From Betaproteobacteria bacterium SCN2 (lineage in GTDB: Bacteria; Pseudomonadota; Gammaproteobacteria; Burkholderiales; Thiobacillaceae): a stretch of 64,000 nucleotides of DNA. Below, in pieces: positions 1 to 64,000 of the stretch. The stretch lies in NCBI GenBank assembly GCA_008923285.1, contig WBSG01000027.1, positions 124,001 through 188,000 of the forward strand, given 5' to 3'. How positions within the stretch are numbered: the first letter of the stretch is position 1; each line of letters starts with the position of its first letter. The translations under genes and the position numbers were made by a program. The notes under the pieces are model-generated. The model had not been told where the DNA came from and made no database searches. It worked only from the letters and a program-made list of their open reading frames with translations.

Positions 1-366
1 TGCATGGGCCACATCGCCCTGCACGGCATCGGCGTCGGTCTGCTCACCGGACTGGTCGGCGTCGGCGGCGGCTTCCTCATCGTGCCGGCACTGGTGCTGC
101 TTTCCGGCATTCCCATGAAAACCGCGGTGGGCACCTCGCTCGCCATCGTCGCCGCCAAGTCCTATGCCGGGTTCGCCGGCTACATGGGCGGCGTGCCGAT
201 CGACTGGGCGTTGATGGGCGGCTTCACCGCCATCACCATCGCCGGCAGTTTCGTGGGTGCGCACTTTTCCACGCGCATCTCGCAGAATGCCCTGAAAAAG
301 GCATTCGCCTGGTTTCTGGTGGCTGTTGCCAGCTATATTTTGTTCAACAACGTGATAGGAGCTTGA
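1..366 (+). CDS. Sulfite/anion exporter, TauE/SafE family (C-terminal part, partial)
   Basis: The reading frame is already open at the window edge, so the N-terminal half lies outside. What remains is a hydrophobic stretch with the glycine-rich motif GLVGVGGGF followed by a proline-containing segment (VPALVLLSG), and a second conserved run [15 protein letters not shown]. This is the C-terminal repeat typical of TauE/SafE (DUF81) permeases, and about four membrane segments are visible. Family members export sulfite, sulfoacetate or related anions across the inner membrane. Convergent placement next to a reverse Dsr locus, where sulfite is the product of sulfur oxidation, fits a sulfite exporter, but the substrate is inferred. 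Confidence 0.85.
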
Positions 367-368
367 TT

Positions 369-701
369 GTGACAGTGAAGGTGCAGGTCATTTCCCAACA
401 GCCGCCCGGCGGCCGCTGCAATCTGTACGCCGGCTACGCCGAGGCGCTCGCACGCCAGTTCGGCGTCGAGGCGGAAATCGTCTACAGCGAAACGCGCAAC
501 GCGCATGGCGAAGGCTTCCCCAGCTTGTGGCTCAACGGGGTCGCACTGCAGCCTGAAGACGGATTGATCCTGATGCCGGCAGACATCACCGCCGCGCTCG
601 ACGGCATGGGAATTTCGGGCGCCCAGGTGCAGGGACTGGCAGAGGCGCTGGACGCCCCGCTGGAACGCATGATGGAACAGGCTGGCAAGGGCGGCGGCTG
701 A
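369..701 (+). CDS. Hypothetical protein, about 110 residues
   Basis: Not recognised. The chosen start is a GTG seven bases after an AGGAG ribosome site that sits at the end of the exporter gene; a TTG at 363 would overlap the exporter stop. The product is small, soluble and mildly acidic, with a single cysteine near residue 15 (GGRCNLY), an aromatic/hydrophobic centre (PSLWLNGVAL) and a glycine-rich end. The tight junction implies co-transcription with the exporter. A thioredoxin-fold or selenoprotein-W-like shape is conceivable from size and layout, but no CxxC motif is present. Confidence 0.6.
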   Translation: MTVKVQVISQQPPGGRCNLYAGYAEALARQFGVEAEIVYSETRNAHGEGFPSLWLNGVALQPEDGLILMPADITAALDGMGISGAQVQGLAEALDAPLERMMEQAGKGGG

Positions 702-712
702 ATCCAGGCTGA

Positions 713-732
713 GCCGGCGAGTACTTGCCGGC
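713..732. repeat. 20-nt near-palindrome in the gap before the DUF486 gene
   Basis: GCCGGC flanks an 8-nt centre built around AGTACT; the whole 20-mer is self-complementary except for one base pair. There is no T tract, so it is either a weak hairpin or a protein site. It lies 12 bases after the preceding stop codon. Confidence 0.35.
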
Positions 733-786
733 GCTTGCGTTAAGGCGTTAAATCCGGGTGCCGCCCAACGACCCGCAACGGAAGCC

Positions 787-1146
787 ATGCACCCGATCCT
801 CACCTCCATAGGCCTGCTCACGCTGAGCAATGTCTTCATGACCTTCGCCTGGTACGCCCACCTGAAGGAAATGAACAACAAGCCGTGGATCGCCGCGGCG
901 CTCGTAAGCTGGGGCATCGCGCTGTTCGAATACCTGTTGCAGGTGCCGGCCAACCGCATCGGCTACACGGTACTGTCAGTGGCGCAGCTGAAAATCCTGC
1001 AGGAGGTCATCACGCTCACGGTGTTCGTGCCGTTCGCGCTGCTGTACCTGAAGGAGCCCTTGAAGCTGGACTACCTGTGGGCGGCGCTGTGCATACTCGC
1101 CGCGGTGTATTTCATTTTCCGCGGCGAACTGGCAGGCGCGACTTAA
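787..1146 (+). CDS. Small multidrug-resistance-like membrane protein, DUF486 family
   Basis: A 119-residue protein with four hydrophobic segments (roughly residues 5-22, 34-50, 64-87 and 92-112). Charged loops such as [10 protein letters not shown], the motif [13 protein letters not shown] and the central [12 protein letters not shown] are characteristic of the DUF486/DMT-type small membrane proteins. Members are related to one half of drug/metabolite transporters, and their substrate is unknown. It converges on cysG, and the two stop codons overlap by a few bases. Confidence 0.8.
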
Positions 1147-2552
1147 GACTGGGCGAGGCGATCGTCCTCGCTGACGAACCATTTCAGCTTGTGGTGCAGG
1201 CTGACCACCTTGCCGACAATGATGAGCGTGGGCGGCTTCAATTGGGCCTCCGTCGCCAGTTCCGGCAGGGTCCCCAACGTGCCGATGACCACGCGCTGGT
1301 GCGGGGTGGTGCCCTGCTGCACGATGGCGGCCGGCGTCTGCGGCGAAAGGCCGTGCCTGACCAGTTCCTGCGACAGCACCGGCAGCCCCTGCAGTCCCAT
1401 GTAGATGACGATGGTCTGGTTGGGCTTGGCCATCGCGTCCCAGTCGAGGTTGGGGGTGTCGTCCTTGAGGTGGCCGGTGACGAAGGTGACCGACTGCGCG
1501 TAGTCGCGATGGGTGAGCGGAATGCCGGCATAGGAGGCCACGCCGGCGGCCGCGGTAATGCCGGGCACGACCTGGAAGGCCACGCCGTGATCGACCAGGG
1601 TTTCGATCTCCTCGCCGCCGCGGCCGAAAATGAAGGGATCGCCGCCCTTGAGGCGCAGCACGCGCTTGCCTTCCTTGGCCAGGCGCACCAGCATCATGTT
1701 GATGTCTTCCTGCGGCACGGCGTGGTTCGCGCGCTTCTTGCCCACGTAGATGCGCTCGGCATCGCGCCGGCACATTTCCAGGATGGGATCGGAAACCAGG
1801 TTGTCGTGCACCACCACGTCAGCCTGCTGCATCAGGCGCAGCGCGCGGAAGGTGAGCAGGTCGGGGTTGCCGGGGCCGGCGCCGACGAGGTAAACCTCGC
1901 CCTGCGGCGCCTCGTCTTTTTCAGTGTCGAGGGTGCGCTGCAGCAGCTTGGCGGCATCGTCTTCCTTGCCCGAGAACACCAGCTCGGCGACCGGACCCTG
2001 CAGGACCTTTTCCCAAAAGATGCGACGCATGGGCCCATGCGAGAACTTGGCCTTGACCTGCTCGCGGAAGCTTTCCGCGAGATAGGCCAGACGCCCGTAG
2101 CTCGCCGGAATCAGCGTCTCCAGGCGCGCGCGCAGCAGCCGCGCCAGCACCGGCGAGGCGCCGCCGGTGCCGATCGCCACGATCATGGGCGAGCGGTCGA
2201 GGATCGCCGGCAGCACGAAGCTGCACAGCGCGGGCTTGTCGACCACGTTGACCGGCAGTTGGCGCGCACGTGCGGCCTCGAATACCTGCTGGTCGATGAC
2301 GTCGTCCTCGGCCGCGCCGATGACCAGTTCCATGCCGTCAAGCAGAGCTGCGCCGAAGGCGGCGCGCTTGTGCACGATGCGATCCTGCTCCTTGATGTCG
2401 GCAAAGGCGGAAGCCAGCTCGCCCTCATGCGCCACATGTACAGTGGCGCCGGCATTCGCCAGCATGGCGGACTTGCGCGCGGCGGTTTCGCCGCCGCCGA
2501 CGACGAGGCAGGACTTGCCGCGCAGATCGAGGAAGATGGGAAGGAAATTCAT
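1143..2552 (-). CDS. cysG: Siroheme synthase (multifunctional CysG)
   Basis: Makes siroheme from uroporphyrinogen III by methylation, dehydrogenation and iron insertion. The N-terminal half (about residues 1-200) starts [12 protein letters not shown] and carries the NAD-binding [12 protein letters not shown] of precorrin-2 dehydrogenase/ferrochelatase. The C-terminal half (about 215-460) is a uroporphyrinogen-III C-methyltransferase with [15 protein letters not shown] and the loop [16 protein letters not shown]. The start is placed at ATG 2552; an upstream in-frame extension reads into an intergenic inverted repeat and is not coding. It is last in the dsr locus, which fits supply of the siroheme prosthetic group of DsrAB. 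Confidence 0.93.
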
Positions 2553-2559
2553 TTTTTTA

Positions 2560-2615
2560 CAAGGAGGACAGGAGGACAAGAGGAAAACAAATCTCTTGTT
2601 CTCCTGTCCTCTTTG
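2560..2615. repeat. Purine/pyrimidine inverted repeat, copy 1 (between cysG and dsrR)
   Basis: Left arm 2560-2583 begins CAAGGAGGACAGGAGGACAA. The right arm 2593-2615 is its reverse complement with two differences over 23 bases, both G-U compatible in RNA. The loop is 9 bases. One arm is pure purine apart from regularly spaced C, the other nearly pure pyrimidine. Related elements occur at 4482, 27669, 35433, 35927, 46186 and 51824. Confidence 0.75.
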
Positions 2616-2636
2616 TTCAAGGTTTTCTTGCTGGAA

Positions 2637-3029
2637 TCAACGGCTGCCGCAGCCGCCGGAACCGCAGCCGCCGGAACCACAGCCACCGCCACCGCCGTTG
2701 CCGCTGCTGGAACCGCAGCCGCCGCCACCGCCAACCGGGCCAGCGTCATTGGGGTTCATGAACACGAACAGCGGCTGGCCGTTTTCCTCGACGAAGTCGA
2801 CGGTCACGCCATTGAGCAGGTCGGCGCTGTGCTCGTTGATGAGCAGGGTAATGCCTTCGACGACGACGCTCTGGTCGTTGTCGCGCTCGTTGTCCATGCC
2901 CATGGCGTATTCGATGGAGCCGTCAAAGGCGCGGCGCGCGGCAATGCGCAGTGCGAGCCCCTCGAAGGAAGCCTCGGGCGGAATGGCCGACTGGATCTGA
3001 TGAACTGCGGCGGGAGTCAGGGTAAGCAT
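2637..3029 (-). CDS. dsrR: DsrR, A-type iron-sulfur-scaffold-like protein with a Gly/Cys tail
   Basis: The first ~95 residues are an IscA/HesB-like domain (MLTLTPAAVHQIQ at the N-terminus, EGITLLINEHSADLLNG, DFVEENGQPLFVFMNPN). The cysteines that bind clusters in true IscA are absent, as described for DsrR of purple sulfur bacteria, where the protein is needed for normal DsrEFH production. Unusual here is the last ~30 residues: an almost pure Gly/Cys/Ser tail with four cysteines, repeating CGSGG units. That tail could bind metal or clusters and replace the missing ligands; this is inference. It lies 20 bp downstream of dsrN and ahead of cysG. Confidence 0.85.
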   Translation of the reverse strand: MLTLTPAAVHQIQSAIPPEASFEGLALRIAARRAFDGSIEYAMGMDNERDNDQSVVVEGITLLINEHSADLLNGVTVDFVEENGQPLFVFMNPNDAGPVGGGGGCGSSSGNGGGGGCGSGGCGSGGCGSR

Positions 3030-3049
3030 GATTTCTCCTAATCAATAAT

Positions 3050-4447
3050 TCAGGCAGCAGCCTGTTTAGTAACAGGCCCTGCGGATTTGCATTTTTCCAC
3101 CAGAGCCAAAAAGCGTTTCACCCAGGAAAAGCGCCGGGTGGAACGAAGATGCGTATAGGACGCCAGCAGGTTTCGATAGACGAGGCCGTCGCGCTTGCCG
3201 TCGATGCCGAAGCCGCGCAGCACTTCGTATGCGTAGGTGAGGCCGTCCGGCAGATTCTCAAGGCTGGAGTAATGAAATTCGTGCGCGTGGATCTCGCTTT
3301 CCGGCGCCTCGCTGGCCCAGGGTCCGGCGCCGGTTTCCTTGAGCCGCACATAGCCGCGCCCCACGGGGCGATCGTGCATGACGATGTCGCCCGGAATAAC
3401 GCCCGCCATCTCATGCGTCCTGCCCTTCCAGCTCATGCTGCGGGCAAGATACATGAGACCGCCGCACTCGGCATAGGTCGGCAGTCCGTTGTCGATGGCC
3501 TGCCTGATGTCGTTTCGCAGGCTGGCATTGGCTTCGAGTTCGGCCATGAAGGATTCAGGGAAGCCGCCGCCGATGATGAGGCCATCGATTTGCGGCAGGC
3601 TTGGGTCCCTCAGTGCATCGATCACCACCAGTTCCGCACCGCCGGCGGCAAGCGCATCGAGGTCGTCTTCGTAGTAGAAGCCGAAGGCGGCATCACGCAC
3701 GATGCCCACGCGCAGCTTGCGCGACGGCTGCTCCGGCGCCGGCATGACCAGTTCGGATTTGGGCTGTTCCCGCGTCAGCGACAGCAGCCTGTCGAGGTCG
3801 ACCTGTTCGGCCACCCGCCTGGCGATCTGGCTGATCTGTTCATGGGCCGCATCCGCCTCGTTGCTGGGAATGAGGCCTAGATGCCGCTCCAGGATCTGCA
3901 TGCCAGGCTCGCGCTGCACCGCCCCGATCACCGGCACGTCGGTGTAGTGCTCGATCACCGCCCGCAGCTTGCTTTCGTGGCGGCCCCCGCCCAACTGGTT
4001 GAGGATCACGCCGGCGATGCGGATATCGCGGTCGAACGCCTGGTAGCCGAGGATGAGGGGGGCCACGCCGCGCGTCATGCCGCGCGCGTCGATCACCAGC
4101 ACCACGGGAATATCGAGCAGCTTGGCCAGCGCTGCGTTGCTGTTGCTGCCGTCGAGGTCGAGCCCGTCATAAAGGCCCTTGTTGCCCTCGACCAGCGTGA
4201 CATCCGCACCCTGCGCCCGGGTTTCGAACACCTCGCGCACCTCGTCCCGGCCCATCAGGTAGAAGTCGAGATTGTGGCAGGCACGCCGGCTAGCACGCGT
4301 GAGCCACATGGGATCGATGTAGTCCGGCCCCTTCTTGTAGGGCTGCACCTTCAGGCCGCGCTCGGTCAGCGCCGCGCACAGGCCGATGCTCAGGGTGGTT
4401 TTCCCCGAGGACTTGTGTGCGGCAGAGATCAGAAAGCGCGATTGCAT
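3050..4447 (-). CDS. dsrN: DsrN, glutamine-dependent siro(heme)amide synthase (CobB/CbiA family)
   Basis: Homologous to cobyrinic acid a,c-diamide synthase. In the Dsr system it is thought to amidate siroheme to siroamide for DsrAB. It has an N-terminal P-loop NTPase (HKSSGKTTLSIGL, about residues 11-23) with KKGPDYIDP, and a C-terminal class-I glutamine amidotransferase with the nucleophile in YAECGGLMYL (about residue 330) and a late HEFHYS motif. The ATG at 4447 follows AGGAATTG; a TTG one codon upstream is less likely. The gene is separated from dsrP by about 190 bp holding a hairpin and an inverted repeat. Confidence 0.92.
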   Translation of the reverse strand: MQSRFLISAAHKSSGKTTLSIGLCAALTERGLKVQPYKKGPDYIDPMWLTRASRRACHNLDFYLMGRDEVREVFETRAQGADVTLVEGNKGLYDGLDLDGSNSNAALAKLLDIPVVLVIDARGMTRGVAPLILGYQAFDRDIRIAGVILNQLGGGRHESKLRAVIEHYTDVPVIGAVQREPGMQILERHLGLIPSNEADAAHEQISQIARRVAEQVDLDRLLSLTREQPKSELVMPAPEQPSRKLRVGIVRDAAFGFYYEDDLDALAAGGAELVVIDALRDPSLPQIDGLIIGGGFPESFMAELEANASLRNDIRQAIDNGLPTYAECGGLMYLARSMSWKGRTHEMAGVIPGDIVMHDRPVGRGYVRLKETGAGPWASEAPESEIHAHEFHYSSLENLPDGLTYAYEVLRGFGIDGKRDGLVYRNLLASYTHLRSTRRFSWVKRFLALVEKCKSAGPVTKQAAA

Positions 4448-4481
4448 CAATTCCTAATTCAATACAAAGAAAAACGTTTAA

Positions 4482-4545
4482 CAAGGAGGGCAAGAGGACG
4501 GGAGGAAAACCTCATTGCTTTACTCTTGCCCTCATGTCCTCTTTG
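4482..4545. repeat. Purine/pyrimidine inverted repeat, copy 2 (between dsrN and dsrP)
   Basis: Left arm from 4482 (CAAGGAGGGCAAGAGGACGG); right arm 4523-4545 (CTCTTGCCCTCATGTCCTCT plus TTG). Over 23 bases the arms differ at about six positions, several of which would be G-U pairs in RNA. The sequence is closely similar to copy 1 at 2560, so the two are members of one family and not chance stems. Confidence 0.7.
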
Positions 4546-4579
4546 CAAAAGCTTTGGGTTTCAAACTCCAAAGGCAAAC

Positions 4580-4599
4580 AAGGGCGCTTGCGCGCCCTT
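4580..4599 (-). terminator. Hairpin downstream of dsrP
   Basis: A perfect 8-bp stem (AAGGGCGC and GCGCCCTT) closes a TTGC-type tetraloop 35 bases after the dsrP stop. On the dsr transcript it is followed by a T-rich but interrupted run. It probably acts as a partial terminator or 3'-end stabiliser separating dsrP from dsrN-dsrR-cysG. Confidence 0.55.
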
Positions 4600-4634
4600 A
4601 GTCTTGCTTTCGGCACCGGGTCAGGCCGGCAGCC

Positions 4635-5840
4635 TCATTTCTTGGCGTGCGGATCAACCACATCATCCGCCAGGCTTTCCGGCAGGATGCGCAGCACCTT
4701 CACCGCGAACACCACCATGGCCAGGGCGATGGCGGTGCCGCCGATGCCCAGCATCCATTCCCAGTGGCTCGGCGTGTAAGCGTGAATCTCGCCGTCGAAG
4801 AAGCTGCTCTTCTCAATAAAGCCGGGGAACATCTCGAGCGGGAAGGCCTGGCCGCCGACGATGGTGACATACATCTGCGCCAGCGCACCGAGGACGATCA
4901 TCACCGCCGAAGCCATGAGCATGGAACGACTGTTGCGGGTATTGGGCGCGACCAGCAGGATGAAGGGAACGAGATAGCCGATCACGACCTGGCCCAGCCA
5001 GAACAGGATGGTATAGATTCCGCCGTCCTGAAGGATGAAACGCTCGAAATCCCACTGCTTGGCGAAGTAGACGTTGGTCAGGTGGTAGACCAGGGTCATG
5101 TAGAACGAAGCGGCGATGAAGACCACCAGCATGTTCTTCAGTCGGCGCAGGACCTCGTCGCCCAGCGCACGCTGACCCCAGATGTAAGCGGGCATCAGCA
5201 CCAGCACGTAGATCGCCGTGCCGTAGAGCAGCGAAAAGACGATGAACTTGGGCGCCAGCAACGCGGTGCCGAACGCCTGGCGTGCCACCAGGAAGCCGAA
5301 AATCAGGCCGGTACCGGTGGTGAGAATCAGGCGCCAGATGAAGGCGCCATAAGCGGCGAAGCCGTAGAAGGGTTTCGCCGTCTTGTCGAGCATGGTCCAG
5401 AGGTAGGCGGCAGTGAAGCCGAAGAAACCGCTGTACAGCACCACGTTCCAGGAGAACACCGAGGTGGGGTTCACTTCCCAAGCAGTGATGATGGCGCGGT
5501 CGGCGCGGCCGAGGTCGAGCATCAGCACGGCCAGGCCGCCGGCCAGCAAGGCGATGGCCAGCAGTGCCGACAGCGGCGCCAGCGGCTTGTAGGCCTTCTT
5601 GCCGAAAACGCCCGCCACCGAAGCGACGTTGAGCGCGCCGGAGGCGGCAACGACCAGGAACACGGCGAACACGTGCGGCAGGCCCCAGACGATCTGGTTG
5701 TTCATGCCGGTGATGACGTGGCCGTGGTGCTCCATGTTGTAGGCAGCAAACAGGCCGATCAGGATCAGGGCGCCAAGGCCGCCCAGCAGCGCCCAGTAAC
5801 CTGCGCTATTGCCTTCGATTTCGCGATTGATGATTTGCAT
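4635..5840 (-). CDS. dsrP: DsrP, NrfD-type integral membrane subunit of DsrMKJOP
   Basis: A 401-residue polytopic protein with about ten hydrophobic segments and the NrfD/PsrC pattern (ALLGGLGALILIGLFAAYNM at the N-terminus, VLYSGFFGFTAAYLW, GTGLIFGFLVARQAF). With DsrO and DsrJ it forms the quinone-interacting, periplasm-facing module of the DsrMKJOP complex, exchanging electrons between the quinone pool and the sulfur side. The ATG at 5840 lies three bases after the dsrO stop. It is 30% polar only in loops, as expected, with a short charged cytoplasmic C-terminus (VDPHAKK). Confidence 0.93.
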   Translation of the reverse strand: MQIINREIEGNSAGYWALLGGLGALILIGLFAAYNMEHHGHVITGMNNQIVWGLPHVFAVFLVVAASGALNVASVAGVFGKKAYKPLAPLSALLAIALLAGGLAVLMLDLGRADRAIITAWEVNPTSVFSWNVVLYSGFFGFTAAYLWTMLDKTAKPFYGFAAYGAFIWRLILTTGTGLIFGFLVARQAFGTALLAPKFIVFSLLYGTAIYVLVLMPAYIWGQRALGDEVLRRLKNMLVVFIAASFYMTLVYHLTNVYFAKQWDFERFILQDGGIYTILFWLGQVVIGYLVPFILLVAPNTRNSRSMLMASAVMIVLGALAQMYVTIVGGQAFPLEMFPGFIEKSSFFDGEIHAYTPSHWEWMLGIGGTAIALAMVVFAVKVLRILPESLADDVVDPHAKK

Positions 5841-5843
5841 GGA

Positions 5844-6572
5844 TCAGATTCCCGTATAGCGCACGCCGGTATTCAGGCCGAGGTCGGCGCGAATTTCCTT
5901 GCTGGCATAGGTGGCCAGACGCTGGGCGATTTCGCTGCCGGCGTCGTTCAGGTCGCCGAACAGGATGGCCTGTTCCGGGCAGGCCTGCGCACAGGCGGTG
6001 GTGTTTTCGCCGGCATCGATCTTGTGTACGCACAGGGTGCAGGATTCAACGCAGCCCTTGCCGCGCGGCATGTGCGCGAGTTGGGTGTCGTTGAGGTCCT
6101 CATGCACCAGCGAGCGGGCCTTGTACGGGCACGCCATCATGCAGTAGCGGCAGCCGATGCAGATGTGGCGGTCGACCAGCACGATGCCGTCGGCGCGCTT
6201 GAACGAGGCGCCGGTCGGACAAACGTCCACGCAGGGCGGTTCTTCACAGTGCTGGCACATCACGGGCAGCGAATGCTGCGCGCCGCTCTTCTTGTGGGTG
6301 AGTTCCACCTTGCGGATCCACTGTGCATCCTGCGGACCGGTCTTGCCAGACAGGCCATGCTCGGTATTGCAGGCCGTCACGCACTCGGTGCAGCCGCTGG
6401 CGCACTTGGTGGTGTCGATCAGCAGGCCCCAGCGGTTCTTGCTGCTGACGGCCTCTTCAGGCGCTCGGCTGTGGGCCATTTCCACCAGCATCAGCCCGGG
6501 CACCATGGCGGCGCCGGCTGTCGCCAGCGCACCACCCAGAAAGCGACGGCGGTATTGTTCGAAATTGTTCAT
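5844..6572 (-). CDS. dsrO: DsrO, Tat-exported iron-sulfur subunit of DsrMKJOP
   Basis: The start at 6572 overlaps the dsrJ stop as ATGA and gives a 242-residue protein opening with a twin-arginine signal (YRRRFLGGALATAGAAMVPG), so it is exported folded. Four groups of cysteines follow, suited to four [4Fe-4S] clusters: CASGCTECVTAC near residue 57, CQHCEEPPCVDVCPTG near 98, CIGCRYCMMACPYKAR near 130, and a last group with CTLC and ACAQACPEQA. It passes electrons between the cytochrome DsrJ and the membrane protein DsrP. Confidence 0.93.
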   Translation of the reverse strand: MNNFEQYRRRFLGGALATAGAAMVPGLMLVEMAHSRAPEEAVSSKNRWGLLIDTTKCASGCTECVTACNTEHGLSGKTGPQDAQWIRKVELTHKKSGAQHSLPVMCQHCEEPPCVDVCPTGASFKRADGIVLVDRHICIGCRYCMMACPYKARSLVHEDLNDTQLAHMPRGKGCVESCTLCVHKIDAGENTTACAQACPEQAILFGDLNDAGSEIAQRLATYASKEIRADLGLNTGVRYTGI

Positions 6573-7084
6573 TTGATCACCCCCGTGATGTCCTTGACCG
6601 AAAGGGGCGTATTCAGGCTGGGCGACTTGCCCTGCGAATGATGGCGCATGCTGGTTGCGGTTTGCGAACCGGCGCCGGACTGGGTCGAGACAATGGGATG
6701 CATGGCGCCATTGCCGGCAGGCTTGCTGGAGTGGCACTGGAAGCAGTCCACCTTCACCGCCGCATAGCTGTGGCAGCTCTGGCAGAAATTGTCCTTGCCC
6801 AGCACGCTGCGCTCGCCCTTTTCATTGGGTGTGGCATGGCATTCGATGCAGTTCTTCAAACTGTGCTGCTTGGTGCGGATGCCTTCATGCACGGTCTTGT
6901 CACGATGATGGTTGAGCACCTTCATGTGATTCTTGCGCATGTATTCCGTCGGTTCCACGCACTGTTCACCCTTCGCCTTCTGAATCACAGGCGCGGGCAC
7001 ACCCGCACCGTCAGCCGCCGTTGCCAGCGGTGACAGCGCGATCAGGGCGCCCAGGGCAGCAGATTTAAGCCAGCTTGCCAGCAT
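6569..7084 (-). CDS. dsrJ: DsrJ, periplasmic triheme cytochrome c of DsrMKJOP
   Basis: 171 residues with a Sec-type signal or membrane anchor at the N-terminus (AALGALIALSPLATAADG) and three CxxCH haem sites: CIECH, CQSCH and CFQCH between about residues 79 and 118. Extra His and Met residues before and after can supply sixth ligands. In this family one haem has unusual His/Cys coordination; a cysteine upstream of the haem sites (EQCVEP, about residue 42) is the candidate ligand. The gene lies between dsrL and dsrO. Confidence 0.93.
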   Translation of the reverse strand: MLASWLKSAALGALIALSPLATAADGAGVPAPVIQKAKGEQCVEPTEYMRKNHMKVLNHHRDKTVHEGIRTKQHSLKNCIECHATPNEKGERSVLGKDNFCQSCHSYAAVKVDCFQCHSSKPAGNGAMHPIVSTQSGAGSQTATSMRHHSQGKSPSLNTPLSVKDITGVIK

Positions 7085-7103
7085 CTTCGTCCCTTAGTCT
7101 GTT

Positions 7104-9065
7104 TTATTCGCCCATGCCCATCTGGATGTAGCCGGTCGGGCAGACATCCGCGCAGATGTGGCAGCCGATACACTTGGTGTAGTCGGTGTCGACATAACGG
7201 CCGGTGGCGCGCTCGTTCTTCTTGACGCGGAACACGGCGGTCTGCGGGCAGTACACCACGCAGTTGTCGCACTCGAAGCACAGGCCGCAGGACATGCAGC
7301 GCTTGGCTTCGGCAACCACTTCCTTCTCGGACAGCAGCTTCAGGCGCTCCTCGAAGTTGCCCAGGGCTTCTTCGGCGGTCAGGTGCACCATGTCGCGCTT
7401 GTTGCGGTCTTCGTACATGAAGTGGCCGAGGAACAGTTCGTTGGCCGGGATCACGTACTTGGCAGAACGGTCTTCGTAGTTGTGCACGGCATACTTGGCC
7501 TCGGAGGTACCCCAGTCCTGCTTGTGGTTGTACTCCTCGATGGTCAGGCCGGATTCGACCATCTTGCGCATCAGGTCAAAGCGGTGCGCGTCGACCTTGG
7601 GACGCTTGCCCAACTCGGTGGTGCCGCTGCGCAGGAAGGCGTCGATGCCGTCGGCGGCGATGGAGGCGTGGCCGATTGCGGTGGTCAGCAGGTGCGGCTT
7701 GATCACGTCGCCGCCCACGAAGATGTGCGGTTTGCCGGGGAAGCGGTAGTTGCCGTCCGGCTTGATCAGACCCTTGTTGTTGTTGAACTGCTCGAGTCCG
7801 TCGAAGTCGACGGCCTGGCCGATGGCGGACACGACCAGGTCGGCGGGCAGATCCTGCTCGGTGCCTTCCTTGATGATGGTCTCGCCTTTCACGACGTCGA
7901 ACTCGGCGACGCGCAGCGCGGTGGCACGGCCATCGGCGCCGACGATGACGGCAATCGGGGTCACGCCGCCGATGATCTTGATGCCTTCTTCCAGGGCGTG
8001 CTCGATCTCGTGCTTGTTGGCGTTCATCTTGTCCATGGTGGCGCGGGAGACCAGCACCACCTCGGCGCCTTCGCGGGCGGAAATCTTGGCCACGTCATGG
8101 GCGGCATGACCGGCCAGCACGTTCTCGGGACGGTCCAGATCGGTCACGTTGGTGATGTTGCCGAGACGACGGGCAACGGTCGCCACGTCGATGGAGGTGT
8201 CGCCGCCGCCAATCACGACCACGCGGTCGCCGACATGCTGCAGACGGCCGTCGTTGAAGGCCTTCAGGAAAGCCATTGCGGTCACGCAGTTGGGCGCCTC
8301 GGCGCCGGGCACCGGCAGGGCACGGCCGCTCTGGGCGCCCATGGACATGAAGATGGCGTCGTATTCCTTTTCGAGGTCTTCGAATTTCACGTCGGAACCG
8401 ACGCGAGTCTTCATCCTGGTTTCGACGCCCAGATCGAGGATGCGCTGGATTTCGCCGTCGAGGATGTGACGCGGGGTACGGAAACCGGGAATGCCGTAGC
8501 GCATCATGCCGCCCAGCAGTTCATGCTCGTCGAAAATGGTGCAGCTGTGGCCCTTGAGGGACAGCTGGTAGGCGGCCGCCAGGCCGGCGGGGCCGCCGCC
8601 GATGATGGCGACTTTTTTGCCGGAAGGCTGCACGTCGTCGGGACGCTTGAACGCCAGCTTGTTCTCGACAGCGTAGTCACCGAGGAAATGCTCGACGGAG
8701 TTGATGCCGACGTGGTCTTCAACCTGGTTGCGGTTGCAGCCGGATTCGCAGGGCGCCGGGCAGACGCGGCCCATCACCGAGGGGAAGGGGTTGGCTTCGG
8801 CGATGCGGCGGAAACCGTATTCCTGCCAGCTCATGCCTGCCGGCGGCTTCTCGATGCCGCGCACGATGTTGAGGTAGCCGCGAATATCTTCACCTGCCGG
8901 GCAGGAAGCCTGGCAGGGCGGGGAGGAAAGCATGTACTCGGGACACTTGTGAGTGTGGTCGGCGTCGAAAATCCATTCGCTGCCCTTGCGGTACTGGCTG
9001 GTTTCACCATCCTTGTACTTGCGGAAGGTAAGGCCTTTTTTCATGTCATCGGAAGTGGTCGACAT
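7104..9065 (-). CDS. dsrL: DsrL, NAD(P)H-linked iron-sulfur flavoprotein
   Basis: 653 residues, similar to the small subunit of glutamate synthase with extra iron-sulfur clusters. An N-terminal cysteine set (CPEYMLSSPPCQASCPAG) is followed by a two-dinucleotide-binding reductase (VAIIGGGPAGLAAAYQLSLK near residue 150; a second site VVVIGGGDTSIDVATVARRL near 285) and a C-terminal ferredoxin domain with CMSCGLCFECDNCVVYC and CIGCHICADVCPTG. In sulfur oxidisers it is essential and couples DsrAB/DsrC reactions to NAD(P)+ reduction. It lies 40 bp after dsrK. Confidence 0.94.
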   Translation of the reverse strand: MSTTSDDMKKGLTFRKYKDGETSQYRKGSEWIFDADHTHKCPEYMLSSPPCQASCPAGEDIRGYLNIVRGIEKPPAGMSWQEYGFRRIAEANPFPSVMGRVCPAPCESGCNRNQVEDHVGINSVEHFLGDYAVENKLAFKRPDDVQPSGKKVAIIGGGPAGLAAAYQLSLKGHSCTIFDEHELLGGMMRYGIPGFRTPRHILDGEIQRILDLGVETRMKTRVGSDVKFEDLEKEYDAIFMSMGAQSGRALPVPGAEAPNCVTAMAFLKAFNDGRLQHVGDRVVVIGGGDTSIDVATVARRLGNITNVTDLDRPENVLAGHAAHDVAKISAREGAEVVLVSRATMDKMNANKHEIEHALEEGIKIIGGVTPIAVIVGADGRATALRVAEFDVVKGETIIKEGTEQDLPADLVVSAIGQAVDFDGLEQFNNNKGLIKPDGNYRFPGKPHIFVGGDVIKPHLLTTAIGHASIAADGIDAFLRSGTTELGKRPKVDAHRFDLMRKMVESGLTIEEYNHKQDWGTSEAKYAVHNYEDRSAKYVIPANELFLGHFMYEDRNKRDMVHLTAEEALGNFEERLKLLSEKEVVAEAKRCMSCGLCFECDNCVVYCPQTAVFRVKKNERATGRYVDTDYTKCIGCHICADVCPTGYIQMGMGE

Positions 9066-9104
9066 TGCTGCTCTCCTAAAAAGATTCAGTCTGTTTATTG
9101 ACAG

Positions 9105-10709
9105 TTATTCATCGCCAGCCGCGGTGGCTTCGGTTTCGGCTTCGTCAGCCTCCTCCTCGACCGGACCCGCACCCAGGCCGGGCAGTTCAATGGCAGTGCT
9201 TACAAGCTGGTGGACGCCGCCCACCATGCCCATGTTGTAACCGTAATACGGCAGAACCTTGGTGAATTGCGCCTTGCAGATGGCGCAGATCAGGGCAAGG
9301 AAGTTGACCTTCTTGCTGTCCACGACATCCTTGAACGCTTCCATGCGCGGTTGCGCGCCCTTGACGCGAACCTCCATGAGATCGTCGGTCAAGAGGCCAC
9401 CGCCGCCACCGCAGCAGAATGTGGCTTCGTGCGTGGTGCCGGGCGCCATGTCCTGGAAGTTGTTGGCCACCATCTTGATGACCTCGCGCGGAATGATGAA
9501 CTGCCCGCCGGGCATGTCGCCCATGCGCGAGGCGCGCGATACGTTGCAGGAATCATGGAACGTGATCACGCGGTGGTCGTTCTTGGACTTGTCGGCCTTG
9601 ATCACGCCGCGCTTCAGCAGATCGTAGGTGAATTCACAGATGTGCGATGGCTGCGGAACACTGGGGTCGAGCTGGGCCTGCAGCTTGCGCGCGAACTCAT
9701 CGTCCTCGGCGGCACCGGCGCCGACGCCGGTCAGCGTATTCCAGAAGCTGTAGGCGACGCGCCAGGCATGCCCGCACTCCCCGACCACGATGCGCTTGAC
9801 GCCAAGCTCAAGGGCGGCATCACGGATGCGCAATGCGCCCTTGCGCATGTTCTCGTAGCTGCCGATGAAGAGGCCGAAGTTGCCGGCCTCGGAAGCCTTG
9901 GTGGACAGCGTCCAGCTGATGCCGGCGGCATGGAATACCTTGGCATAGCCGATCAGCGATTCCACGTGCGGCTCGGAGAAGAAGTCGGCGGATGGCGTCA
10001 CCAGCAGCACTTCGGCGCCTTCGACGTCGAGCGGGAACTTGACCGGAATGCCGGTATCGTCGAGCACATCCTCTTCCAGCCCCTCGAGGGTGTCGAGAAT
10101 CGCCGGTCCGGGCAGGCCGAGGTTATTGCCGATGCGGTGCAGCTTGCCGAGGATCTCGTTGCTGTACTTCTGGCCGATGCCGACGCTGTCGAGGATCTCG
10201 CGGCCGGCCATGGTGATTTCGGCGGTATCGATGCCGTAGGGGCAATACACCGAGCAGCGACGGCACTCGGAGCACTGGTAGTAGTAGCTGTACCAGTCGT
10301 CGAGAATTTCCTTGGACAGGTCCTTGGCGCCCACCAGCTTGGGGAAGTACTTGCCGGCGAAGGTGAAGTAGCGCCGATAGACCTGGCGCATCAGTTCCTG
10401 GCGCGCCACCGGCATGTTCTTCGGGTCCGAGGTGCCGATGTAGTAATGGCACTTGTCGGTACACGCGCCGCAATGCACGCAGGCATCCATGAAGACCTGC
10501 AGCGAGCGGTACTTCTTCAGCAGTTCGCCCATCTTGCCGATGGCGCGGTCATGCCAGTCCTCGACCAGTTCGCCGGGATAGCCCAGCGGCGCCTGAATCT
10601 TTTCGTTGGCATTGAACGACTTGATGCCCGCCATTGCGCCTTCGCGCAGTTTGGGGACGGTAATTTCGCCGGTCAGCTTGGCGACTTCAAAATCCGGTGC
10701 AGCAGCCAC
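9105..10709 (-). CDS. dsrK: DsrK, cytoplasmic iron-sulfur catalytic subunit of DsrMKJOP
   Basis: 534 residues, HdrD-like. Two [4Fe-4S] ferredoxin motifs are visible (CVHCGACTDKCHYY near residue 77; CSECRRCSVYCPYGID near 147). Two CCG-type regions follow: the first degenerate, around GECGHAW, the second intact as FCCGGGGG near 433, which in this family holds the special catalytic cluster acting on the DsrC trisulfide/disulfide. The C-terminus is an acidic low-complexity tail rich in Glu and Ala, longer than needed for catalysis. It follows dsrM by 14 bp. Confidence 0.94.
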   Translation of the reverse strand: MAAAPDFEVAKLTGEITVPKLREGAMAGIKSFNANEKIQAPLGYPGELVEDWHDRAIGKMGELLKKYRSLQVFMDACVHCGACTDKCHYYIGTSDPKNMPVARQELMRQVYRRYFTFAGKYFPKLVGAKDLSKEILDDWYSYYYQCSECRRCSVYCPYGIDTAEITMAGREILDSVGIGQKYSNEILGKLHRIGNNLGLPGPAILDTLEGLEEDVLDDTGIPVKFPLDVEGAEVLLVTPSADFFSEPHVESLIGYAKVFHAAGISWTLSTKASEAGNFGLFIGSYENMRKGALRIRDAALELGVKRIVVGECGHAWRVAYSFWNTLTGVGAGAAEDDEFARKLQAQLDPSVPQPSHICEFTYDLLKRGVIKADKSKNDHRVITFHDSCNVSRASRMGDMPGGQFIIPREVIKMVANNFQDMAPGTTHEATFCCGGGGGLLTDDLMEVRVKGAQPRMEAFKDVVDSKKVNFLALICAICKAQFTKVLPYYGYNMGMVGGVHQLVSTAIELPGLGAGPVEEEADEAETEATAAGDE

Positions 10710-10723
10710 GCAAGTCTCCTGTC

Positions 10724-11452
10724 TTATTTCTCAAGCTGGGCAGCCCAGTCCGCCAGATGGCGGCGCTCGCGGGGATTGTCCACCTGGTTGCGGGTGGGAC
10801 TGAAGAACACACCAGGCGCATGCAGCAGCTTGCTGATCGGAAAAATGATCATCAGCAGCGCAACCATCGCCAGATGTGCCAGCAGAATCGGGTCGCCCGG
10901 GACAGGCTGCGGGGAGAAACGCACCAGGCCCAGCGCAAACATCTTGAGCGCGACAATGTCGGTATGCTCGACGAAGGTCATCAGCACGCCGGAAACGCCG
11001 ATGCCCATCAGCAGCGCCAGCATCAGGTGATCCGACAGCGTGGAAATGTAGCGCACGCGATCCACCAGGAAGCGGCGCGCCCACAGTCCGGCCAGGCCAG
11101 CCACCATCATGAAGGCGGCATATTTGCCGAAAGGCTGCATCGCGAGCAGCCAGCCAGGCACGTCAGCGACGAAATAGCGCAGATGGCGAACCAGCACGAC
11201 CAACATGCCGAAATGGAACATCCAGCCGAAAATCCAGGTCCATTTGCTGGATTTGAACAGGCTTTCGAACAGCACGACCTCTTTGGCCATGCGGTAAGCC
11301 ACTCCTGACGTCGTCATCGGCGCAGGCGTGGTGGGAATCTTCAAAGGCGCAGGACTGTTCTTGTATTGCAGGATTTTGCGCACCAGCCCCACGGTCAGCA
11401 GCAGGGTCGCAACGTAGAACAGCACTACATAAATTATGGAAAGCGTAGACAT
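10724..11452 (-). CDS. dsrM: DsrM, membrane b-type cytochrome subunit of DsrMKJOP
   Basis: 242 residues, with about five membrane segments in the NarI-like arrangement. Histidines suited to haem b ligation lie in FGWMFHFGMLVVLVRHLRYF and in the fourth segment (LLAHLAMVALLMI). It is shorter than DsrM of sulfate reducers but normal for sulfur oxidisers. It partners DsrK for quinone-linked electron transfer at the inner membrane. Confidence 0.92.
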   Translation of the reverse strand: MSTLSIIYVVLFYVATLLLTVGLVRKILQYKNSPAPLKIPTTPAPMTTSGVAYRMAKEVVLFESLFKSSKWTWIFGWMFHFGMLVVLVRHLRYFVADVPGWLLAMQPFGKYAAFMMVAGLAGLWARRFLVDRVRYISTLSDHLMLALLMGIGVSGVLMTFVEHTDIVALKMFALGLVRFSPQPVPGDPILLAHLAMVALLMIIFPISKLLHAPGVFFSPTRNQVDNPRERRHLADWAAQLEK

Positions 11453-11489
11453 GCGTCAGTCGGTCTTCCGTTCGATGGACAGTCGAAAC

Positions 11490-11518
11490 AAGCGGCAGCC
11501 CGGTCAGGGCCACCGCTT
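11490..11518 (-). terminator. Intercistronic hairpin after dsrC
   Basis: AAGCGG/CCGCTT and GCCC/GGGC pair around a short loop with a small internal bulge, 35 bases downstream of the dsrC stop and followed on the transcript by GTTTCG. It is probably a partial terminator or decay barrier, allowing more DsrC than DsrM to be made. Confidence 0.5.
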
Positions 11519-11552
11519 TCTTGCCACTTGCAAAGCTGGCGGTAAAGCCTGC

Positions 11553-11885
11553 TTAGATACAGCCGGTGGGCTTGGGCAGGCCGGCGATCTTGCACGCCTG
11601 CTTGCCGGGACCGTAGGGAAACAGGTCGTACAGGTACTTGCTGTTGCCCTTGTCCGGACCGAGCTTCTTGCCAATCGCCTTGGTCAGCACGCGCACGGCG
11701 GGAGCAATTTGATACTCGTCGTAGTACTCGCGCAGGAAGTTGATCACTTCCCAGTGCTGGTCGGTCAGCTCAATGCTTTCGCCTTTGGCCAGTTCCAATG
11801 CGACATCAGGGTTCCAGTCAGACAAATTGACCAGGAAACCTTCTTCATCGGTCTCGATAGAAACGCCGTTTACATCCATTGCCAT
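11553..11885 (-). CDS. dsrC: DsrC, sulfur-carrier substrate protein of the reverse Dsr pathway
   Basis: 110 residues. The flexible C-terminal arm KQACKIAGLPKPTGCI keeps both redox cysteines, Cys98 and the penultimate Cys109. That is the hallmark of true DsrC, which carries persulfide and forms the trisulfide handled by DsrAB and DsrMKJOP. The body has the helix-rich TusE fold (GFLVNLSDWNPDVA, HWEVINFLREYYDEYQ). It serves as the reference for two divergent paralogues in this window, at 16872 and 52929. Confidence 0.96.
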   Translation of the reverse strand: MAMDVNGVSIETDEEGFLVNLSDWNPDVALELAKGESIELTDQHWEVINFLREYYDEYQIAPAVRVLTKAIGKKLGPDKGNSKYLYDLFPYGPGKQACKIAGLPKPTGCI

Positions 11886-11919
11886 GATTCGACTCCTCTA
11901 GAATGAATCAGTAAAAAAC

Positions 11920-12216
11920 TTACAGCCAGGATTGCACGTTGTCGTGCCCTGCCACCAAATCCACAAAACCGCCGTAGTCAACCATGTTCACGCCATCCAT
12001 GAGCCTGCTCTGGAGGCCGCGGGCATCCGCGTCGGCTTGCAGTACATACACCGGCATGCCGGCTGCTTTCAGACTGGCTTCGGTTGCGCTGTTCTTGACG
12101 GCAGCATAGACGCCGTCTTCGATCAGCAACACGGCGCCGCCGTCTTTCTTGGCCACACGCAACACGCTGGCCAGCGAGCCGGTGTCGAATGGGGATTTGT
12201 TCACAATATGCAGCAT
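11920..12216 (-). CDS. dsrH: DsrH, small subunit of the DsrEFH sulfurtransferase
   Basis: 98 residues, TusB-like, beginning MLHIVNKSPFDTGSLASVLR. It forms the E2F2H2 hexamer that hands sulfur to DsrC. No cysteine occurs anywhere in the protein; the position matching the cysteine reported near residue 20 in Allochromatium DsrH is Arg20 here. Sulfur transfer must therefore rest on DsrE alone. The start codon is 11 bases after the dsrF stop. Confidence 0.9.
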   Translation of the reverse strand: MLHIVNKSPFDTGSLASVLRVAKKDGGAVLLIEDGVYAAVKNSATEASLKAAGMPVYVLQADADARGLQSRLMDGVNMVDYGGFVDLVAGHDNVQSWL

Positions 12217-12227
12217 TTGAGTTCCCC

Positions 12228-12620
12228 TTAGAAGCTGATTACGACATCCTGCTGGGCCATCATGTCGCCCATTTCGGCGGCGGACATGATCTGGACATCA
12301 ACCAGCAGATCATCTTCAGTCAAACCACGCGCTTCCATCGACTCGCGCTCCACGTACAGCTTTTCGATGTCGTAGCCTTCCAGCGCACGGTAGGTGGGCG
12401 AGAAGTTCTTCATTTCCACGCCATCGGTCTTCTGGCCCTTGACCAGCTGAAACACGCCGTCATCGACAAACGCCAGGCTCACGTCCTGGTCGAACGCCGC
12501 AGAAATCAGCACGACTTCCAGGCCTTCCAGGGCATAGACAGTACCGTAGGGGGCCTTGCGGTTCACGAACATGAACTTTTTAACCGCGCCGCCTTCTTCG
12601 AAATCCATATCGTCAGACAT
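12228..12620 (-). CDS. dsrF: DsrF, subunit of the DsrEFH sulfurtransferase
   Basis: 130 residues, TusC-like, with the DsrE/F-fold pattern (FMFVNRKAPYGTVYALEGLE, VLISAAFDQDVSLAFVDDGV, LYVERESMEARGL). It lacks cysteine, as expected of the non-catalytic subunit. It pairs with DsrE in the hexamer. The spacing to dsrE and dsrH (20 and 11 bases) indicates a single translational unit. Confidence 0.92.
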   Translation of the reverse strand: MSDDMDFEEGGAVKKFMFVNRKAPYGTVYALEGLEVVLISAAFDQDVSLAFVDDGVFQLVKGQKTDGVEMKNFSPTYRALEGYDIEKLYVERESMEARGLTEDDLLVDVQIMSAAEMGDMMAQQDVVISF

Positions 12621-12640
12621 TTTCCTAATCCCTAAATCTG

Positions 12641-13033
12641 TCAGTCACCAAACACAACCAGGCGGTCGGACTGGATGCCGGCTTCAACCAGCTGGCCCAG
12701 ACCGGAAATTCGGAAGCCGGGCGCAATGTTGCTGGCATCCTTGCCCTGGCGCTTGGCTTCGTTGTCGTCGAGCAGGCCGCGGCGCTGGGCAGCGGCAATG
12801 CAGATCACCAGATCGATGTTGTGCTGGGTACCCATTTCGGACCAGCGGTTGACGATGTGGCGGTCATCCTGCGGCGGAACTGTCAGACGGGTGCCGTTGT
12901 TGACGCCGTCGTGATAGAAGAACACGCGGGTAACTTCATGGCCCTTGGCAATGGCTGCCTTGGCAAACTGGTAAGCAGAATCGGTTGCCTGATGGGTGTA
13001 GGGACCCTCATTAACCATAATCGCGAATTTCAT
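12641..13033 (-). CDS. dsrE: DsrE, sulfur-accepting subunit of DsrEFH
   Basis: 130 residues from the ATG at 13033; a longer frame starting with TTG is not needed. TusD-like. The active cysteine sits at residue 78 in LVICIAAAQRRG, the same number as the persulfide cysteine of Allochromatium DsrE. It accepts sulfur from upstream relay proteins and transfers it to DsrC. A strong hairpin separates it from dsrB. Confidence 0.94.
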   Translation of the reverse strand: MKFAIMVNEGPYTHQATDSAYQFAKAAIAKGHEVTRVFFYHDGVNNGTRLTVPPQDDRHIVNRWSEMGTQHNIDLVICIAAAQRRGLLDDNEAKRQGKDASNIAPGFRISGLGQLVEAGIQSDRLVVFGD

Positions 13034-13067
13034 GCTTGATCCATGCAATATCTAGTTTTATTTAATG

Positions 13068-13100
13068 GCATGCCCGCAGGCCGGGGGCCGGCGGGCATGC
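13068..13100 (-). terminator. Strong hairpin between dsrB and dsrE
   Basis: A perfect 10-bp stem (GCATGCCCGC with GCGGGCATGC) encloses a GC-rich loop that can itself pair (GGCC repeats). On the dsr transcript it comes 20 bases after the dsrB stop and is followed by an AT-rich run. Probable mRNA processing or partial termination point between dsrAB and dsrEFHC. Confidence 0.6.
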
Positions 13101-13120
13101 TTACCTCCCAACTGATCCGC

Positions 13121-14191
13121 TTAGAAGCGAATGTGGTTGGAGGCGTTCAGGTTAACGCGAGAACCGCGCCAGTCATCAATGTGATACTTGGTGAAGGGCA
13201 GACCGGTCTTCTCGAAGAAACGGGGCCAACCAATACGGTCGATCCAGTCGATCATGCGCTCCCAGGGACGGCCGTCTTCCTTGTACACGCGCAGGATCTT
13301 CTTCACCACCTCGGCGGTCTCGGGCCAGCGCGGGGCGCTGTTGGGCAGACCGGCAGCCACCAGCTTGTGGAAGGTGGGCTTGGAGCGGGCGTTGGAGTTC
13401 TTGCCGCCAACCCAGATCGCGATCTTGGAATGCTCGGGATCGTTGATCTGCATCGGAGGGCAGGGCGGGTAGCAGGCGCCGCAGCAGATGCACTTCTTCT
13501 CATCCACTTCCAGCGAGGGCTTGCCGTTCACCAGGGCGGGACGGATCGCAGCCACCGGGCAGCGGGCCACGACAGCGGGGCGCTCGCAAACGTTGGCGAC
13601 GAGGTCGTGGTTGATCTTCGGCGGCTTGGTGTGCTGCACGATGATCGCGATGTCAGCCTGGCCGCCGCAGTTGATTTCGCAGCAGGAGGTAGACAACTTC
13701 ACGCGGTTGGGCATTTCGCACTTGATGAACTCGTCGTAGAGCTCGTCCATCAGCGCCTTCACCACGCCGGAGGCGTCGGTGCCGGGGATGTCGCAGTGCA
13801 GCCAGCCCTGGGTGTGGGCGATCATGGAAACAGAGTTGGCGGTGCCGCCAACCGGGTAGCCGGCGTCGTTGAGCGCCTTGATCAGGGGCTCGACCTTGGC
13901 TTCGTCGGCAACCATGTATTCGATGTTGGAACGGGCGGTGAAGCGCACGTAGCCGTCGCCGAACTTGTCGGCGATGTCGGACAACTCACGGATGGTGTAG
14001 GTGTCCATCTGGCGCTGAGTGCCGGCCTTGACGGTCCAGATCGCATCGCCGCTCTCGGCGCGGTGATACAGGACACCAGGCCTGGGGTGGGAGTGAAACA
14101 CCCACTTGCCGTAGTTCTTCTTCATGACCGGATGCATGAAGGGCATCGGGTCGGGTGCGCCGCTTTCGATCGGGGGACGCAAATCAGCCAT
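13121..14191 (-). CDS. dsrB: DsrB, beta subunit of reverse dissimilatory sulfite reductase
   Basis: 356 residues. Siroheme/cluster cysteines appear in STSCCEINCGG (about residues 167-175), and an inserted ferredoxin domain has KKCICCGACYPPCPPMQIND (about 231-250). With DsrA it forms the alpha2beta2 enzyme that, in this direction, releases sulfite from DsrC-bound sulfur. The C-terminus is of normal length (VNLNASNHIRF). The ATG is preceded by a GGAGG-type site (complement of CCTCC at 14201). Confidence 0.96.
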   Translation of the reverse strand: MADLRPPIESGAPDPMPFMHPVMKKNYGKWVFHSHPRPGVLYHRAESGDAIWTVKAGTQRQMDTYTIRELSDIADKFGDGYVRFTARSNIEYMVADEAKVEPLIKALNDAGYPVGGTANSVSMIAHTQGWLHCDIPGTDASGVVKALMDELYDEFIKCEMPNRVKLSTSCCEINCGGQADIAIIVQHTKPPKINHDLVANVCERPAVVARCPVAAIRPALVNGKPSLEVDEKKCICCGACYPPCPPMQINDPEHSKIAIWVGGKNSNARSKPTFHKLVAAGLPNSAPRWPETAEVVKKILRVYKEDGRPWERMIDWIDRIGWPRFFEKTGLPFTKYHIDDWRGSRVNLNASNHIRF

Positions 14192-14219
14192 GTTAATAAC
14201 CTCCAGTATTTACAAACAG

Positions 14220-14242
14220 CCGCACGGGAAACCCGTGCGGCG
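14220..14242 (-). terminator. Intercistronic hairpin between dsrA and dsrB
   Basis: A perfect 10-bp stem GCCGCACGGG/CCCGTGCGGC with an AAA loop, filling the short gap between dsrA and dsrB. There is no T tract after it, so it is more likely an mRNA stabiliser or processing site than a terminator. Confidence 0.5.
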
Positions 14243-14253
14243 GATGACAGCTA

Positions 14254-15546
14254 TTAAGCGCTCTTGCGCTCTTCCCACTTGGCGACTTCCTCTTCCCAGC
14301 CATCCATGCGGACATAGGGGTTGGAACGCGGCTGGGCGACCATGTTGGGGTCGATATCCAGGCCAATGCCCTCCAGGAAGTTGACCAGACCGATACGATC
14401 GATCATCTCGCCGGTACGCTCGTGCTCCAGCGCGTTTTCGGCGAAGAAGTCGAGGATGTTGCGGGCCAGGTCGTTCAGCTTTTCGAAATCATCATCGGAC
14501 TCGAGCTTCATGAACGGAATCACCACGGTACCCATGGTGGCGCCGATCTTCAGCACGCCCTTGCCGCCGACCAGTATGGTCACGCCCTTGTCCTTGCCGG
14601 GCAGCAGGCCGCCGGGGATGACGTTCAGGCAGTGCATGCAGCGCACGCAGTTGTGGTTGTCGATTTCCATGCAGTCTTCGGCATCAACCTTGACCGCAAC
14701 CACGCCTTCAGCCTTGCTCTCGCCGCCGATTTTCTTCAGCGACAGGGCCTTGGTCGGGCACATGTTGATGACCTGGTTGACCAGCTCGCCCTTGCCATTC
14801 TTGGCAACCCAGGCCTGCACCAGCTCTTCGTTCACCTGCATGTTGTCGCGCCAGGTGCCGATGGTGGCCATGTCGGAACGCTGGATGGAGTTCACGCAGT
14901 CGTTGCCGCAGCCGGAGAACTTGAACTTGAACTTGTAGGGCAGCGCCGGACGGTGCATGTCGTCCAGGTTGTTGTTGATGACGGTGCGCAGGGCGCGGGC
15001 CTCGTCAAAGCAGGACAGTTCGCAACGGGCAGCACCGACGCAGGACATGGAGGTGCGCAGCGCGGGGCCGGCACCACCAAGATCGAAGCCGTTTTCGTTC
15101 AGCTCGTCAAAGGCAGCCTGCACGTTCTCGGTCTTGATGCCCTGGAACATGATGTCGCCGGACTGGCCGTGGAAGGCAATCAGGCCGGAGCCGTGCTTTT
15201 CCCACACGTCGCACATCCAGCGCAGGGTCTTGGTGTCGTAGTGCATGCCAGCAGGCGGCTGGATGCGCAGGGTATGGAACTCGGCCGCTTCGGGATAGAT
15301 GGGCTTTTCGTTCTCATCCTTGAGCTCGGTGAAACGGGGAATCACGCCGCCGCCATAACCGAACACGCCAACCGTGCCGCCCTTCCAGAAACCCTTCTTG
15401 GTCTTGTAGGACTCTTCCAGCTGACCCAGCAGGTCAACCATCATGTCGTTATCCTTGGCCAGACGCTTGAGGCCGGTCACAAAGCTGGGCCAGGGGCCGC
15501 TTTCCAGCTGGTCGAGCATGGGCGTGTCATACATTTTCTTAGCCAT
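14254..15546 (-). CDS. dsrA: DsrA, alpha subunit of reverse dissimilatory sulfite reductase
   Basis: 430 residues. The siroheme-[4Fe-4S] ligands are Cys169 and Cys175 (SCVGAARCELSC) with Cys213 and Cys217 (SGCGNDCVNS). An inserted ferredoxin domain follows, with Cys263 and Cys292/300/303/306 (NCVRCMHCLNVIPGG). It is the first gene of the dsr locus and is divergent from the plus-strand operon that starts at 15926. Oxidative-type assignment rests on the neighbours dsrEFH, dsrL and dsrN, which are hallmarks of sulfur oxidisers, and on the absence of a dsrD gene. Confidence 0.96.
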   Translation of the reverse strand: MAKKMYDTPMLDQLESGPWPSFVTGLKRLAKDNDMMVDLLGQLEESYKTKKGFWKGGTVGVFGYGGGVIPRFTELKDENEKPIYPEAAEFHTLRIQPPAGMHYDTKTLRWMCDVWEKHGSGLIAFHGQSGDIMFQGIKTENVQAAFDELNENGFDLGGAGPALRTSMSCVGAARCELSCFDEARALRTVINNNLDDMHRPALPYKFKFKFSGCGNDCVNSIQRSDMATIGTWRDNMQVNEELVQAWVAKNGKGELVNQVINMCPTKALSLKKIGGESKAEGVVAVKVDAEDCMEIDNHNCVRCMHCLNVIPGGLLPGKDKGVTILVGGKGVLKIGATMGTVVIPFMKLESDDDFEKLNDLARNILDFFAENALEHERTGEMIDRIGLVNFLEGIGLDIDPNMVAQPRSNPYVRMDGWEEEVAKWEERKSA

Positions 15547-15925
15547 GTTTACTCTCCGTTTCAGAAGTCAAATAATCAAAACTCACATGTGAATTCACGG
15601 TCGTGGCCCGCCTTGACGGAACCGGGCGCGATCAACGCCCTGCTGCTCACAATAAATAATTGTGTTCACGCCATAAAAAACCGTGACCGGCAGTCTACCC
15701 TCCGGCCTTGCCATAACACCATTATCAGGAAGGGTTAATACAACCTACCCAAATGGGTTATATGGCACTCCCCCCTGTTCGGGCGGCTTTCCTCTTTGCG
15801 CGGCCGGTGCCACACTTCGGGAATCTTGAATATTAGCACTTGACGTTATTGAATTCCAGAAGCCCATACATATATACATGTATGGGCTGCCCAGCACACA
15901 CCTAGCGAATTGATTCTTATAGAAA
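15547..15925. promoter_or_regulatory. Divergent regulatory region between dsrA and the plus-strand operon
   Basis: A 379-bp gap with no gene. It is AT-richer than its surroundings and carries several short palindromes: TCACATGTGA at 15583-15592; CACAAT-5-ATTGTG at 15648-15664; ACCCAAATGGGT near 15747; and the 28-nt element listed separately. I could not fix -35/-10 boxes with confidence on either strand. Confidence 0.6.
15861..15888. promoter_or_regulatory. Perfect 11-bp inverted repeat, candidate operator
   Basis: AGCCCATACAT and ATGTATGGGCT are exact reverse complements separated by 6 bases (ATATAC). The element ends 37 bases before the ATG at 15926 and lies about 315 bases upstream of dsrA. 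The symmetry, AT-rich core and position in a divergent promoter suggest a dimeric regulator site for the plus-strand operon, perhaps for both directions. An mRNA-leader hairpin is the alternative. Confidence 0.6.
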
Positions 15926-16174
15926 ATGGACGAAATCGAGATCAAGAGCCTGGAAAAGTTCACCGCCTCGCCCTACCGGCAGGAAATCGAACTCCAGCAC
16001 ATCATCCACCGCGCGGATTACGTTACCCTGCGCGTGCGCATCCGTGAAATGAAGCGTTTCACCATTTTCGACATCGACCCGCACACGGCGAAAGTCTGGG
16101 GGCAGGCCATGCTGGACTGGGCCGCGCAGAACGAAGGCCAGGCGGGCGCCGCTGCCGAAGGAGAATCCAAATAG
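15926..16174 (+). CDS. Conserved-looking hypothetical protein, 82 residues, first gene of the Cas6-like operon
   Basis: Not recognised. Small, charged and soluble, probably mixed alpha/beta: MDEIEIKSLEKF at the start, a central HHRADYVTLRVRIREMKRF-like strand-rich part with many Arg/His, then an acidic-to-Ala-rich tail. The basic middle is compatible with nucleic-acid contact, but no known motif is present. The stop codon overlaps the proposed start of the Cas6-like gene, so the two are translationally coupled. Confidence 0.75.
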   Translation: MDEIEIKSLEKFTASPYRQEIELQHIIHRADYVTLRVRIREMKRFTIFDIDPHTAKVWGQAMLDWAAQNEGQAGAAAEGESK

Positions 16175-16827
16175 GCTGGCTATACGAAGACCATGCAGAG
16201 GCGAAGGACATCGACGTCTCTGCCGTGTCGGATATCCAATTCGAGTTGAAGGGGGACGCACTCCCCCTCGATCACGCCTGGCTGCTGTACCAGGCGCTGC
16301 TCACGCTCGCCCCTTGGCTCGGCGAAGAGGCCGGGCTGGGCATCCATCCGATCCAGGGCGCCGACACCGGCGGCGGCGAGATGATCCTCAACCGCCGCGC
16401 CAAGCTGGTGATCCGCTACCCGGCAGCCCGCCTGCCCGACCTGGAAAAACTGAGCGGGCAGTCGTTCAAGGTCAACCACCATACCCTCACCCTCGGCAAG
16501 AGCAAGGTCAAGGCCCTCACCCAGCACACGCCGCTGTATGCGCATACCGTATGCACCGGCAGCGAGGACGAACAGACCTTCACGCGAGACATCCTGCGCG
16601 AGCTCGACGCGATGGACATCACCACGCGTTTTATCTGCGGCAGGCCCCAAAAGTTCTTCGATGGTGAGAAAATAGCGACCGGCTACAGCCTGATGCTGCA
16701 CGGCCTGCCCATCGAGCATGCCATCCGCGTGCAGCAGCAGGGTCTCGGCTTGCACCGCAAGCTGGGCTGCGGAATTTTCATCCCGCACAAATCCATCACC
16801 GCCGTCGGCGCAATCGACGCGGTCTGA
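16171..16827 (+). CDS. Orphan Cas6-like RAMP protein (Cas6/Cmx6, MYXAN-type family)
   Basis: Matches the Cas6/Cmx6 family, which elsewhere cleaves CRISPR precursor RNA. The C-terminal glycine-rich loop QQQGLGLHRKLGCGIFIPHK is near-diagnostic. Also seen are LPLDHAWLLYQALLTLAPWL followed by GIHPIQGAD, a strand RRAKLVIRYP and an ED-rich segment before RFICGRPQKF. No standard start lies where homologues begin. The frame is open from 16171, where an ATA follows a perfect AAGGAG with 7-base spacing and yields GWLYEDHAE, like the W-x-E/D start I recall for the family. The alternative is GTG 16225, which lacks a ribosome site and truncates the domain. No CRISPR repeats or other cas genes are in the window. 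Function here is unknown; RNA binding or cleavage is inferred from the fold. Confidence 0.82.
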   Translation: MGWLYEDHAEAKDIDVSAVSDIQFELKGDALPLDHAWLLYQALLTLAPWLGEEAGLGIHPIQGADTGGGEMILNRRAKLVIRYPAARLPDLEKLSGQSFKVNHHTLTLGKSKVKALTQHTPLYAHTVCTGSEDEQTFTRDILRELDAMDITTRFICGRPQKFFDGEKIATGYSLMLHGLPIEHAIRVQQQGLGLHRKLGCGIFIPHKSITAVGAIDAV

Positions 16828-16871
16828 TTTTTTGTTTTTTTGTCCAACCAAACCACATAGGAGCATCAATC

Positions 16872-17204
16872 ATGGGAGTCATGTACAACGGCGAAGAACT
16901 GGAAACCGGCGAAGAGGATTTCCTGCTGGAGCCCGTATACGATGACGAGATCTGCCCGATCCTCGCGGAAAAGGAAAAAATCACCCTGACCGACGACCAC
17001 TGGTTCGTCATCAACTGGCTGCGCGATCAGTACAAGCAGCACGGCCAGACCCCCAACTTCCGCAACATGCTGATCGCGCTCAAGGAAGAAGACGACAGCA
17101 AGGACTGGAAAACCCTGCTCTACACGCTGTTCCCCAACCAGCCCGCTCGCCAGGCCGTGCGCGTCGCCGGCCTGCCCAAGCCTTACGGCAAGGGCGGCTA
17201 CTGA
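16872..17204 (+). CDS. DsrC/TusE-family protein lacking both C-terminal cysteines
   Basis: 110 residues, collinear with DsrC (GEEDFLLEPVYDDEI, DDHWFVINWLRDQYKQHGQT, LYTLFPNQPARQAVRVAGLP). At the two redox positions it has Val96 and Lys107, so the C-terminal arm cannot carry sulfur. The only cysteine, Cys28, is outside the arm. DsrC-like proteins without these cysteines have been proposed to be regulatory or structural. AGGAG lies 8 bases before the ATG. A strong hairpin follows the gene. Confidence 0.9.
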   Translation: MGVMYNGEELETGEEDFLLEPVYDDEICPILAEKEKITLTDDHWFVINWLRDQYKQHGQTPNFRNMLIALKEEDDSKDWKTLLYTLFPNQPARQAVRVAGLPKPYGKGGY

Positions 17205-17231
17205 TCGGCTCGTCACCCGATCCGGGAAACT

Positions 17232-17262
17232 CGCCCGCCGTCTTGCCCCAAGGCGGCGGGCG
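17232..17262 (+). terminator. Strong hairpin after the cysteine-less dsrC-like gene
   Basis: A 14-bp stem (CGCCCGCCGTCTTG with CAAGGCGGCGGGCG, one G-U pair) closes a 3-base CCC loop and is followed by ATTTCTTTCT. It should terminate or attenuate transcription between the first three genes and the rhodanese gene, which starts 28 bases further on. Confidence 0.65.
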
Positions 17263-17289
17263 ATTTCTTTCTGAAGCAGACAGGAACAC

Positions 17290-18141
17290 ATGAGCTACAC
17301 CACACTGATTTCCACGCAGGAACTGGCCACCCATCTGGGCGATCCCAACTGGGTCATTTTCGACTGCCGGTTCACGCTGACCGACCCCGAAGGCGGACGT
17401 CAGGCTTACGAAGCTGGACACATTCCGGGCGCGCGCTACGTGCATCTGGACAACGATCTGTGCAGCCCGATGGGCGAGAAGACCGGGCGCCATCCCCTGC
17501 CTGATCCCAGGATGCTGACGGAAAAACTGTGCAAATGGGGCGTGGGCATCAATCGTCAGGTCGTGGTCTACGATGACAGCTTCGGCTCCATCGCCGCACG
17601 CATGTGGTGGCTGTTGCGCTGGCTCGGCCACCCGGACGTGGCGTTGCTGGACGGCGGCTACCCCAAGTGGACGCGCGAAAAGCGCCCGATCGCCAAGGAA
17701 GCGCCCGTGGACATCCACAGCGCATCCTGCGCCTGCCTGCCCGAACGCAGCCAGTGGACCTCCGCCGAGGAGGTCATGCAGGCCATGCACGAAAACGCCA
17801 GCCGCCTGATCGATGCGCGCCCCGACCGCCGCTTTACCGGCGAATACGAACCCTTCGACCCGGTGCCTGGTCATATCCCGGGGTCGGTCAACTGGCCGTT
17901 CGAGGAAAACCTCGACATCGACGGCACCATGCTGCCGCCGGAAGCCTTGCGCGAACAATACCAGGCGCTGCTGCACGGCGCCGCGCCGCACGAAATCATT
18001 CATCTGTGCGGCTCCGGCGTCACCGCCTGCCTCAACGTGCTGGCCATGGAAGCGGCCGGCCTGCCGGGTTCGCGGCTTTACCCCGGGTCCTGGAGCGAAT
18101 GGATCACCGATCCCTCGCGTCCGATTGCCACAGGAGAATGA
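17290..18141 (+). CDS. Two-domain rhodanese (3-mercaptopyruvate/thiosulfate sulfurtransferase)
   Basis: 283 residues with two rhodanese domains. The N-terminal one is inactive, with the usual interface motifs (AYEAGHIPGARYVHLD, GVGINRQVVVYDD). The C-terminal one has the catalytic Cys240 in the loop HLCGSGVTAC; the CGSGVTA form is the type found in mercaptopyruvate sulfurtransferases such as SseA. It would move sulfane sulfur to thiol acceptors in the cytoplasm. The stop at 18139-18141 is one base before the next ATG, so it is coupled to the following gene. Confidence 0.92.
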   Translation: MSYTTLISTQELATHLGDPNWVIFDCRFTLTDPEGGRQAYEAGHIPGARYVHLDNDLCSPMGEKTGRHPLPDPRMLTEKLCKWGVGINRQVVVYDDSFGSIAARMWWLLRWLGHPDVALLDGGYPKWTREKRPIAKEAPVDIHSASCACLPERSQWTSAEEVMQAMHENASRLIDARPDRRFTGEYEPFDPVPGHIPGSVNWPFEENLDIDGTMLPPEALREQYQALLHGAAPHEIIHLCGSGVTACLNVLAMEAAGLPGSRLYPGSWSEWITDPSRPIATGE

Positions 18142-18142
18142 C

Positions 18143-18718
18143 ATGAGCGGCATACGCGTAAAAACTTCATGGTTTCGCGAAGGCGAGGATGGCCACGGCC
18201 CCGAGGAACAGGCCTCGGCCTTCGCCGTGACCATCTGGAAACTGGCGGACAAGGCGGTCATCAACCTGTCCAACGCCGACTATGACATCATCACCCCGCA
18301 GCGCGGCTTCACCCTGCTGGCCGAACTCATCGCCTACATGGTGCACACGGTCGACCGCATGGTGCATGGACGCATCGTCGACGAGGAACGCGCCGAACTC
18401 GTCGGCGCCCTGGGCGTGAAAATGGCCGAGATCCTGGAAGACAACATCCACTCCGTCGTCGGCGACCACGACCACCCCTACGTCGAAGCCATCCTCGGCA
18501 AGTTCAACCAGCGCTGGGCCGACTACGCCGAATTCGACTTCGATCCGGAGAATCCCGATTTCGTGGTCAAGCGCTACCTCGCCAACTGCATCCGCGAAGT
18601 GATGGAAGCGCGCGACCAGTCCTGGATTGCCGACCAGATTATCGAGATCGAGGCGCCGGCCTTCATCAGCCCGATCAAGAAACAGATCGAGGCGTTTTAT
18701 CCCAGGCACGAAGGTTGA
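18143..18718 (+). CDS. Conserved-looking hypothetical protein, 191 residues
   Basis: Not recognised. Acidic and largely helical by eye, with a His/Met-containing helix (YMVHTVDRMVHGRIVDEERA) and a histidine-rich turn (VVGDHDHPYVEAIL), which could bind a metal. A later aromatic acidic patch (WADYAEFDFDPENPDF) precedes helices containing the only cysteine (LANCIREVME). There is no signal peptide or membrane segment. It starts one base after the rhodanese stop, after a GGAG site, and overlaps the next gene's TTG start, which places it firmly in the operon. Confidence 0.8.
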   Translation: MSGIRVKTSWFREGEDGHGPEEQASAFAVTIWKLADKAVINLSNADYDIITPQRGFTLLAELIAYMVHTVDRMVHGRIVDEERAELVGALGVKMAEILEDNIHSVVGDHDHPYVEAILGKFNQRWADYAEFDFDPENPDFVVKRYLANCIREVMEARDQSWIADQIIEIEAPAFISPIKKQIEAFYPRHEG

Positions 18719-19605
18719 GCTTGATCCGCCCGGACAGCCCCTTCCATCCCGACAACGGCGCCGCCTACCAGGCCTGGCGCGATGCCAAGCTGCGCGGCTA
18801 TCCGCAGCGCGTCGAAGAACTGGTCGTGAAAGTCGCCGACCCCAAGGCGCTCACCGCAAAAGAACACGCCGCCCTGCTGGAACGCTGCCGCAAGACCAAC
18901 ATGGCGATCTACGCCGGGCCTGACCTCGGCGAAGACAAGGACATCCCGCGTCTGATGGGCCGGCAGTTCGGCCTGGAACGCCTCGACGCCAACCTGATGT
19001 CGGACGAGGACGACATCAGCACCCTGACCGTGGCGGAAAACGGCGAGAAGAAGGGCGATTTCATTCCCTACACCGACCGCCCCATCCGCTGGCACACCGA
19101 CGGCTACTACAACCGCCCCGACCGCCAGATTCTCGGCATGATGCTGCACTGCGCAGCACCCGCAGCGGAAGGCGGCGCCAACGCCCTGCTCGACCACGAA
19201 ATTCTCTACCTGCTGCTGCGCGACGAGAACCCGGCGCACATCCGCGCGCTGATGCAGGAAGATGCCATGTCCATTCCCCCGCGCATGGACGCCAATGGCG
19301 TCGCGCGTGCGGAGGAAACCGGCCCCGTGTTCTCCACGCTGCCCGGCGGCCAGCTGCACCTGCGCTACACGGCGCGCACGCGCTCCATCGCGTGGAAGCA
19401 GGACGCCGCCACGCAGGCCGCGGTTGCCGCCATCGACAAACTGCTGGGCCAGGATCTGCCGTGGAAATTCCAGCACAGGCTGGAAGCCGGCATGGGCCTT
19501 TTGTGCAACAACGTGCTGCATGACCGCACCGGCTTCGTCGACTCGCCCGGGCACAAGCGCATCATGTACCGGGCACGCTATTACGACCGCATCGGCCAGA
19601 CCTGA
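18715..19605 (+). CDS. TauD/TfdA-family Fe(II)/2-oxoglutarate dioxygenase
   Basis: 296 residues from a TTG that overlaps the preceding TGA; a second TTG at 18721 is possible. The iron-binding HxD is in RWHTDGYYN (His127, Asp129). The distal histidine is in NNVLHDRTGF, followed by the conserved RxxxRxR-type end (HKRIMYRARYYDR). Family members hydroxylate small molecules such as taurine, or other substrates. It has no taurine-uptake genes nearby, so the substrate is probably different; the neighbouring ferredoxin-reductase fusion could supply electrons or sense redox state. Confidence 0.88.
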   Translation: MSLIRPDSPFHPDNGAAYQAWRDAKLRGYPQRVEELVVKVADPKALTAKEHAALLERCRKTNMAIYAGPDLGEDKDIPRLMGRQFGLERLDANLMSDEDDISTLTVAENGEKKGDFIPYTDRPIRWHTDGYYNRPDRQILGMMLHCAAPAAEGGANALLDHEILYLLLRDENPAHIRALMQEDAMSIPPRMDANGVARAEETGPVFSTLPGGQLHLRYTARTRSIAWKQDAATQAAVAAIDKLLGQDLPWKFQHRLEAGMGLLCNNVLHDRTGFVDSPGHKRIMYRARYYDRIGQT

Positions 19606-19627
19606 TCCGGAAACCGCGCATACCGCC

Positions 19628-21106
19628 ATGTCCCAGCAGCTCGCCATTTCCCGCGCCGCCAAGCTGATCGGCATTTCGCGCGCGACCCTGCAAAAGCGCA
19701 TCAAGGAGGGGGGGCTGCATTCCTTCGACGGCACCATCTCCACCGAAGAGCTGCTGCAGCTCTACCCCGACCTCAAGCTCGAGGATAGCGGCCTGTTCGA
19801 GCAGACCCGCAGGATCAAGGAAGAAGCCTTCCGCCGCCGCATCATGGACCGCACCCTGCCGGCCAAGGAAGTGCTGGCCGAGCGTCTGTTCGAACAGGGC
19901 ATGGAGCTCAACGATCTCAAACTGCACCTGCAGCACTACCACACCCTGGTGGTCGGTCTGCAAAATCGGATTCGTGAACTGTCGGCAAGCCCGCCCGCAG
20001 CCGAGACTGCACTCGCACAGCTTGATCAGTGGCTGGAAAGCGAGCTGCAGCACGTGCTCGGCCAGGAGCAAAAGCCTGACTCGCTTGAAGTAATGGATGC
20101 TATGCTCAAAGTCATGTCGGCCCACGTCACCTTGCAGCCCTCCGGCCGGGATTTCTTCGTCGAGGGCAACGATACCCTGCTCGAAGCCGCGCTGAAGGCA
20201 GGGCTGGCGCTCAATTACGGCTGCAGCAGCGGCAATTGCGGCCTGTGCAAGGCACGCGTCATTTCCGGCCAGGTCATGAAGACCAGGCATTACGATTACG
20301 TCCTGTCCGACCCGGAAAAACAGCAGGGCTATACCCTGATGTGCAGCCACACGGCGGTGAGCGACGTGGTGCTGGAAGCGCTCGAGGCCAAATCCGCCAC
20401 TGACATTCCCAAGCAGCAGTTGACCGCGCGCGTCAAATCCGTGACGCATCTGAGCGAAGACATGATGCTGCTGCACCTGCAGACGCCGCGCAGCCACCGC
20501 CTGCGCTTCCTCGCCGGGCAGAGCGCCACGCTGGGCCATGCATCGGCCGGCTCGGCGGAATTCCCCATCGCCAGTTGCCCCTGCAACGACCGCGACCTGC
20601 AGTTCCATGTCGAGCGCGGACTCGGCGGCGCCTTCGGCGAACGGGTGTGGAACGGCCTGAAGGCCGGCGAAAATGTCACGGTCTATGGTCCGTGGGGCGA
20701 CTACCTCCTCAACGAGGACACCCAGAACGACGTGATCTTCGTCGCCTTCGACCGCGGCTTCGCGCCCATCAAGAGCTTGCTCGAACACAGCATGGCGCGC
20801 GAGTCGAACGAAGAAATGGGCCTGGTATGGGGCGCGTCATCCCCGGACGGCCACTACATGAACAACCTGTGCCGCGCCTGGGCCGATGCTCTCGAGAACT
20901 TCCATTACCTGCCGGTTTCCATGGCCAACCGCGATTCGACCGGGGCCGCCGTCGCCGGCGTGGTGGAAAAGCTGCTGGCCGATTTCCCCGGGGCACGCCA
21001 GGCGGATGTCTATCTGGCCGGACCTGAAATCTACCTCACGCCTGCCGTCGAGCAACTCGTCGCGGCAGGATTCCAGAAATCCCGACTCACCGCCATGGCG
21101 GTGTAA
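19628..21106 (+). CDS. HTH-coiled-coil-2Fe-2S-reductase fusion protein
   Basis: 492 residues. Residues 5-45 form a small helix-turn-helix (SRAAKLIGISRATLQKRI). Residues ~55-145 are helical and charged, probably a coiled coil. Residues ~165-255 are a plant-type ferredoxin domain with cluster ligands Cys199, Cys204, Cys207 and Cys239 (CSSGNCGLC and LMCSH). The rest is a ferredoxin-NADP reductase-like module. In that module the flavin motif R-x-Y-S appears as EFPIAS, without the arginine, and the usual GTGxAP nucleotide motif as DRGFAP. It may be a redox-sensing regulator or a reductase with altered cofactor use. It follows the oxygenase by 22 bases. Confidence 0.85.
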   Translation: MSQQLAISRAAKLIGISRATLQKRIKEGGLHSFDGTISTEELLQLYPDLKLEDSGLFEQTRRIKEEAFRRRIMDRTLPAKEVLAERLFEQGMELNDLKLHLQHYHTLVVGLQNRIRELSASPPAAETALAQLDQWLESELQHVLGQEQKPDSLEVMDAMLKVMSAHVTLQPSGRDFFVEGNDTLLEAALKAGLALNYGCSSGNCGLCKARVISGQVMKTRHYDYVLSDPEKQQGYTLMCSHTAVSDVVLEALEAKSATDIPKQQLTARVKSVTHLSEDMMLLHLQTPRSHRLRFLAGQSATLGHASAGSAEFPIASCPCNDRDLQFHVERGLGGAFGERVWNGLKAGENVTVYGPWGDYLLNEDTQNDVIFVAFDRGFAPIKSLLEHSMARESNEEMGLVWGASSPDGHYMNNLCRAWADALENFHYLPVSMANRDSTGAAVAGVVEKLLADFPGARQADVYLAGPEIYLTPAVEQLVAAGFQKSRLTAMAV

Positions 21107-21127
21107 ACCAAACTTGAAGGAACCGAC

Positions 21128-21436
21128 ATGTCAGACGACAAAACCAAAGAACTCGCCGCCAAGGAAATGAGCGTCGAGCAACGCATCCTGCGCGCCATGC
21201 GCAAGACCCTGGCCAGCGTGGTGCGCGACGCCACGCCGCGTCCCGGGACCTCGGGCTTTCTGTCCGACGATACCGTGGAGCAGATCAAGTCCTGCTTCGA
21301 ACTGATCGCCACGCGCGAACGCGAACTGGGCGACGCGCTGGGCCTTGCCGAATCCCGGCCGGTTTACCCGGATCAGGAGCAAGGCGCCAAGCCCGTCCAG
21401 ATCACCCGCAAGAAGACCGACAGCACCACGCACTGA
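21128..21436 (+). CDS. Hypothetical protein, 102 residues, last gene of the Cas6-like operon
   Basis: Not recognised. Begins MSDDKTKELAAKEMSVEQRI, then a short amphipathic helix (LRAMRKTLASVVRDATPRPG), an acidic central helix with the only cysteine (EQIKSCFELIATRERELGDA) and a basic tail (ITRKKTDSTTH). No signal peptide or membrane span. It follows the fusion gene by 21 bases with AAGGAA before its ATG, and its stop codon forms part of a hairpin shared with the convergent gene. Confidence 0.75.
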   Translation: MSDDKTKELAAKEMSVEQRILRAMRKTLASVVRDATPRPGTSGFLSDDTVEQIKSCFELIATRERELGDALGLAESRPVYPDQEQGAKPVQITRKKTDSTTH

Positions 21437-21453
21437 ACGCCGATTCGCGTTCA
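21434..21453. terminator. Convergent hairpin formed by two stop codons
   Basis: TGAACGC and GCGTTCA pair perfectly around a 6-base loop. The stop codon of the plus-strand gene starts one arm and the stop of the minus-strand gene ends the other. There is no T tract; weak bidirectional termination is possible. Confidence 0.4.
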
Positions 21454-22944
21454 GGCCGCCTCGCGCGAAAGCACGTCGAACTCGACTCTCAGCCAGGATT
21501 CGTGGGTCTCGACCACGCTGCCAAGCCTGAGGTGGTAACGCGTACCGTCGTCCTGGCGCAAAAGCAGTTCGCCGCCGGCCTGGTATGCCGTCTGCGGCAG
21601 CAGCAGGTTGCTGGTCGCGCCCTGGCTGGCGCTGGCCAGGGGCAGGAAAAGCGCTGATGCCGTTTCCCTGCCCGAACCGGCTTTTTCCCATTCCACCTCC
21701 ACACGCTTGGGATATCGGGAAAGCACTTCGGTGCCGAGCAGCCAGTGCATGCCTTCGGCCGCCTCCCAGCGCGCCGCGAGAATCTGCCAGGTAGCCCGGC
21801 CGTCCTCCCGGTCGACCGCAAGCAGACTGCCTGGCTCGATGGCGCGCTCGTCGTTCAGCACGAAGCCGATGCCCTTGCCGCTTTCATCCCGCAGGGTGAT
21901 GAATTCGCAAGGCGGCGGAATGCGTCCGTGCTGCTCGAACAGGGCAAACACCTGCTCCGCGCCGAAGACGGCGCGCACCTCGCCAAAGCGCGGCCTGCGC
22001 GGGACGCCCCGGATGGCCCCGGCGCGACCGATCACCTTGGCCAGTTTTCTGCACACCACGGACTGCGGCGAATCCGGCACCCGGCTTGCGCGCTGCTCGA
22101 ATGCCTGGATGACGCCGTGAAAATCGAGATAGCGCAATCGCCCGCCCGGCACCCAGCGGTCATCGATTCTTTCTGGTCCGCCTGTCGCAGTAAGATCGAC
22201 CATGTGCGAATGCCGGCCATGCCGCAGTCCCGATTCCGGCACCGGCAGTTCGGGAATTTCATCCAGCAATTCCAGCGCGGTGCGGATTTCCGCCGCATCG
22301 AACGCATAAGGGTTGGCAAGATCGAACAACAGCGTCATGACGTACTCGCGCGCGCTGCTGGTTTCGCGGCCCCCGATGCTCACCTTGTCGAGCACCATGC
22401 CGGCGCTTTCCACCGCGCGGTAGATCTTGTGCAGTCTGCGCCAGGCCGATTCCGCAGGACGGCGGCCGCGAAGAAATTCCCAGCGCATGGCCAGCGAAAA
22501 ATAGCGCAGGCTCCTGGCGGCTATCTGCGGCGCCAGCGCCAGCAGCTTCTCTGACTCTACATTGCTCCTCAACACGATGTTGAGGAAAGGCAGATAGGCG
22601 ACGATCATCTGGTCCCAGAACAGATGGCATTCACGCCACAGGGCTTGCCGTGCGGCGTCGTTTCTCTCGTGGCTTTCGAGAAACTGCTCCACCAGCCTCG
22701 CCTGCAGCGGCAAGCCGGCCTCCTCGATCAGCAGCAGCACCCTGACACGGGTCAGTGCGTCGCCGCGAGTGTCGCCGTTGTATCGCTCCAGACCCTCCAC
22801 CAGCGCATGGTGCCTGTCGTATTCGGAAACGCCGGGCAAGTCGTTCAGCCATTTTCGCGTCGCCTTCACCGAAACGAAGGGCGTGCTGCGCCGACGTTCA
22901 CTCCTGCCCGTCAGCGATCTGATTTTTTCCAATAAGCCAAGCAT
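21451..22944 (-). CDS. Hypothetical protein, about 497 residues
   Basis: Not recognised. The ATG at 22944 (MLGLLEKIRSLTGRSERRRS) is chosen over an upstream TTG. A long helical N-terminal half with many Arg/Leu/Trp precedes a C-terminal part of beta character (PPCEFITLRDESGKGIGFVL, GSLLAVDREDGRATWQILA) and a final strand-rich domain that might be PilZ-like, from spacing only (ASASQGATSNLLLP, YHLRLGSVVETHESWLRVEF). No signal peptide or membrane span. It converges on the Cas6-like operon and is divergent from tRNA-Ser. Confidence 0.75.
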   Translation of the reverse strand: MLGLLEKIRSLTGRSERRRSTPFVSVKATRKWLNDLPGVSEYDRHHALVEGLERYNGDTRGDALTRVRVLLLIEEAGLPLQARLVEQFLESHERNDAARQALWRECHLFWDQMIVAYLPFLNIVLRSNVESEKLLALAPQIAARSLRYFSLAMRWEFLRGRRPAESAWRRLHKIYRAVESAGMVLDKVSIGGRETSSAREYVMTLLFDLANPYAFDAAEIRTALELLDEIPELPVPESGLRHGRHSHMVDLTATGGPERIDDRWVPGGRLRYLDFHGVIQAFEQRASRVPDSPQSVVCRKLAKVIGRAGAIRGVPRRPRFGEVRAVFGAEQVFALFEQHGRIPPPCEFITLRDESGKGIGFVLNDERAIEPGSLLAVDREDGRATWQILAARWEAAEGMHWLLGTEVLSRYPKRVEVEWEKAGSGRETASALFLPLASASQGATSNLLLPQTAYQAGGELLLRQDDGTRYHLRLGSVVETHESWLRVEFDVLSREAA

Positions 22945-23374
22945 TACGCTATGCGAACCGATTTCCTGTTTTGACCATGCGGGCGCAGGCAGCGGCAATC
23001 GACGCGGATGCCGACTATCCGTACAATACGCACCCGAGTTACACGGATATTATCCCACCCGGCTGCAGGCGGCGCCCGGAACAGCTGCATTACGGATACA
23101 AACGCGGCGCACTGAAATTTTTTCCGCCCTGCGGGGCAATGCCGCCGGATGATCATGTCTTTCCAGGCGCTTGCCCACCGGGCGGAGGCCGAGCTTCAGC
23201 CTGGTAATGACCAGAAACCGGCAAACTTGAATTATCTGGAAGCGTGGCAGAGTGGTTGAATGCACCGGTCTTGGCGCCAAGGAGCGGAGTGACTGCGCTA
23301 GTGCAGGCTAACTTGCGAAGCAAGTTAAGGGCGACAGCCCGGCCGGAACTAAAACCGGCAAACTTGAATTATTT
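22945..23374 (+). repeat. Gene-free region with a partial duplicate of the tRNA-Ser gene
   Basis: Bases 23215-23273 repeat 23352-23410 with one mismatch, an offset of 137. The copied segment covers the leader (AAACCGGCAAACTTGAATTA) and the tRNA 5' half up to the first base of the anticodon. After that, copy 1 runs into unrelated sequence containing CTTGGCGCCAAG and a perfect hairpin AACTTGC-GAA-GCAAGTT (about 23310-23326). I see no coding gene in the remaining region. Confidence 0.75.
23241..23273 (+). pseudogene. Truncated tRNA-Ser (5' half only)
   Basis: About 35 bases match the acceptor 5' strand, D arm and 5' anticodon stem of the intact tRNA-Ser that begins at 23375. The anticodon loop onward is replaced by other sequence, so no mature tRNA can form. 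Confidence 0.7.
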
Positions 23375-23464
23375 GGAAGCGTGGCAGAGTGGTTGAATGC
23401 ACCGGTCTTGAAAACCGGCAATGACGCAAGTCATTCGTGAGTTCGAATCTCACCGCTTCCGCCA
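23375..23464 (+). tRNA. tRNA-Ser (anticodon TGA)
   Basis: A 90-nt class II tRNA with the CCA end encoded. The acceptor GGAAGCG pairs with CGCTTCC. The anticodon TGA at 23409-23411 sits in a loop between CCGGT and ACCGG. A long variable arm (AATGACGCAAGTCATT) and the T arm with GTTCGAATC are clear. It reads UCA-type serine codons. Confidence 0.96.
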
Positions 23465-23555
23465 GTCTTCGGCTTGCCGACGGATTCGGCACAGCCATCC
23501 GCCCCCAAGCGCCGCAAGTGGTGAGAGAATCCGGCTGTTTCCTTCTGTCCGCAAA

Positions 23556-24413
23556 ATGTCGACTCAATCCACGCTCACCCCCGCCAACCACGACCGCGAC
23601 AGCGCGGACAAGACCTATGTCTATCCCGTGGTGTCACGACGGGCGGGCGGCGTATCGGTCGGCATCAACCTCAATCCCAACAATGCCTGCAACTGGGCCT
23701 GCATCTACTGCCAGGTGCCCAACCTCGGCCGCGGCGCGGCACCGCCGGTCGACCTGGGCCTTCTGGAAACCGAACTGCGCGCGATGCTGAAGGACATCCT
23801 GCACGGCGACTTCATGCAGACCCGCGTGCCGGAAGGCGCGCGGCGGCTGAACGACATCGCGCTCTCCGGCAACGGCGAGCCGACCAGCGCCCGGGAATTC
23901 CCGCAGGTGATCGACCTCGTCGGCCGGGTCATGTCCGACTTCGGCCTCATCGGCAGGATCAAGCTGGTGCTCATCACCAACGGCAGCCTGGCCGACCGTC
24001 CGCGGGTGCAGCAAGGATTGAAAAAGATGGCCGCGCTCAACGGCGAGGTCTGGTTCAAGCTGGACAGCGGCACAGCTGGCGGACTGCGCCGTGTCAACCA
24101 GACCCGCACCTCCCCGGAAAAACATTTCGAGCGGCTGAAGCTTGCCGCCGCGCTGTGCCCGACCTGGCTGCAGAGCTGCGTGTTCGCGCTCGACGGCAGT
24201 CCGCCCGATGCGGCCGAACAAGCCGCCTACCTGGACGTCATCCGCCGCATCCATCAGGAGCGTATCCCCGTGCAGGGGGTGCTGCTGTATGGCCTGGCGC
24301 GCCCTTCGCTGCAGCCATCGGCGCCGCGCCTGGCCGCGTTGCCGGCGGCCTGGATGGAAAACTGGGCGGAGGCTATCCGCGAAGCAGGATTACCCGTTAA
24401 ATTGACGCCATGA
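23556..24413 (+). CDS. Radical SAM protein
   Basis: 285 residues from the ATG at 23556 (MSTQSTLTPANHD). The cluster motif is CNWACIYCQ (CxxxCxxC, about residues 45-52), placed after VGINLNPNNA. A glycine motif (SGNGEPTSA) and LVLITNGSLAD follow, typical of the TIM-barrel SAM-binding region. No extra iron-sulfur cysteines stand out. Substrate unknown. Its stop overlaps the acpS start as ATGA, suggesting co-transcription with acpS-nagZ. Confidence 0.88.
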   Translation: MSTQSTLTPANHDRDSADKTYVYPVVSRRAGGVSVGINLNPNNACNWACIYCQVPNLGRGAAPPVDLGLLETELRAMLKDILHGDFMQTRVPEGARRLNDIALSGNGEPTSAREFPQVIDLVGRVMSDFGLIGRIKLVLITNGSLADRPRVQQGLKKMAALNGEVWFKLDSGTAGGLRRVNQTRTSPEKHFERLKLAAALCPTWLQSCVFALDGSPPDAAEQAAYLDVIRRIHQERIPVQGVLLYGLARPSLQPSAPRLAALPAAWMENWAEAIREAGLPVKLTP

Positions 24414-24790
24414 TCTACGGAATCGGTGTCGACCTGGTGAAAGTGTCGCGGCTGGAACAGGGCCTGGCGCGCTTCGGCGAACATTACGCCGACCGCCTGC
24501 TCGCGCCCGAGGAACACCAGGAATTCTTCTCGGCAAGCGACCCTGCGCGCTTTCTCGCCAAGCGTTTCGCCGCCAAGGAAGCGTTCGCCAAGGCTGCCGG
24601 CACCGGCTTGCGTCACCCCCTACATCTGCGCGGCATTGCCGTCACCCACAGCGAACTCGGCCAGCCCGGTCTCCGTTTTGACGGCGAACTGGGCGACTGG
24701 CTGCGCCAGCGCGGCATCGCAGCCAGCCATCTTTCACTCAGCGATGAGCAGGACTATGTCATCGCCTATGTCGTGCTGGAGCAGGTCTGA
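24410..24790 (+). CDS. acpS: Holo-[acyl-carrier-protein] synthase
   Basis: 126 residues of the AcpS phosphopantetheinyl transferase family: [19 protein letters not shown] at the N-terminus with the metal-binding GxD, and the second motif [20 protein letters not shown]. It transfers 4'-phosphopantetheine from CoA to apo-ACP. Normal length. It overlaps its neighbours on both sides by 1-4 bases. Confidence 0.95.
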
Positions 24791-25869
24791 TGCTGGGGCC
24801 GCTGATGCTCGACGTGCGCGGCACTGCGCTCACCGACGACGACCGCAAGCGCCTGTCGCACCCGCTGGTGGGCGGTGTCATCCTGTTCGCGCGCAATTAT
24901 GCAAGCCCGGCGCAACTGGCACAGCTCACCGCCGAAATCCATGCCCTGAAGTCGCCGCCGCTGCTGATCGCCGCCGACCAGGAAGGCGGCCGCGTGCAGC
25001 GTTTCCGCGAGGGTTTCACGCGCCTGCCGCCGATGCGGACGCTGGGGCGCATTTACGATGCGCACCCGCAGCAGGCCAGGAGCCTCGCGCGCGCGGCGGG
25101 TTACGTCATGGCCGCCGAACTGCGCGCGCATGGCGTCGACCTGAGCTTCGCCCCGGTGCTCGACCTCGACTACGGCATTTCCAGCGTCATCGGCGACCGC
25201 GCCTTCCACCATGATCCGCAAGCCGTCATTGACCTGTCCCACGCGCTCATGCTGGGCATGAAAGATGCCGGCATGGCCGCGTGCGGCAAGCACTTTCCGG
25301 GGCACGGCTTCATCGCCGCCGATTCTCATGTCGCAATCCCCGTGGACGAGCGCGATTACGCCGACATCGCCCTGCACGACCTGCTGCCTTTCAAGGCTCT
25401 GATCGACATGGGCCTGGCGGCGGTCATGCCGGCGCACGTGATCTACCCCAAAGTCGATGCCGCCCCCGCAGGTTTCTCCGCCTTCTGGCTGCGCAACGTG
25501 CTTCGCGGCGAACTGGATTTCCAGGGCATGGTGTTCAGCGACGACCTCACCATGGAAGGCGCCGCGGCGGCAGGCGACATCACGGCGCGCACCCTCGCCG
25601 CGCTCAAGGCGGGCTGCGACATGGCGCTGATCTGCAACCGCCCCGATCTGGCCGACGAGGTGCTGGGCCGGCTCGACTTCGAATGGTCTGCCGCCAGCCG
25701 GGCGCGCCTGGCGCGCCTGCACGGCGAACCGCACCCGCTTTCGCTGACGGCGCTGCGCGAACAGACTGCCTATGCCCGTTCGCGCCACGCCATTGCCGCA
25801 CTGGGCATGGAAAGCGGCAACCTGGCGCTGGGCGCCGACCCGACCGATCGCGGCGGCAGGACCGCATGA
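24790..25869 (+). CDS. nagZ: Beta-N-acetylhexosaminidase (cell-wall recycling)
   Basis: 359 residues, glycoside hydrolase family 3. [20 protein letters not shown] carries the substrate-site residues. The catalytic loop [14 protein letters not shown] holds the Asp/His pair, and [15 protein letters not shown] the nucleophile aspartate. It removes GlcNAc from anhydro-muropeptides in the cytoplasm. Its ATG shares its A with the acpS stop. Confidence 0.95.
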
Positions 25870-26816
25870 TGGAACATTTCCACGACCATTCCGGCGACAA
25901 CATCACGCACCATCACCCGCACAGCCTGGGCCACCGCGCCTTCGGCTGGGCGCTCATGTTCACGCTGGGCTTTGCCGCCGTCGAGGCAATCGCCGGCCTG
26001 GCGGCCAATTCGCTGGCGCTGGTCGCCGACGCCGGGCACATGCTAACCGACAGCCTGTCGCTCGGCCTCGCCGCCTTGGCCGCCTGGCTGGCGCGCCGTC
26101 CGCCCTCTGCCAGCCATTCCTACGGCCTCGCCCGTGCCGAGGTCGTGGCCGCGCTCGTCAACAGCCTGATCATGCTGGCGCTGGTTGCCTTCATCGTGCA
26201 TGAAGCCTGGCAGCGCTTTTCCGAACCGAGGCAGATACAGGGCACCATGGTATTCGTGGTGGCAGTGATCGGTCTCGGCGTCAACCTGGCCGTGGGCTGG
26301 CTGCTGATGCGCGGCGAGCAAAGCCTCAACCGCAGCGCCGCCCTGCTGCACGTCGCCGGCGATGCGCTGGGCTCGGTCGCCGCCTTGTCCGCCGGACTGG
26401 TCATCATGTTCACCGGTTGGACGCCGATCGACCCCATCCTCTCGGTGGTGATCTCGCTGCTAATCCTGGTCTCCACCCTCAACCTGCTGCGCAAGTCCCT
26501 GCACGTGCTGATGGAAGGCGTGCCCTCGCACATCGACCTCAACGCGGTCGGGCACAGATTGGCGCAACTGGAGCACGTCGAGCGCGTCCACGATCTGCAC
26601 ATCTGGACCCTGGCCAGCGGACAGGTCGCCCTGTCCGCCCACCTCGACGTGAAGGACCTCGATCACTGGCCGCAGATCCTGGCCAATGCGCAGGCCTTGC
26701 TGCAGAAGGATTTCGGCATCGGCCACATCACCCTGCAGCCCGAAATCCTCTCGCCCAAGCCCGTCACCCTTTATGCCCTGCTCCCCGACCTCCCCCCCCA
26801 CGACGCCCCTCGCTGA
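25866..26816 (+). CDS. Cation diffusion facilitator (Zn/Co/Cd-type efflux)
   Basis: 316 residues. A histidine-rich N-terminus ([20 protein letters not shown]) is followed by six membrane segments. The metal site is seen in [18 protein letters not shown] (HxxxD of segment 2) and [16 protein letters not shown] (HxxxD of segment 5), and then a cytoplasmic ferredoxin-like domain ([20 protein letters not shown]). It exports divalent metal by proton antiport. Two adjacent ATGs, at 25866 and 25869, overlap the nagZ stop. Confidence 0.93.
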
Positions 26817-27429
26817 CTGCCGCGACTGCCCCCGCCTCGCCGGTTTCCTCGCTCAGGTCAAGGCCGACAATCCCGACTACTACTGCAAGCCGGTAATGCC
26901 ATTCGGCGCCGAAAATCCGAGACTGCTCATCGTCGGCCTGGCGCCGGGCATGCATGGCGCGAACCGCAGCGGCCGCCCCTTCACCGGCGACCATGCCGGC
27001 ATCCTGCTATACGAGACCCTGCATACATTCGGTTTCGCCAGCCGGCCGGTTTCCGTATCCGCCGACGATGGCCTGGAACTCATCGGCTGCCGCATCACCA
27101 ACGCGGTCAAATGCCTGCCACCGGCGAACAAGCCGGAAACTGCTGAAATCAGGCAATGCAACCATCATCTCAAGGCCGAACTGGTCGCGCTCCGGCCGGG
27201 AACCGCCCTGCTCGCGCTCGGCAATGTCGCCCATGTCGCCGTGCTCATGGCGCTGGGACTGAAAGCCAAGGCTCATGCCTTCGCCCACGCCGCCGCCCAC
27301 GACTTGCCGGGAAACCTGCGGCTGTACGATTCCTACCACTGCTCCCGCTACAATACCCAGACGAGGCGCCTCACGCCGGACATGTTCCGGTCAGTGTTCG
27401 CGCGCATCAAAAACGATCTAGGGGAATAG
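26773..27429 (+). CDS. Uracil-DNA glycosylase family protein (family 4/5 type)
   Basis: 218 residues from the ATG at 26773, overlapping the exporter gene by 44 bases in another frame. Motif A reads [28 protein letters not shown] near the N-terminus and a distant cysteine (NAVKCLPPANKPE) are candidate cluster ligands. A late YDSYHCSRYNTQTRRLTPD matches the C-terminal motif of family 5 (UDGb-like) enzymes. It removes uracil or deaminated bases from DNA. An adjacent tautomerase-like gene follows. Confidence 0.85.
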   Translation: MPCSPTSPPTTPLADCRDCPRLAGFLAQVKADNPDYYCKPVMPFGAENPRLLIVGLAPGMHGANRSGRPFTGDHAGILLYETLHTFGFASRPVSVSADDGLELIGCRITNAVKCLPPANKPETAEIRQCNHHLKAELVALRPGTALLALGNVAHVAVLMALGLKAKAHAFAHAAAHDLPGNLRLYDSYHCSRYNTQTRRLTPDMFRSVFARIKNDLGE

Positions 27430-27431
27430 CC

Positions 27432-27623
27432 ATGCCAGTCGTATCCATCAAGCTCGCCGGCAATCTCACGCGCGAGCAGAAAAAAGCCATCGCCGAGGAA
27501 GTTACCGCGACACTGGAAAAGCATGCCGACAAGCCGGCGCGCTACACCTTCATCTCGTTCGAGGAACTGCCCTACGAGAACTGGGCCATCGCCGGCGTGC
27601 TGCTGGACGAAGACGATTCATGA
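27432..27623 (+). CDS. 4-oxalocrotonate tautomerase-like small protein
   Basis: 63 residues; after Met removal it begins Pro-Val-Val, the catalytic Pro1 of the tautomerase superfamily (PVVSIKLAGNLTREQKKAIA). The rest follows the beta-alpha-beta pattern ending in WAIAGVLLDEDDS. Substrate unknown. It begins two bases after the glycosylase stop. Confidence 0.85.
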   Translation: MPVVSIKLAGNLTREQKKAIAEEVTATLEKHADKPARYTFISFEELPYENWAIAGVLLDEDDS

Positions 27624-27668
27624 TGTTGAATGTCGCGAATTAAAGAAAATCGAAAGGCTTTATTCCCA

Positions 27669-27731
27669 CAGGGAGGTATGGGAGGGTCAGGGAGTAAAGC
27701 CATAAGGGTTGTTTCTCTCTTATCCTCCCTG
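27669..27731. repeat. Purine/pyrimidine inverted repeat, copy 3 (before uvrC)
   Basis: CAGGGAGG (27669-27676) pairs with CCTCCCTG (27724-27731). The inner parts are purine-rich (TATGGGAGGGTCAGGGAG) and pyrimidine-rich (TTTCTCTCTTAT) and pair imperfectly. It resembles copies at 35927 and 46186 more than those at 2560 and 4482. Confidence 0.6.
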
Positions 27732-27743
27732 TCAGTTGTTTGA

Positions 27744-29549
27744 ATGTTTGACCTCAAAAGCTTCCTCGCCACCCTGCCCAACCTCCCCGGCGTTTACCGC
27801 ATGATCGGGGCGGACGAGACCGTGCTCTACGTGGGCAAGGCGCGCGACCTGAAAAAGCGCGTCTCCAGCTATTTCAACAAGACCGGGCTGTCGCCGCGCA
27901 TCCAGCTGATGGCGGCGCAGATCGCGCGCGTCGACATCACCGTCACACGCACCGAAGCCGAAGCGCTGCTGCTGGAAAACAACCTCATCAAGACGCTCAG
28001 CCCGCGCTACAACATCCTGTTCCGCGACGACAAGTCCTACCCTTATCTGATGATCTCCGGCCACGCTAGCCCGCGGCTGGCCTATTACCGAGGCACGCAG
28101 GACAGGAAAAGCCGTTACTTCGGCCCCTACCCCAATGCCTGGGCGGTGCGCGAAACCGTCAACCTGGTACAGCGCGTGTTCCGCCTGCGCACCTGCGAGG
28201 ACAGCGTGTTCGCCAACCGCTCGCGCCCCTGCCTGCTTTACCAGATCAAGCGCTGCAGCGGACCCTGCGTCAACGCCATCAGCCCCGGGGACTACGCGGC
28301 CGACGTCAAGCGCGCGGTACTGTTCCTGGAAGGCAAGGAGGATGAGTTGCTGCAGGAGCTGACCGCGCGCATGCAGGCAGCAGCGGAAAAACTGGAATTC
28401 GAGCTCGCCGCCGCCTGCCGCAACCAGATCCAGAACATCGCCAAGGTACGCGAGCAGCAGGTCATCGAGGGCGGCAGCGAGCGCGACGTCGACATCATCG
28501 CGGCCATCATGGAACAGGGCGTATGGTGCGTGGCGCTGGCCATGGTCCGCGGCGGTCGTCATCTGGGCGACCGCCACTTCTTCCCCAGGAATACCGAGGC
28601 AGTCAGCGGCGCCGAGGTGCTGGAAGCCTTCATCGAGCAGCATTACCAGGACAAGCCCATCCCGCCCCGCATCATCGTCAACCAGCCGCTGAACGCCGCA
28701 GCCCTTGGCGAACTTCTGTCCGTCCAGGCCGGACACAGGGTGCGCGTGATTCACAGCCCCCAGGGCGAAGCCCGGGTGTGGCTGGCCATGGCCGAGAAAG
28801 GCGCGCAGGTGGCCATCGGCCAGCAGCAGGCGCAAAATGCCAGCCAGGAAGCGCGCCTCAACGCACTGCGCGAAGCGCTCGACATGCCGGGACTCAACCG
28901 CATCGAATGCTTCGACATCAGCCACACCATGGGCGAGGCCACCGTGGCTTCGTGCGTGGTGTACGACCAGGGCAAGATGCAGAACAGCGAATACCGCCGC
29001 TACAACATCAATGGCATCACCCCCGGCGACGATTACGCCGCCATGCGCGACGCGCTGACCCGGCGCTACAGGAAGCTGCAGGAAACGGGCGCGGAAGGCG
29101 AAAGCAAGCGCCCGGACCTGGTGCTGATCGATGGTGGCGCAGGCCAGCTCAATGTCGCCCGGGATGTCATGGCGGAGCTGGGAGTCTCCGACATCGAACT
29201 CATCGGCGTGGCCAAGGGACCGGAGCGCAAGGCCGGCCTGGAGGAGTTGCTATTCACCGACAGCCGCGCGCGCCACCTGCGGCCCGACGACCCCGCCCTG
29301 CACCTGATCCAGACCATCCGCGACGAAGCCCACCGCTTCGCCATCACCGGCCACCGCGCGCGGCGCGGCAAGGCGCGCACCCAATCGACCCTGGAAGACG
29401 TGCCCGGCATCGGGCCGACACGGCGCAAGGCGCTGCTCGAACGCTTCGGCGGCCTGCAGGGCGTGGCCGGGGCCAGCGTGGAAACGCTTGCCCAAGTGCC
29501 CGGCATCAGCCGAGAATTGGCACAACGCATCTATGACGCGCTCCACTGA
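27744..29549 (+). CDS. uvrC: Excinuclease ABC subunit C
   Basis: 601 residues. N-terminal GIY-YIG nuclease ([20 protein letters not shown]), central UVR motif ([20 protein letters not shown]), RNase H-like 5' nuclease domain ([37 protein letters not shown]) and C-terminal helix-hairpin-helix repeats ([20 protein letters not shown]). It makes both incisions in nucleotide excision repair. It is followed by pgsA nine bases later, a common proteobacterial arrangement. Confidence 0.97.
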
Positions 29550-29558
29550 GAAATCTCG

Positions 29559-30116
29559 ATGAACCTCCCCAACTTCCTTACCTGGCTGCGCATCCTGTTC
29601 ATTCCTCTGGTCATCGGCGTGTTCTACCTGCCCGCCGGCTGGCTCTCGCCGATGCAGACCAATCTGTTCGCCACGGCATTTTTCATCATTGCCGCCATTA
29701 CCGACTGGCTGGACGGCTATCTCGCGCGCAAACTCGACCAGACCTCCGCCTTCGGCGCCTTCCTGGATCCTGTGGCCGACAAGCTCATGGTGGCGGCGGC
29801 GCTCATCGTGCTGGTGGAACTGGACCGCACGCATTCCGTGATCGCGCTCATCATCATCGGCCGCGAGATTGCCATCTCGGCGTTGCGCGAATGGATGGCC
29901 AAGGCCGGCAAGTCAGGCAGCGTGGCAGTGAGCTTCATCGGCAAGCTCAAGACCGCGTTGCAGATGATCGCCATCACTCTGCTGCTGTACTGGGAGCCGC
30001 TGGCGGGCCTCCCCATCCAGCTTCTGGGCCATATCCTGATCACCCTCGCCGCCCTGCTGACAATGGTTTCCATGTTCTACTACCTGCGCATGGCGGCAAA
30101 AACTTTGCGCGAATGA
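29559..30116 (+). CDS. pgsA: CDP-diacylglycerol-glycerol-3-phosphate 3-phosphatidyltransferase
   Basis: 185 residues with about five membrane helices. The CDP-alcohol phosphotransferase motif D-G-x2-A-R-x8-G-x3-D-x3-D is complete in WLDGYLARKLDQTSAFGAFL followed by DPVADK. It catalyses the committed step of phosphatidylglycerol synthesis in the inner membrane. Adjacent to uvrC and upstream of tRNA-Gly. Confidence 0.95.
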   Translation: MNLPNFLTWLRILFIPLVIGVFYLPAGWLSPMQTNLFATAFFIIAAITDWLDGYLARKLDQTSAFGAFLDPVADKLMVAAALIVLVELDRTHSVIALIIIGREIAISALREWMAKAGKSGSVAVSFIGKLKTALQMIAITLLLYWEPLAGLPIQLLGHILITLAALLTMVSMFYYLRMAAKTLRE

Positions 30117-30127
30117 CGCAAACGATG

Positions 30128-30156
30128 TTGACAGATGTTTCCGCTTTCACCATAAT
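30128..30156 (+). promoter_or_regulatory. Sigma-70 promoter for the tRNA-Gly transcript
   Basis: TTGACA and CATAAT with a 17-base spacer, ending 14 bases before the first base of tRNA-Gly. This is a near-consensus promoter. Confidence 0.85.
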
Positions 30157-30170
30157 GCGCGGCTCCTAAC

Positions 30171-30246
30171 GCGGGAATAGCTCAGTTGGTAGAGCGCAAC
30201 CTTGCCAAGGTTGAGGTCGCGAGTTCGAGCCTCGTTTCCCGCTCCA
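30171..30246 (+). tRNA. tRNA-Gly (anticodon GCC)
   Basis: A 76-nt cloverleaf with encoded CCA: acceptor GCGGGAA/TTCCCGC, D arm GCTCAGTTGGTAGAGC, anticodon GCC at 30204-30206, T loop GTTCGAGCC. It reads GGC/GGU. Confidence 0.97.
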
Positions 30247-30308
30247 GACATCCTGGGGAAAACGAAAGACAATCGCTTTCGTTTTCCCTTTTTCTTGCAA
30301 GCCCTCGC

Positions 30309-30382
30309 GGCGGGGTAGCAAAGTGGTTATGCAGCGGCCTGCAAAGCCGTCTACGCCGGTTCGATTCCGACCCCCGCCTCCA
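30309..30382 (+). tRNA. tRNA-Cys (anticodon GCA)
   Basis: A 74-nt cloverleaf with encoded CCA: acceptor GGCGGGG/CCCCGCC, anticodon GCA at 30341-30343 between GGCCT and AAGCC, T loop GGTTCGATTCC. Confidence 0.97.
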
Positions 30383-30537
30383 TTTCCTGCCCCTGCCGTC
30401 TGCTAGAATTCCGGCTCGTTTCCCCCGTGATTCAGTGCCACGACCGATTCCGGCACGAAGGCGCGCCGCAGACAGTAGTGTTGCAAGACCAATGCGGAGC
30501 CGACAAGGCCAGAATCGGTCTGGACGCGAAATCGCAA

Positions 30538-30627
30538 GCCCGGGTGGTGAAATTGGTAAACACAGCGGACTTAAAATCCGCCGGGCCTGATAAGCCCTTA
30601 CCGGTTCGATTCCGGTTCCGGGCACCA
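30538..30627 (+). tRNA. tRNA-Leu (anticodon TAA)
   Basis: A 90-nt class II tRNA with encoded CCA: acceptor GCCCGGG with CCGGGC (one wobble), anticodon TAA at 30572-30574, variable arm CGGGCCTGATAAGCCCTT, T loop GGTTCGATTCC. It reads UUA/UUG. The 155 bases before it hold no gene I can see. Confidence 0.95.
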
Positions 30628-30673
30628 AATCCCGAGCACGCTTGGCCGTCTGGCATTTTCGCCGGTTCCCGGC

Positions 30674-30737
30674 TATAATCCCGGCGGTTAAATTAGTGCT
30701 GTTATATGGCATGGGCGGTTCGCCCATTTTTTATTTG
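30674..30737 (+). terminator. rimP leader with terminator hairpin
   Basis: A TATAAT box (30674-30679; a matching -35 is weak) is followed by a perfect 7-bp hairpin ATGGGCG-GTT-CGCCCAT (30711-30727) and TTTTTATTT. The hairpin is only about 25 bases after the expected start site and 20 bases before rimP, so it can act as an attenuator in the 5' leader. Conserved leaders at this position are known in proteobacteria (the rimP leader). It could also simply terminate the tRNA transcript. Confidence 0.6.
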
Positions 30738-30749
30738 TACGGCTGAAAC

Positions 30750-31175
30750 ATGGAACTGTCCTCGCTGCTCGAATCCACACTCACCGGACTAGGTTACGAG
30801 CTGGTGGCGTGGGAGCGCGCCGGGCGCGGGCTTTTGCGCGTATACATCGACAAGCCCGAGGGCATCACCGTCGACGACTGCGTCACGGTAAGCAACCACC
30901 TCACCCGGCTGTTCGCCGTGGAGAACGTGGATTACGACCGCCTCGAAGTATCGTCACCGGGGCTGGATCGGCCTCTCACCAAGGCGGCGGATTACAGCCG
31001 CTTTGCCGGCCAGATGGTGGACGTGAAGCTGCGCGTGCCGATGGACAAGCGCAAGAAGTTCAGCGGCAGGCTGCTGGGCCTTGAAGAAGACAAGGTCAGC
31101 CTGGACGTGGACGGAACCGTGATTTTGCTGGACTGGAACAATCTGGATTCGGTGCGCCTGAAGCCCGAGTTCTGA
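30750..31175 (+). CDS. rimP: Ribosome maturation factor RimP
   Basis: 141 residues: an N-terminal alpha/beta domain ([20 protein letters not shown], with the [11 protein letters not shown] motif) followed by the conserved [20 protein letters not shown] and a C-terminal SH3-like domain. It assists 30S subunit assembly. First gene of the rimP-nusA-infB-rbfA-truB block. Confidence 0.96.
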
Positions 31176-31191
31176 GCTGGAGGATTACACG

Positions 31192-32667
31192 ATGAGCCGT
31201 GAAATGCTGATGCTGGTGGATGCGCTGGCGCGCGAGAAGAACGTTGCGCCCGAGGTCGTCTTCGGCGCACTGGAAATGGCACTGGCTTCTGCGACAAAAA
31301 AGCGCATCAAGGGCGATGCCGACGTGCGCGTCGAAATCGATCACGAAACCGGTGACTACAAGGCTTTCCGCCGCTGGCTCGTCGTTACCGAACAGGAACT
31401 GGAGTCCGAAGACAACCAGATCCTGCTGGTGGATGCGCAGTATGACCACCCCGACATCCAGGTCGGCGACTTCGTCGAGGAGCCGATCGAAGCCATGGAA
31501 TTCGGCCGCATCGGCGCCCAGGCCGCCAAGCAGGTGATCCTGCAGAGAATCCGCGATGCCGAGCGCGAGCAGATCCTCAACGATTTCCTCGACCGCAAGG
31601 AGCATCTCGTCACCGGCGTAGTCAAGCGCATGGATCGCGGCAACGCCATCATCGAATCAGGCCGCATCGAGGGCTTTCTGCACCGCGACCAGATGATCGC
31701 GCGCGAGAACCTGCGCGTCGGCGACCGCGTGCGCGCCTATCTATCCAAGATCGAGCGCAGCGGCCGCGGACCGCAACTGGTGCTGTCGCGCACAGCGCCG
31801 GAGTTCATCATGAAGCTGTTCGAACTGGAAGTGCCGGAAATCGAGGAAGGCCTGATCGAGATCAAGGGCGCCGCGCGCGACCCCGGCCTGCGCGCCAAGA
31901 TCGCCGTCAAGTCCAACGACCCGCGCATCGACCCCATCGGTACCTGCATCGGCTTGCGCGGCTCGCGCGTGACCTCGGTCACCAACGAACTCGCCGGCGA
32001 GCGCGTCGACATCATCCTGTGGTCGCCCGACCCCGCCCAGTTCGTCATCAACGCCCTGGCACCGGCCGAGGTCAGCCGCATCGTGGTGGACGAGGACAAG
32101 CACAGCATCGATGTGGTGGTGGAAGAGGACATGCTCGGCAAGGCGATCGGCTCCAACGGCCAGAACGTGCGCCTGGCCTCGGAACTCACCGGCTGGGAAC
32201 TCAACATCATCACCGAGGAAGTCGCCTCCGAGAAAAAGGCCAAGGAAACCGAAGCCATCCTCGCCCTGTTCATGGAGAAACTCGACGTGGACGAGGAAGT
32301 GGCGCAGATCCTGGTGGACGAGGGCTTCTCCACGCTGGAGGAAGTGGCCTATGTGCCGATCACCGAAATGCAGGAAATCGAAGCCTTTGACGAGGAAATC
32401 ATCGAAGAACTGAGAACCCGCGCACGCAATGCCCTGCTCACCGCGGCCATCGTCGGCGAGGAAAAGGTAGAGGCTTCGGCCGGCGACCTGTTGTCGCTGG
32501 ATGGCATGGACCCCGAGACTGCGCGCCTTCTGGCTGCCAAGGGCGTGCACACGACCGAGGATCTGGCCGATCTGGCGGTGGACGACCTGGTGGAAATGAC
32601 CGGGATGGACGAAGAGCGCGCCAAGCAGCTCATCATGGCCGCGCGTGCGCCCTGGTTTGCCGAATAG
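31192..32667 (+). CDS. nusA: Transcription termination/antitermination protein NusA
   Basis: 491 residues: N-terminal RNA-polymerase-binding domain, S1 domain ([19 protein letters not shown]), two KH domains ([39 protein letters not shown]) and C-terminal acidic helix-hairpin-helix repeats ([20 protein letters not shown]). Binds elongating polymerase and modulates pausing, termination and antitermination. 16 bases after rimP. Confidence 0.97.
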
Positions 32668-32732
32668 GCCGCGCCGCAAGACAGATACACAGATCGCCTT
32701 AACCCACAAGCAACAAGGACGGAAGCCGCTGC

Positions 32733-35426
<2,694 letters not shown>

Positions 35427-35432
35427 AAACCC

Positions 35433-35524
35433 GTGAAGGGGGAAGGGGCCGCGCCTTTGGCGCTCAAGGGGGAAGGGTAAAACCTTCACCCACACCCTTC
35501 CCCCTTTACCCTTCCCCCCTCACT
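35433..35524. repeat. Nested purine/pyrimidine inverted repeat, copy 4 (infB-rbfA gap)
   Basis: Outer arms GTGAAGGGGGAAGGG (35433) and CCCTTCCCCCCTCAC (ending 35524) pair with one mismatch. Inner arms AAGGGGGAAGGGT (35466-35478) and ACCCTTCCCCCTT (35494-35506) pair perfectly over 13 bases. The element fills the whole infB-rbfA gap, so read-through transcripts carry a very stable hairpin. Confidence 0.7.
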
Positions 35525-35529
35525 AGACG

Positions 35530-35904
35530 ATGCCAAAAGACTTTCCCCGCTCCCGCCGAGTTGCAGACGAAATCCAGCGCGAGCTGGCGGAAATAATTCG
35601 CCTCGAACTCAAGGATCCGCGCGTCGGCCTCATCACCGTAACCGGGGTGGAAGTCACTTCCGACCTGGAACACGCGAAGGTCTTCGTCACCAGCCTCAAC
35701 CCGCAGGCCACGCACCAGGACGTTCTGGCGGGGCTCAAGCGCGCCGGCGGCTTCCTGCGCAGCCATCTTGCCCGCCGCATGAAACTGCGCCTGGTACCGC
35801 AGCTGACCTTCGCCTATGACGAGTCGGTGGAACAGGGCATGCACCTGTCTCAGCTCATCGATCAGGCCATCGCCGAAGATGCCAAGCATCCGAAAGACGA
35901 ATAA
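35530..35904 (+). CDS. rbfA: Ribosome-binding factor A
   Basis: 124 residues with the type-II KH fold: PRSRRVADEIQRELAEIIRL, ITVTGVEVTSDLEHAKVFVT and LRLVPQLTFAYDESVEQGMH. Needed for 16S rRNA processing and cold growth. Standard position after infB. Confidence 0.96.
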   Translation: MPKDFPRSRRVADEIQRELAEIIRLELKDPRVGLITVTGVEVTSDLEHAKVFVTSLNPQATHQDVLAGLKRAGGFLRSHLARRMKLRLVPQLTFAYDESVEQGMHLSQLIDQAIAEDAKHPKDE

Positions 35905-35926
35905 CGGCGGGCAAAAAAGCTTGATG

Positions 35927-36000
35927 ACAGGGAGGTATTGGAGGTCATGGAGTAATACTTTGTTGTTCCCTCTCTTAACCTCCCCTACCCCCCTGTAAAT
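35927..36000. repeat. Purine/pyrimidine inverted repeat, copy 5 (rbfA-truB gap)
   Basis: GACAGGGAGGTATTGGAGGT in the left arm pairs with CCTCCCCTACCCCCCTGT in the right with few mismatches. It is followed at 36001-36035 by TTTCTCTGCGTCTCTGCG-like short direct repeats; a similar GCGTCT/CTCTGCGTC run follows copy 6. It lies in a translation operon and so is transcribed. Confidence 0.65.
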
Positions 36001-36042
36001 GCCTTTAGCGTTTCTCTGCGTCTCTGCGCTTCTGCGTTCAAC

Positions 36043-36930
36043 ATGAATTCCCGCCTAAACATCGACGGCGTGCTGCTGCTCGACAAGCCGACCGGCTGGA
36101 CATCCAACGCCGCCTTGCAAAAGGCCAAGCGGCTTTTTAACGCTGCCAAGGCCGGCCATACCGGCACGCTCGACCCCTTCGCTTCGGGCCTCTTGCCCAT
36201 CTGCTTCGGTCAGGCCACCAAATTCTCAAGCCATGCGCTGCACGGCGACAAGACCTATCGCGCCGTGCTCAAGCTGGGCGTCACCACCACCACCGGCGAT
36301 ATCGAAGGCGAGGCCCTGGAGACGAAACCCGTGACGCTCGCCTTCGATGCGGTGCAGCATGTGCTGCCGGATTTCACCGGCCCACTGCTGCAAACACCGC
36401 CCATGTATTCGGCGCTCAAGCACCAGGGCCGGCCCCTGTACGAATACGCGCGCGCCGGCATCGAAATCGAGCGCAAGCCAAGGCCTGTGACCATTCACAG
36501 CCTGGCGGCGGAAAAACTGGATGGCGACGAACTGACTCTCAATGTGCGCTGTTCGGGCGGCACCTACATCCGCACGCTGGCCGAGGACATCGGCCGTGCG
36601 CTGGGCTGCGGCGCGCACCTCATCGCGTTGAGGCGGACTGCAAGCGGTGCATTTACCCTTGACAGGGCGATCAGCCTGGCGGCCTTGGAAAGCATGGACG
36701 AAAGTCGGCGCGCGGCCCTCCTGCTCGAGCCGGACAGCCTGGTCTGCCACCTGCCCCGCATCGATGTCGATGCGGAAGCGGCGCGGCAACTGATGCAAGG
36801 AAAACATCCGTACACGCCCACGAACTGCCCGAGCAGCGGCTTGGCTCGGATTTATTCGCCGCAGGGCTTCGTGGGGCTGGCAAACGCGGGGGAGAAGTTA
36901 GTCCCGTCGCGCCTGATGACGCCCCCCTAG
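36043..36930 (+). CDS. truB: tRNA pseudouridine(55) synthase
   Basis: 295 residues. The catalytic aspartate is in HTGTLDPFASGLLPICFG; a second motif is KTYRAVLKLGVTTTTGD, and the C-terminal part has GTYIRTLAEDIGRALGCGAH. Makes pseudouridine 55 in the T loop of all elongator tRNAs. Last gene of the block; a 4.4-kb insertion separates it from rpsO, its usual next neighbour. Confidence 0.96.
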   Translation: MNSRLNIDGVLLLDKPTGWTSNAALQKAKRLFNAAKAGHTGTLDPFASGLLPICFGQATKFSSHALHGDKTYRAVLKLGVTTTTGDIEGEALETKPVTLAFDAVQHVLPDFTGPLLQTPPMYSALKHQGRPLYEYARAGIEIERKPRPVTIHSLAAEKLDGDELTLNVRCSGGTYIRTLAEDIGRALGCGAHLIALRRTASGAFTLDRAISLAALESMDESRRAALLLEPDSLVCHLPRIDVDAEAARQLMQGKHPYTPTNCPSSGLARIYSPQGFVGLANAGEKLVPSRLMTPP

Positions 36931-36943
36931 CCCGCGCAGACCG

Positions 36944-37291
36944 CTATTTCTTCCTGGCTGGCTCGGCGGACGCCGCCGGCGCGCCCAGTTTTTCCAGATA
37001 GATCAGCGGCGAAGGCTGGGCGTTACCGGTCTGGAAACGCGCCGGAACCTGCTCGATCTGGATGATGCGAAAACCGTTGCGATACAGGTCGCCCAGGGTC
37101 GGGCGCAGGTTCATCTGCGAAATCTCGCACAACAGACGGGTCTTGGTATTCGGAAGCGTATAGTAGTGCTGGTTATCCTTGATCGAGGCATCGACTACGC
37201 AGACAGTGATCTCCGCCCCCAGGGCTGCCGTGGAAGGCGCCAGCAGGGCCAAGGCCAGCAGCGGCGTGAGCTGTTTTCTGATTCCGGACAT
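36944..37291 (-). CDS. Small secreted protein, unknown function
   Basis: 115 residues from the ATG at 37291, with GGAGGAATT before it. A Sec signal peptide (LTPLLALALLAPSTAALGAE) is followed by a domain with two cysteines (VCVVDASIK and RLLCEISQM) that could form a disulfide, an aromatic patch (HYYTLPNTK) and a basic end (EPARKK). Not recognised. It lies downstream of the adhesin on the same strand, so a surface-associated role is possible. Confidence 0.75.
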   Translation of the reverse strand: MSGIRKQLTPLLALALLAPSTAALGAEITVCVVDASIKDNQHYYTLPNTKTRLLCEISQMNLRPTLGDLYRNGFRIIQIEQVPARFQTGNAQPSPLIYLEKLGAPAASAEPARKK

Positions 37292-37373
37292 GTAATTCCT
37301 CCGCAAAAACTCGAGTGGTCGGGCCGGGCGCGCATCGCCCGGGCAGCCGCAACGACTGCCGCCGCCCAAAGCA

Positions 37374-37403
37374 AATGCCACAGCCATTGCTGGCCGTGGC
37401 ATT
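37374..37403 (-). terminator. Hairpin downstream of the adhesin gene
   Basis: AATGCCAC and GTGGCATT pair perfectly, continued inward by GCCA/TGGC around a TTGC loop with one mismatch. It sits 50 bases past the adhesin stop. T richness after it on the minus strand is weak. Confidence 0.5.
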
Positions 37404-37451
37404 GCGTATTTTAATCAACGCCGCCGATCAGGCAGCAGGCAGGAACCCGGC

Positions 37452-40400
37452 TTAGAAGCTGAAGCCGATGCCCGCCTTGAGCACCCGCTCGCCGCTGCTA
37501 AAGCCGGCTCCCAGGTTGGCACTGACATTATCGCCAAGCCTGCCGGAGGCGCCCACGGCGACGGCATTGTAGCCGTCGAAGTTGGCGACGCCCACGCCCA
37601 AGCTGAAGCGCTTGCCGGGATCGACATCCGGCAACGCGGTCAGCGCGGCCACGGAAGCAACGCCCCTGCGCGCCACCTTGTCCTCATTGTTGAAGGCCAG
37701 CGAATCGACATAGCCCTTGGTCGCGGCGTCGTCCGGGTTGACCGGGGTGCCGACGTTAGTCACGCGGTTGCCGCCCATGTCTACCGTCTGGCCGGCGCCC
37801 ACCGTCAGGCCGCCGTTGAGGGTTGCCATGCCGCCGAACGTGGCCGCGCCGGTGGTGCTCAGCGTGGCCGTTGCGATGTTGCCGCTGTTCGTGATGTCAC
37901 CGGTGTTGGTGATGCCGTTGGTGGTCGTGGCGCCGGTGACCGCCAGTGTGCCACCCACCGCGGTGTTGCCGGTCGCAGAATCGACGCTGAAAGTAGTCGC
38001 GCCGCCCGAGCCGTTAGTGATGGTGAGGTCGCCACCGGCGGTGATAGCGCCGGTGGCGCCATCCAGAGCGATGGTGGTATTGGTGCCGTCGGTAACGTTC
38101 AGCGTGCCTGCCACGCCGCCGGTGGTGCCGCCCAGGGTGGCGACGCCGGCATTCGACAAGTTCAGGGTCTGGCCGTTGGTGCTGTCGGAAATGTTGACGC
38201 CGTTGTCGTCAATGGTCACCGTGGTCGATGCCGTGCCGCCGGTAATCACCGTCTGGGTCGCATCGATGGTGATGCCGTGCGCATTGCCCGCGCCGTCATC
38301 GTACATCAGCGAGGCCTGCGTGGAGTTCAGCACCAAATCGCTGTTAGCGGTGCCATCGGTGTAGCCCAGGGCCGCCTGCGTGGTATCCGCCGTCAGCGTG
38401 CCGTGGTTGGTCGCCGAACCGCCGGTGAGCGATGCGCTGGTGTTGTCGGTAATGTTCAACTGGCCGTAAGTATCGGTCTGCACGGTCGCACCGATGTTGT
38501 TCAGCGTGACGCTGGCAGTATCGGCGCCGTCGGCGAAATTCATCACCGTACCGGCTGCGGTGGTGCTGGTGCCGCCCGACTGCGTGCCGTTGTTGTAGGC
38601 CATGGATGCCTGGGTGGCGTCGTAGGTGGCGCCGCTAGTGGTGCCCACACCGTTGTCGAAGCCGACATCAGTCTGGGTGAGGGTGGCATCCATGCCGCTG
38701 ATCACCGTGCCGTCGGAAATACCGGCCGTGTAATTGGTGGCGTTAGCGACGGAACCGGAGGTCACGGTGCCGTTGGTCCATTGCGTGCTGGCCTGGGTGG
38801 CGTTGTGCACGGTAGACGAAACCACGCCGGCGCCGTTGTCGTAGCTCACCGCCGCCTGGGTGACATCCAGGTCGGTGCGGCTGTTGACGGTGCCGTCGGT
38901 AAAGGAAGTATTGGCATTCATCGTCGACAGGTCCACGGTACCGCCCGCCGTACCGTTGCCGCCGTACAGATTGGCGCTGGCGTTGTCGGTGATGACGAGG
39001 GAGCCATTGTTCTGCGTGCCCAGCGAGGCGATGGTGGAATCCAGACTCAGGGTCGAGGTCGAGGTACCGGCCGCGTTGCCGCCCGTCAGGGTGGTGGTGT
39101 CGGCCACGGCATTGATGCTAAGGCCGCGATCGCCGGTGGAGGCGCCCGACAGCAGCGTCGCGTTGCCGGTATTCATGGTCAGCGTCGAGGCATTGGCTCC
39201 GCCAGAGCCGGCGTTCACCGTCGTGGTGGTATTGGTGACGTTGATACCGGCGGAGTTGCTGTTCAGGAAGCTGGCGTCCTGGCCCGACAGGTTGGCCGTG
39301 GCGGTATTGCCGCCGACCGTGCCGCTCATGGCGATGCCCGCGGTGGTGCCGGTGCCAGCGAGGTTGATGCCGTTGGTGCCGCCGGTGCCGGTCACACTCA
39401 CGCCGTCGGTGGTGCCGGTGCCGGTGATGCCGGTGCCGGTCGCGCCGCCCGCTGCATAGGTGTTCACCGAGTTGGTGGTACCGTTAGTCATGCTCGCGCC
39501 GCCGCCGGTAGTGGTGACGGAAGCGGTGCCGTCGGACATGGTGGCGGTGGTGCCGTCGACCGAAACCACAGTGGAGCCGTTCACCAGGCGCGCCGAGGTG
39601 GCGTCCGTGATTACCGTGTTAGCGCCGGTCTGAATAGTGTTGCTGGTGCTGCCGGTGATGGTGTTGGTGATGCCTTCGATGGTGTTGGTCGAGGTCGCCA
39701 GATCACCGATGGTGACGGCGCTGGTGGTGCCCAGGGCATCGGTCGTGGCTTCGAACAGGGTCACCGTGGCGCTGCCCACGCCGGAACCGGAAACATCCAG
39801 GGTGGCGCCGCCCGTGTCACCGTCGGCCAGAGTCCACACCGAGGAATTGGTGCCGCCCGACAGGGTGGTCTGGGTGCCGTCGACCGTGAGGCCGTGTGTG
39901 TTGCCGGTAGTGCTGGTATAGGTCAGCGAAACGCTGCTGCCGTCAACGGACAGGTCGCCGCTCGAAACGCCGCCCCCCGGCACGGAAATCGCCGTCGCGC
40001 CGGTGGCGCCATTAACGCTGAAATAGGTCTGGCCGCCGTTGGTGACGGAAAAGTTGTCCTCGACCTCGGTCGGGCCCGAGAAGGTCGAGGTCGAGCTGAC
40101 GTTGAAGTTGATGGCGGTCACGTCGGCCGTGGTGCCAGCCAGGGTGGCGTTGGTCAGGGTGGCGGTGGCAATGGTTGCGTTCTGGATGGTGCCGCCGCTC
40201 ATGTTCAGGTTGCCGCCCCCGGTATTGATGGTGCCGCCGCCGGAAAGGATGTTGCCGCCGCCGGAATTGATGCTGCCACCGCTGGTGGTGATGTTGCCGC
40301 CATTGGTGCCGATGCTGCCGGCATTGGTGATGCCGGCGCTGTTGTTGTTGATGCCGTTGGTGGTGCTGGCGCCGGTCACGCTCAAGGTGCCGGTGCTGAT

Positions 40401-40802
40401 GTTGCCGGTGTTGCTGATGCCGTTCGTCGTGGTGGCGCCGGTCACGCCCAGCGTAGTGCCGATGGTCACCGCGCCGGTGGTGTCCAGGGTCGCGGCGTCG
40501 ATGTCGGTAGCGGTGGTGGTGCCGCCGAAGGTGGCATTGTTGATGGTGGCGCCCGTGATGCTGATCACGTCGGTGGATTCCACGACGCCCGGGGTTCCGC
40601 CGTTGTCGGTGACTTCAGTCACCGTGCCGCCAGCGATGTCCACGGCGTGGGCCGGCAGGGCGGCGAAGGCGCCGACGAGGGCCGCTGCCGCGAGCAGCTT
40701 CCTGGCCATGCCGCCGCCCTTGCCTTTGGCCCTGGCGTGCTCGGATGCGGCAACCCAAGTGTTGAGAGTTTGGTTCCAGACCAAGCGGTAAGCGCGATTC
40801 AT
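37452..40802 (-). CDS. Trimeric autotransporter adhesin (YadA-like)
   Basis: 1116 residues from the ATG at 40802 (GGAGCAACACG before it). The N-terminus is the extended signal region of such proteins (MNRAYRLVWNQTLNTWVAAS), then a hydrophobic core ending PAHA. The long passenger is Gly/Thr/Ser/Asn-rich, with beta-roll-like repeats and several degenerate TQA-x-YxNG units. The C-terminus has the coiled-coil/YadA-anchor signature (NRVTNVGTPVNPDDAATKGY then VDSL) and an outer-membrane strand end (GERVLKAGIGFSF). It should form a trimeric surface fibre for attachment. There are almost no cysteines, as usual for the class. Confidence 0.92.
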   Translation of the reverse strand: MNRAYRLVWNQTLNTWVAASEHARAKGKGGGMARKLLAAAALVGAFAALPAHAVDIAGGTVTEVTDNGGTPGVVESTDVISITGATINNATFGGTTTATDIDAATLDTTGAVTIGTTLGVTGATTTNGISNTGNISTGTLSVTGASTTNGINNNSAGITNAGSIGTNGGNITTSGGSINSGGGNILSGGGTINTGGGNLNMSGGTIQNATIATATLTNATLAGTTADVTAINFNVSSTSTFSGPTEVEDNFSVTNGGQTYFSVNGATGATAISVPGGGVSSGDLSVDGSSVSLTYTSTTGNTHGLTVDGTQTTLSGGTNSSVWTLADGDTGGATLDVSGSGVGSATVTLFEATTDALGTTSAVTIGDLATSTNTIEGITNTITGSTSNTIQTGANTVITDATSARLVNGSTVVSVDGTTATMSDGTASVTTTGGGASMTNGTTNSVNTYAAGGATGTGITGTGTTDGVSVTGTGGTNGINLAGTGTTAGIAMSGTVGGNTATANLSGQDASFLNSNSAGINVTNTTTTVNAGSGGANASTLTMNTGNATLLSGASTGDRGLSINAVADTTTLTGGNAAGTSTSTLSLDSTIASLGTQNNGSLVITDNASANLYGGNGTAGGTVDLSTMNANTSFTDGTVNSRTDLDVTQAAVSYDNGAGVVSSTVHNATQASTQWTNGTVTSGSVANATNYTAGISDGTVISGMDATLTQTDVGFDNGVGTTSGATYDATQASMAYNNGTQSGGTSTTAAGTVMNFADGADTASVTLNNIGATVQTDTYGQLNITDNTSASLTGGSATNHGTLTADTTQAALGYTDGTANSDLVLNSTQASLMYDDGAGNAHGITIDATQTVITGGTASTTVTIDDNGVNISDSTNGQTLNLSNAGVATLGGTTGGVAGTLNVTDGTNTTIALDGATGAITAGGDLTITNGSGGATTFSVDSATGNTAVGGTLAVTGATTTNGITNTGDITNSGNIATATLSTTGAATFGGMATLNGGLTVGAGQTVDMGGNRVTNVGTPVNPDDAATKGYVDSLAFNNEDKVARRGVASVAALTALPDVDPGKRFSLGVGVANFDGYNAVAVGASGRLGDNVSANLGAGFSSGERVLKAGIGFSF

Positions 40803-41339
40803 CGTGTTGCTCCTTGTGTTAGGCGTTGTTATTGCTCGATTGTCGATTGGTGTTCTTGCTCGATATTTTGTCAAGGGTGCTAAGTTCTTGTTTTTCTCAA
40901 AGCGCTGCCTGGCATGTCTTCAATAGGCCTGGCATGTCTTCAATAGTTAGGTCAGCAGCAAGCTCTGAATGCCGCTCCGCTGGCGGCCTGGGAATTTGGT
41001 TGCTTAATCGAGGCCTCGCTTCTGGCGCCAGCGGCCTCATTTTTCCGCCGAGCTTAAACAGGGCGTATGCCCCTGTCAACAAAAGATGCGAGCGCGGGCG
41101 CCCCGGCTCCCCTCCCCGCCGGACATTTATGCAACGCCGCCCGGCCCGGCGGCGGCCGCGAATACGCCGGGGCATGGCCAAAACGCCGGGTAATGTGATA
41201 TCTGTTTGAACCGCAAGTGTTTTTCGGGTATGATGTGCGGCTTCCATATGGAGCCGTCCAGTTGATGGTCGGTTTCATGAACGAAACCCAACAGGCCACC
41301 GGGTTTCGCGATTTCCGTAACCTGATCCAGGAGAAACAC
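40803..41339 (+). promoter_or_regulatory. Intergenic region between adhesin and rpsO, with rpsO promoter
   Basis: A 537-bp gap with no gene. It holds the adhesin promoter area, a 20-bp tandem duplication (listed separately), and a near-consensus promoter TTGAAC-17-TATGAT at 41206-41234 reading to rpsO, which leaves a leader of about 100 bases ending in an AGGAG site before the rpsO ATG. Confidence 0.75.
40907..40946. repeat. 20-bp perfect tandem duplication upstream of the adhesin
   Basis: GCCTGGCATGTCTTCAATAG occurs twice back to back, about 105 bp before the adhesin start codon. It could be a regulatory site whose copy number varies by slippage. Confidence 0.8.
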
Positions 41340-41609
41340 ATGGCTGTCACCACCGCCGAAAAGGCGCAAATCGTCAAGGATTACCAGCGCGCGGCCGCCG
41401 ACACCGGCTCCCCGGAAGTGCAAGTCGCCCTGCTCACCGCGCGCATCAACCAGTTGACCGACCATTTCAAGGCCAATGCCAAGGACCATCATTCCCGCCG
41501 CGGCCTGCTGAAGATGGTGAGCCGTCGCCGCAAGCTGCTGGACTACCTGAAGCGCACCAATCTGGAAAGCTACAAGGCACTGATCGAGCGCCTCGGCTTG
41601 CGTAAATAA
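41340..41609 (+). CDS. rpsO: 30S ribosomal protein S15
   Basis: 89 residues starting [20 protein letters not shown], with the conserved [20 protein letters not shown] and [20 protein letters not shown]. Binds 16S rRNA early in assembly. An upstream in-frame ATG at 41277 exists but is not needed; the AGGAG at 41328 fixes this start. Confidence 0.98.
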
Positions 41610-41670
41610 CGCAGCGCCTGCGCAAGTAATCGTCCACGCAACGGACAAAACCTTATCGCATCAAAAAACA

Positions 41671-41698
41671 GCCGCCCCGCCTGTACGCGGGGCGGTGT
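41671..41698 (+). terminator. Hairpin between rpsO and pnp
   Basis: CCGCCCCGC and GCGGGGCGG form a 9-bp stem with a 6-base loop, followed by TGTCGTTT. In other proteobacteria this gap holds an attenuator and RNase III processing structure that controls pnp; the same role is likely here. Confidence 0.6.
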
Positions 41699-41720
41699 CG
41701 TTTAGAGGAAGAGGAAAAGC

Positions 41721-43856
41721 ATGAAAGTCACCAAATCATTTCAGTACGGCCGCCACACCGTCACCCTGGAAACCGGCGAGATCGCCCGCCAGGCCGACGG
41801 CGCAGTGCTGGTCAACATGGACGACACCGTGGTGCTGGTCACCGTGGTCGCCAAGCGCGATGTCAAGCCTGGCCAGGACTTTTTCCCGCTGACCGTGGAC
41901 TACATGGAAAAGACCTACGCCGCCGGCCGCATTCCCGGCGGCTATTTCAAGCGCGAAGGCAAGCCCACCGAGAAGGAAACCCTGACCTCGCGCCTGATCG
42001 ACCGTCCCATCCGCCCGCTGTTTCCGGAAGGCTTCTTCAACGAAGTGCAGGTCATCGCGCACGTGCTGTCTTCCAATCCTGAAGTGGATTCCGACATCCC
42101 CGCCCTGATCGGCGCCTCCGCCGCGCTGTCCCTTTCCGGCGTGCCGTTCGACGGCCCCGTCGGCGCCGCGCGCGTCGGCTTCATCAACGGCGAATACGTG
42201 CTCAACCCCACCGGCCCTGAACTGAAGAATTCCGCGCTGGACCTGATCGTCGCCGGCACCGAAGCCGCCGTGCTGATGGTGGAATCCGAAGCCATGGAAC
42301 TGCCGGAAGACATCATGCTGGGCGCAGTCGTGTTCGGCCACCAGCAGATGCAGGCCGCCATCAGCGCCATCAACGAACTGGCCGACGAAGCCGGCAAGGA
42401 TCCCTGGGAATGGGAACCGCCCGCCACCAACACCGAACTCGTCGGCAAGATCGAGGCCCTGGCCAAGGCCGAACTCGAGCAAGCCTATTCCATCAAGCAG
42501 AAACAGGCGCGCACCGCCGCCGTGGATGCCATCCGCGACAAGGTCTTCAGCGAGTTCATCAGCGCCGACATGGACACCCTGGCGGTGAACGTGGTCAAGG
42601 ACGAGTTCTTCAAGCTGGAAGCCAACGTCGTGCGCGGCCGCATCCTTTCGGGCCAGCCGCGCATCGACGGCCGCGATACCCGCACCGTGCGCCCCATCAC
42701 CATCCGCACCGGCGTGCTGCCGCGCACCCACGGCTCCGCCTTGTTCACCCGCGGCGAAACCCAGGCGCTGGTCATCACCACGCTGGGCACCGGCCGTGAC
42801 GAGCAGACCATCGAGTCGCTGATGGGCGAATACTCCGAGCGCTTCATGCTGCACTACAACATGCCTCCCTTCGCCACCGGCGAAACCGGCCGCGTGGGCA
42901 GCCCCAAGCGCCGTGAAATCGGCCACGGCCGCCTCGCCAAGCGCGCTCTGCTGGCCGCCCTGCCCTCCAAGGAGGAGTTCGGCTACACCCTGCGCGTGGT
43001 ATCGGAAGTGACCGAGTCGAACGGCTCCTCCTCCATGGCCTCCGTGTGCGGCGGCTGCCTGTCCATGCTGGATGCCGGCGTGCCGATGAAGGCACACATC
43101 GCAGGCATCGCCATGGGCCTGATCAAGGAAGGCAACCGCTTCGCCGTGCTGACCGACATCCTTGGCGACGAGGACCACCTCGGCGACATGGACTTCAAGG
43201 TGGCCGGTTCCGAGAAGGGCGTCACCGCCCTGCAGATGGACATCAAGATCCAGGGCATCACCAAGGAAATCATGGATGCCGCGCTGAAACAGGCGAAGGA
43301 AGGCCGCATGCACATCCTCGGCCTGATGAAGGACGCCGTCGGCGGCGCGCGCGAGGAAATGTCCGCCTACGCCCCGCGCATCATCACCATGAAGATCAAC
43401 CCGGAGAAAATCCGTGACGTGATCGGCAAGGGTGGCGCCGTGATCCGCGCGCTGACCGAGGAGACCGGCACGCAAATTGATATTGATGAGGACGGCAGCA
43501 TCAAGATCGCCTGCACCAGCACCGAGTCGGGTGAAGCCGCCAAGAAGCGCATCGAGGAAATCACCGCCGAGGTGGAAGTCGGCGCCGTCTACGAAGGCAC
43601 CGTGGTCAAGCTCCTCGACTTTGGCGCCATCGTCAACGTGCTGCCCGGCCGCGACGGCCTGCTGCACATTTCCCAGATCGCACACGAGCGCATCGCCACC
43701 GTGGCCGAGCATCTCAAGGAAGGCCAGCAAGTGCGCGTGAAAGTGCTGGAAGCCGACGAGAAAGGCCGCCTGCGCCTGTCGATGAAAGCGCTGACCGAGC
43801 CGCCCAAGAAGGAAGAGGCGCCTGCCGCGCCTGCTCCGGAGGGCGCTGCCGAGTAA
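41721..43856 (+). CDS. pnp: Polynucleotide phosphorylase
   Basis: 711 residues: two RNase PH domains (the second with [20 protein letters not shown]) flanking an all-helical domain, then KH ([20 protein letters not shown]) and S1 ([20 protein letters not shown]) domains. Degrades RNA 3' to 5' with phosphate. The C-terminus is a short Ala/Pro/Glu tail. Followed by a strong terminator. Confidence 0.98.
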
Positions 43857-43876
43857 GTTTTTCGGCATCCCGCCAG

Positions 43877-43913
43877 CAAAAAACCCGCGCATGGCGCGGG
43901 TTTTTTGTTTTTC
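43877..43913 (+). terminator. Rho-independent terminator of pnp
   Basis: CCCGCGC and GCGCGGG with an ATG loop, preceded by an A run and followed by TTTTTTGTTTTT; a textbook terminator about 20 bases after the pnp stop. Confidence 0.93.
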
Positions 43914-43988
43914 CCCGGACGCGGCGGCAAGCCCTGCTATGTTTGAATAGTAAGCCCTTTTTTCGAACGTCCTCAACAGGAGCCCCGC

Positions 43989-44360
43989 ATGAACAAACTT
44001 TACACGCTCGTCCTCATCGCCGCCTTCAGCACGACCACACTCGCCGCCAAGCCGGAAGACAAGAAGGCTACGCCGGCCACACCGGCAACGCAGGCTGCCC
44101 CCGCAACGCCGGCCATGCCGGCGACACCTGCTGCCACACCCGGCGCCAAGGCGACGCCTGCCACGCCGGCTGTCCCGGCCGCCGCCGCAACCCCTGCAAC
44201 CCCGGCGACACCGGCAGCTGCGGACAAGTCCCGCAACGAGGGCAAGAAGGTCAAGGAGAAGAAGCCCAAAAAGCACGAGCGCAATGAAAATGCCGCCACG
44301 CCTGCCAGCCCGGCGGCGGAAGGGGCCCCCGCCACACCGGCGACACCAGCCAAGAAGTAA
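43989..44360 (+). CDS. Ala/Thr/Pro-repeat exported protein
   Basis: 123 residues. A signal peptide (LYTLVLIAAFSTTTLAAKP) is followed by about 55 residues of ATPATPA-type repeats, a short basic block (GKKVKEKKPKKHERN) and a second repeat run. AGGAG precedes the ATG. Not recognised; such alanine/proline/threonine-rich low-complexity proteins occur as periplasmic or surface linkers. It is a single-gene unit bounded by terminators. Confidence 0.7.
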   Translation: MNKLYTLVLIAAFSTTTLAAKPEDKKATPATPATQAAPATPAMPATPAATPGAKATPATPAVPAAAATPATPATPAAADKSRNEGKKVKEKKPKKHERNENAATPASPAAEGAPATPATPAKK

Positions 44361-44378
44361 GCGCCCCCCATCAGCGAA

Positions 44379-44401
44379 AACGCCCTGCTCAGCAGGGCGT
44401 T
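44379..44401. terminator. Bidirectional hairpin terminator
   Basis: AACGCCCTGC and GCAGGGCGTT form a perfect 10-bp stem with a TCA loop, between convergent genes. The flanks are A-rich on the left and TTCTT on the right, suiting both directions. Confidence 0.75.
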
Positions 44402-44425
44402 CTTCAGCGGCTTGCGTTCAGAAGC

Positions 44426-44866
44426 TCAACCGCCGAACAGAGCCGACCACCATTTCTTGCGGTTGTTCGGCACCACTGCCGGCATGAGATTGACCGGGGC
44501 CTGCAGGCTCATGGTCCAGCCGGGAAAGATGTGCTGGCCGCTGGAGCCGCAGGATACGCCGAGATTGTGCGGATCGTAGATCTTGATGAAACTCGGCTTT
44601 TCCAGGTCATCCACATAGACGATGCCGCAGTAGTCTTCTTCATGCTCCTTGCGCAGCAGCTCGTCGATGTGGTGAATGAAGCGTTCGACATCCTCGGCAT
44701 TGGCGGGCGCCTGCGGGACATCCTGGCCGACCGGATAGAGATACCAGCCGGCGCCGCGCTCCACTCTGCCCCAGAAAGCCGTCAACTGCTCCCAGGACAG
44801 CACGTTATAGAGCGTCCCCCAGTACTTGGCCTCGAAGGCAGTGGTCGCTTCCCGGGGAGCGTTCAT
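44426..44866 (-). CDS. Hypothetical protein co-transcribed with dksA
   Basis: 146 residues from the ATG at 44866 (MNAPREATTAF). Soluble, with tryptophan-rich segments (LSWEQLTAFWGRVERGAGWY) and an alpha/beta look (GIVYVDDLEKPSFIKIYDPH). Cysteines occur in EDYCGIVY and VSCGSSGQH. Not recognised. It starts 12 bases after the dksA stop, so the two are almost surely one operon; a stress-related role is only guilt by association. Confidence 0.8.
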   Translation of the reverse strand: MNAPREATTAFEAKYWGTLYNVLSWEQLTAFWGRVERGAGWYLYPVGQDVPQAPANAEDVERFIHHIDELLRKEHEEDYCGIVYVDDLEKPSFIKIYDPHNLGVSCGSSGQHIFPGWTMSLQAPVNLMPAVVPNNRKKWWSALFGG

Positions 44867-44877
44867 CGTGCAGCCTT

Positions 44878-45300
44878 TTACTTGGCGACCTGCTTTTCCT
44901 TGATTTCCTCCAGCGTCTTGCAGTCGATGCAGAGGCTGGCGGTGGGGCGCGCCTGCAGGCGCTCGATGCCGATTTCCACGCCGCAGGAATCGCAATAGCC
45001 GTAGTCGCCGGCGTCGATCTTGGCCATGGTTTCGTCGATCTTCTTGATCAGCTTGCGCTCGCGATCGCGGTTCCTCAGTTCCAGGGCCATGTCGGACTCC
45101 TGGGTGGCGCGGTCGTTGGGATCGGCGAACACCGTGGCCTCGTCCTGCATGGAATGAATGGTGGTGTCGATGTCCTGGGAAAGCTCTGCTTTCCAGGCTT
45201 CGAGGATTTTGCGAAAATGCGCCAATTGCTTGGCGTTCATGTACTCCTCGCCCTTTTTGGCCTTGTAGGGTTCAAAGCGCTTCAAATGTTCGGTGGCCAT
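44878..45300 (-). CDS. dksA: RNA polymerase-binding transcription factor DksA
   Basis: 140 residues from the ATG at 45300. A coiled coil with the tip motif [20 protein letters not shown] inserts into the secondary channel of RNA polymerase. The C-terminal zinc finger is CDSCGVEIG...CIDC. It works with ppGpp in the stringent response. A longer in-frame upstream extension lacks family resemblance. Confidence 0.97.
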
Positions 45301-45390
45301 ATGTATTCCCGGTTGAACTGAACAAAATAAACCTGACTTAATAACAGATTTACCCCCCCAACGGCAACCCATTATTGATCTTGACTGACT

Positions 45391-46149
45391 ATGTCCCTGC
45401 AAGCCCTGTTATTTGACGTGGACGGCACCCTCGCCGACACCGAGCGCGACGGCCACCGCCCTGCCTTCAATGCCGCCTTCCGTGAATTCGGCCTGGACTG
45501 GGACTGGGATGTTCCCCTCTACGGCAAACTGCTGGCGGTTACCGGCGGCAAGGAACGCATGAAACACTACGTGGACACCTTCCGTCCCGACTATGCAAAG
45601 CCGGTCGATTTCGACGACCTCGTGGCGGAACTGCACAAGGCCAAGACTCGCCATTACACTGCCATGCTGGCCGAGGGCAACGTGCCCATGCGCCCCGGCA
45701 TCAAGCGCCTGCTGCGGGAAGCCATGGACGCCGGCCTGCGACTGGCGGTCGCCACCACCACCACGCCGGAAAACGTCACCGCCCTGCTGGAGCACAGCCT
45801 GGGCCGCGGCAGCAGCAAGTGGTTCGAAGTCATCGCCGCCGGCGACATCGTGCCGGCCAAGAAGCCCGCGCCCGACATCTATGTCTGGGCACTGGAGCAA
45901 ATGAATCTGAAACCGAAAGCCTGCCTGGCGTTCGAGGATTCGGAAAACGGCATCCGCGCGAGCCGCGGCGCCGGGTTGACCACCCTCGTCACGGTCAACG
46001 ACTACACCCGCGACCACGACTTCACCGGCGCCGCCGTGGTGCTCACCGACCTGGGCGAGCCCGACGCCCCCGCCACGGCCCTGTCAGGCGCCTGGCAGGG
46101 TCAGGGCTATGTCACGCTGGAAAGCTTGAAGGTTTTGCATCGCGGCTGA
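45391..46149 (+). CDS. HAD-superfamily phosphatase, CbbY-like
   Basis: 252 residues. HAD motif I is [20 protein letters not shown], motif II is the threonine-rich [12 protein letters not shown], motif III is KKPAPDIY, and motif IV is [11 protein letters not shown]. The helical cap and the D-x-D-G-T-L-A-D-T-E start match CbbY proteins, which remove inhibitory sugar bisphosphates formed by Rubisco. This fits an autotroph, although no Calvin-cycle genes are in the window. Divergent from dksA with a 90-bp gap. Confidence 0.85.
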
Positions 46150-46185
46150 AAATCCGGCGCAGCCGAAAGGTAAAACCTTTTTTCA

Positions 46186-46264
46186 CAGCGAGGAAGGGGA
46201 GGCAAAAGAGTTAAGACAAGAACGGGTTTTCCTCCCGTTCCCTCCCTTAACCTCCCTGTTTATT
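46186..46264. repeat. Purine/pyrimidine inverted repeat, copy 6 (between convergent genes)
   Basis: CAGCGAGGAAGGGGAGGCAA on the left and CCTCCCTTAACCTCCCTGTT on the right pair imperfectly. After it comes GCGTCTTGGCGCCTCTGCGT, like the run after copy 5. It lies between the convergent CbbY-like gene and folD and may act as a terminator for both. Confidence 0.55.
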
Positions 46265-46288
46265 GTTTTGCGTCTTGGCGCCTCTGCG

Positions 46289-47146
46289 TCAGCTTTTGCT
46301 GTGGGTCTCGTACGCCTGCAGGGTGTTCTGCAGCAGCGAAGCCACGGTCATCGGCCCCACGCCGCCCGGCACCGGGGTGATCCACGCCGCGCGCTCGGCG
46401 GCCACCGCATATTCCACGTCACCGCAGATGCGGCCATCCGGCAGGCGGTTGATGCCGACGTCCGCCACCGTGGCGCCTTCCTTGATCCATTCGCCCTTGA
46501 CCAGGTTCGGCCTCCCAACCGCCACCACCACGATGTCGGCCTGCAGGGCCAGCACCGGCAGGTTGCGGGTCTGGCTGTTGGCCGTGGTCACGGTGCAGCC
46601 TTCCATCAATAGTTCCAGCCCCATGGGCCGCCCCACGTGGTTGGAGGCGCCCACCACCAGCGCATTCATGCCGCGCATGTCGCTGTGCACGCTTTTCAGC
46701 AGCGTCATCACGCCCATGGGCGTGCAGGAGCGCAGCGTGGGCATGCGCACCGCGAGGCGGCCAATGTTGTAGGGGTGGAAGCCATCGACGTCCTTGTCAG
46801 GGTGGATGCGCTCGATCACCGTTTCCGGCTCGATCTGCTGCGGCAGGGGCATCTGCACCAGAATGCCATCCACTTCGGGGTCGTCGTTCAGCTTGTCGAT
46901 CAACGCCAGCAAATCGGCCTGGCTGGTGGAGGCCGGCAGGTCGTGCGACACCGAGCGCACGTCGGCGCGTTCACAGGCGCGTTTCTTGTTGCGCACGTAA
47001 ATGGCCGAAGCGGGATCGTCGCCGACCAGGATCACCGCCAGCGTGGGCTCGCGCCGGCCGGCAGCGACCAGCGCATCCACGCGCTGCCTGAGTTCGTCTA
47101 CGATGCGTTCGGAGAGGGCTTTGCCGTCAAGAATTTGGGCAGTCAT
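46289..47146 (-). CDS. folD: Bifunctional methylene-THF dehydrogenase/cyclohydrolase
   Basis: 285 residues from the ATG at 47146 ([20 protein letters not shown]). Key motifs are [14 protein letters not shown] (active-site lysine), [37 protein letters not shown] (NADP site; Asn in place of the common Arg/Ser) and [13 protein letters not shown] near the C-terminus. Supplies one-carbon units for purines and formyl-Met-tRNA. Confidence 0.96.
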
Positions 47147-47216
47147 GGCGCAACACATTGGCCTCGATGGAAAAGGGGCATTTTCTCAAATAGTGTCACT
47201 TTCCCTCAAGCTGAAA

Positions 47217-47246
47217 TTGACCCACAGGCATACATTCGGGCATAAT
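47217..47246 (+). promoter_or_regulatory. Sigma-70 promoter for the tRNA-Pro/Arg/His cluster
   Basis: TTGACC, an 18-base spacer and CATAAT, ending 11 bases before tRNA-Pro. Confidence 0.8.
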
Positions 47247-47257
47247 TCGCGGTCTTT

Positions 47258-47334
47258 CGGGGCGTAGCGCAGTCCGGTAGCGCGCTTGCTTTGGGAGCAA
47301 GATGTCGGGGGTTCGAATCCCTCCGCCCCGACCA
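47258..47334 (+). tRNA. tRNA-Pro (anticodon TGG)
   Basis: A 77-nt cloverleaf with encoded CCA: acceptor CGGGGCG/CGCCCCG, anticodon TGG at 47292-47294 between CTTGC and GCAAG, T loop GGTTCGAATCC. Confidence 0.96.
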
Positions 47335-47377
47335 CCGGATTGTTCGGTCCCGAAATAGTTGCCCGCAGCAGATCAAA

Positions 47378-47454
47378 CTGCCCGTAGCTCAGCTGGATAG
47401 AGCATCGGCCTTCTAAGCCGAGGGTCACAGGTTCGACTCCTGTCGGGCAGGCCA
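47378..47454 (+). tRNA. tRNA-Arg (anticodon TCT)
   Basis: A 77-nt cloverleaf with encoded CCA: acceptor CTGCCCG/CGGGCAG, anticodon TCT at 47412-47414, T loop GGTTCGACTCC. It reads AGA, a rare codon in this GC-rich genome. Confidence 0.95.
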
Positions 47455-47479
47455 GTTTGGCTGGAAAGTTTTTACGGTG

Positions 47480-47555
47480 GTGGCTGTAGCTCAGTTGGTA
47501 GAGTCCAGGATTGTGATTCCTGTTGTCGTGGGTTCGAGTCCCATCAGCCACCCCA
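47480..47555 (+). tRNA. tRNA-His (anticodon GTG)
   Basis: Acceptor GTGGCTG/CAGCCAC, with a G at 47479 that would give the extra G-1 of histidine tRNAs opposite the C discriminator. Anticodon GTG at 47513-47515; encoded CCA. Confidence 0.95.
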
Positions 47556-47561
47556 CCCCCA

Positions 47562-47587
47562 ATTCCCCATTCCCCATTCCCCATTCC
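47562..47587. repeat. Period-7 tandem repeat after tRNA-His
   Basis: ATTCCCC is repeated three times plus a partial copy, starting seven bases after the tRNA. It is a simple-sequence run prone to slippage. Confidence 0.8.
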
Positions 47588-48080
47588 TACACACATAAAC
47601 CACCACGCATGTCGTGGCTGATGGGCGAGAACCCAGCCGACCCCCGCCCCAAGGCGGCGCATGCCGCACCCAGCAGGTGCGCAATTCCTCCTTCATACAG
47701 TAGCAACTGCCGATATTCCGGGGCTGTTCATCTGGCACGCCGGTTGCTCGATGTAAAACCGGGCATGCCGTTCATGCGGGCTTGCCCGACAATCTGCCCC
47801 GATCATTCCAGCGACCCTTCGGGGCCGTCTTTTTGGAGATCATGCACAGGACCCATGCACAGAAAATGAACAACCGGCCATACAATTTCCAGCATCTCTT
47901 GGGCAGACAGCCCGGGGAAGCGGCCCGCCGCTTCGGGCCAACCAAGCCAACACTCGTCAGTTTGGCCTTGCAGACAGCGTCGACTTGCCCGCAGCAGCGC
48001 GCTCCGGACATGTACTCTCGCATCCATCCGAACGGCGCGGCGTGCCGCCAGCCGCAGGGCTTGCGCACTTCGGACATGCC
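47588..48080 (+). other. Gene-free stretch with one terminator-like hairpin
   Basis: About 490 bp with no frame I would call a gene. At 47812-47834 a 6-bp stem with one mismatch (CGACCC/GGGCCG), a TTCG loop and TCTTTTT could end the tRNA transcript. Long antisense frames here are shadows of high GC. Confidence 0.5.
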
Positions 48081-48560
48081 ATGACCTGGCTGCAACTCAA
48101 GGGCGACCCCGCCATCCGCCAGGGCCTGTTCAGCCAGTGCCGGATCGAATCCGACATGGACAGGAACATAGGCAGCGTTCTCGATGCTGTCGATCAACTC
48201 ATGCGCGGACATGGCATCTTCCACGCCAAGCTGCATTTCTCCAGCAGTCGCGCAACCTTGTGGTCGGCCACCGACCCCATGCGCTACCGTGTGTACGTGC
48301 TGGAGGAAATCCTGTCGCCGGAAATCGGTCCCGCCTATCCCGCTATCGCCTATCCCAACGAAGCCTGCATCCCGCCCGAGCGTATCCGCCCCGTGCTGGA
48401 AAGACTGAAGGAACTGCGCCAGGTAGATGAGAACATGTACCTGCGCGCCGGTTCGCTCAACGTGGTGAACGGGCTGGTCGGGCTCAACTTCTCCTGCGAC
48501 GGCTCGCACTACCTGCGGGTGGAGGAATTTCTCTCGCGTGACACCCGGTTCTGGTTCTAG
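48081..48560 (+). CDS. Hypothetical protein, 159 residues
   Basis: Not recognised. From the ATG at 48081 it reads MTWLQLKGDPAIRQGLFSQC; upstream in-frame residues look non-coding. Soluble, with an alpha/beta look: DAVDQLMRGHGIFHAKLHF, then RYRVYVLEEILSPEIGPAYP and LNVVNGLVGLNFSCDGSHYL. Cysteines occur near residues 20, 94 and 139. It converges on the truncated haemoglobin gene and has no operon partner. Confidence 0.65.
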   Translation: MTWLQLKGDPAIRQGLFSQCRIESDMDRNIGSVLDAVDQLMRGHGIFHAKLHFSSSRATLWSATDPMRYRVYVLEEILSPEIGPAYPAIAYPNEACIPPERIRPVLERLKELRQVDENMYLRAGSLNVVNGLVGLNFSCDGSHYLRVEEFLSRDTRFWF

Positions 48561-48576
48561 CCGCGGCAGAACCGGC

Positions 48577-48939
48577 TCAGACGCGAATGATCTCGCCTTT
48601 CAGCGCATAGAGTATGGCGAGCACGTCCTTCTGCCTCGCCTCGTCGATCTTGTGCTTGTCGAGCGTCCCCATGATGTCATCCATCACGGCGAGGTATTCC
48701 TGCTCGCTGATGTTCATGCCCGTGTGCGCCGTGCGCATATCCCTGCCGCTGTACTTCTCCGGACCGCCGGAGCCCGCCGCGAAGAACTCGCGCGCCATTT
48801 TCTTGGCGTGCTCGATATCCTTTACGTTTTGAAAGCGGGTGCCCACCACGGAGTTGTTCAAGTGCGCGTCGATGACGTCGTCCACAATCCTGGAAATGCC
48901 CGGTGCGCCACCCAGGCGGTCATATAGCGAAGTGCTCAT
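48577..48939 (-). CDS. Truncated haemoglobin (group 1 type)
   Basis: 120 residues. LYDRLGGAPGISRIVDDVID at the N-terminus, a phenylalanine-rich E helix with REFFAAGSGGPEKYSGRDM, and the proximal histidine in TAHTGMNIS. Two adjacent ATGs are possible (48942, 48939); GGAG spacing favours the second. Such proteins bind O2 or NO and may protect respiration. Divergent from the PyrR-like gene. Confidence 0.9.
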   Translation of the reverse strand: MSTSLYDRLGGAPGISRIVDDVIDAHLNNSVVGTRFQNVKDIEHAKKMAREFFAAGSGGPEKYSGRDMRTAHTGMNISEQEYLAVMDDIMGTLDKHKIDEARQKDVLAILYALKGEIIRV

Positions 48940-49129
48940 CATGCTGCTCCTCATCAAGTCGGGACACGATGCAGGGCGGCGCCCGTGCGCCGCGGCATGC
49001 AAGTATTGTGTGTAGCACATGGATGCCCGACTCGACAGCTGGATGACGGCCGGATAGGCGAATTTTTTGCAAACCCCGATAAAATCGGAATTGCCCTTAT
49101 CGTTCACCGCCCAAACGGCTTACGCACAC

Positions 49130-49702
49130 ATGGACAAACCGCCCGGCAACCGCACCTGCCTGTATTCCACCGAGCAACTGGACGACATCGTCACCGGCAT
49201 GGCGCACCAGGCCGCTGGCTTCCTGGTCGGCCGCTCGAAGGTGGCCATCGTCGGCGTACTCAGGCGCGGCGGTCCGCTCGCAGACCGGCTGCACCAGCGC
49301 CTGCAGGACGTCTACGGTCTGCGTGACTGCCTGCGCCTGGACCTGAAAATCCAGCGCTACGCCGACGACCTTACCCTGCTCTACCCGGAAACTCGCCTCA
49401 CCGAGAATGCCGAACAGGCCGCGCTCGAGCTGGCAGGCTACACCGTGCTGGTGGTGGACGACGTCATGTACCGCGGCCACTCCATGCTGCGCGCCGTGGA
49501 GTACCTGGCGCGGAAGCAGCCGGCGGAAATGCGCACCGTGGTGCTGGTCGACCGCGGTGCCGCCAAGCTGCCGGTGCGCACCGACATCGTCGGCGTGCGT
49601 CTGGACGTGGCGCCGAGCGACGTCATCGAATGCAACGTGCCGCCTTACGAGGACGAATTCAGGATCGACCTTCTGCAACTGGATCGCACCGGAACGGTCT
49701 GA
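49130..49702 (+). CDS. PyrR-like phosphoribosyltransferase
   Basis: 190 residues. The PRPP-binding motif is VLVVDDVMYRGHSMLRAVEY. An N-terminal VGVLRRGGPLADRLHQRL and the late RGAAKLPVRTDIVGVRLDV match PyrR, the bifunctional pyrimidine attenuation protein/uracil phosphoribosyltransferase. No pyrimidine genes are adjacent here, so the role may be uracil salvage or regulation elsewhere. The ATG at 49130 lacks a strong ribosome site. It is preceded by a CCGAT-AAA-ATCGG palindrome at about 49077. Confidence 0.85.
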   Translation: MDKPPGNRTCLYSTEQLDDIVTGMAHQAAGFLVGRSKVAIVGVLRRGGPLADRLHQRLQDVYGLRDCLRLDLKIQRYADDLTLLYPETRLTENAEQAALELAGYTVLVVDDVMYRGHSMLRAVEYLARKQPAEMRTVVLVDRGAAKLPVRTDIVGVRLDVAPSDVIECNVPPYEDEFRIDLLQLDRTGTV

Positions 49703-49732
49703 GCGGCAAATCCGTTCCCGCGAGAGGACGAC

Positions 49733-50656
49733 ATGAAGAAAAACCCTGACCCCATCCGCCGCAGGCTGCTGGGCACGATCGTCGCCGCCCCCCTGCTCTG
49801 GCCTGCCGCCGGCGCTGCCCAGCAAACCCGCCCCGCCACCCGCGCCATCCCCTCCAGCGGCGAGACCATTCCGCTCGTTGGATTAGGCAGCTGGATCACC
49901 TTCAACGTCGGCAGGGACCATGCCGCGCGCGACGCTTCCACAGAAGTCATGCGCAACTTTTTCCTGCACGGCGGCCAGCTCATCGACAGTTCGCCCATGT
50001 ACGGCTCGGCGCAGGAGGTCATCGGTTACGGACTGAACAAGCTCGGCCGGCCGGCCAATCTGTTTTCCGCCGACAAGGTATGGATTTCCGGCGGCACTAA
50101 GGGCCCTGCGCAAATCGAGCAATCGCGCCGGCTGTGGGGCGTGCCGCGTTTCGATCTTTTGCAGGTGCACAACCTGCTTTCCTGGGAAGAACATTTGCCG
50201 ACGCTGTTCGCCATGAAGGCTGCGGGACGCCTGCGCTACGTCGGCATCACCACTTCGCACGGCCGCCGCCACGGCGAACTGGAAAAAATCATGAACAGCC
50301 AGCCGCTGGATTTCGTGCAGCTCACCTACAACCTCCACGACCGCGAAGCCGAGCAGCGCCTGCTGCCGCTCGCGCGCGAACGCGGCATCGCCGTCATCGT
50401 CAACCGCCCCTTCCAGCAAGGCGCCCTGCTCGACCGCCTCATGCGCCATCGCCTGCCGGCGTGGGCGGCGGAAATCGACTGCACCAGCTGGGCGCAGTTC
50501 GCGCTCAAGTTCGCCACCTCACACCCGGCAGTCACCTGCGCCATCCCCGCCACCACCCGCGTCGACCATGTCGTCGAGAACATGCGAGCCGCCACCGGGC
50601 GCCTGCCGGACGCGGCCATGCGCGCGCGCATGGCCGCCCATGTCGAAAGGCTTTGA
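49733..50656 (+). CDS. Tat-exported aldo/keto reductase
   Basis: 307 residues. A twin-arginine signal (PIRRRLLGTIVAAPLLWPAA) precedes a TIM-barrel reductase with IPLVGLGSW, LIDSSPMYGSAQEVIGYGLN (catalytic Asp/Tyr), FDLLQVHNL, and CAIPATTRVDHVVENMRAAT for NADP. An exported NADP-type reductase is unusual but such Tat-linked members are known. The AAGDISTR-type lysine motif is weak (KVWISGGTKG). It overlaps the next gene by one base. Confidence 0.85.
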   Translation: MKKNPDPIRRRLLGTIVAAPLLWPAAGAAQQTRPATRAIPSSGETIPLVGLGSWITFNVGRDHAARDASTEVMRNFFLHGGQLIDSSPMYGSAQEVIGYGLNKLGRPANLFSADKVWISGGTKGPAQIEQSRRLWGVPRFDLLQVHNLLSWEEHLPTLFAMKAAGRLRYVGITTSHGRRHGELEKIMNSQPLDFVQLTYNLHDREAEQRLLPLARERGIAVIVNRPFQQGALLDRLMRHRLPAWAAEIDCTSWAQFALKFATSHPAVTCAIPATTRVDHVVENMRAATGRLPDAAMRARMAAHVERL

Positions 50657-51330
50657 TGAGCGAGTGGTGGACCTACGACCTGCGCGACCTGCTGCTGTTC
50701 TCGCCGCAGACCTACTACCGCCAGTTCGAACTGCACAACTTCGAGTGGTGGCCCTTGCCCATGCTTGGGCTGGCGCTGGGTTTTGCGCAGCTGTTGTCGC
50801 CAAGCCGTGGCGTCCCCAGGTCGAAGCGGCTTGCCCTCGCCACCCTGGCGCTGTGCTGGGTCTGGGTCGCCTGGGCCTTCCTCTGGCAGCGCTATAGCGC
50901 CATCAATCCGGCCGGCGGCTATTTCGCCCTCGCGTTCACGATCGAGGCGCTGCTTCTGCTTTGGCTGGCGATCACACATGGCGGACCGCGGGCTGAAGAC
51001 GTGTCCGCAGTCCGCCGTTACACCGGTACGGGCATCTTGCTGTATGCGCTGTTGCTCCACCCCCTGGCCGGCCTCTTACAGGGCAGAAGCCTGGCCCAGG
51101 CGGAAATTCTCGGCATGGCCCCCGACCCGACGGCGCTGGCCGCGCTCGGCATTCTGCTGATGGCCTGCGGGCGCAATTTCTGGCTGTTCGCCCTGATCCC
51201 ACTGCTGTGGTGCCTCATTTCCGGGGCCACCCTGTGGGCGATGCAAACCGCGGATTTCTTCGTTTCCCCGCTCCTTGCGCTGTTGGCGGTTGCATCCGCC
51301 GCAGCGGGCAAGCCATCGATCGTGCGCTGA
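50656..51330 (+). CDS. Polytopic membrane protein, DUF6064-like
   Basis: 224 residues with about six membrane segments and the N-terminal signature MSEWWTYDLRDLLLFSPQTY, followed by YRQFELHNFEWWP. Function unknown. It starts within the stop codon of the reductase gene, so the pair is translationally coupled. Confidence 0.75.
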   Translation: MSEWWTYDLRDLLLFSPQTYYRQFELHNFEWWPLPMLGLALGFAQLLSPSRGVPRSKRLALATLALCWVWVAWAFLWQRYSAINPAGGYFALAFTIEALLLLWLAITHGGPRAEDVSAVRRYTGTGILLYALLLHPLAGLLQGRSLAQAEILGMAPDPTALAALGILLMACGRNFWLFALIPLLWCLISGATLWAMQTADFFVSPLLALLAVASAAAGKPSIVR

Positions 51331-51512
51331 ATCGAACACGCATCGACGGCCCCTCCGCGCCGCAGCATGCAAGGCCGTGTTGCCGGCGAGCAAATCCATG
51401 CGGCGCGCATATGTATGTTTGGTACAGGCTGGTCTATAAACAGAGCCCCCCACCTCCGGCGCAAGCGAAGTGCCGGAATCATGGGCGCTTCGCAGCGCCA
51501 AAGGAGCCGAAC

Positions 51513-51821
51513 ATGGAATCCACCAGCCAGGGCCGCATCGTGCATGATTTCAACGTCGCCAACTACGTGGCCACCGACCCGTTGCCGCGCGACCAGTCGC
51601 AGAGCACGCGCCTGCATCAGCCCGAACAAATGCTGACCAGCATCGATCCGATCACCGGCCGCGACATCGAAGATCTGGAAGGACATCCATACCTCGTCGA
51701 CGGCAATGTCACCATGTACTTCGAATCGGAAGAAACCCGCCAGCAGTACCTGGACACACCCATCGACCATCCCTTCCATCTGGTCGACAATCCGACCGAC
51801 GAGGGCTACGACGAAGGCTGA
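51513..51821 (+). CDS. Hypothetical protein, 102 residues
   Basis: Not recognised. Acidic, no cysteine, no membrane span. Its clear features are LTSIDPITGRDIEDLEGHPY, VDGNVTMYFESEETRQQYLD and TPIDHPFHLVDNPTDEGYDE. The middle part resembles a small ligand-binding strand pair, but this is only visual. AAGGAG lies 7 bases before the ATG. The 180 bases before it hold no gene. Confidence 0.7.
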   Translation: MESTSQGRIVHDFNVANYVATDPLPRDQSQSTRLHQPEQMLTSIDPITGRDIEDLEGHPYLVDGNVTMYFESEETRQQYLDTPIDHPFHLVDNPTDEGYDEG

Positions 51822-51823
51822 TT

Positions 51824-51911
51824 CACAAGGAGGACGTGGAGACAAGAGAGAAGCCTTTTTGACAATGTGTTTCCGTCTCGCTTCAATTCCTGTCCGCTTG
51901 TCCTCCTTGTG
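51824..51911. repeat. Purine/pyrimidine inverted repeat, copy 7 (between convergent genes)
   Basis: CACAAGGAGGAC (51824-51835) and GTCCTCCTTGTG (51900-51911) are perfect reverse complements. The inner arms continue as GTGGAGACAAGAGAGAAG and TTCCTGTCCGCTT with looser pairing. The outer arm matches copies 1 and 2. Confidence 0.75.
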
Positions 51912-51937
51912 CAAAATTCGGTTTTTTCATCTACGGC

Positions 51938-52804
51938 TCAGCTTGTCGTTGACCTGCCGCGCATTTCCTTCTGCGCCAGCATGCGCAGGCCTTCCAGCGC
52001 GTGGTTGAGCGTGTCATGGTAGCTTTCGCGCGGGAACACGACATAGGCCGGCTGCCTGAACACCGGACTGTCCGGCACGAGCTGCAGGCAGCCGGTGTCG
52101 AGATGCTCGCGCACCAGCCGTTCGGGAAAATAGCCCGAACCGCCGTAGGCTAGCGCCTGCTGCATGGCGAGCCAGCCGATGTTGACGGTCATGGCCGGCG
52201 AGGCCACATCCGGGTAATGCTCGCTGAACTGCGCATGGAACTCCGGCCCCCAGTCGATGTGGATGTAGTCCTCGCCGGTCCAGCCGCTCTCGCGCGGCGA
52301 AGCCACCAGCAGCAGGGTCTCGTCGAACAGGTGTTCGATCACCAGCCCGGGGCGCGTCACCGGCGTGTACATCGCGCCGATGTCGACCGTGCCCTCGATC
52401 AGCCCCTGCATGATGTCCGCCTCGAAACCGATTTCCAGGCGCAGCGACACGTCCGGCGCGGCCTTGCGCATCCAGTTCACCCAGCGCGGCAGGAAGCCTT
52501 CCCAGAGGGCGATGCGCGCACTCATGGTCAGCACGTCGTGGTAGCCCTGCGGCAGGCCCACGTCGTGGCGCGCCTGCTCCAGCGTACGCACCAGGTTCTT
52601 GGCGTGGACCAGAAAACGCTTGCCCGCCGCAGTCAGTTCGGCGCCGTTGCGCCCGCGCACGAACAGCTTCGCGCCCAGCTGGCCTTCCAAAGTCTGCACA
52701 CGCGCGCTGACGGTGGACTGCGTGACGTGCAGCTTGCCGGCAGCGGCAACGAAGTTCCCGGTGGCCGCCACGGCGAGGAAAGTGCGCGCAAGTTCGATAT
52801 CCAT
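51938..52804 (-). CDS. LysR-type transcriptional regulator
   Basis: 288 residues from the ATG at 52804. N-terminal winged HTH (MDIELARTFLAVAATGNFVA then AAGKLHVTQSTVSARVQTLE). The C-terminal effector domain carries the usual cleft motifs (VDIGAMYTPV, GLVIEHLFDETLLLVA). Divergent from a dsrC-like gene across a 124-bp AT-rich gap with a clear palindrome. It probably controls that gene and itself; a sulfur-compound effector is inferred. Confidence 0.92.
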   Translation of the reverse strand: MDIELARTFLAVAATGNFVAAAGKLHVTQSTVSARVQTLEGQLGAKLFVRGRNGAELTAAGKRFLVHAKNLVRTLEQARHDVGLPQGYHDVLTMSARIALWEGFLPRWVNWMRKAAPDVSLRLEIGFEADIMQGLIEGTVDIGAMYTPVTRPGLVIEHLFDETLLLVASPRESGWTGEDYIHIDWGPEFHAQFSEHYPDVASPAMTVNIGWLAMQQALAYGGSGYFPERLVREHLDTGCLQLVPDSPVFRQPAYVVFPRESYHDTLNHALEGLRMLAQKEMRGRSTTS

Positions 52805-52828
52805 GTCAAATTCCCCAAGCCAGGTAAG

Positions 52829-52851
52829 TAATATCGGTTTATTCGATATTA
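52829..52851. promoter_or_regulatory. LysR-type operator palindrome
   Basis: TAATATCG and CGATATTA are perfect 8-bp reverse complements around GTTTATT. The site contains the T-N11-A core expected of LysR-family boxes and lies 25 bp upstream of lysR and 78 bp upstream of the dsrC-like gene, in an AT-rich island. Confidence 0.75.
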
Positions 52852-52928
52852 AATAGCAAAATTTATCGTTTTTCAAATAGTTAGGCCGGGCGTAGACTGC
52901 ATTCAACCTGAACGAAAGGAGATGCAAA

Positions 52929-53267
52929 ATGAACGCTCCCGCCTCCCTGAATACCCTGATGCCCCAGCGCGATGCCGAGGGTTACCTGGTCGAGCCGGCC
53001 GACTGGAACGAGGACATCGCCAAGGTCCTGGCCGCCGAGGAAGACATCGTAATGAGCGACGACCACTGGTCTGTCATCCGTTTCATGCGCGACTACTACG
53101 ACGAACACCAGGTCGCCGCCGACGCCCGCTTCGTCATCAAGCACCTGGAAGAGCGCATCGGCAAGGATGCACGCAAGAAGCTGTTCGAGCTGTTCCCCTA
53201 CGGACACGTCAAGCAGACTTGCAAGATTGCCGGCATGAAGCGCCCGCGTGCCTGGAGCACGGGCTGA
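52929..53267 (+). CDS. DsrC/TusE-family protein with only the inner cysteine
   Basis: 112 residues, collinear with DsrC (GYLVEPADWNEDIAKVLAAE; DDHWSVIRFMRDYYDEHQV; LFPYGHVKQTCKIAG). Cys98 matches the inner cysteine of DsrC, but the penultimate cysteine is lost: Trp109 stands there and two extra residues follow. It cannot form the intramolecular disulfide of DsrC. TusE keeps the other cysteine, so this is neither. GAAAGGAG precedes the ATG. Confidence 0.9.
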   Translation: MNAPASLNTLMPQRDAEGYLVEPADWNEDIAKVLAAEEDIVMSDDHWSVIRFMRDYYDEHQVAADARFVIKHLEERIGKDARKKLFELFPYGHVKQTCKIAGMKRPRAWSTG

Positions 53268-53416
53268 CCGAAACCCCTGATACACGACAAGCAGTTCTAA
53301 CCGCAACCCATGCGCACGCCCAGCAGGCGGTCAGGCTTGCCTGCTGGTGTCTTTTTTGTGTGCCAAAACAAGGCTCTGCGGAATCCAACAAGACGACGAA
53401 GTGAGGGAAATACTTG

Positions 53417-54118
53417 ATGGTGCGCAAACTTGCCTATTCGGTCTCCGAACGGGAGCACTGGATATCCGGCGCCGGCGGAGTACTCGGCATTTTTCTGGCC
53501 TGGTGGGTCAGCAAACTCACACTCGACGACCATACCGCCATCCTGGTCGCCTCCTCGATGGGTTCCACGGCCGTGCTGCTGTTCGCTGCCCCGCATGGCG
53601 CCATGTCGCAGCCCTGGGCGGTATTCGGCGGCCACCTGGTCTCGTCCATCATCGGCGTCACCTGCCTGCTCTGGATCCCGAACGACCCCATGTGGGCCGC
53701 CTCGCTGGCCGTGGGCCTCTCGATCACCGCGATGTACATCCTGCGCTGCTTGCATGCACCGGGCGGCGCCTCGGCGCTGGCCGCCGTGCTCGGCGGCGAT
53801 ACCGTGCTGGCCATGGGCTATGAATTCGTGCTGAGCCCAATCATGCTCAATGCGCTGATCATGCTGGCCGTGGCAATCGTGTACAACTATCCCTTCCTTT
53901 GGCGCCGCTACCCGCAGGCATGGGCCAGAAGGCAATCGCACCCCGGCGAAAAGGCCATGATCCCGCACAGCCGCCTGGTCTATGCACTGTCGCAGATCGA
54001 TACCTTCGTCGACGTCACCGACGAGGACCTGCAGCGCATCTACGAACTCGCCATGCAGGACGAGCCCAAGGCCGCGGAGGCTTCCGGCAAACTGGCCGCG
54101 CAGTCTTCGCGTGCCTGA
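53417..54118 (+). CDS. HPP-family membrane protein
   Basis: 233 residues. Four or five membrane helices (EHWISGAGGVLGIFLAWWVS; AILVASSMGSTAVLLFAAPH) with the family's PH-x-A-x-S-Q-P-W motif and the HAPGGASALAAVLGG loop. The last ~65 residues are a soluble, charged tail. HPP proteins are membrane proteins of uncertain substrate; some are linked to nitrite transport. It follows the dsrC-like gene by 150 bp. An upstream TTG at 53414 is unnecessary. Confidence 0.85.
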   Translation: MVRKLAYSVSEREHWISGAGGVLGIFLAWWVSKLTLDDHTAILVASSMGSTAVLLFAAPHGAMSQPWAVFGGHLVSSIIGVTCLLWIPNDPMWAASLAVGLSITAMYILRCLHAPGGASALAAVLGGDTVLAMGYEFVLSPIMLNALIMLAVAIVYNYPFLWRRYPQAWARRQSHPGEKAMIPHSRLVYALSQIDTFVDVTDEDLQRIYELAMQDEPKAAEASGKLAAQSSRA

Positions 54119-54213
54119 GCGCCGCCCGGCTCATCTGCCGCCTGTCGGCAAGCGTGCTCACTGCCCCGTATAACGAAAACACCGGGGGAGTGCAAAGGTG
54201 GTGGACGGCTACC

Positions 54214-54489
54214 GTGCTGGTTGTGGACGACGAAGCCGCGGTAGACGAGTTCATGTCGACCCTGCTCGAAGACCGGGGACTGGAAGTCACTGCCATGGAT
54301 GGCCACAGTCACCGCGCGCGACATCTTCGCCGAGACCCCGCACTATCCGTGGTGCTTTATGCCGGCTATCGCGAAGCGCTTGACGACGATGCCATCAACA
54401 AGATCGGCGGGCGTGCCGTGGTGCGCAAGCCGGTGGATACCGAAGAACTGCATGCGCTCTTGAGCGCCCTGCTCACCGGGTGCGTCTGA
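54214..54489 (+). pseudogene. Response-regulator receiver with an internal deletion
   Basis: A frame from GTG 54214 (or 54190) reads VLVVDDEAAVDEFMSTLLED, a perfect receiver start, and ends like one (AVVRKPVDTEELHALLSALL, with the conserved Lys). The middle, where the phospho-accepting Asp and the MPGMDG-type turn should lie, is missing: MDGHSHRARHLRRDPALSVV joins early and late parts directly. About 25 residues are lost in frame, so it cannot be phosphorylated normally. Either decaying or a non-phosphorylated receiver. Confidence 0.6.
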
Positions 54490-54493
54490 TGGC

Positions 54494-55288
54494 TCACGCG
54501 TGCATGCCCGCAGGCTTGGCATCGCCCGTGCCTTGCGGCCTGGGTGAAGACACGTCCCGAAAGCGCAGCATGTCCGCGACGCGCGCCGAGGCGCCCTCGT
54601 AGAAGCCGGTCGCCGGCACGAAATCTCGCGGGTTGTGGAAAGTGCCGAACAGCATGTCGTAAAGCGGCAGGTCGGCATAATTGCCCGCGTGCACCCCGCG
54701 CTGGTGATGGCGCGAATGGCTCTCCGGCCGCTGCACGATGTAGCCCAGCCAGCGCGGCGTGCGGATGTTGCTGTGCTGGAAAATGCTCATGAAAGTGGTG
54801 GACAGCAGCACGACGGTCGCCGCCTCGGCCGTGATGCCCACCATCAAGCTCAGGCACAGGCTGGAGAGCACGGTCCAGCCGACCATGTCGAGCGGGCTGA
54901 ACCAGAACGCGCTATAGGAATCGAGCCGCTCGGAACTGTGGTGCATCTGATGGAAAGTCCGCCACAGCATGGGCGAGGCGTGCATCGTCCGATGCCAGGC
55001 GTAGATGCCGGCCTCGATCACCAGCAGCCCGATCAGCGCCCCGCCCCAGGTGCCGAGCGGCGAGAGATTGACCAGTTGATACTGCACGAGCCACTCCGTC
55101 CACACCAAGGGCAGGTAGGACGAAAGAAAGAAAAACATGCCAAAGGCGGCAAGCCCGCGCCACTTCCAGCCGGCTACTTTCGGCAGCGGCCGCCCGGGCG
55201 CAAGCGCCTCCCACAGCATGAGTCCGCCATAGAGGGCGAAGACGGCGAGTGAAATCGGGTCGAGCAAGAGTTCGATCGGGGTTGGCAT
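54494..55288 (-). CDS. Sterol desaturase/fatty acid hydroxylase family protein
   Basis: 264 residues with four membrane segments and the three histidine boxes of the diiron hydroxylase family: WHRTMHASP, FHQMHHSSERLDS and SRHHQRGVHAGN. It would hydroxylate or desaturate a lipid at the membrane. It is divergent from an AraC-type regulator with a 95-bp gap, a typical regulator-target pair. Confidence 0.9.
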   Translation of the reverse strand: MPTPIELLLDPISLAVFALYGGLMLWEALAPGRPLPKVAGWKWRGLAAFGMFFFLSSYLPLVWTEWLVQYQLVNLSPLGTWGGALIGLLVIEAGIYAWHRTMHASPMLWRTFHQMHHSSERLDSYSAFWFSPLDMVGWTVLSSLCLSLMVGITAEAATVVLLSTTFMSIFQHSNIRTPRWLGYIVQRPESHSRHHQRGVHAGNYADLPLYDMLFGTFHNPRDFVPATGFYEGASARVADMLRFRDVSSPRPQGTGDAKPAGMHA

Positions 55289-55383
55289 GATGGACCTCCT
55301 TCTGCTTGAATTGAGGTTCCACTGTAGGCCAGCGGACCTTCAAGCACTCAAGCCATTTCGGCAAGGAACCGGACGATTCGGCC

Positions 55384-56421
55384 ATGAAAGAGCCTGCCAA
55401 GCCCGTCAGCGTCGCCATCCTCGCCTTTCCCGAGGCCACCGCCTCGCTCGTCTACGGCCTGTACGACATCTTCCTGTCGGCCGGCCGCGACTGGGGCCTC
55501 ATCGTCGACGGCCGTCCCGGACCCTCGCTCCTGCAGCCGCGCATCGTCGCGCGCAAGGCCGGGCCTTTGCAGGTCGCCAATGGCGTCACCCTCGTCGCCG
55601 AGGCGGCCTTCGACGAATTCGACATCCCCCACGTCGTGTGCGTGCCCGAAGTGGCGGTGCCGCCCGGCGCGCCGCTGGAAGGCCGCTTCACCGAAGAGGC
55701 CGCCTGGCTGCAGCGCTGCCACGCCAACGGCGCCACCCTCGCCACCGCATGTTCCGGCGCGCTGCTGCTGGGCGAGGCCGGCCTGCTCAAGGGACAGGAA
55801 GCGACCACGCACTGGGCCTACTGCGACATCCTCGCGCAACGCTATCCGGGCGTGACGGTGCGGCCGCAGCGCGCGCTGGTGGTATCGGGAGAAGGCCGCC
55901 TCGTCATGGCCGGCGGCGGCAGTTCCTGGCTCGACCTCGCGCTCTACCTCATCGCGCGCACCGCCGGCATCGAGCATGCCATGCATACCGCGCGCATCAA
56001 TCTCATCGACTGGCATGAAATCGGCCAGCAGCCCTTTGCGCGGCTGGCGCGCTCGCGCCAGTCGGAAGACGCCGTCATCGCCCGCTGCCAGAGCTGGATC
56101 GCCGAGCACTACCACGAACCCGCACCGGTCGCCGCCATGGTGCGGCTGTCGGGCATCGCCGAGCGTTCCTTCAAGAGACGGTTTTTGCAGGCCACCGGCA
56201 TGTCGCCGCTGGAATACGTGCACACGCTGAGACTGGAAGAAGCCAAGCAGATGCTGGAGGCAAGCGAGGAGTCCATCGAGGCCATCGCCAACGAAGTCGG
56301 CTACGAGGACGCCGGCTTCTTCAGCCGCCTGTTTCGCCGCAGCGTGGGCCTGCCGCCCGCGCAATACCGCAAGCGCTTCGGCGGCTTGCGCAAGGCATTG
56401 AAGGCGGACACGCAAAGCTGA
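55384..56421 (+). CDS. AraC/GlxA-family transcriptional regulator
   Basis: 345 residues. The N-terminal DJ-1/PfpI-like domain has the nucleophile-elbow motif ATACSGALLLGEAGLLKGQE and H-W-A-Y-C. The C-terminal AraC DNA-binding domain has two HTH motifs (MVRLSGIAERSFKRRFLQAT; IANEVGYEDAGFFSRLFRRS). Likely controls the divergent lipid hydroxylase; ligand unknown. Confidence 0.92.
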   Translation: MKEPAKPVSVAILAFPEATASLVYGLYDIFLSAGRDWGLIVDGRPGPSLLQPRIVARKAGPLQVANGVTLVAEAAFDEFDIPHVVCVPEVAVPPGAPLEGRFTEEAAWLQRCHANGATLATACSGALLLGEAGLLKGQEATTHWAYCDILAQRYPGVTVRPQRALVVSGEGRLVMAGGGSSWLDLALYLIARTAGIEHAMHTARINLIDWHEIGQQPFARLARSRQSEDAVIARCQSWIAEHYHEPAPVAAMVRLSGIAERSFKRRFLQATGMSPLEYVHTLRLEEAKQMLEASEESIEAIANEVGYEDAGFFSRLFRRSVGLPPAQYRKRFGGLRKALKADTQS

Positions 56422-56555
56422 GACCCCTCCACAGCTCCATTACAAACGGCAACCAAACAACAACCAGTTCAAAACAAGCCCGATACGATCGCCGCATAAC
56501 CTGTGCATACGGGTGCGGATAGGCCGCAACCCGCAACCACATCGAGGAGATCGTC

Positions 56556-56864
56556 ATGGAAACATTCGTCATTTTCCGCCTTCAAGGCTGGAAAACCCCG
56601 CAGGAACTCGAACTGGCCGCGCAGCGCTCGGCCAAAATCGGCAACGAGGAAATGCCCGACCGCGTGCGCTGGATCGGCACCTACGTGGTCACCGAGCCCG
56701 ACGGCCAGCTGGGCACGGTCTGCATCTACCAGGCCACCAATCCCGAAGACCTGCGCGAGCATGCCGCCAAGGTCGGCATCCCGGCCGACGAAATCTCGCC
56801 GGCCGTCAACACCGTGCGCGTGCGGCCAGACCCCGACCTGGCGCAGAAAGCCGAAGCAGCCTAG
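56556..56864 (+). CDS. DUF4242-type small protein
   Basis: 102 residues with the layout of the DUF4242 family: METFVIFRLQGWKTPQELEL, WIGTYVVTEPDGQLGTVCIY and DLREHAAKVGIPADEISPAV. These ferredoxin-fold proteins are annotated as possible metal-binding proteins. Here the metal-type residues Cys and His occur once each. GAGGAG precedes the ATG. Confidence 0.75.
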   Translation: METFVIFRLQGWKTPQELELAAQRSAKIGNEEMPDRVRWIGTYVVTEPDGQLGTVCIYQATNPEDLREHAAKVGIPADEISPAVNTVRVRPDPDLAQKAEAA

Positions 56865-56947
56865 TCTGTCGTCAATGAGGAATCCGCAGGCAAGACAGCC
56901 TGCGGGTTCCTCATGGCCCGTCCCTCGGTCAGCCGGGCCGCAATGCC

Positions 56948-57394
56948 TCAGTCCGCAATCTCCGGTTCGACCAGTTGCGCCAGCAACATGAGCGATTCCT
57001 GCCAGCCCAGATAACAGGCCTCGGCGGGAATCGCCTCGGGAATGCCTTCCTGCACCACGCTGAACTCGGTACCGCACGACACCGGCTTCAAGGTGACCGT
57101 CGTCATCATCTCCCCCGGCAGGCCGGGATCGTCGAAACTGTCGGTGATGCGGATACGCTCGTTCGGCACCAGCTCCACATATTTGCCGCCGAAGGAATGG
57201 GTCTTGCCCGTACTGAGGTTGGTGAACGACATTTTGTACGCACCGCCCACCCGCGCATCCAGCTCGTGCACCTTGCCGGTAAAGCCGTGCGGCGGCAGCC
57301 ATTTGACCATGGCATCGGGATCGAGATAGGCGCGATAGATGCGCTCGGCGGGCGCGCGCAGTACGCGGTGGAGGCGGACAGTGTGAGTGGGCAT
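56948..57394 (-). CDS. SRPBCC (AHSA1-type) domain protein
   Basis: 148 residues from the ATG at 57394, with GGAGG 8 bases upstream; a TTG two codons earlier is less likely. START-like fold: VLRAPAERIYRAYLDPDAMV, KWLPPHGFTGKVHELDARVG, YVELVPNERIRITDSFDDPG and a C-terminal helix GWQESLMLLAQLV. Binds hydrophobic ligands in related proteins; function here unknown. It converges on the DUF4242 gene. Confidence 0.85.
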   Translation of the reverse strand: MPTHTVRLHRVLRAPAERIYRAYLDPDAMVKWLPPHGFTGKVHELDARVGGAYKMSFTNLSTGKTHSFGGKYVELVPNERIRITDSFDDPGLPGEMMTTVTLKPVSCGTEFSVVQEGIPEAIPAEACYLGWQESLMLLAQLVEPEIAD

Positions 57395-57521
57395 GGTCAA
57401 TCCTCCTTTCGGCGGGAGATCAGGGGTGTGAAATAGAAATTGATCTCACCAGCATAGACCGATCGGTGTCTGAAAAATTAAATGATGCTGACCCCTTTAG
57501 TTGTTCTTTAGTTTGTTCAAT

Positions 57522-58367
57522 TCAGTCTGGCTTCTTTTTTCCATACAAAGTTACTGTAGTGCCAAGTCCAATCGAAATCCCCTTAATAATTGGGTTAACT
57601 ATTTCAATGCCATCACTAAACATATATCGATGTTTAACCGTCGGGGCTTCTTTAAGAGGTTCAAGTTCTGACGTTTTCACTGATCCCTCCTCAAGGAATT
57701 TCAAATAATTGGATGATTGTTTATCGCAAAACCTCATCAAATTATTAATTACCTCTCTCCCTCTCTCCGCACTTGCGTAATGCAGGGTAAAACCATCCGG
57801 TAAATATTGATCGCCAAAAATTGGCTCTAGTCTTTTATTGATCTTGTCATGGCGCCCAAGCTCAGAGTCGGTAATTAGCGCAATCTTTATAGGCTTAGAC
57901 TTATCAACGGCTCTGCTTATTTCAAGCGCCACTTTAAGCAAGCCAAGCATTTCGGGGTTTTCAGTTTCAGGGACGTTGTGGAATTCATATACATTTAATC
58001 TCCCATCACACTCAACAATAACCGCCTCCTCTTCTGAAACAAAACGACAATGAACAAAACAAGCTGCCGCAACTTCCTCATTGTTTATACTTTTTCTATT
58101 TGTATCCAATACCAAAACAGAGTCATATTTCATGAGTTCTTGCAGTCCGCTGATTGATACATGGCCCCCTGTTACCGTACACCGCGATTGGATTTTTGGC
58201 CCTTTAGGGCGAGCGTAATGTACAGCCCGATCCATGAATTCTGGTGTTATCGGATTTCCATCTTTACCGGTAAATATAATCTCTCCATCAGGCGTGATTG
58301 TGGCTTTTGCAGGCTTACTACCCTCCGGAAAATAGAATTCAATGCTGAGTTGAATTGGTTTAGACAT
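57522..58367 (-). CDS. AT-rich orphan gene of unknown function
   Basis: 281 residues from the ATG at 58367 (MSKPIQLSIEFYFPEGSKPA). The sequence is much AT-richer than any neighbour, with many A/T-ending codons, which points to recent transfer. Acidic patches suited to a nuclease-like or RNase-H-like core appear in DSVLVLDTNRKSINNEEVAA and KIALITDSELGRHDKINKRL; this is only a visual idea. A late segment SDGIEIVNPIIKGISIGLGT looks like a strand pair. It begins five bases after the MFS stop. No mobile-element genes flank it. Confidence 0.75.
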   Translation of the reverse strand: MSKPIQLSIEFYFPEGSKPAKATITPDGEIIFTGKDGNPITPEFMDRAVHYARPKGPKIQSRCTVTGGHVSISGLQELMKYDSVLVLDTNRKSINNEEVAAACFVHCRFVSEEEAVIVECDGRLNVYEFHNVPETENPEMLGLLKVALEISRAVDKSKPIKIALITDSELGRHDKINKRLEPIFGDQYLPDGFTLHYASAERGREVINNLMRFCDKQSSNYLKFLEEGSVKTSELEPLKEAPTVKHRYMFSDGIEIVNPIIKGISIGLGTTVTLYGKKKPD

Positions 58368-58372
58368 ACAAC

Positions 58373-59659
58373 TTAAGCGACTCGATACCTCAACCGGCAA
58401 TAAGTCTCCCGCGTCAGCGCCACGCTGACCACCCCCACCAGCGCACTGACCGCCAGCCAGAAGAACGCTGCGTGATAGGCGGCGGCATCGTAGATGCGCG
58501 CGCCTTCGAGCATGACGCCCTTCCAGTTCCTATCGAGTATCCAGCCCATGCCGCTTTGCTGGATGGCGGCGAAGCCGAGCACGGACATGTTGACCACGCC
58601 GGCAACGGTGCCGGAAGCGCCGGGGTGGTTGACCTCGCGCGCGAAGGCGAAGCCGATGATGAGGCTGCCGGCGGTGAAGCCGATGGCCGCGAACAGCAGG
58701 GTGCGCAGCGCCGGCGACAGTTCGCTGAAGTAGAGAAAAACCAGCCAGCACGATGCATTGACGATGGCGGCGCCCAGATAAGGCAGCTTGCGCCGGCCGA
58801 TGCGGTCGGACAGCGCGCCCAGCAGCGGGCCGCCGATGGCGAAGCCGATGAGCATGGCAGTGGTGTAGCCCGCTGCGGCGCTGCGTTCCATGCCGTGCAC
58901 CTGAACCAGATAGGGTACGCCCCACAGGCCGGCGAAGGTGAGCACGGGCGCGGCGATGAGGCCGCCGGCGAAGAACAGCGGCCAGGTCTCGCGCTGGGCG
59001 ATGACGAGCTTCAGGCTGCGCGAGGCGCTCATGTCCTTGAAGGCCTCGGGATGGGCGTGGGTGGCGTAGCCGCGCTCGCCGGGATCGTCGCGCACCCACA
59101 GCCAGACCATGCCGGCGAGCAGCAGCGTCGCCGCCGCGCAGATCAGCATGGCCATGCGCCAGCCCATGCCGGCCACGGCTTCGGACAACGGCACGCCGGC
59201 GAGGATGCCGCCGAGGTTGCCGATGAGCAGGGATACGCCGGTCACGGTGGCAAAGCGGTTGGCGGGGAACCAGTGGCCGGCGAGCTTCATGCAGGCGACG
59301 AAGGCGACGGCGACCGAGGCGCCGACAAGGCCGCGACCGAGATAGGCGAGCCACAAGCTATCCGCCTGCGCGAACAGGAAGATGCCGAGTGCTGCGGCGA
59401 GCGCCGCCAATGCGCCCACGCGGCGCGGACCGATGGCGTCCGACATCAGCCCGCTGGGAATCTGCATGGCGGCGTAGGTGTAGAAGTAGATGGCGGAGAG
59501 GTTGCCGAGCAGGGTGGCGGCGATGTTGAAATCGCGCATCAGCTCGTCCACCATCACCGCCGGCGCGACGCGCTGGAAGAAACCGACGAAGTAGAGGCTG
59601 GCGAGCAGTCCCCAGGTCAGCCAGGCCAGCGTAACCGGCGGCAGGCGGCTGTCCTTCAC
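58373..59659 (-). CDS. MFS transporter, probably for lactate or a related carboxylate
   Basis: 428 residues with 12 membrane segments and the major-facilitator loop motif in the first half (SDAIGPRRVGALAA), repeated in the second (GALSDRIGRRKLPYLGA). The GTG start overlaps the lutC stop as GTGA, so it belongs to the lut operon. That suggests uptake of L-lactate or another 2-hydroxy acid; substrate inferred from context. Confidence 0.88.
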   Translation of the reverse strand: MKDSRLPPVTLAWLTWGLLASLYFVGFFQRVAPAVMVDELMRDFNIAATLLGNLSAIYFYTYAAMQIPSGLMSDAIGPRRVGALAALAAALGIFLFAQADSLWLAYLGRGLVGASVAVAFVACMKLAGHWFPANRFATVTGVSLLIGNLGGILAGVPLSEAVAGMGWRMAMLICAAATLLLAGMVWLWVRDDPGERGYATHAHPEAFKDMSASRSLKLVIAQRETWPLFFAGGLIAAPVLTFAGLWGVPYLVQVHGMERSAAAGYTTAMLIGFAIGGPLLGALSDRIGRRKLPYLGAAIVNASCWLVFLYFSELSPALRTLLFAAIGFTAGSLIIGFAFAREVNHPGASGTVAGVVNMSVLGFAAIQQSGMGWILDRNWKGVMLEGARIYDAAAYHAAFFWLAVSALVGVVSVALTRETYCRLRYRVA

Positions 59660-60309
59660 GCCCCGCCCTGCAGCAAGAGCACGTGCAAGCGGCGCGGGCC
59701 GTGCGCGCCGAGCTGGATGGTCTGCTCGACGTCGGCGGTGCGCGAGGGGCCGGTGACGATGTTGGTGGCGCGCGGCATGGCGCCGCGCTCCTCGCGCAAC
59801 AGCGCCCAGGCGTCTTCCATGCGCGGCAGGATTCTGTTTTCCGGCAGCACGCAGAGGAAATCATCGGGCAGGAAATTTAATGTGGTGGGGCTGTCGGGCC
59901 CAGCCAATAGTACGAGGCTGCCGGTTTCGGCGATGGCGCAGAAGGCGACGGCGAGGCTCACGCGGTCTTCACCCACTGCGCGGCGACGTTCTGCCTGAAA
60001 ACCGTCCGGCCAGGTTATGCCCTCCAGCAGCGGATGCGGAGCAACGCACAAGCGCTGCGGCAGGTTTTGCCCGGCGAGGTAGTCGGCCACCGCCTGCGCG
60101 ATATTTTCTTTCGAGGCGACTTCGGCCCAGGTGCCGACGACTTTTTCCAGTTTTTCGATGAAGCGCTCGCGCGGCGATGCTTCCCACTGCGGCTGCGGGC
60201 CGCGCGCGTGGGCTTCGATGCGTTGCAGGATCTCCGGCGCATCAGCGGCAGCTTCGTGCGCGAGGCTTCTGGAAATGCGGGCGAGGATGGCGGCGCGGCT
60301 GTCGCTCAT
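59656..60309 (-). CDS. lutC: LutC-type subunit of L-lactate oxidation complex
   Basis: 217 residues from the ATG at 60309. DUF162 fold with VAFCAIAETGSLVLLAGPDS, TLNFLPDDFLCVLPENRILP and the end motif ATNIVTGPSRTADVEQTIQL followed by GAHGPRRLHVLLL. Works with LutA and LutB to oxidise L-lactate to pyruvate in the cytoplasm. Overlaps lutB as ATGA. Confidence 0.92.
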   Translation of the reverse strand: MSDSRAAILARISRSLAHEAAADAPEILQRIEAHARGPQPQWEASPRERFIEKLEKVVGTWAEVASKENIAQAVADYLAGQNLPQRLCVAPHPLLEGITWPDGFQAERRRAVGEDRVSLAVAFCAIAETGSLVLLAGPDSPTTLNFLPDDFLCVLPENRILPRMEDAWALLREERGAMPRATNIVTGPSRTADVEQTIQLGAHGPRRLHVLLLQGGA

Positions 60310-61724
60310 GATCTTTTCCCCTGCTTCCATTGCGCCATGAAGGTGTCACCCTGCGGCGCCGGCAGGTCGCGCGCCGCGGTCCAGGCCTGCGCGAACAGCA
60401 AGCTGCGGAAGCGGCCCTTGCCGCCGGCGAGAAGATTCAGGAGCTTGATGACTATGCGCGTGGCCTGACGATACAACTCGGGCCGCCTGGCGAAAAAGGC
60501 CCAGGCCGCCAGCGCCCAGCGCGCGCGCGGCGGGGTGAGCCGTTGCGCGAATTCCTGGCGGCGATGCTCGCGCAGCAGCTTCGGCAACGGAATGGACATG
60601 GGGCAGACTTCCTCGCAGCGCCCGCACAGGGTGGAGGCGTTGGGCAGCGGCCTGCCCTCTTGCAGGCCCACCATCAAGGGCGTGAGCACCGCGCCCATCG
60701 GGCCGGGATAGACCCAGCCGTAGGCGTGGCCGCCGACCGCGCTGTATACCGGGCAATGGTTGAGGCAGGCGCCGCAGCGGATGCAGCGCAGCATCTCGTG
60801 GTAGTCGCCGCCCAGCATGCGGCTGCGGCCGTTGTCGACCAGCACCACGTGGAATTGCTCGGGGCCGTCCGGATCGTCCGCGCGGCGCGGGCCAGTGAAG
60901 AAGGTGGTGTAGGAGGTGATCTCCTGCCCGGTGGCGCTGCGCGCCAGCAACCGCAGCAGCACCGAAGTATCTTCCAGCGTCGGCACCACTTTCTCGATGC
61001 TGGCGAGCACGATGTGCATGCGCGGCAACGTGGCGGAAAGGTCGCCGTTGCCCTCGTTGGTGACGATGACGGTGGAGCCGGTTTCGGCGATGAGGAAGTT
61101 GGCGCCGGTGATGCCGACGTCGGCGGCGAGGAATTTCTCGCGCAGCACCTGGCGCGCTTCATCCACGATTTGCGGCACGGTTTGCAGTGGGCGCGTAAGT
61201 CCGGACTGGTGGTGCAGCTTCTCGAACAGCTCGGCAATCTGGCCGCGCGTCTTGTGCACCGCCGGCGCGATGATGTGGCTGGGCGGCTCGTGCGCGATCT
61301 GGATGATGTATTCGCCGAGGTCGGTCTCGACCACTTCGAAGCCGGCGGATTCGAGCGCGTCGTTGATGGCGATCTCCTCGCCCACCATGGACTTGCCCTT
61401 GGCGACCATTTTCGCGTTGGCCTGCTTGCAGATGTCCAGCACCGCGGCGCAGGCCTGTTCGGGGCTTTCCGCCCAGTGCACGCTGCCGCCGCTTGCCATT
61501 ACCTGCTGCTCGAAGCGCAAAAGATAATGGTCGAGGTTGGCGAGGGTGTGGTCCTTGATGCGCTTGCCCGCCTCGCGCAGCGCCTGGAACTCGGGCAGGG
61601 AGTCGATGGCGGCGCGGCGCTTGTCGACGAAGCCGACGCCGGCCTTGGCCAGCGCCTGCTGCAAAGTCCTGTCGTGCAGGGCGCGATGGGCGTTGGCGGA
61701 GAAGGCGTGCGCAGTCGGCTTCAT
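60306..61724 (-). CDS. lutB: LutB-type iron-sulfur subunit of L-lactate oxidation complex
   Basis: 472 residues from the ATG at 61724. DUF162 part (FLIAETGSTVIVTNEGNGDL, TSYTTFFTGPRRADDPDGPE) plus two [4Fe-4S] motifs: CIRCGACLNHCPVY and CGRCEEVCPMSIPLPKLLRE. Electrons from lactate pass through these clusters. The overlap with lutA as ATGA shows coupling. Confidence 0.94.
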   Translation of the reverse strand: MKPTAHAFSANAHRALHDRTLQQALAKAGVGFVDKRRAAIDSLPEFQALREAGKRIKDHTLANLDHYLLRFEQQVMASGGSVHWAESPEQACAAVLDICKQANAKMVAKGKSMVGEEIAINDALESAGFEVVETDLGEYIIQIAHEPPSHIIAPAVHKTRGQIAELFEKLHHQSGLTRPLQTVPQIVDEARQVLREKFLAADVGITGANFLIAETGSTVIVTNEGNGDLSATLPRMHIVLASIEKVVPTLEDTSVLLRLLARSATGQEITSYTTFFTGPRRADDPDGPEQFHVVLVDNGRSRMLGGDYHEMLRCIRCGACLNHCPVYSAVGGHAYGWVYPGPMGAVLTPLMVGLQEGRPLPNASTLCGRCEEVCPMSIPLPKLLREHRRQEFAQRLTPPRARWALAAWAFFARRPELYRQATRIVIKLLNLLAGGKGRFRSLLFAQAWTAARDLPAPQGDTFMAQWKQGKRS

Positions 61725-62476
61725 GGCTTGTCGGGCTCGCCGATGGCCGGGGCCTCGGTCATGCCGGCCAGCACTTCGGCCAGGTGGTACACGCGCACCG
61801 GGCTGCCCATGCGCTTCAGGCGCCCGGCGATGTTCATCAGGCAACCGATGTCGCCGGAGACCAGCAGGTCGGCGCCGCTGGCGGCGACCGCTTCGGCCTT
61901 GTCCGACACCATGCGCCCGGAAATGTCCGGGTACTTCACGCAGAAAGTGCCACCGAAGCCGCAGCAGGCCTCCGCGTCCTTGAGTTCGACCCGTTCGAGC
62001 CCGGACACTTTATCCAGCAGCGCGCGCGGCTGGGCGAGCACGCCCAACTCGCGCCGCGCCGAGCAGGCGTCATGCATCGCCACCTTGCCGGCAAAGCTCG
62101 CGTCGATGAAGTCATCGCCGCCGTGCTCGGCAAGGAAAGCGGAAAGCTCGCGCGTGCGCGCGGCCAGGGTTTCGGCCTTGGCCTGCCACAGCGGCTCGGC
62201 CTTGAAGAGTTCGGGATAGTGCGTGATCAGCATGCCGGCGCAGGAGCCGGAAGGCACGACGACGTGATCGTAAAAAGCCAGGGCGTCGATGAGCGGGCGC
62301 GCCAGTTCGCGCGCGGTGTTGAAGTCGCCGCTGTTGTAGGCCGGCTGGCCGCAGCAGGTCTGCGCCGGCGGCACCAAGACCTCCGCGCCCAGGCGCTCCA
62401 GCAGCTTGACTGCGGCAAAGCCGGCGCTGGGCCGGAACAGGTCCACAAGACAGGTGACGAACAGGGCGACGCGCAT
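61721..62476 (-). CDS. lutA: LutA-type CCG-domain subunit of L-lactate oxidation complex
   Basis: 251 residues. Two CCG domains: PAQTCCGQPAYNSGD near residue 42 and EACCGFGGTFCVKYPDIS near 168, with further cysteines in PSGSCAGML and SGDIGCLMN, the pattern that binds a non-cubane cluster. First gene of the lutABC-MFS operon. The 120 bases upstream presumably hold the promoter. Confidence 0.94.
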   Translation of the reverse strand: MRVALFVTCLVDLFRPSAGFAAVKLLERLGAEVLVPPAQTCCGQPAYNSGDFNTARELARPLIDALAFYDHVVVPSGSCAGMLITHYPELFKAEPLWQAKAETLAARTRELSAFLAEHGGDDFIDASFAGKVAMHDACSARRELGVLAQPRALLDKVSGLERVELKDAEACCGFGGTFCVKYPDISGRMVSDKAEAVAASGADLLVSGDIGCLMNIAGRLKRMGSPVRVYHLAEVLAGMTEAPAIGEPDKP

Positions 62477-62600
62477 GGGCAGATCCGCAAAGGGCTTGGG
62501 GCTATGTTAGTGGAAGTCGGCGGCGCGGCAAACCCGGGCCAGCCGCCGATTCTTTCCCCGCCTCACGCGGCCCGCGTCACGGCCCCGGCGCCCGCGCAGC

Positions 62601-63047
62601 CTACAGCTTGCGCGCGTTGCAGCGGCCGGGGCGCGACCATTGGGCAGCCATGATGTCCGTGGCCGAGGAAGGCATGGCCAGAATCATGCTGCTCTCCAGC
62701 GTGTAGCGATCGATGACGATCTCGAGCACCGCCCGAGCGTCCGGCAGATCCTGGACATTGAGCGAGGAGGCGATGATCTTGACACTGTCCCGGCTGCTGA
62801 ACAGGGTGAGCTTGGGAAACATGACGGCCTGGATGTTGTTGGGGTCGCTGTGGCTGGCAACTTCAGTAGCGGCGTCGATGCTGAAATAGGCCGGCTCGGC
62901 CGCCTTGCCATAGATCCCTTCCAGCACCGTTGAAGTGGCGCCCTGGTACTTGACGGGCTCGTCCCAATGGCAGGCGACCTCGACCGGCACGGCGAACGCC
63001 GGGGCCGTGAGGACGAACAGGGCGGCGATTGCGATTTTCCGGATCAC
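62601..63047 (-). CDS. Small exported protein, unknown function
   Basis: 148 residues. Signal peptide (RKIAIAALFVLTAPAFAVPV) then a beta-rich mature part with one cysteine in VACHWDEPVK and another near the end (GRCNARKL), possibly a disulfide. Motifs such as ASHSDPNNIQAVMFPKLTLF and LEIVIDRYTLESSMILAMPS are not familiar. It is a monocistronic unit divergent from the remnant region to the right. Confidence 0.75.
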   Translation of the reverse strand: MIRKIAIAALFVLTAPAFAVPVEVACHWDEPVKYQGATSTVLEGIYGKAAEPAYFSIDAATEVASHSDPNNIQAVMFPKLTLFSSRDSVKIIASSLNVQDLPDARAVLEIVIDRYTLESSMILAMPSSATDIMAAQWSRPGRCNARKL

Positions 63048-63478
63048 GATGCGTTTCCTTTCTGTCTGGGTAACACTTGGATATTAGACGCGCAATGCGT
63101 CTGCGCAATCGCCGTCAGTCGGCCGCGAGCACGCCCAGCGCATCGGCGACACGGCGCTCAAGGCCTGCTGCTCGCAGTACATACTGTCCGGCGTCGAGGA
63201 CAAGCGCTCCGTCAACGTTATCGGCGGGCTGGTGAGCGGGGTCCAGGGCCGGCGCACCGGCGAGGCGCTGCTGCCGCTGACGGTTTGACGGGAGAAATCA
63301 TCATGGCCAGCCACTGCCCTGCGACTTCGACACCCTTCGCGACCAGGTGCGCGCCACTTACGAACGCATCGCCAGCCATCCCGAAGGCGACTTCCAGTTC
63401 CAGCGCACCCTGGGCTTATACGAACGGCAGGGCTTTCCCATCGGGCTGGCGCAAACTGAAACCGGGTTTGCGCCAGCC
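63048..63478 (+). pseudogene. Region of gene remnants
   Basis: No intact gene. Around 63136-63288 a frame reads GDTALKACCSQYILSGVEDK and ends at a TGA, like the tail of a gene without its start. From about 63303 another frame reads CDFDTLRDQVRATYERIASH and PEGDFQF, which resembles the beginning of a SAM-dependent methyltransferase, but its only nearby ATG is in a different frame and the similarity stops within about 45 residues. Identification is tentative. Confidence 0.4.
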
Positions 63479-64000
63479 TCAGCCGAGCGTGGTATCCAGC
63501 ACCATCATCAGCGCGAAGCCGGCCATGAGGCCGAGCGTGGCCGGAGTCTGGTGGCCGTTGCGATGGGTTTCCGGAATCACTTCGTGGCTGACGACGAAAA
63601 TCATGGCGCCGGCGGCAAGCCCGAGGCCAATCGGATAGGCGAGCGCCAGCCCGCTGGCGAGGCCGATGCCGAGCAGCGCACCGGCGGGCTCCATCAGGCC
63701 GCTCAACGCGGCCACGCCCACCGCGCGCGACGGCGCGAGGCCGGCGGCTTTCAAGGCCATGGCCACGGCCAGGCCTTCCGGGATGTCCTGCAGTGCGATG
63801 GCCATGGTGAGCGGCAGCCCCACGCCAAGGTCGCCATTTGCAAACGATACGCCGATGGCCATGCCCTCGGGCAGGTTGTGCAGGGCGATGGCGAACACGA
63901 ACAGCCAGACCCGCGAGACGCGGCCACAGCCGGCGCCGCAGGGTCCGCCGTGCTCGTGCTCGTGCGGGGTGAACTGGTCGAGCCCCAACATCAGGAGCAC
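63479..64000 (-). CDS. ZIP-family metal transporter (partial, cut by the window end)
   Basis: At least 173 C-terminal residues. A histidine/cysteine-rich variable loop (PHEHEHGGPCGAGCGRV) is followed by the ZIP signatures ALHNLPEGMAIGVSFANGD and ALQDIPEGLAVAMALKAAG, which form the binuclear metal site. ZIP proteins import zinc, iron or manganese into the cytoplasm. The N-terminal segments lie outside the window. Confidence 0.9.
   Translation of the reverse strand: MLLMLGLDQFTPHEHEHGGPCGAGCGRVSRVWLFVFAIALHNLPEGMAIGVSFANGDLGVGLPLTMAIALQDIPEGLAVAMALKAAGLAPSRAVGVAALSGLMEPAGALLGIGLASGLALAYPIGLGLAAGAMIFVVSHEVIPETHRNGHQTPATLGLMAGFALMMVLDTTLG

Follow-up and report, generated by a model that had tools for sequence, protein, structure and literature searches.

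A Cas6-like protein, a DsrC paralogue ending in KGGY and a helical protein, g5, are inherited together with dsrAB, from a locus that is normally divergent from dsrA. With a TauD-type oxygenase, which is present in most families, they make up a core shared across the reverse-Dsr Gammaproteobacteria, and we regard the tie of this module to reverse Dsr as practically certain. Sulfur oxidation runs on reverse Dsr in purple sulfur bacteria, thiobacilli, vent symbionts and marine sulfur oxidisers. That nearly all sampled Gammaproteobacteria with this major sulfur pathway have the Cas6-like module, usually next to dsrA, suggests that the pathway includes an RNA-linked step so far overlooked. Our tentative reading, to which we give a probability of roughly 0.4, is that of a dedicated reverse-Dsr accessory module acting through RNA on the expression or assembly of Dsr; a Cas6-family endoribonuclease would have been permanently recruited to reverse Dsr and, with the KGGY mimic of DsrC, the 2-oxoglutarate (2OG) oxygenase and g5, would make up a module that generally controls Dsr by RNA processing in the Gammaproteobacteria.

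Organization of the Locus

The window, that is, the whole stretch of 64,000 nucleotides that was analysed, carries on its minus strand dsrA (14254-15546), which encodes a reverse-type dissimilatory sulfite reductase alpha subunit (TIGR02064, 504 bits), and dsrB (13121-14191), an anchor conserved beside dsrA across loci. Beyond the intergenic region (15547-15925), all eight plus-strand open reading frames of the operon that the first-pass annotation had described as divergent from dsrA were found where it placed them, and this arrangement is far beyond chance. Of the three overlaps or abutments between neighbors that it had counted, two were found, between genes 4 and 5 and between genes 5 and 6. 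Gene 1 (15926-16174, 82 aa) encodes a small DUF6967 protein (PF22295, E 3.9e-27), which had been called basic and is in fact slightly acidic. It is followed by gene 2 (16225-16827, 200 aa, putative GTG start), coding for the Cas6/Cmx6-like RAMP protein, and by gene 3 (16872-17204, 110 aa), coding for the DsrC paralogue, both of the core. Gene 4 (17290-18141, 283 aa) is lineage-specific and encodes a protein with two rhodanese domains (E 1.1e-32) and Cys240 in the motif CGSGVTAC, in agreement with the two-domain rhodanese with an active-site Cys proposed initially. The core continues with gene 5, or g5 (18143-18718, 191 aa), and with gene 6 (18715-19605, 296 aa, putative TTG start), whose assignment as a TauD-type Fe(II)/2OG oxygenase is borne out by PF02668 (E 5.6e-19). 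Gene 7 (19628-21106, about 492 aa from the ATG at 19628) combines Fis/HTH-like and 2Fe-2S ferredoxin reductase domains, as had been read from the sequence, and gene 8 (21128-21436, 102 aa) is present with no domain match.

The eight genes do not form a single unit of inheritance, as had been supposed. Genes 7 and 8 are nearly limited to the genus, with 5/62 and 7/60 occurrences, respectively, among named relatives, gene 7 being a passenger. The rhodanese gene (71/75 named relatives) and the DUF6967 gene are found mainly in Thiobacillaceae and near relatives; the latter is present in 74 of 78 named relatives but in only 7/274 genomes of the class sample, and most families have a different small protein upstream instead. 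This upstream protein of the Gammaproteobacteria was rejected as a DUF6967 homologue, as the comparison yielded a short motif only (P 0.009, probability 4.7%).

Co-inheritance with dsrAB

Among 275 sampled genomes of Gammaproteobacteria in the GTDB sense, the Cas6-like gene was detected in 91 and dsrA in 92, and the two occur together in 86 (Fisher p 3.4e-57). In the Cas6-like genomes without detected dsrA, either the gene is terminal on its contig or the contig is a short one. Wherever the two genes are at most 6 kb apart they are divergently oriented (62/62 pairs), and at 80 loci of named relatives, counted where the flank suffices, dsrA was found in 66/66, g5 in 72/72 and the KGGY protein in 75/78 cases. 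The distances between DsrA proteins and between Cas6-like proteins are correlated (Spearman 0.69; null maximum 0.14), and the Cas6-like gene is spread over about 56 families. Both co-occurrence and neighborhood counts thus identify the module as co-inherited with reverse Dsr. Outside the class, no matches were obtained in a phylum sample in which reverse-Dsr lineages are hardly represented. Since the module follows dsrAB strictly and is retained even in genomes of only 1.0-1.4 Mb, its genes are likely to be needed for the pathway.

The co-occurrence with dsrAB beyond its own genome that had been anticipated therefore holds for the class-wide core and fails for all eight genes together. Neither of the two outcomes that the first-pass annotation had named as speaking against it was found: the genes co-occur outside their own genome, and in relatives neither CRISPR arrays nor cas genes accompany the Cas6-like gene at its locus.

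The Cas6-Like Protein

Gene 2 matches PF09559 (E 1.5e-59) and the NCBIfam model of type I-MYXAN Cas6/Cmx6 (TIGR02807, 155 bits for a cutoff of 98.85), which upholds its initial assignment, and its structure model (pLDDT 93.9) superimposes on the Cas6 protein of a type I-B CAST system (8fcj_B; Z 26.0, rmsd 1.4, 189 aligned residues). H17, which lies in the first helix and is the candidate catalytic His, is present in 93% of 61 sequences and also in 5 cyanobacterial homologues, and it is retained over about 56 families, as are R64 and the Cas6 Gly-rich loop. The dsr-linked set is characterized by R58, E116, G139, H188 and K189; R58, E116, G139 and the C-terminal PHK are mostly missing from CRISPR Cas6 controls. 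As judged from the alignments and the model, the protein retains a predicted RNA-endonuclease fold together with the His conserved in such enzymes, and its CRISPR partners are absent.

That the gene is a remnant or an active part of a CRISPR-Cas system might be argued from the TIGR02807 score above cutoff, the clear homology to CAST Cas6 and the Cas6 call by PADLOC. As a search for defense systems, PADLOC returned matches to Cas6 models and weak HTH hits only, and a defense system was discarded. However, its own genome, which is 99.9% complete, has no Cas1, and no CRISPR arrays were found in 141 neighborhoods except for a doubtful 3-copy repeat in one (L062). The association of the Cas6-like gene with Cas1 is weak (42/91 vs 62/184), and it shows instead a near-perfect tie to dsr. 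The missing Cas1 and arrays and the weak association refute a remnant or active part of CRISPR-Cas as the general case, and we hold this reading to be hardly credible. No Cas6-like gene was found on viral contigs.

The KGGY-Tailed DsrC Paralogue, the Oxygenase, and g5

Gene 3 belongs to the DsrC family (PF04358, E 7.4e-29, and TIGR03342 matches), and the redox cysteines are indeed lacking, as first noted: 52 of 53 linked copies end in KGGY, while the canonical dsrC of the same loci keeps the tail CKIAGLPKPTGC. In the alignment, gene 3 has neither the two Cys residues of the C-terminal arm that define DsrC nor the sulfur-accepting penultimate Cys of TusE. It corresponds rather to RspA, reportedly a group of DsrC-family proteins in which the conserved Cys residues are missing. 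As both tail cysteines are replaced by KGGY, no persulfide or disulfide chemistry can take place at this tail.

The oxygenase has the iron triad H120, D122 and H262 (HTD...H motif; 96-98% conserved in 48 sequences), and the 2OG-binding Arg275-281 is conserved in the same set, as in TauD/TfdA enzymes. It is retained at most loci in varying positions; at Sulfuricella-type loci the linked oxygenase is absent and the rest is kept, and other 2OG oxygenases lie near some loci of the class. Its similarity to characterized members is weak (best PDB match E 0.0028), and the families closest to it have small molecules or free amino acids as substrates. TauD-family enzymes usually have small-molecule substrates, an observation that speaks against RNA control.

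The description of g5 as helical is supported by a six-helix model (pLDDT 86.6); domain searches assign it to no family, and it is unrelated to the Cas6-like protein. It is present in 90/274 genomes of the class, 87 of them in common with the 91 that have the Cas6-like gene (p 1.7e-62), and it tracks that gene even when unlinked, at distances of 465 kb (G208) and 64 kb (G215). The best structural neighbor of the model is a homologue of the cytochrome-assembly chaperone Cbp3 (6rwt; Z 9.1, rmsd 4.5, 160 aligned residues), a score below the trusted range for helical bundles, with the next match at Z 6.7. Foldseek searches against the PDB and viral models gave no significant matches. Homology to Cbp3 by sequence was rejected: none of 43 g5 members matched PF03981, and comparison of the g5 profile with 29 PF03981 members was not significant (hhalign P 0.18; ungapped test p ~0.1).

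Intergenic Elements and Candidate RNA Substrates

The region between dsrA and the operon was read directly and compared over 150 loci. It contains a degenerate CCC-N4-GGG palindrome, CTACCCAAATGGGTTA (15745-15760), a candidate operator that is a weak copy with 4 mismatches to the consensus of the class. In relatives, the palindrome recurs in the corresponding intergenic region, and it is rare elsewhere in many Thiobacillaceae genomes. Its wobble runs in both directions without bias, with no RNA-specific signal, and it looks, as a prediction from these patterns, more like a symmetric DNA operator. An RNA hairpin private to the leader of dsrA was discarded on the same grounds, the recurrent palindrome behaving as a symmetric DNA site. 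A further palindrome upstream of gene 1 in the window, AGCCCATACATATATACATGTATGGGCT (15861-15888), was dismissed as a conserved element, as it was not found in relatives. A scan of the intergenic region for sigma-70 promoters and terminators returned nothing above shuffled sequences.

In the dsr mRNA, a hairpin, AAGCGGTGGCCC-TGACC-GGGCTGCCGCTT (11490-11518, minus strand), lies just after dsrC and is a candidate substrate. It is found directly after dsrC at most loci and is missing from two loci of small genomes (L058 and L059), both of which have the Cas6-like gene. Hairpins of this kind can be ordinary attenuators.

Mechanistic Readings

The module may be centered on an RNA endonuclease homologue of the Cas6 family that left CRISPR, and the Cas6-like protein would bind, and probably cut, a cellular hairpin RNA. 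The simplest candidate might be the dsr transcript, for example at the hairpin after dsrC, or the module's own leader. The KGGY protein, as an analogue of DsrC incapable of redox chemistry, could bind a partner of DsrC or TusE and report on, or compete with, DsrC; the oxygenase might provide an O2, Fe or 2-oxoglutarate signal input or modify one part of the module, and g5 may be a partner or chaperone. Together, the parts would adjust how much Dsr protein is present, or how it is assembled, to the sulfur and redox state. The first-pass annotation had likewise proposed that an RNA may be modified, processed or regulated. Genome-scale coupling does not by itself reveal a mechanism.

The tight tie to dsrAB and a DsrC-fold protein devoid of tail redox chemistry would also suit a module whose task is the maturation of DsrAB, or of a partner protein, and not RNA regulation, with g5 as chaperone, the KGGY protein filling the DsrC site while assembly proceeds, the oxygenase hydroxylating a subunit, and the RAMP protein as a scaffold or bound to the translating mRNA. 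The likeness of the g5 model to the Cbp3 homologue points the same way, but the PF03981 profiles give it no significant backing, helical bundles often reach Z ~9 by chance, and the conserved RNase His is left unexplained, so that we consider such a maturation role rather unlikely. Release of sulfite from sulfonates is a frequent activity of TauD homologues, and this, with the rhodanese in Thiobacillaceae and the other 2OG oxygenases near some loci, might suggest a metabolic side pathway devoid of any RNA step, such as oxygenase chemistry on an organosulfur compound, the Cas6-like protein being a RAMP fold only. A bare scaffold would not be expected to keep H17, R64 and the Gly-rich loop over about 56 families, however, and Sulfuricella-type loci have the rest of the module but no linked oxygenase; such a pathway seems unlikely.

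The RAMP fold of gene 2 is also compatible with action on tRNA or rRNA, for instance to protect or alter thiolated tRNA at high sulfur flux, the KGGY protein competing with TusE, the RAMP protein selecting the RNA and the oxygenase modifying it. DsrC has a homologue in the 2-thiouridine relay, TusE (PMC3397948), and a Cas6-like gene on a Gloeobacter plasmid lies outside a cas operon and near a gene of the PAPS-reductase family. Nevertheless, the module follows dsrAB and not general tRNA thiolation, and the families closest to the oxygenase act on the small substrates given above; we find RNA modification quite unlikely.

Significance and Comparison with Known Systems

No description of a Cas6-like/dsr module was found among the open-access papers searched, and it is absent from the accessible comparative papers on Dsr. 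Current annotations label the core genes as CRISPR Cas6, generic sulfur relay protein, dioxygenase and hypothetical protein, and a warning is in order that orphan Cas6 calls in sulfur oxidisers come out of automatic pipelines. The module is a rare example of a ribonuclease family from CRISPR that has become fixed in a metabolic role, and it provides a concrete list of genes for deletion in model strains and a handle on the question of Cys-less viral DsrC genes.

Gene 2 resembles the Cas6 (Cmx6) of type I-MYXAN and I-B systems in whole-length homology and fold, and it has D16-H17, R64 and the GCGxF loop in common with cyanobacterial CRISPR Cas6; in contrast to the type I-MYXAN and I-B proteins, it is found without cas operon, array or Cas1, and its neighbors are dsr genes. 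Gene 3 shares the DsrC fold family and a place beside dsr genes with DsrC, TusE and RspA, whereas its tail is a fixed KGGY in place of both tail cysteines. The HxD...H and Arg motifs of gene 6 are those of TauD/TfdA oxygenases such as TmpA, BBOX and TMLH, while its branch is found in a dsr-linked locus. For g5, Cbp3 and the ubiquinol-cytochrome c chaperones (PF03981) come closest by structure, a likeness that may be accidental, and no significant sequence-profile relation links them. Like the dsr accessory genes dsrN, dsrR, dsrS and dsrL, the module as a whole is co-inherited with dsrAB; unlike them, it forms a divergent transcription unit with an RNA-endonuclease fold.

Co-inheritance with reverse dsrAB

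The eight plus-strand genes divergent from dsrAB (15926-21436) are present as claimed by the first-pass annotation when the sequence is read directly. The first protein has the size and place ascribed to it and is slightly acidic, not basic, and two neighbouring pairs, not three, overlap or abut. Profile searches placed gene 1 in DUF6967, gene 2 in Cas6/Cmx6 and gene 3 in the DsrC family, and recognised a two-domain rhodanese (gene 4), TauD (gene 6) and an HTH domain with ferredoxin reductase (gene 7); gene 5 (g5) and gene 8 matched no family. Among named records, the close relatives are of Thiobacillus, Sulfuricella and Sulfuriferula type.

The module is co-inherited with reverse Dsr; its Cas6-fold protein keeps a conserved His, its DsrC paralogue is redox-dead and its 2OG oxygenase is probably active. 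Among 275 genomes of the class (222 genera, the own genome included; dsrA threshold E 1e-60), 91 carry the Cas6-like gene (16225-16827), 92 dsrA and 86 both (Fisher p 3.4e-57), and its association with dsr, proposed from one genome, thus recurs well outside it. Approximately 56 families hold both genes, according to a hand-made list. In the own family, the Cas6-like gene was found in 57/59 high-quality genomes; at E 0.001, which is permissive enough for dsrB to match too, all 59 gave a dsrA-model match, and 82 of 100 genomes of any quality exceeded the model cutoff. In a phylum-wide sample, only four of 299 genomes gave Cas6-like matches, all within the class. Where the two genes lie at most 6 kb apart, they are always divergent (62/62; median distance about 1.7 kb), and over 46 loci the distances of DsrA and Cas6-like proteins are correlated (Spearman 0.69 vs a null maximum of 0.14), as expected under joint inheritance. 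In many relatives (G046, G068, G080 and others) dsrA is present in two or three copies, only one of which the module adjoins.

The five genomes with a Cas6-like gene and no dsrA match look like assembly gaps, since the module lies at a contig end (G226), dsrA is partial at a contig edge (G318) or the gene is on a short contig (G166, G192, G285). Of the six with dsrA only, three are at least 94% complete (G209, G222, G306), and real exceptions may therefore exist.

Locus layouts and core genes

Neighbourhoods of 60 loci fall into two layouts. That of Thiobacillaceae and their relatives has dsrA facing away from DUF6967, followed by the Cas6-like, KGGY-DsrC, rhodanese, g5 and TauD genes. In other gammaproteobacterial families the order is TauD, a different small protein, Cas6-like, KGGY-DsrC, further genes and g5, which indicates that the oxygenase gene moved yet stayed in the locus. 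The second layout includes genomes of 1.0-1.1 Mb, which, judged by their size and gene content, are probably SUP05-like or symbiont types. In gamma loci (L044, L046, L058), the module often has a PKHD-type hydroxylase nearby, as well as DUF6866 and another 2OG oxygenase.

Among 80 named loci, each count being limited to those with enough flank, dsrA (66/66), g5 (72/72) and the KGGY protein (75/78) are near-constant; DUF6967 (74/78), the rhodanese (71/75) and TauD (50/66) follow, and the HTH-ferredoxin reductase (5/62) and last gene (7/60) are rare. DUF6967 occurs in 7/274 class genomes and is hence not class-wide. A g5 profile matched 90/274 class genomes, 87 in common with the Cas6-like gene (p 1.7e-62); as the two lie 465 kb apart in the complete genome G208 and 64 kb apart in G215, their shared presence reflects more than linkage.

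The DsrC paralogue, oxygenase and g5

The linked DsrC paralogue (16872-17204) ends in KGGY at 52 of 53 loci, and the true DsrC of the same loci ends in CKIAGLPKPTGC(I/V). With this tail, the KGGY protein cannot hold a persulfide there. Cys-less DsrC relatives were reportedly named RspA by Venceslau and colleagues in 2014, who are said to have suggested a regulatory role. Seven DsrC-family genes were counted in the own genome (including 52965-53249 and others on contigs C20 and C22), two of which terminate in RPRAWSTG and have one Cys close to the C-terminus. A KGGY-tailed paralogue is also encoded at L242:2974-3315 (IMGVR_UViG_3300032087_002997), a contig that also bears phage genes (phrog_452, an endonuclease, phrog_480 and phrog_8676), and another on a second contig, L243. 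The cysteines of both DsrC and TusE have been described (PMC3397948), and five viral DsrC with neither Cys motif have been counted and assumed to function as TusE (PMC8190135); some of these may be the KGGY paralogue.

The TauD protein keeps the HTD...H and Arg residues and should thus be active; sequence comparison found no close characterised enzyme. The g5 product (18143-18718) is modelled as a six-helix protein (pLDDT 86.6) with invariant W10, W32, E61, N101 and N122. In structure it comes closest to 6rwt, a Cbp3 homologue (Z 9.1, rmsd 4.5, 160 residues aligned; next match Z 6.7), a kinship unsupported by profile comparison, so that the apparent likeness to the Cbp3 fold serves as a lead only.

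Intergenic palindromes and hairpins

Between dsrA and the operon, many Thiobacillaceae have ACCTACCC-N4-GGGTAGGT, and other families TATCCC-N4-GGGATA. This gamma form occurs without mismatch in 13/150 loci and with at most one in 25/150, as against 0/150 shuffles with at most one. A family search for the 14-base core gave 0 to 5 copies per genome, the dsrA-adjacent copy being in many the sole one or one of few; the window copy (15745-15760) is degenerate. Because the palindrome is symmetric and without wobble bias, a DNA operator is favoured over an RNA hairpin, and the recurrent CCC-N4-GGG element is a candidate operator for some regulator. A near-perfect palindrome upstream of gene 1 (15861-15888) is confined to the own genome among those compared. 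Directly after dsrC lies a strong hairpin (11490-11518), which differs in sequence in most relatives; most examined loci have one, L058 and L059 excepted. It may be a source of high dsrC mRNA, or a processing site.

Possible functions and comparison with known systems

The AlphaFold2 model of the Cas6-like protein (pLDDT 93.9) superposes on Cas6 of a type I-B CRISPR transposon (8fcj_B; VIA-align Z 26.0, rmsd 1.4, 189 residues), which it also matches in sequence (hmmsearch E 9.6e-28), and on further Cas6 proteins, including those of Pyrococcus (Z 15-17, rmsd 2.6-2.9, 184-191 residues). A CRISPR role is nevertheless ruled out here, its probability being negligible: the own genome (99.86% complete) has no Cas1, no convincing arrays were detected near 141 loci, which answers a concern of the first-pass annotation, and Cas1 is hardly associated with the gene (42/91 genomes with it vs 62/184 without; p 0.049). 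As NCBIfam TIGR02807 and the PADLOC models both score the dsr-linked protein strongly as Cas6, orphan Cas6 reports in sulfur oxidisers likely represent this gene.

We tentatively favour, at a probability of about 0.4, a mechanism in which the Cas6-like protein would act on a Dsr-relevant RNA, with dsr mRNA the simplest candidate, the KGGY protein might sense DsrC or compete with it, and the oxygenase would supply an O2/2OG input. That the module is instead an assembly factor seems rather unlikely; a function devoid of an RNA step is more doubtful, and RNA modification slightly more doubtful again.

Two large comparative papers on Dsr do not mention Cas6, and no description of the module was found in the open-access literature. 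In Gloeobacter, plasmid pGMOR1 (L171:4968-5759) encodes a Cas6/Cmx6 homologue beside PAPS-reductase-family and cupin genes, with neighbouring cas genes not annotated. Cyanobacterial Cas6 homologues, four encoded in cas operons, served as controls; they share D16-H17, R64 and the GCGxF loop with the Cas6-like protein, H17 being, by position, the likely catalytic His. In contrast, R58, E116, G139, H188 and K189, near-invariant in the dsr-linked set, are mostly absent from the controls and mark a dsr-linked subfamily with its own constraint. To our knowledge, no known system combines Cas6-like, KGGY-DsrC, oxygenase and g5 parts.
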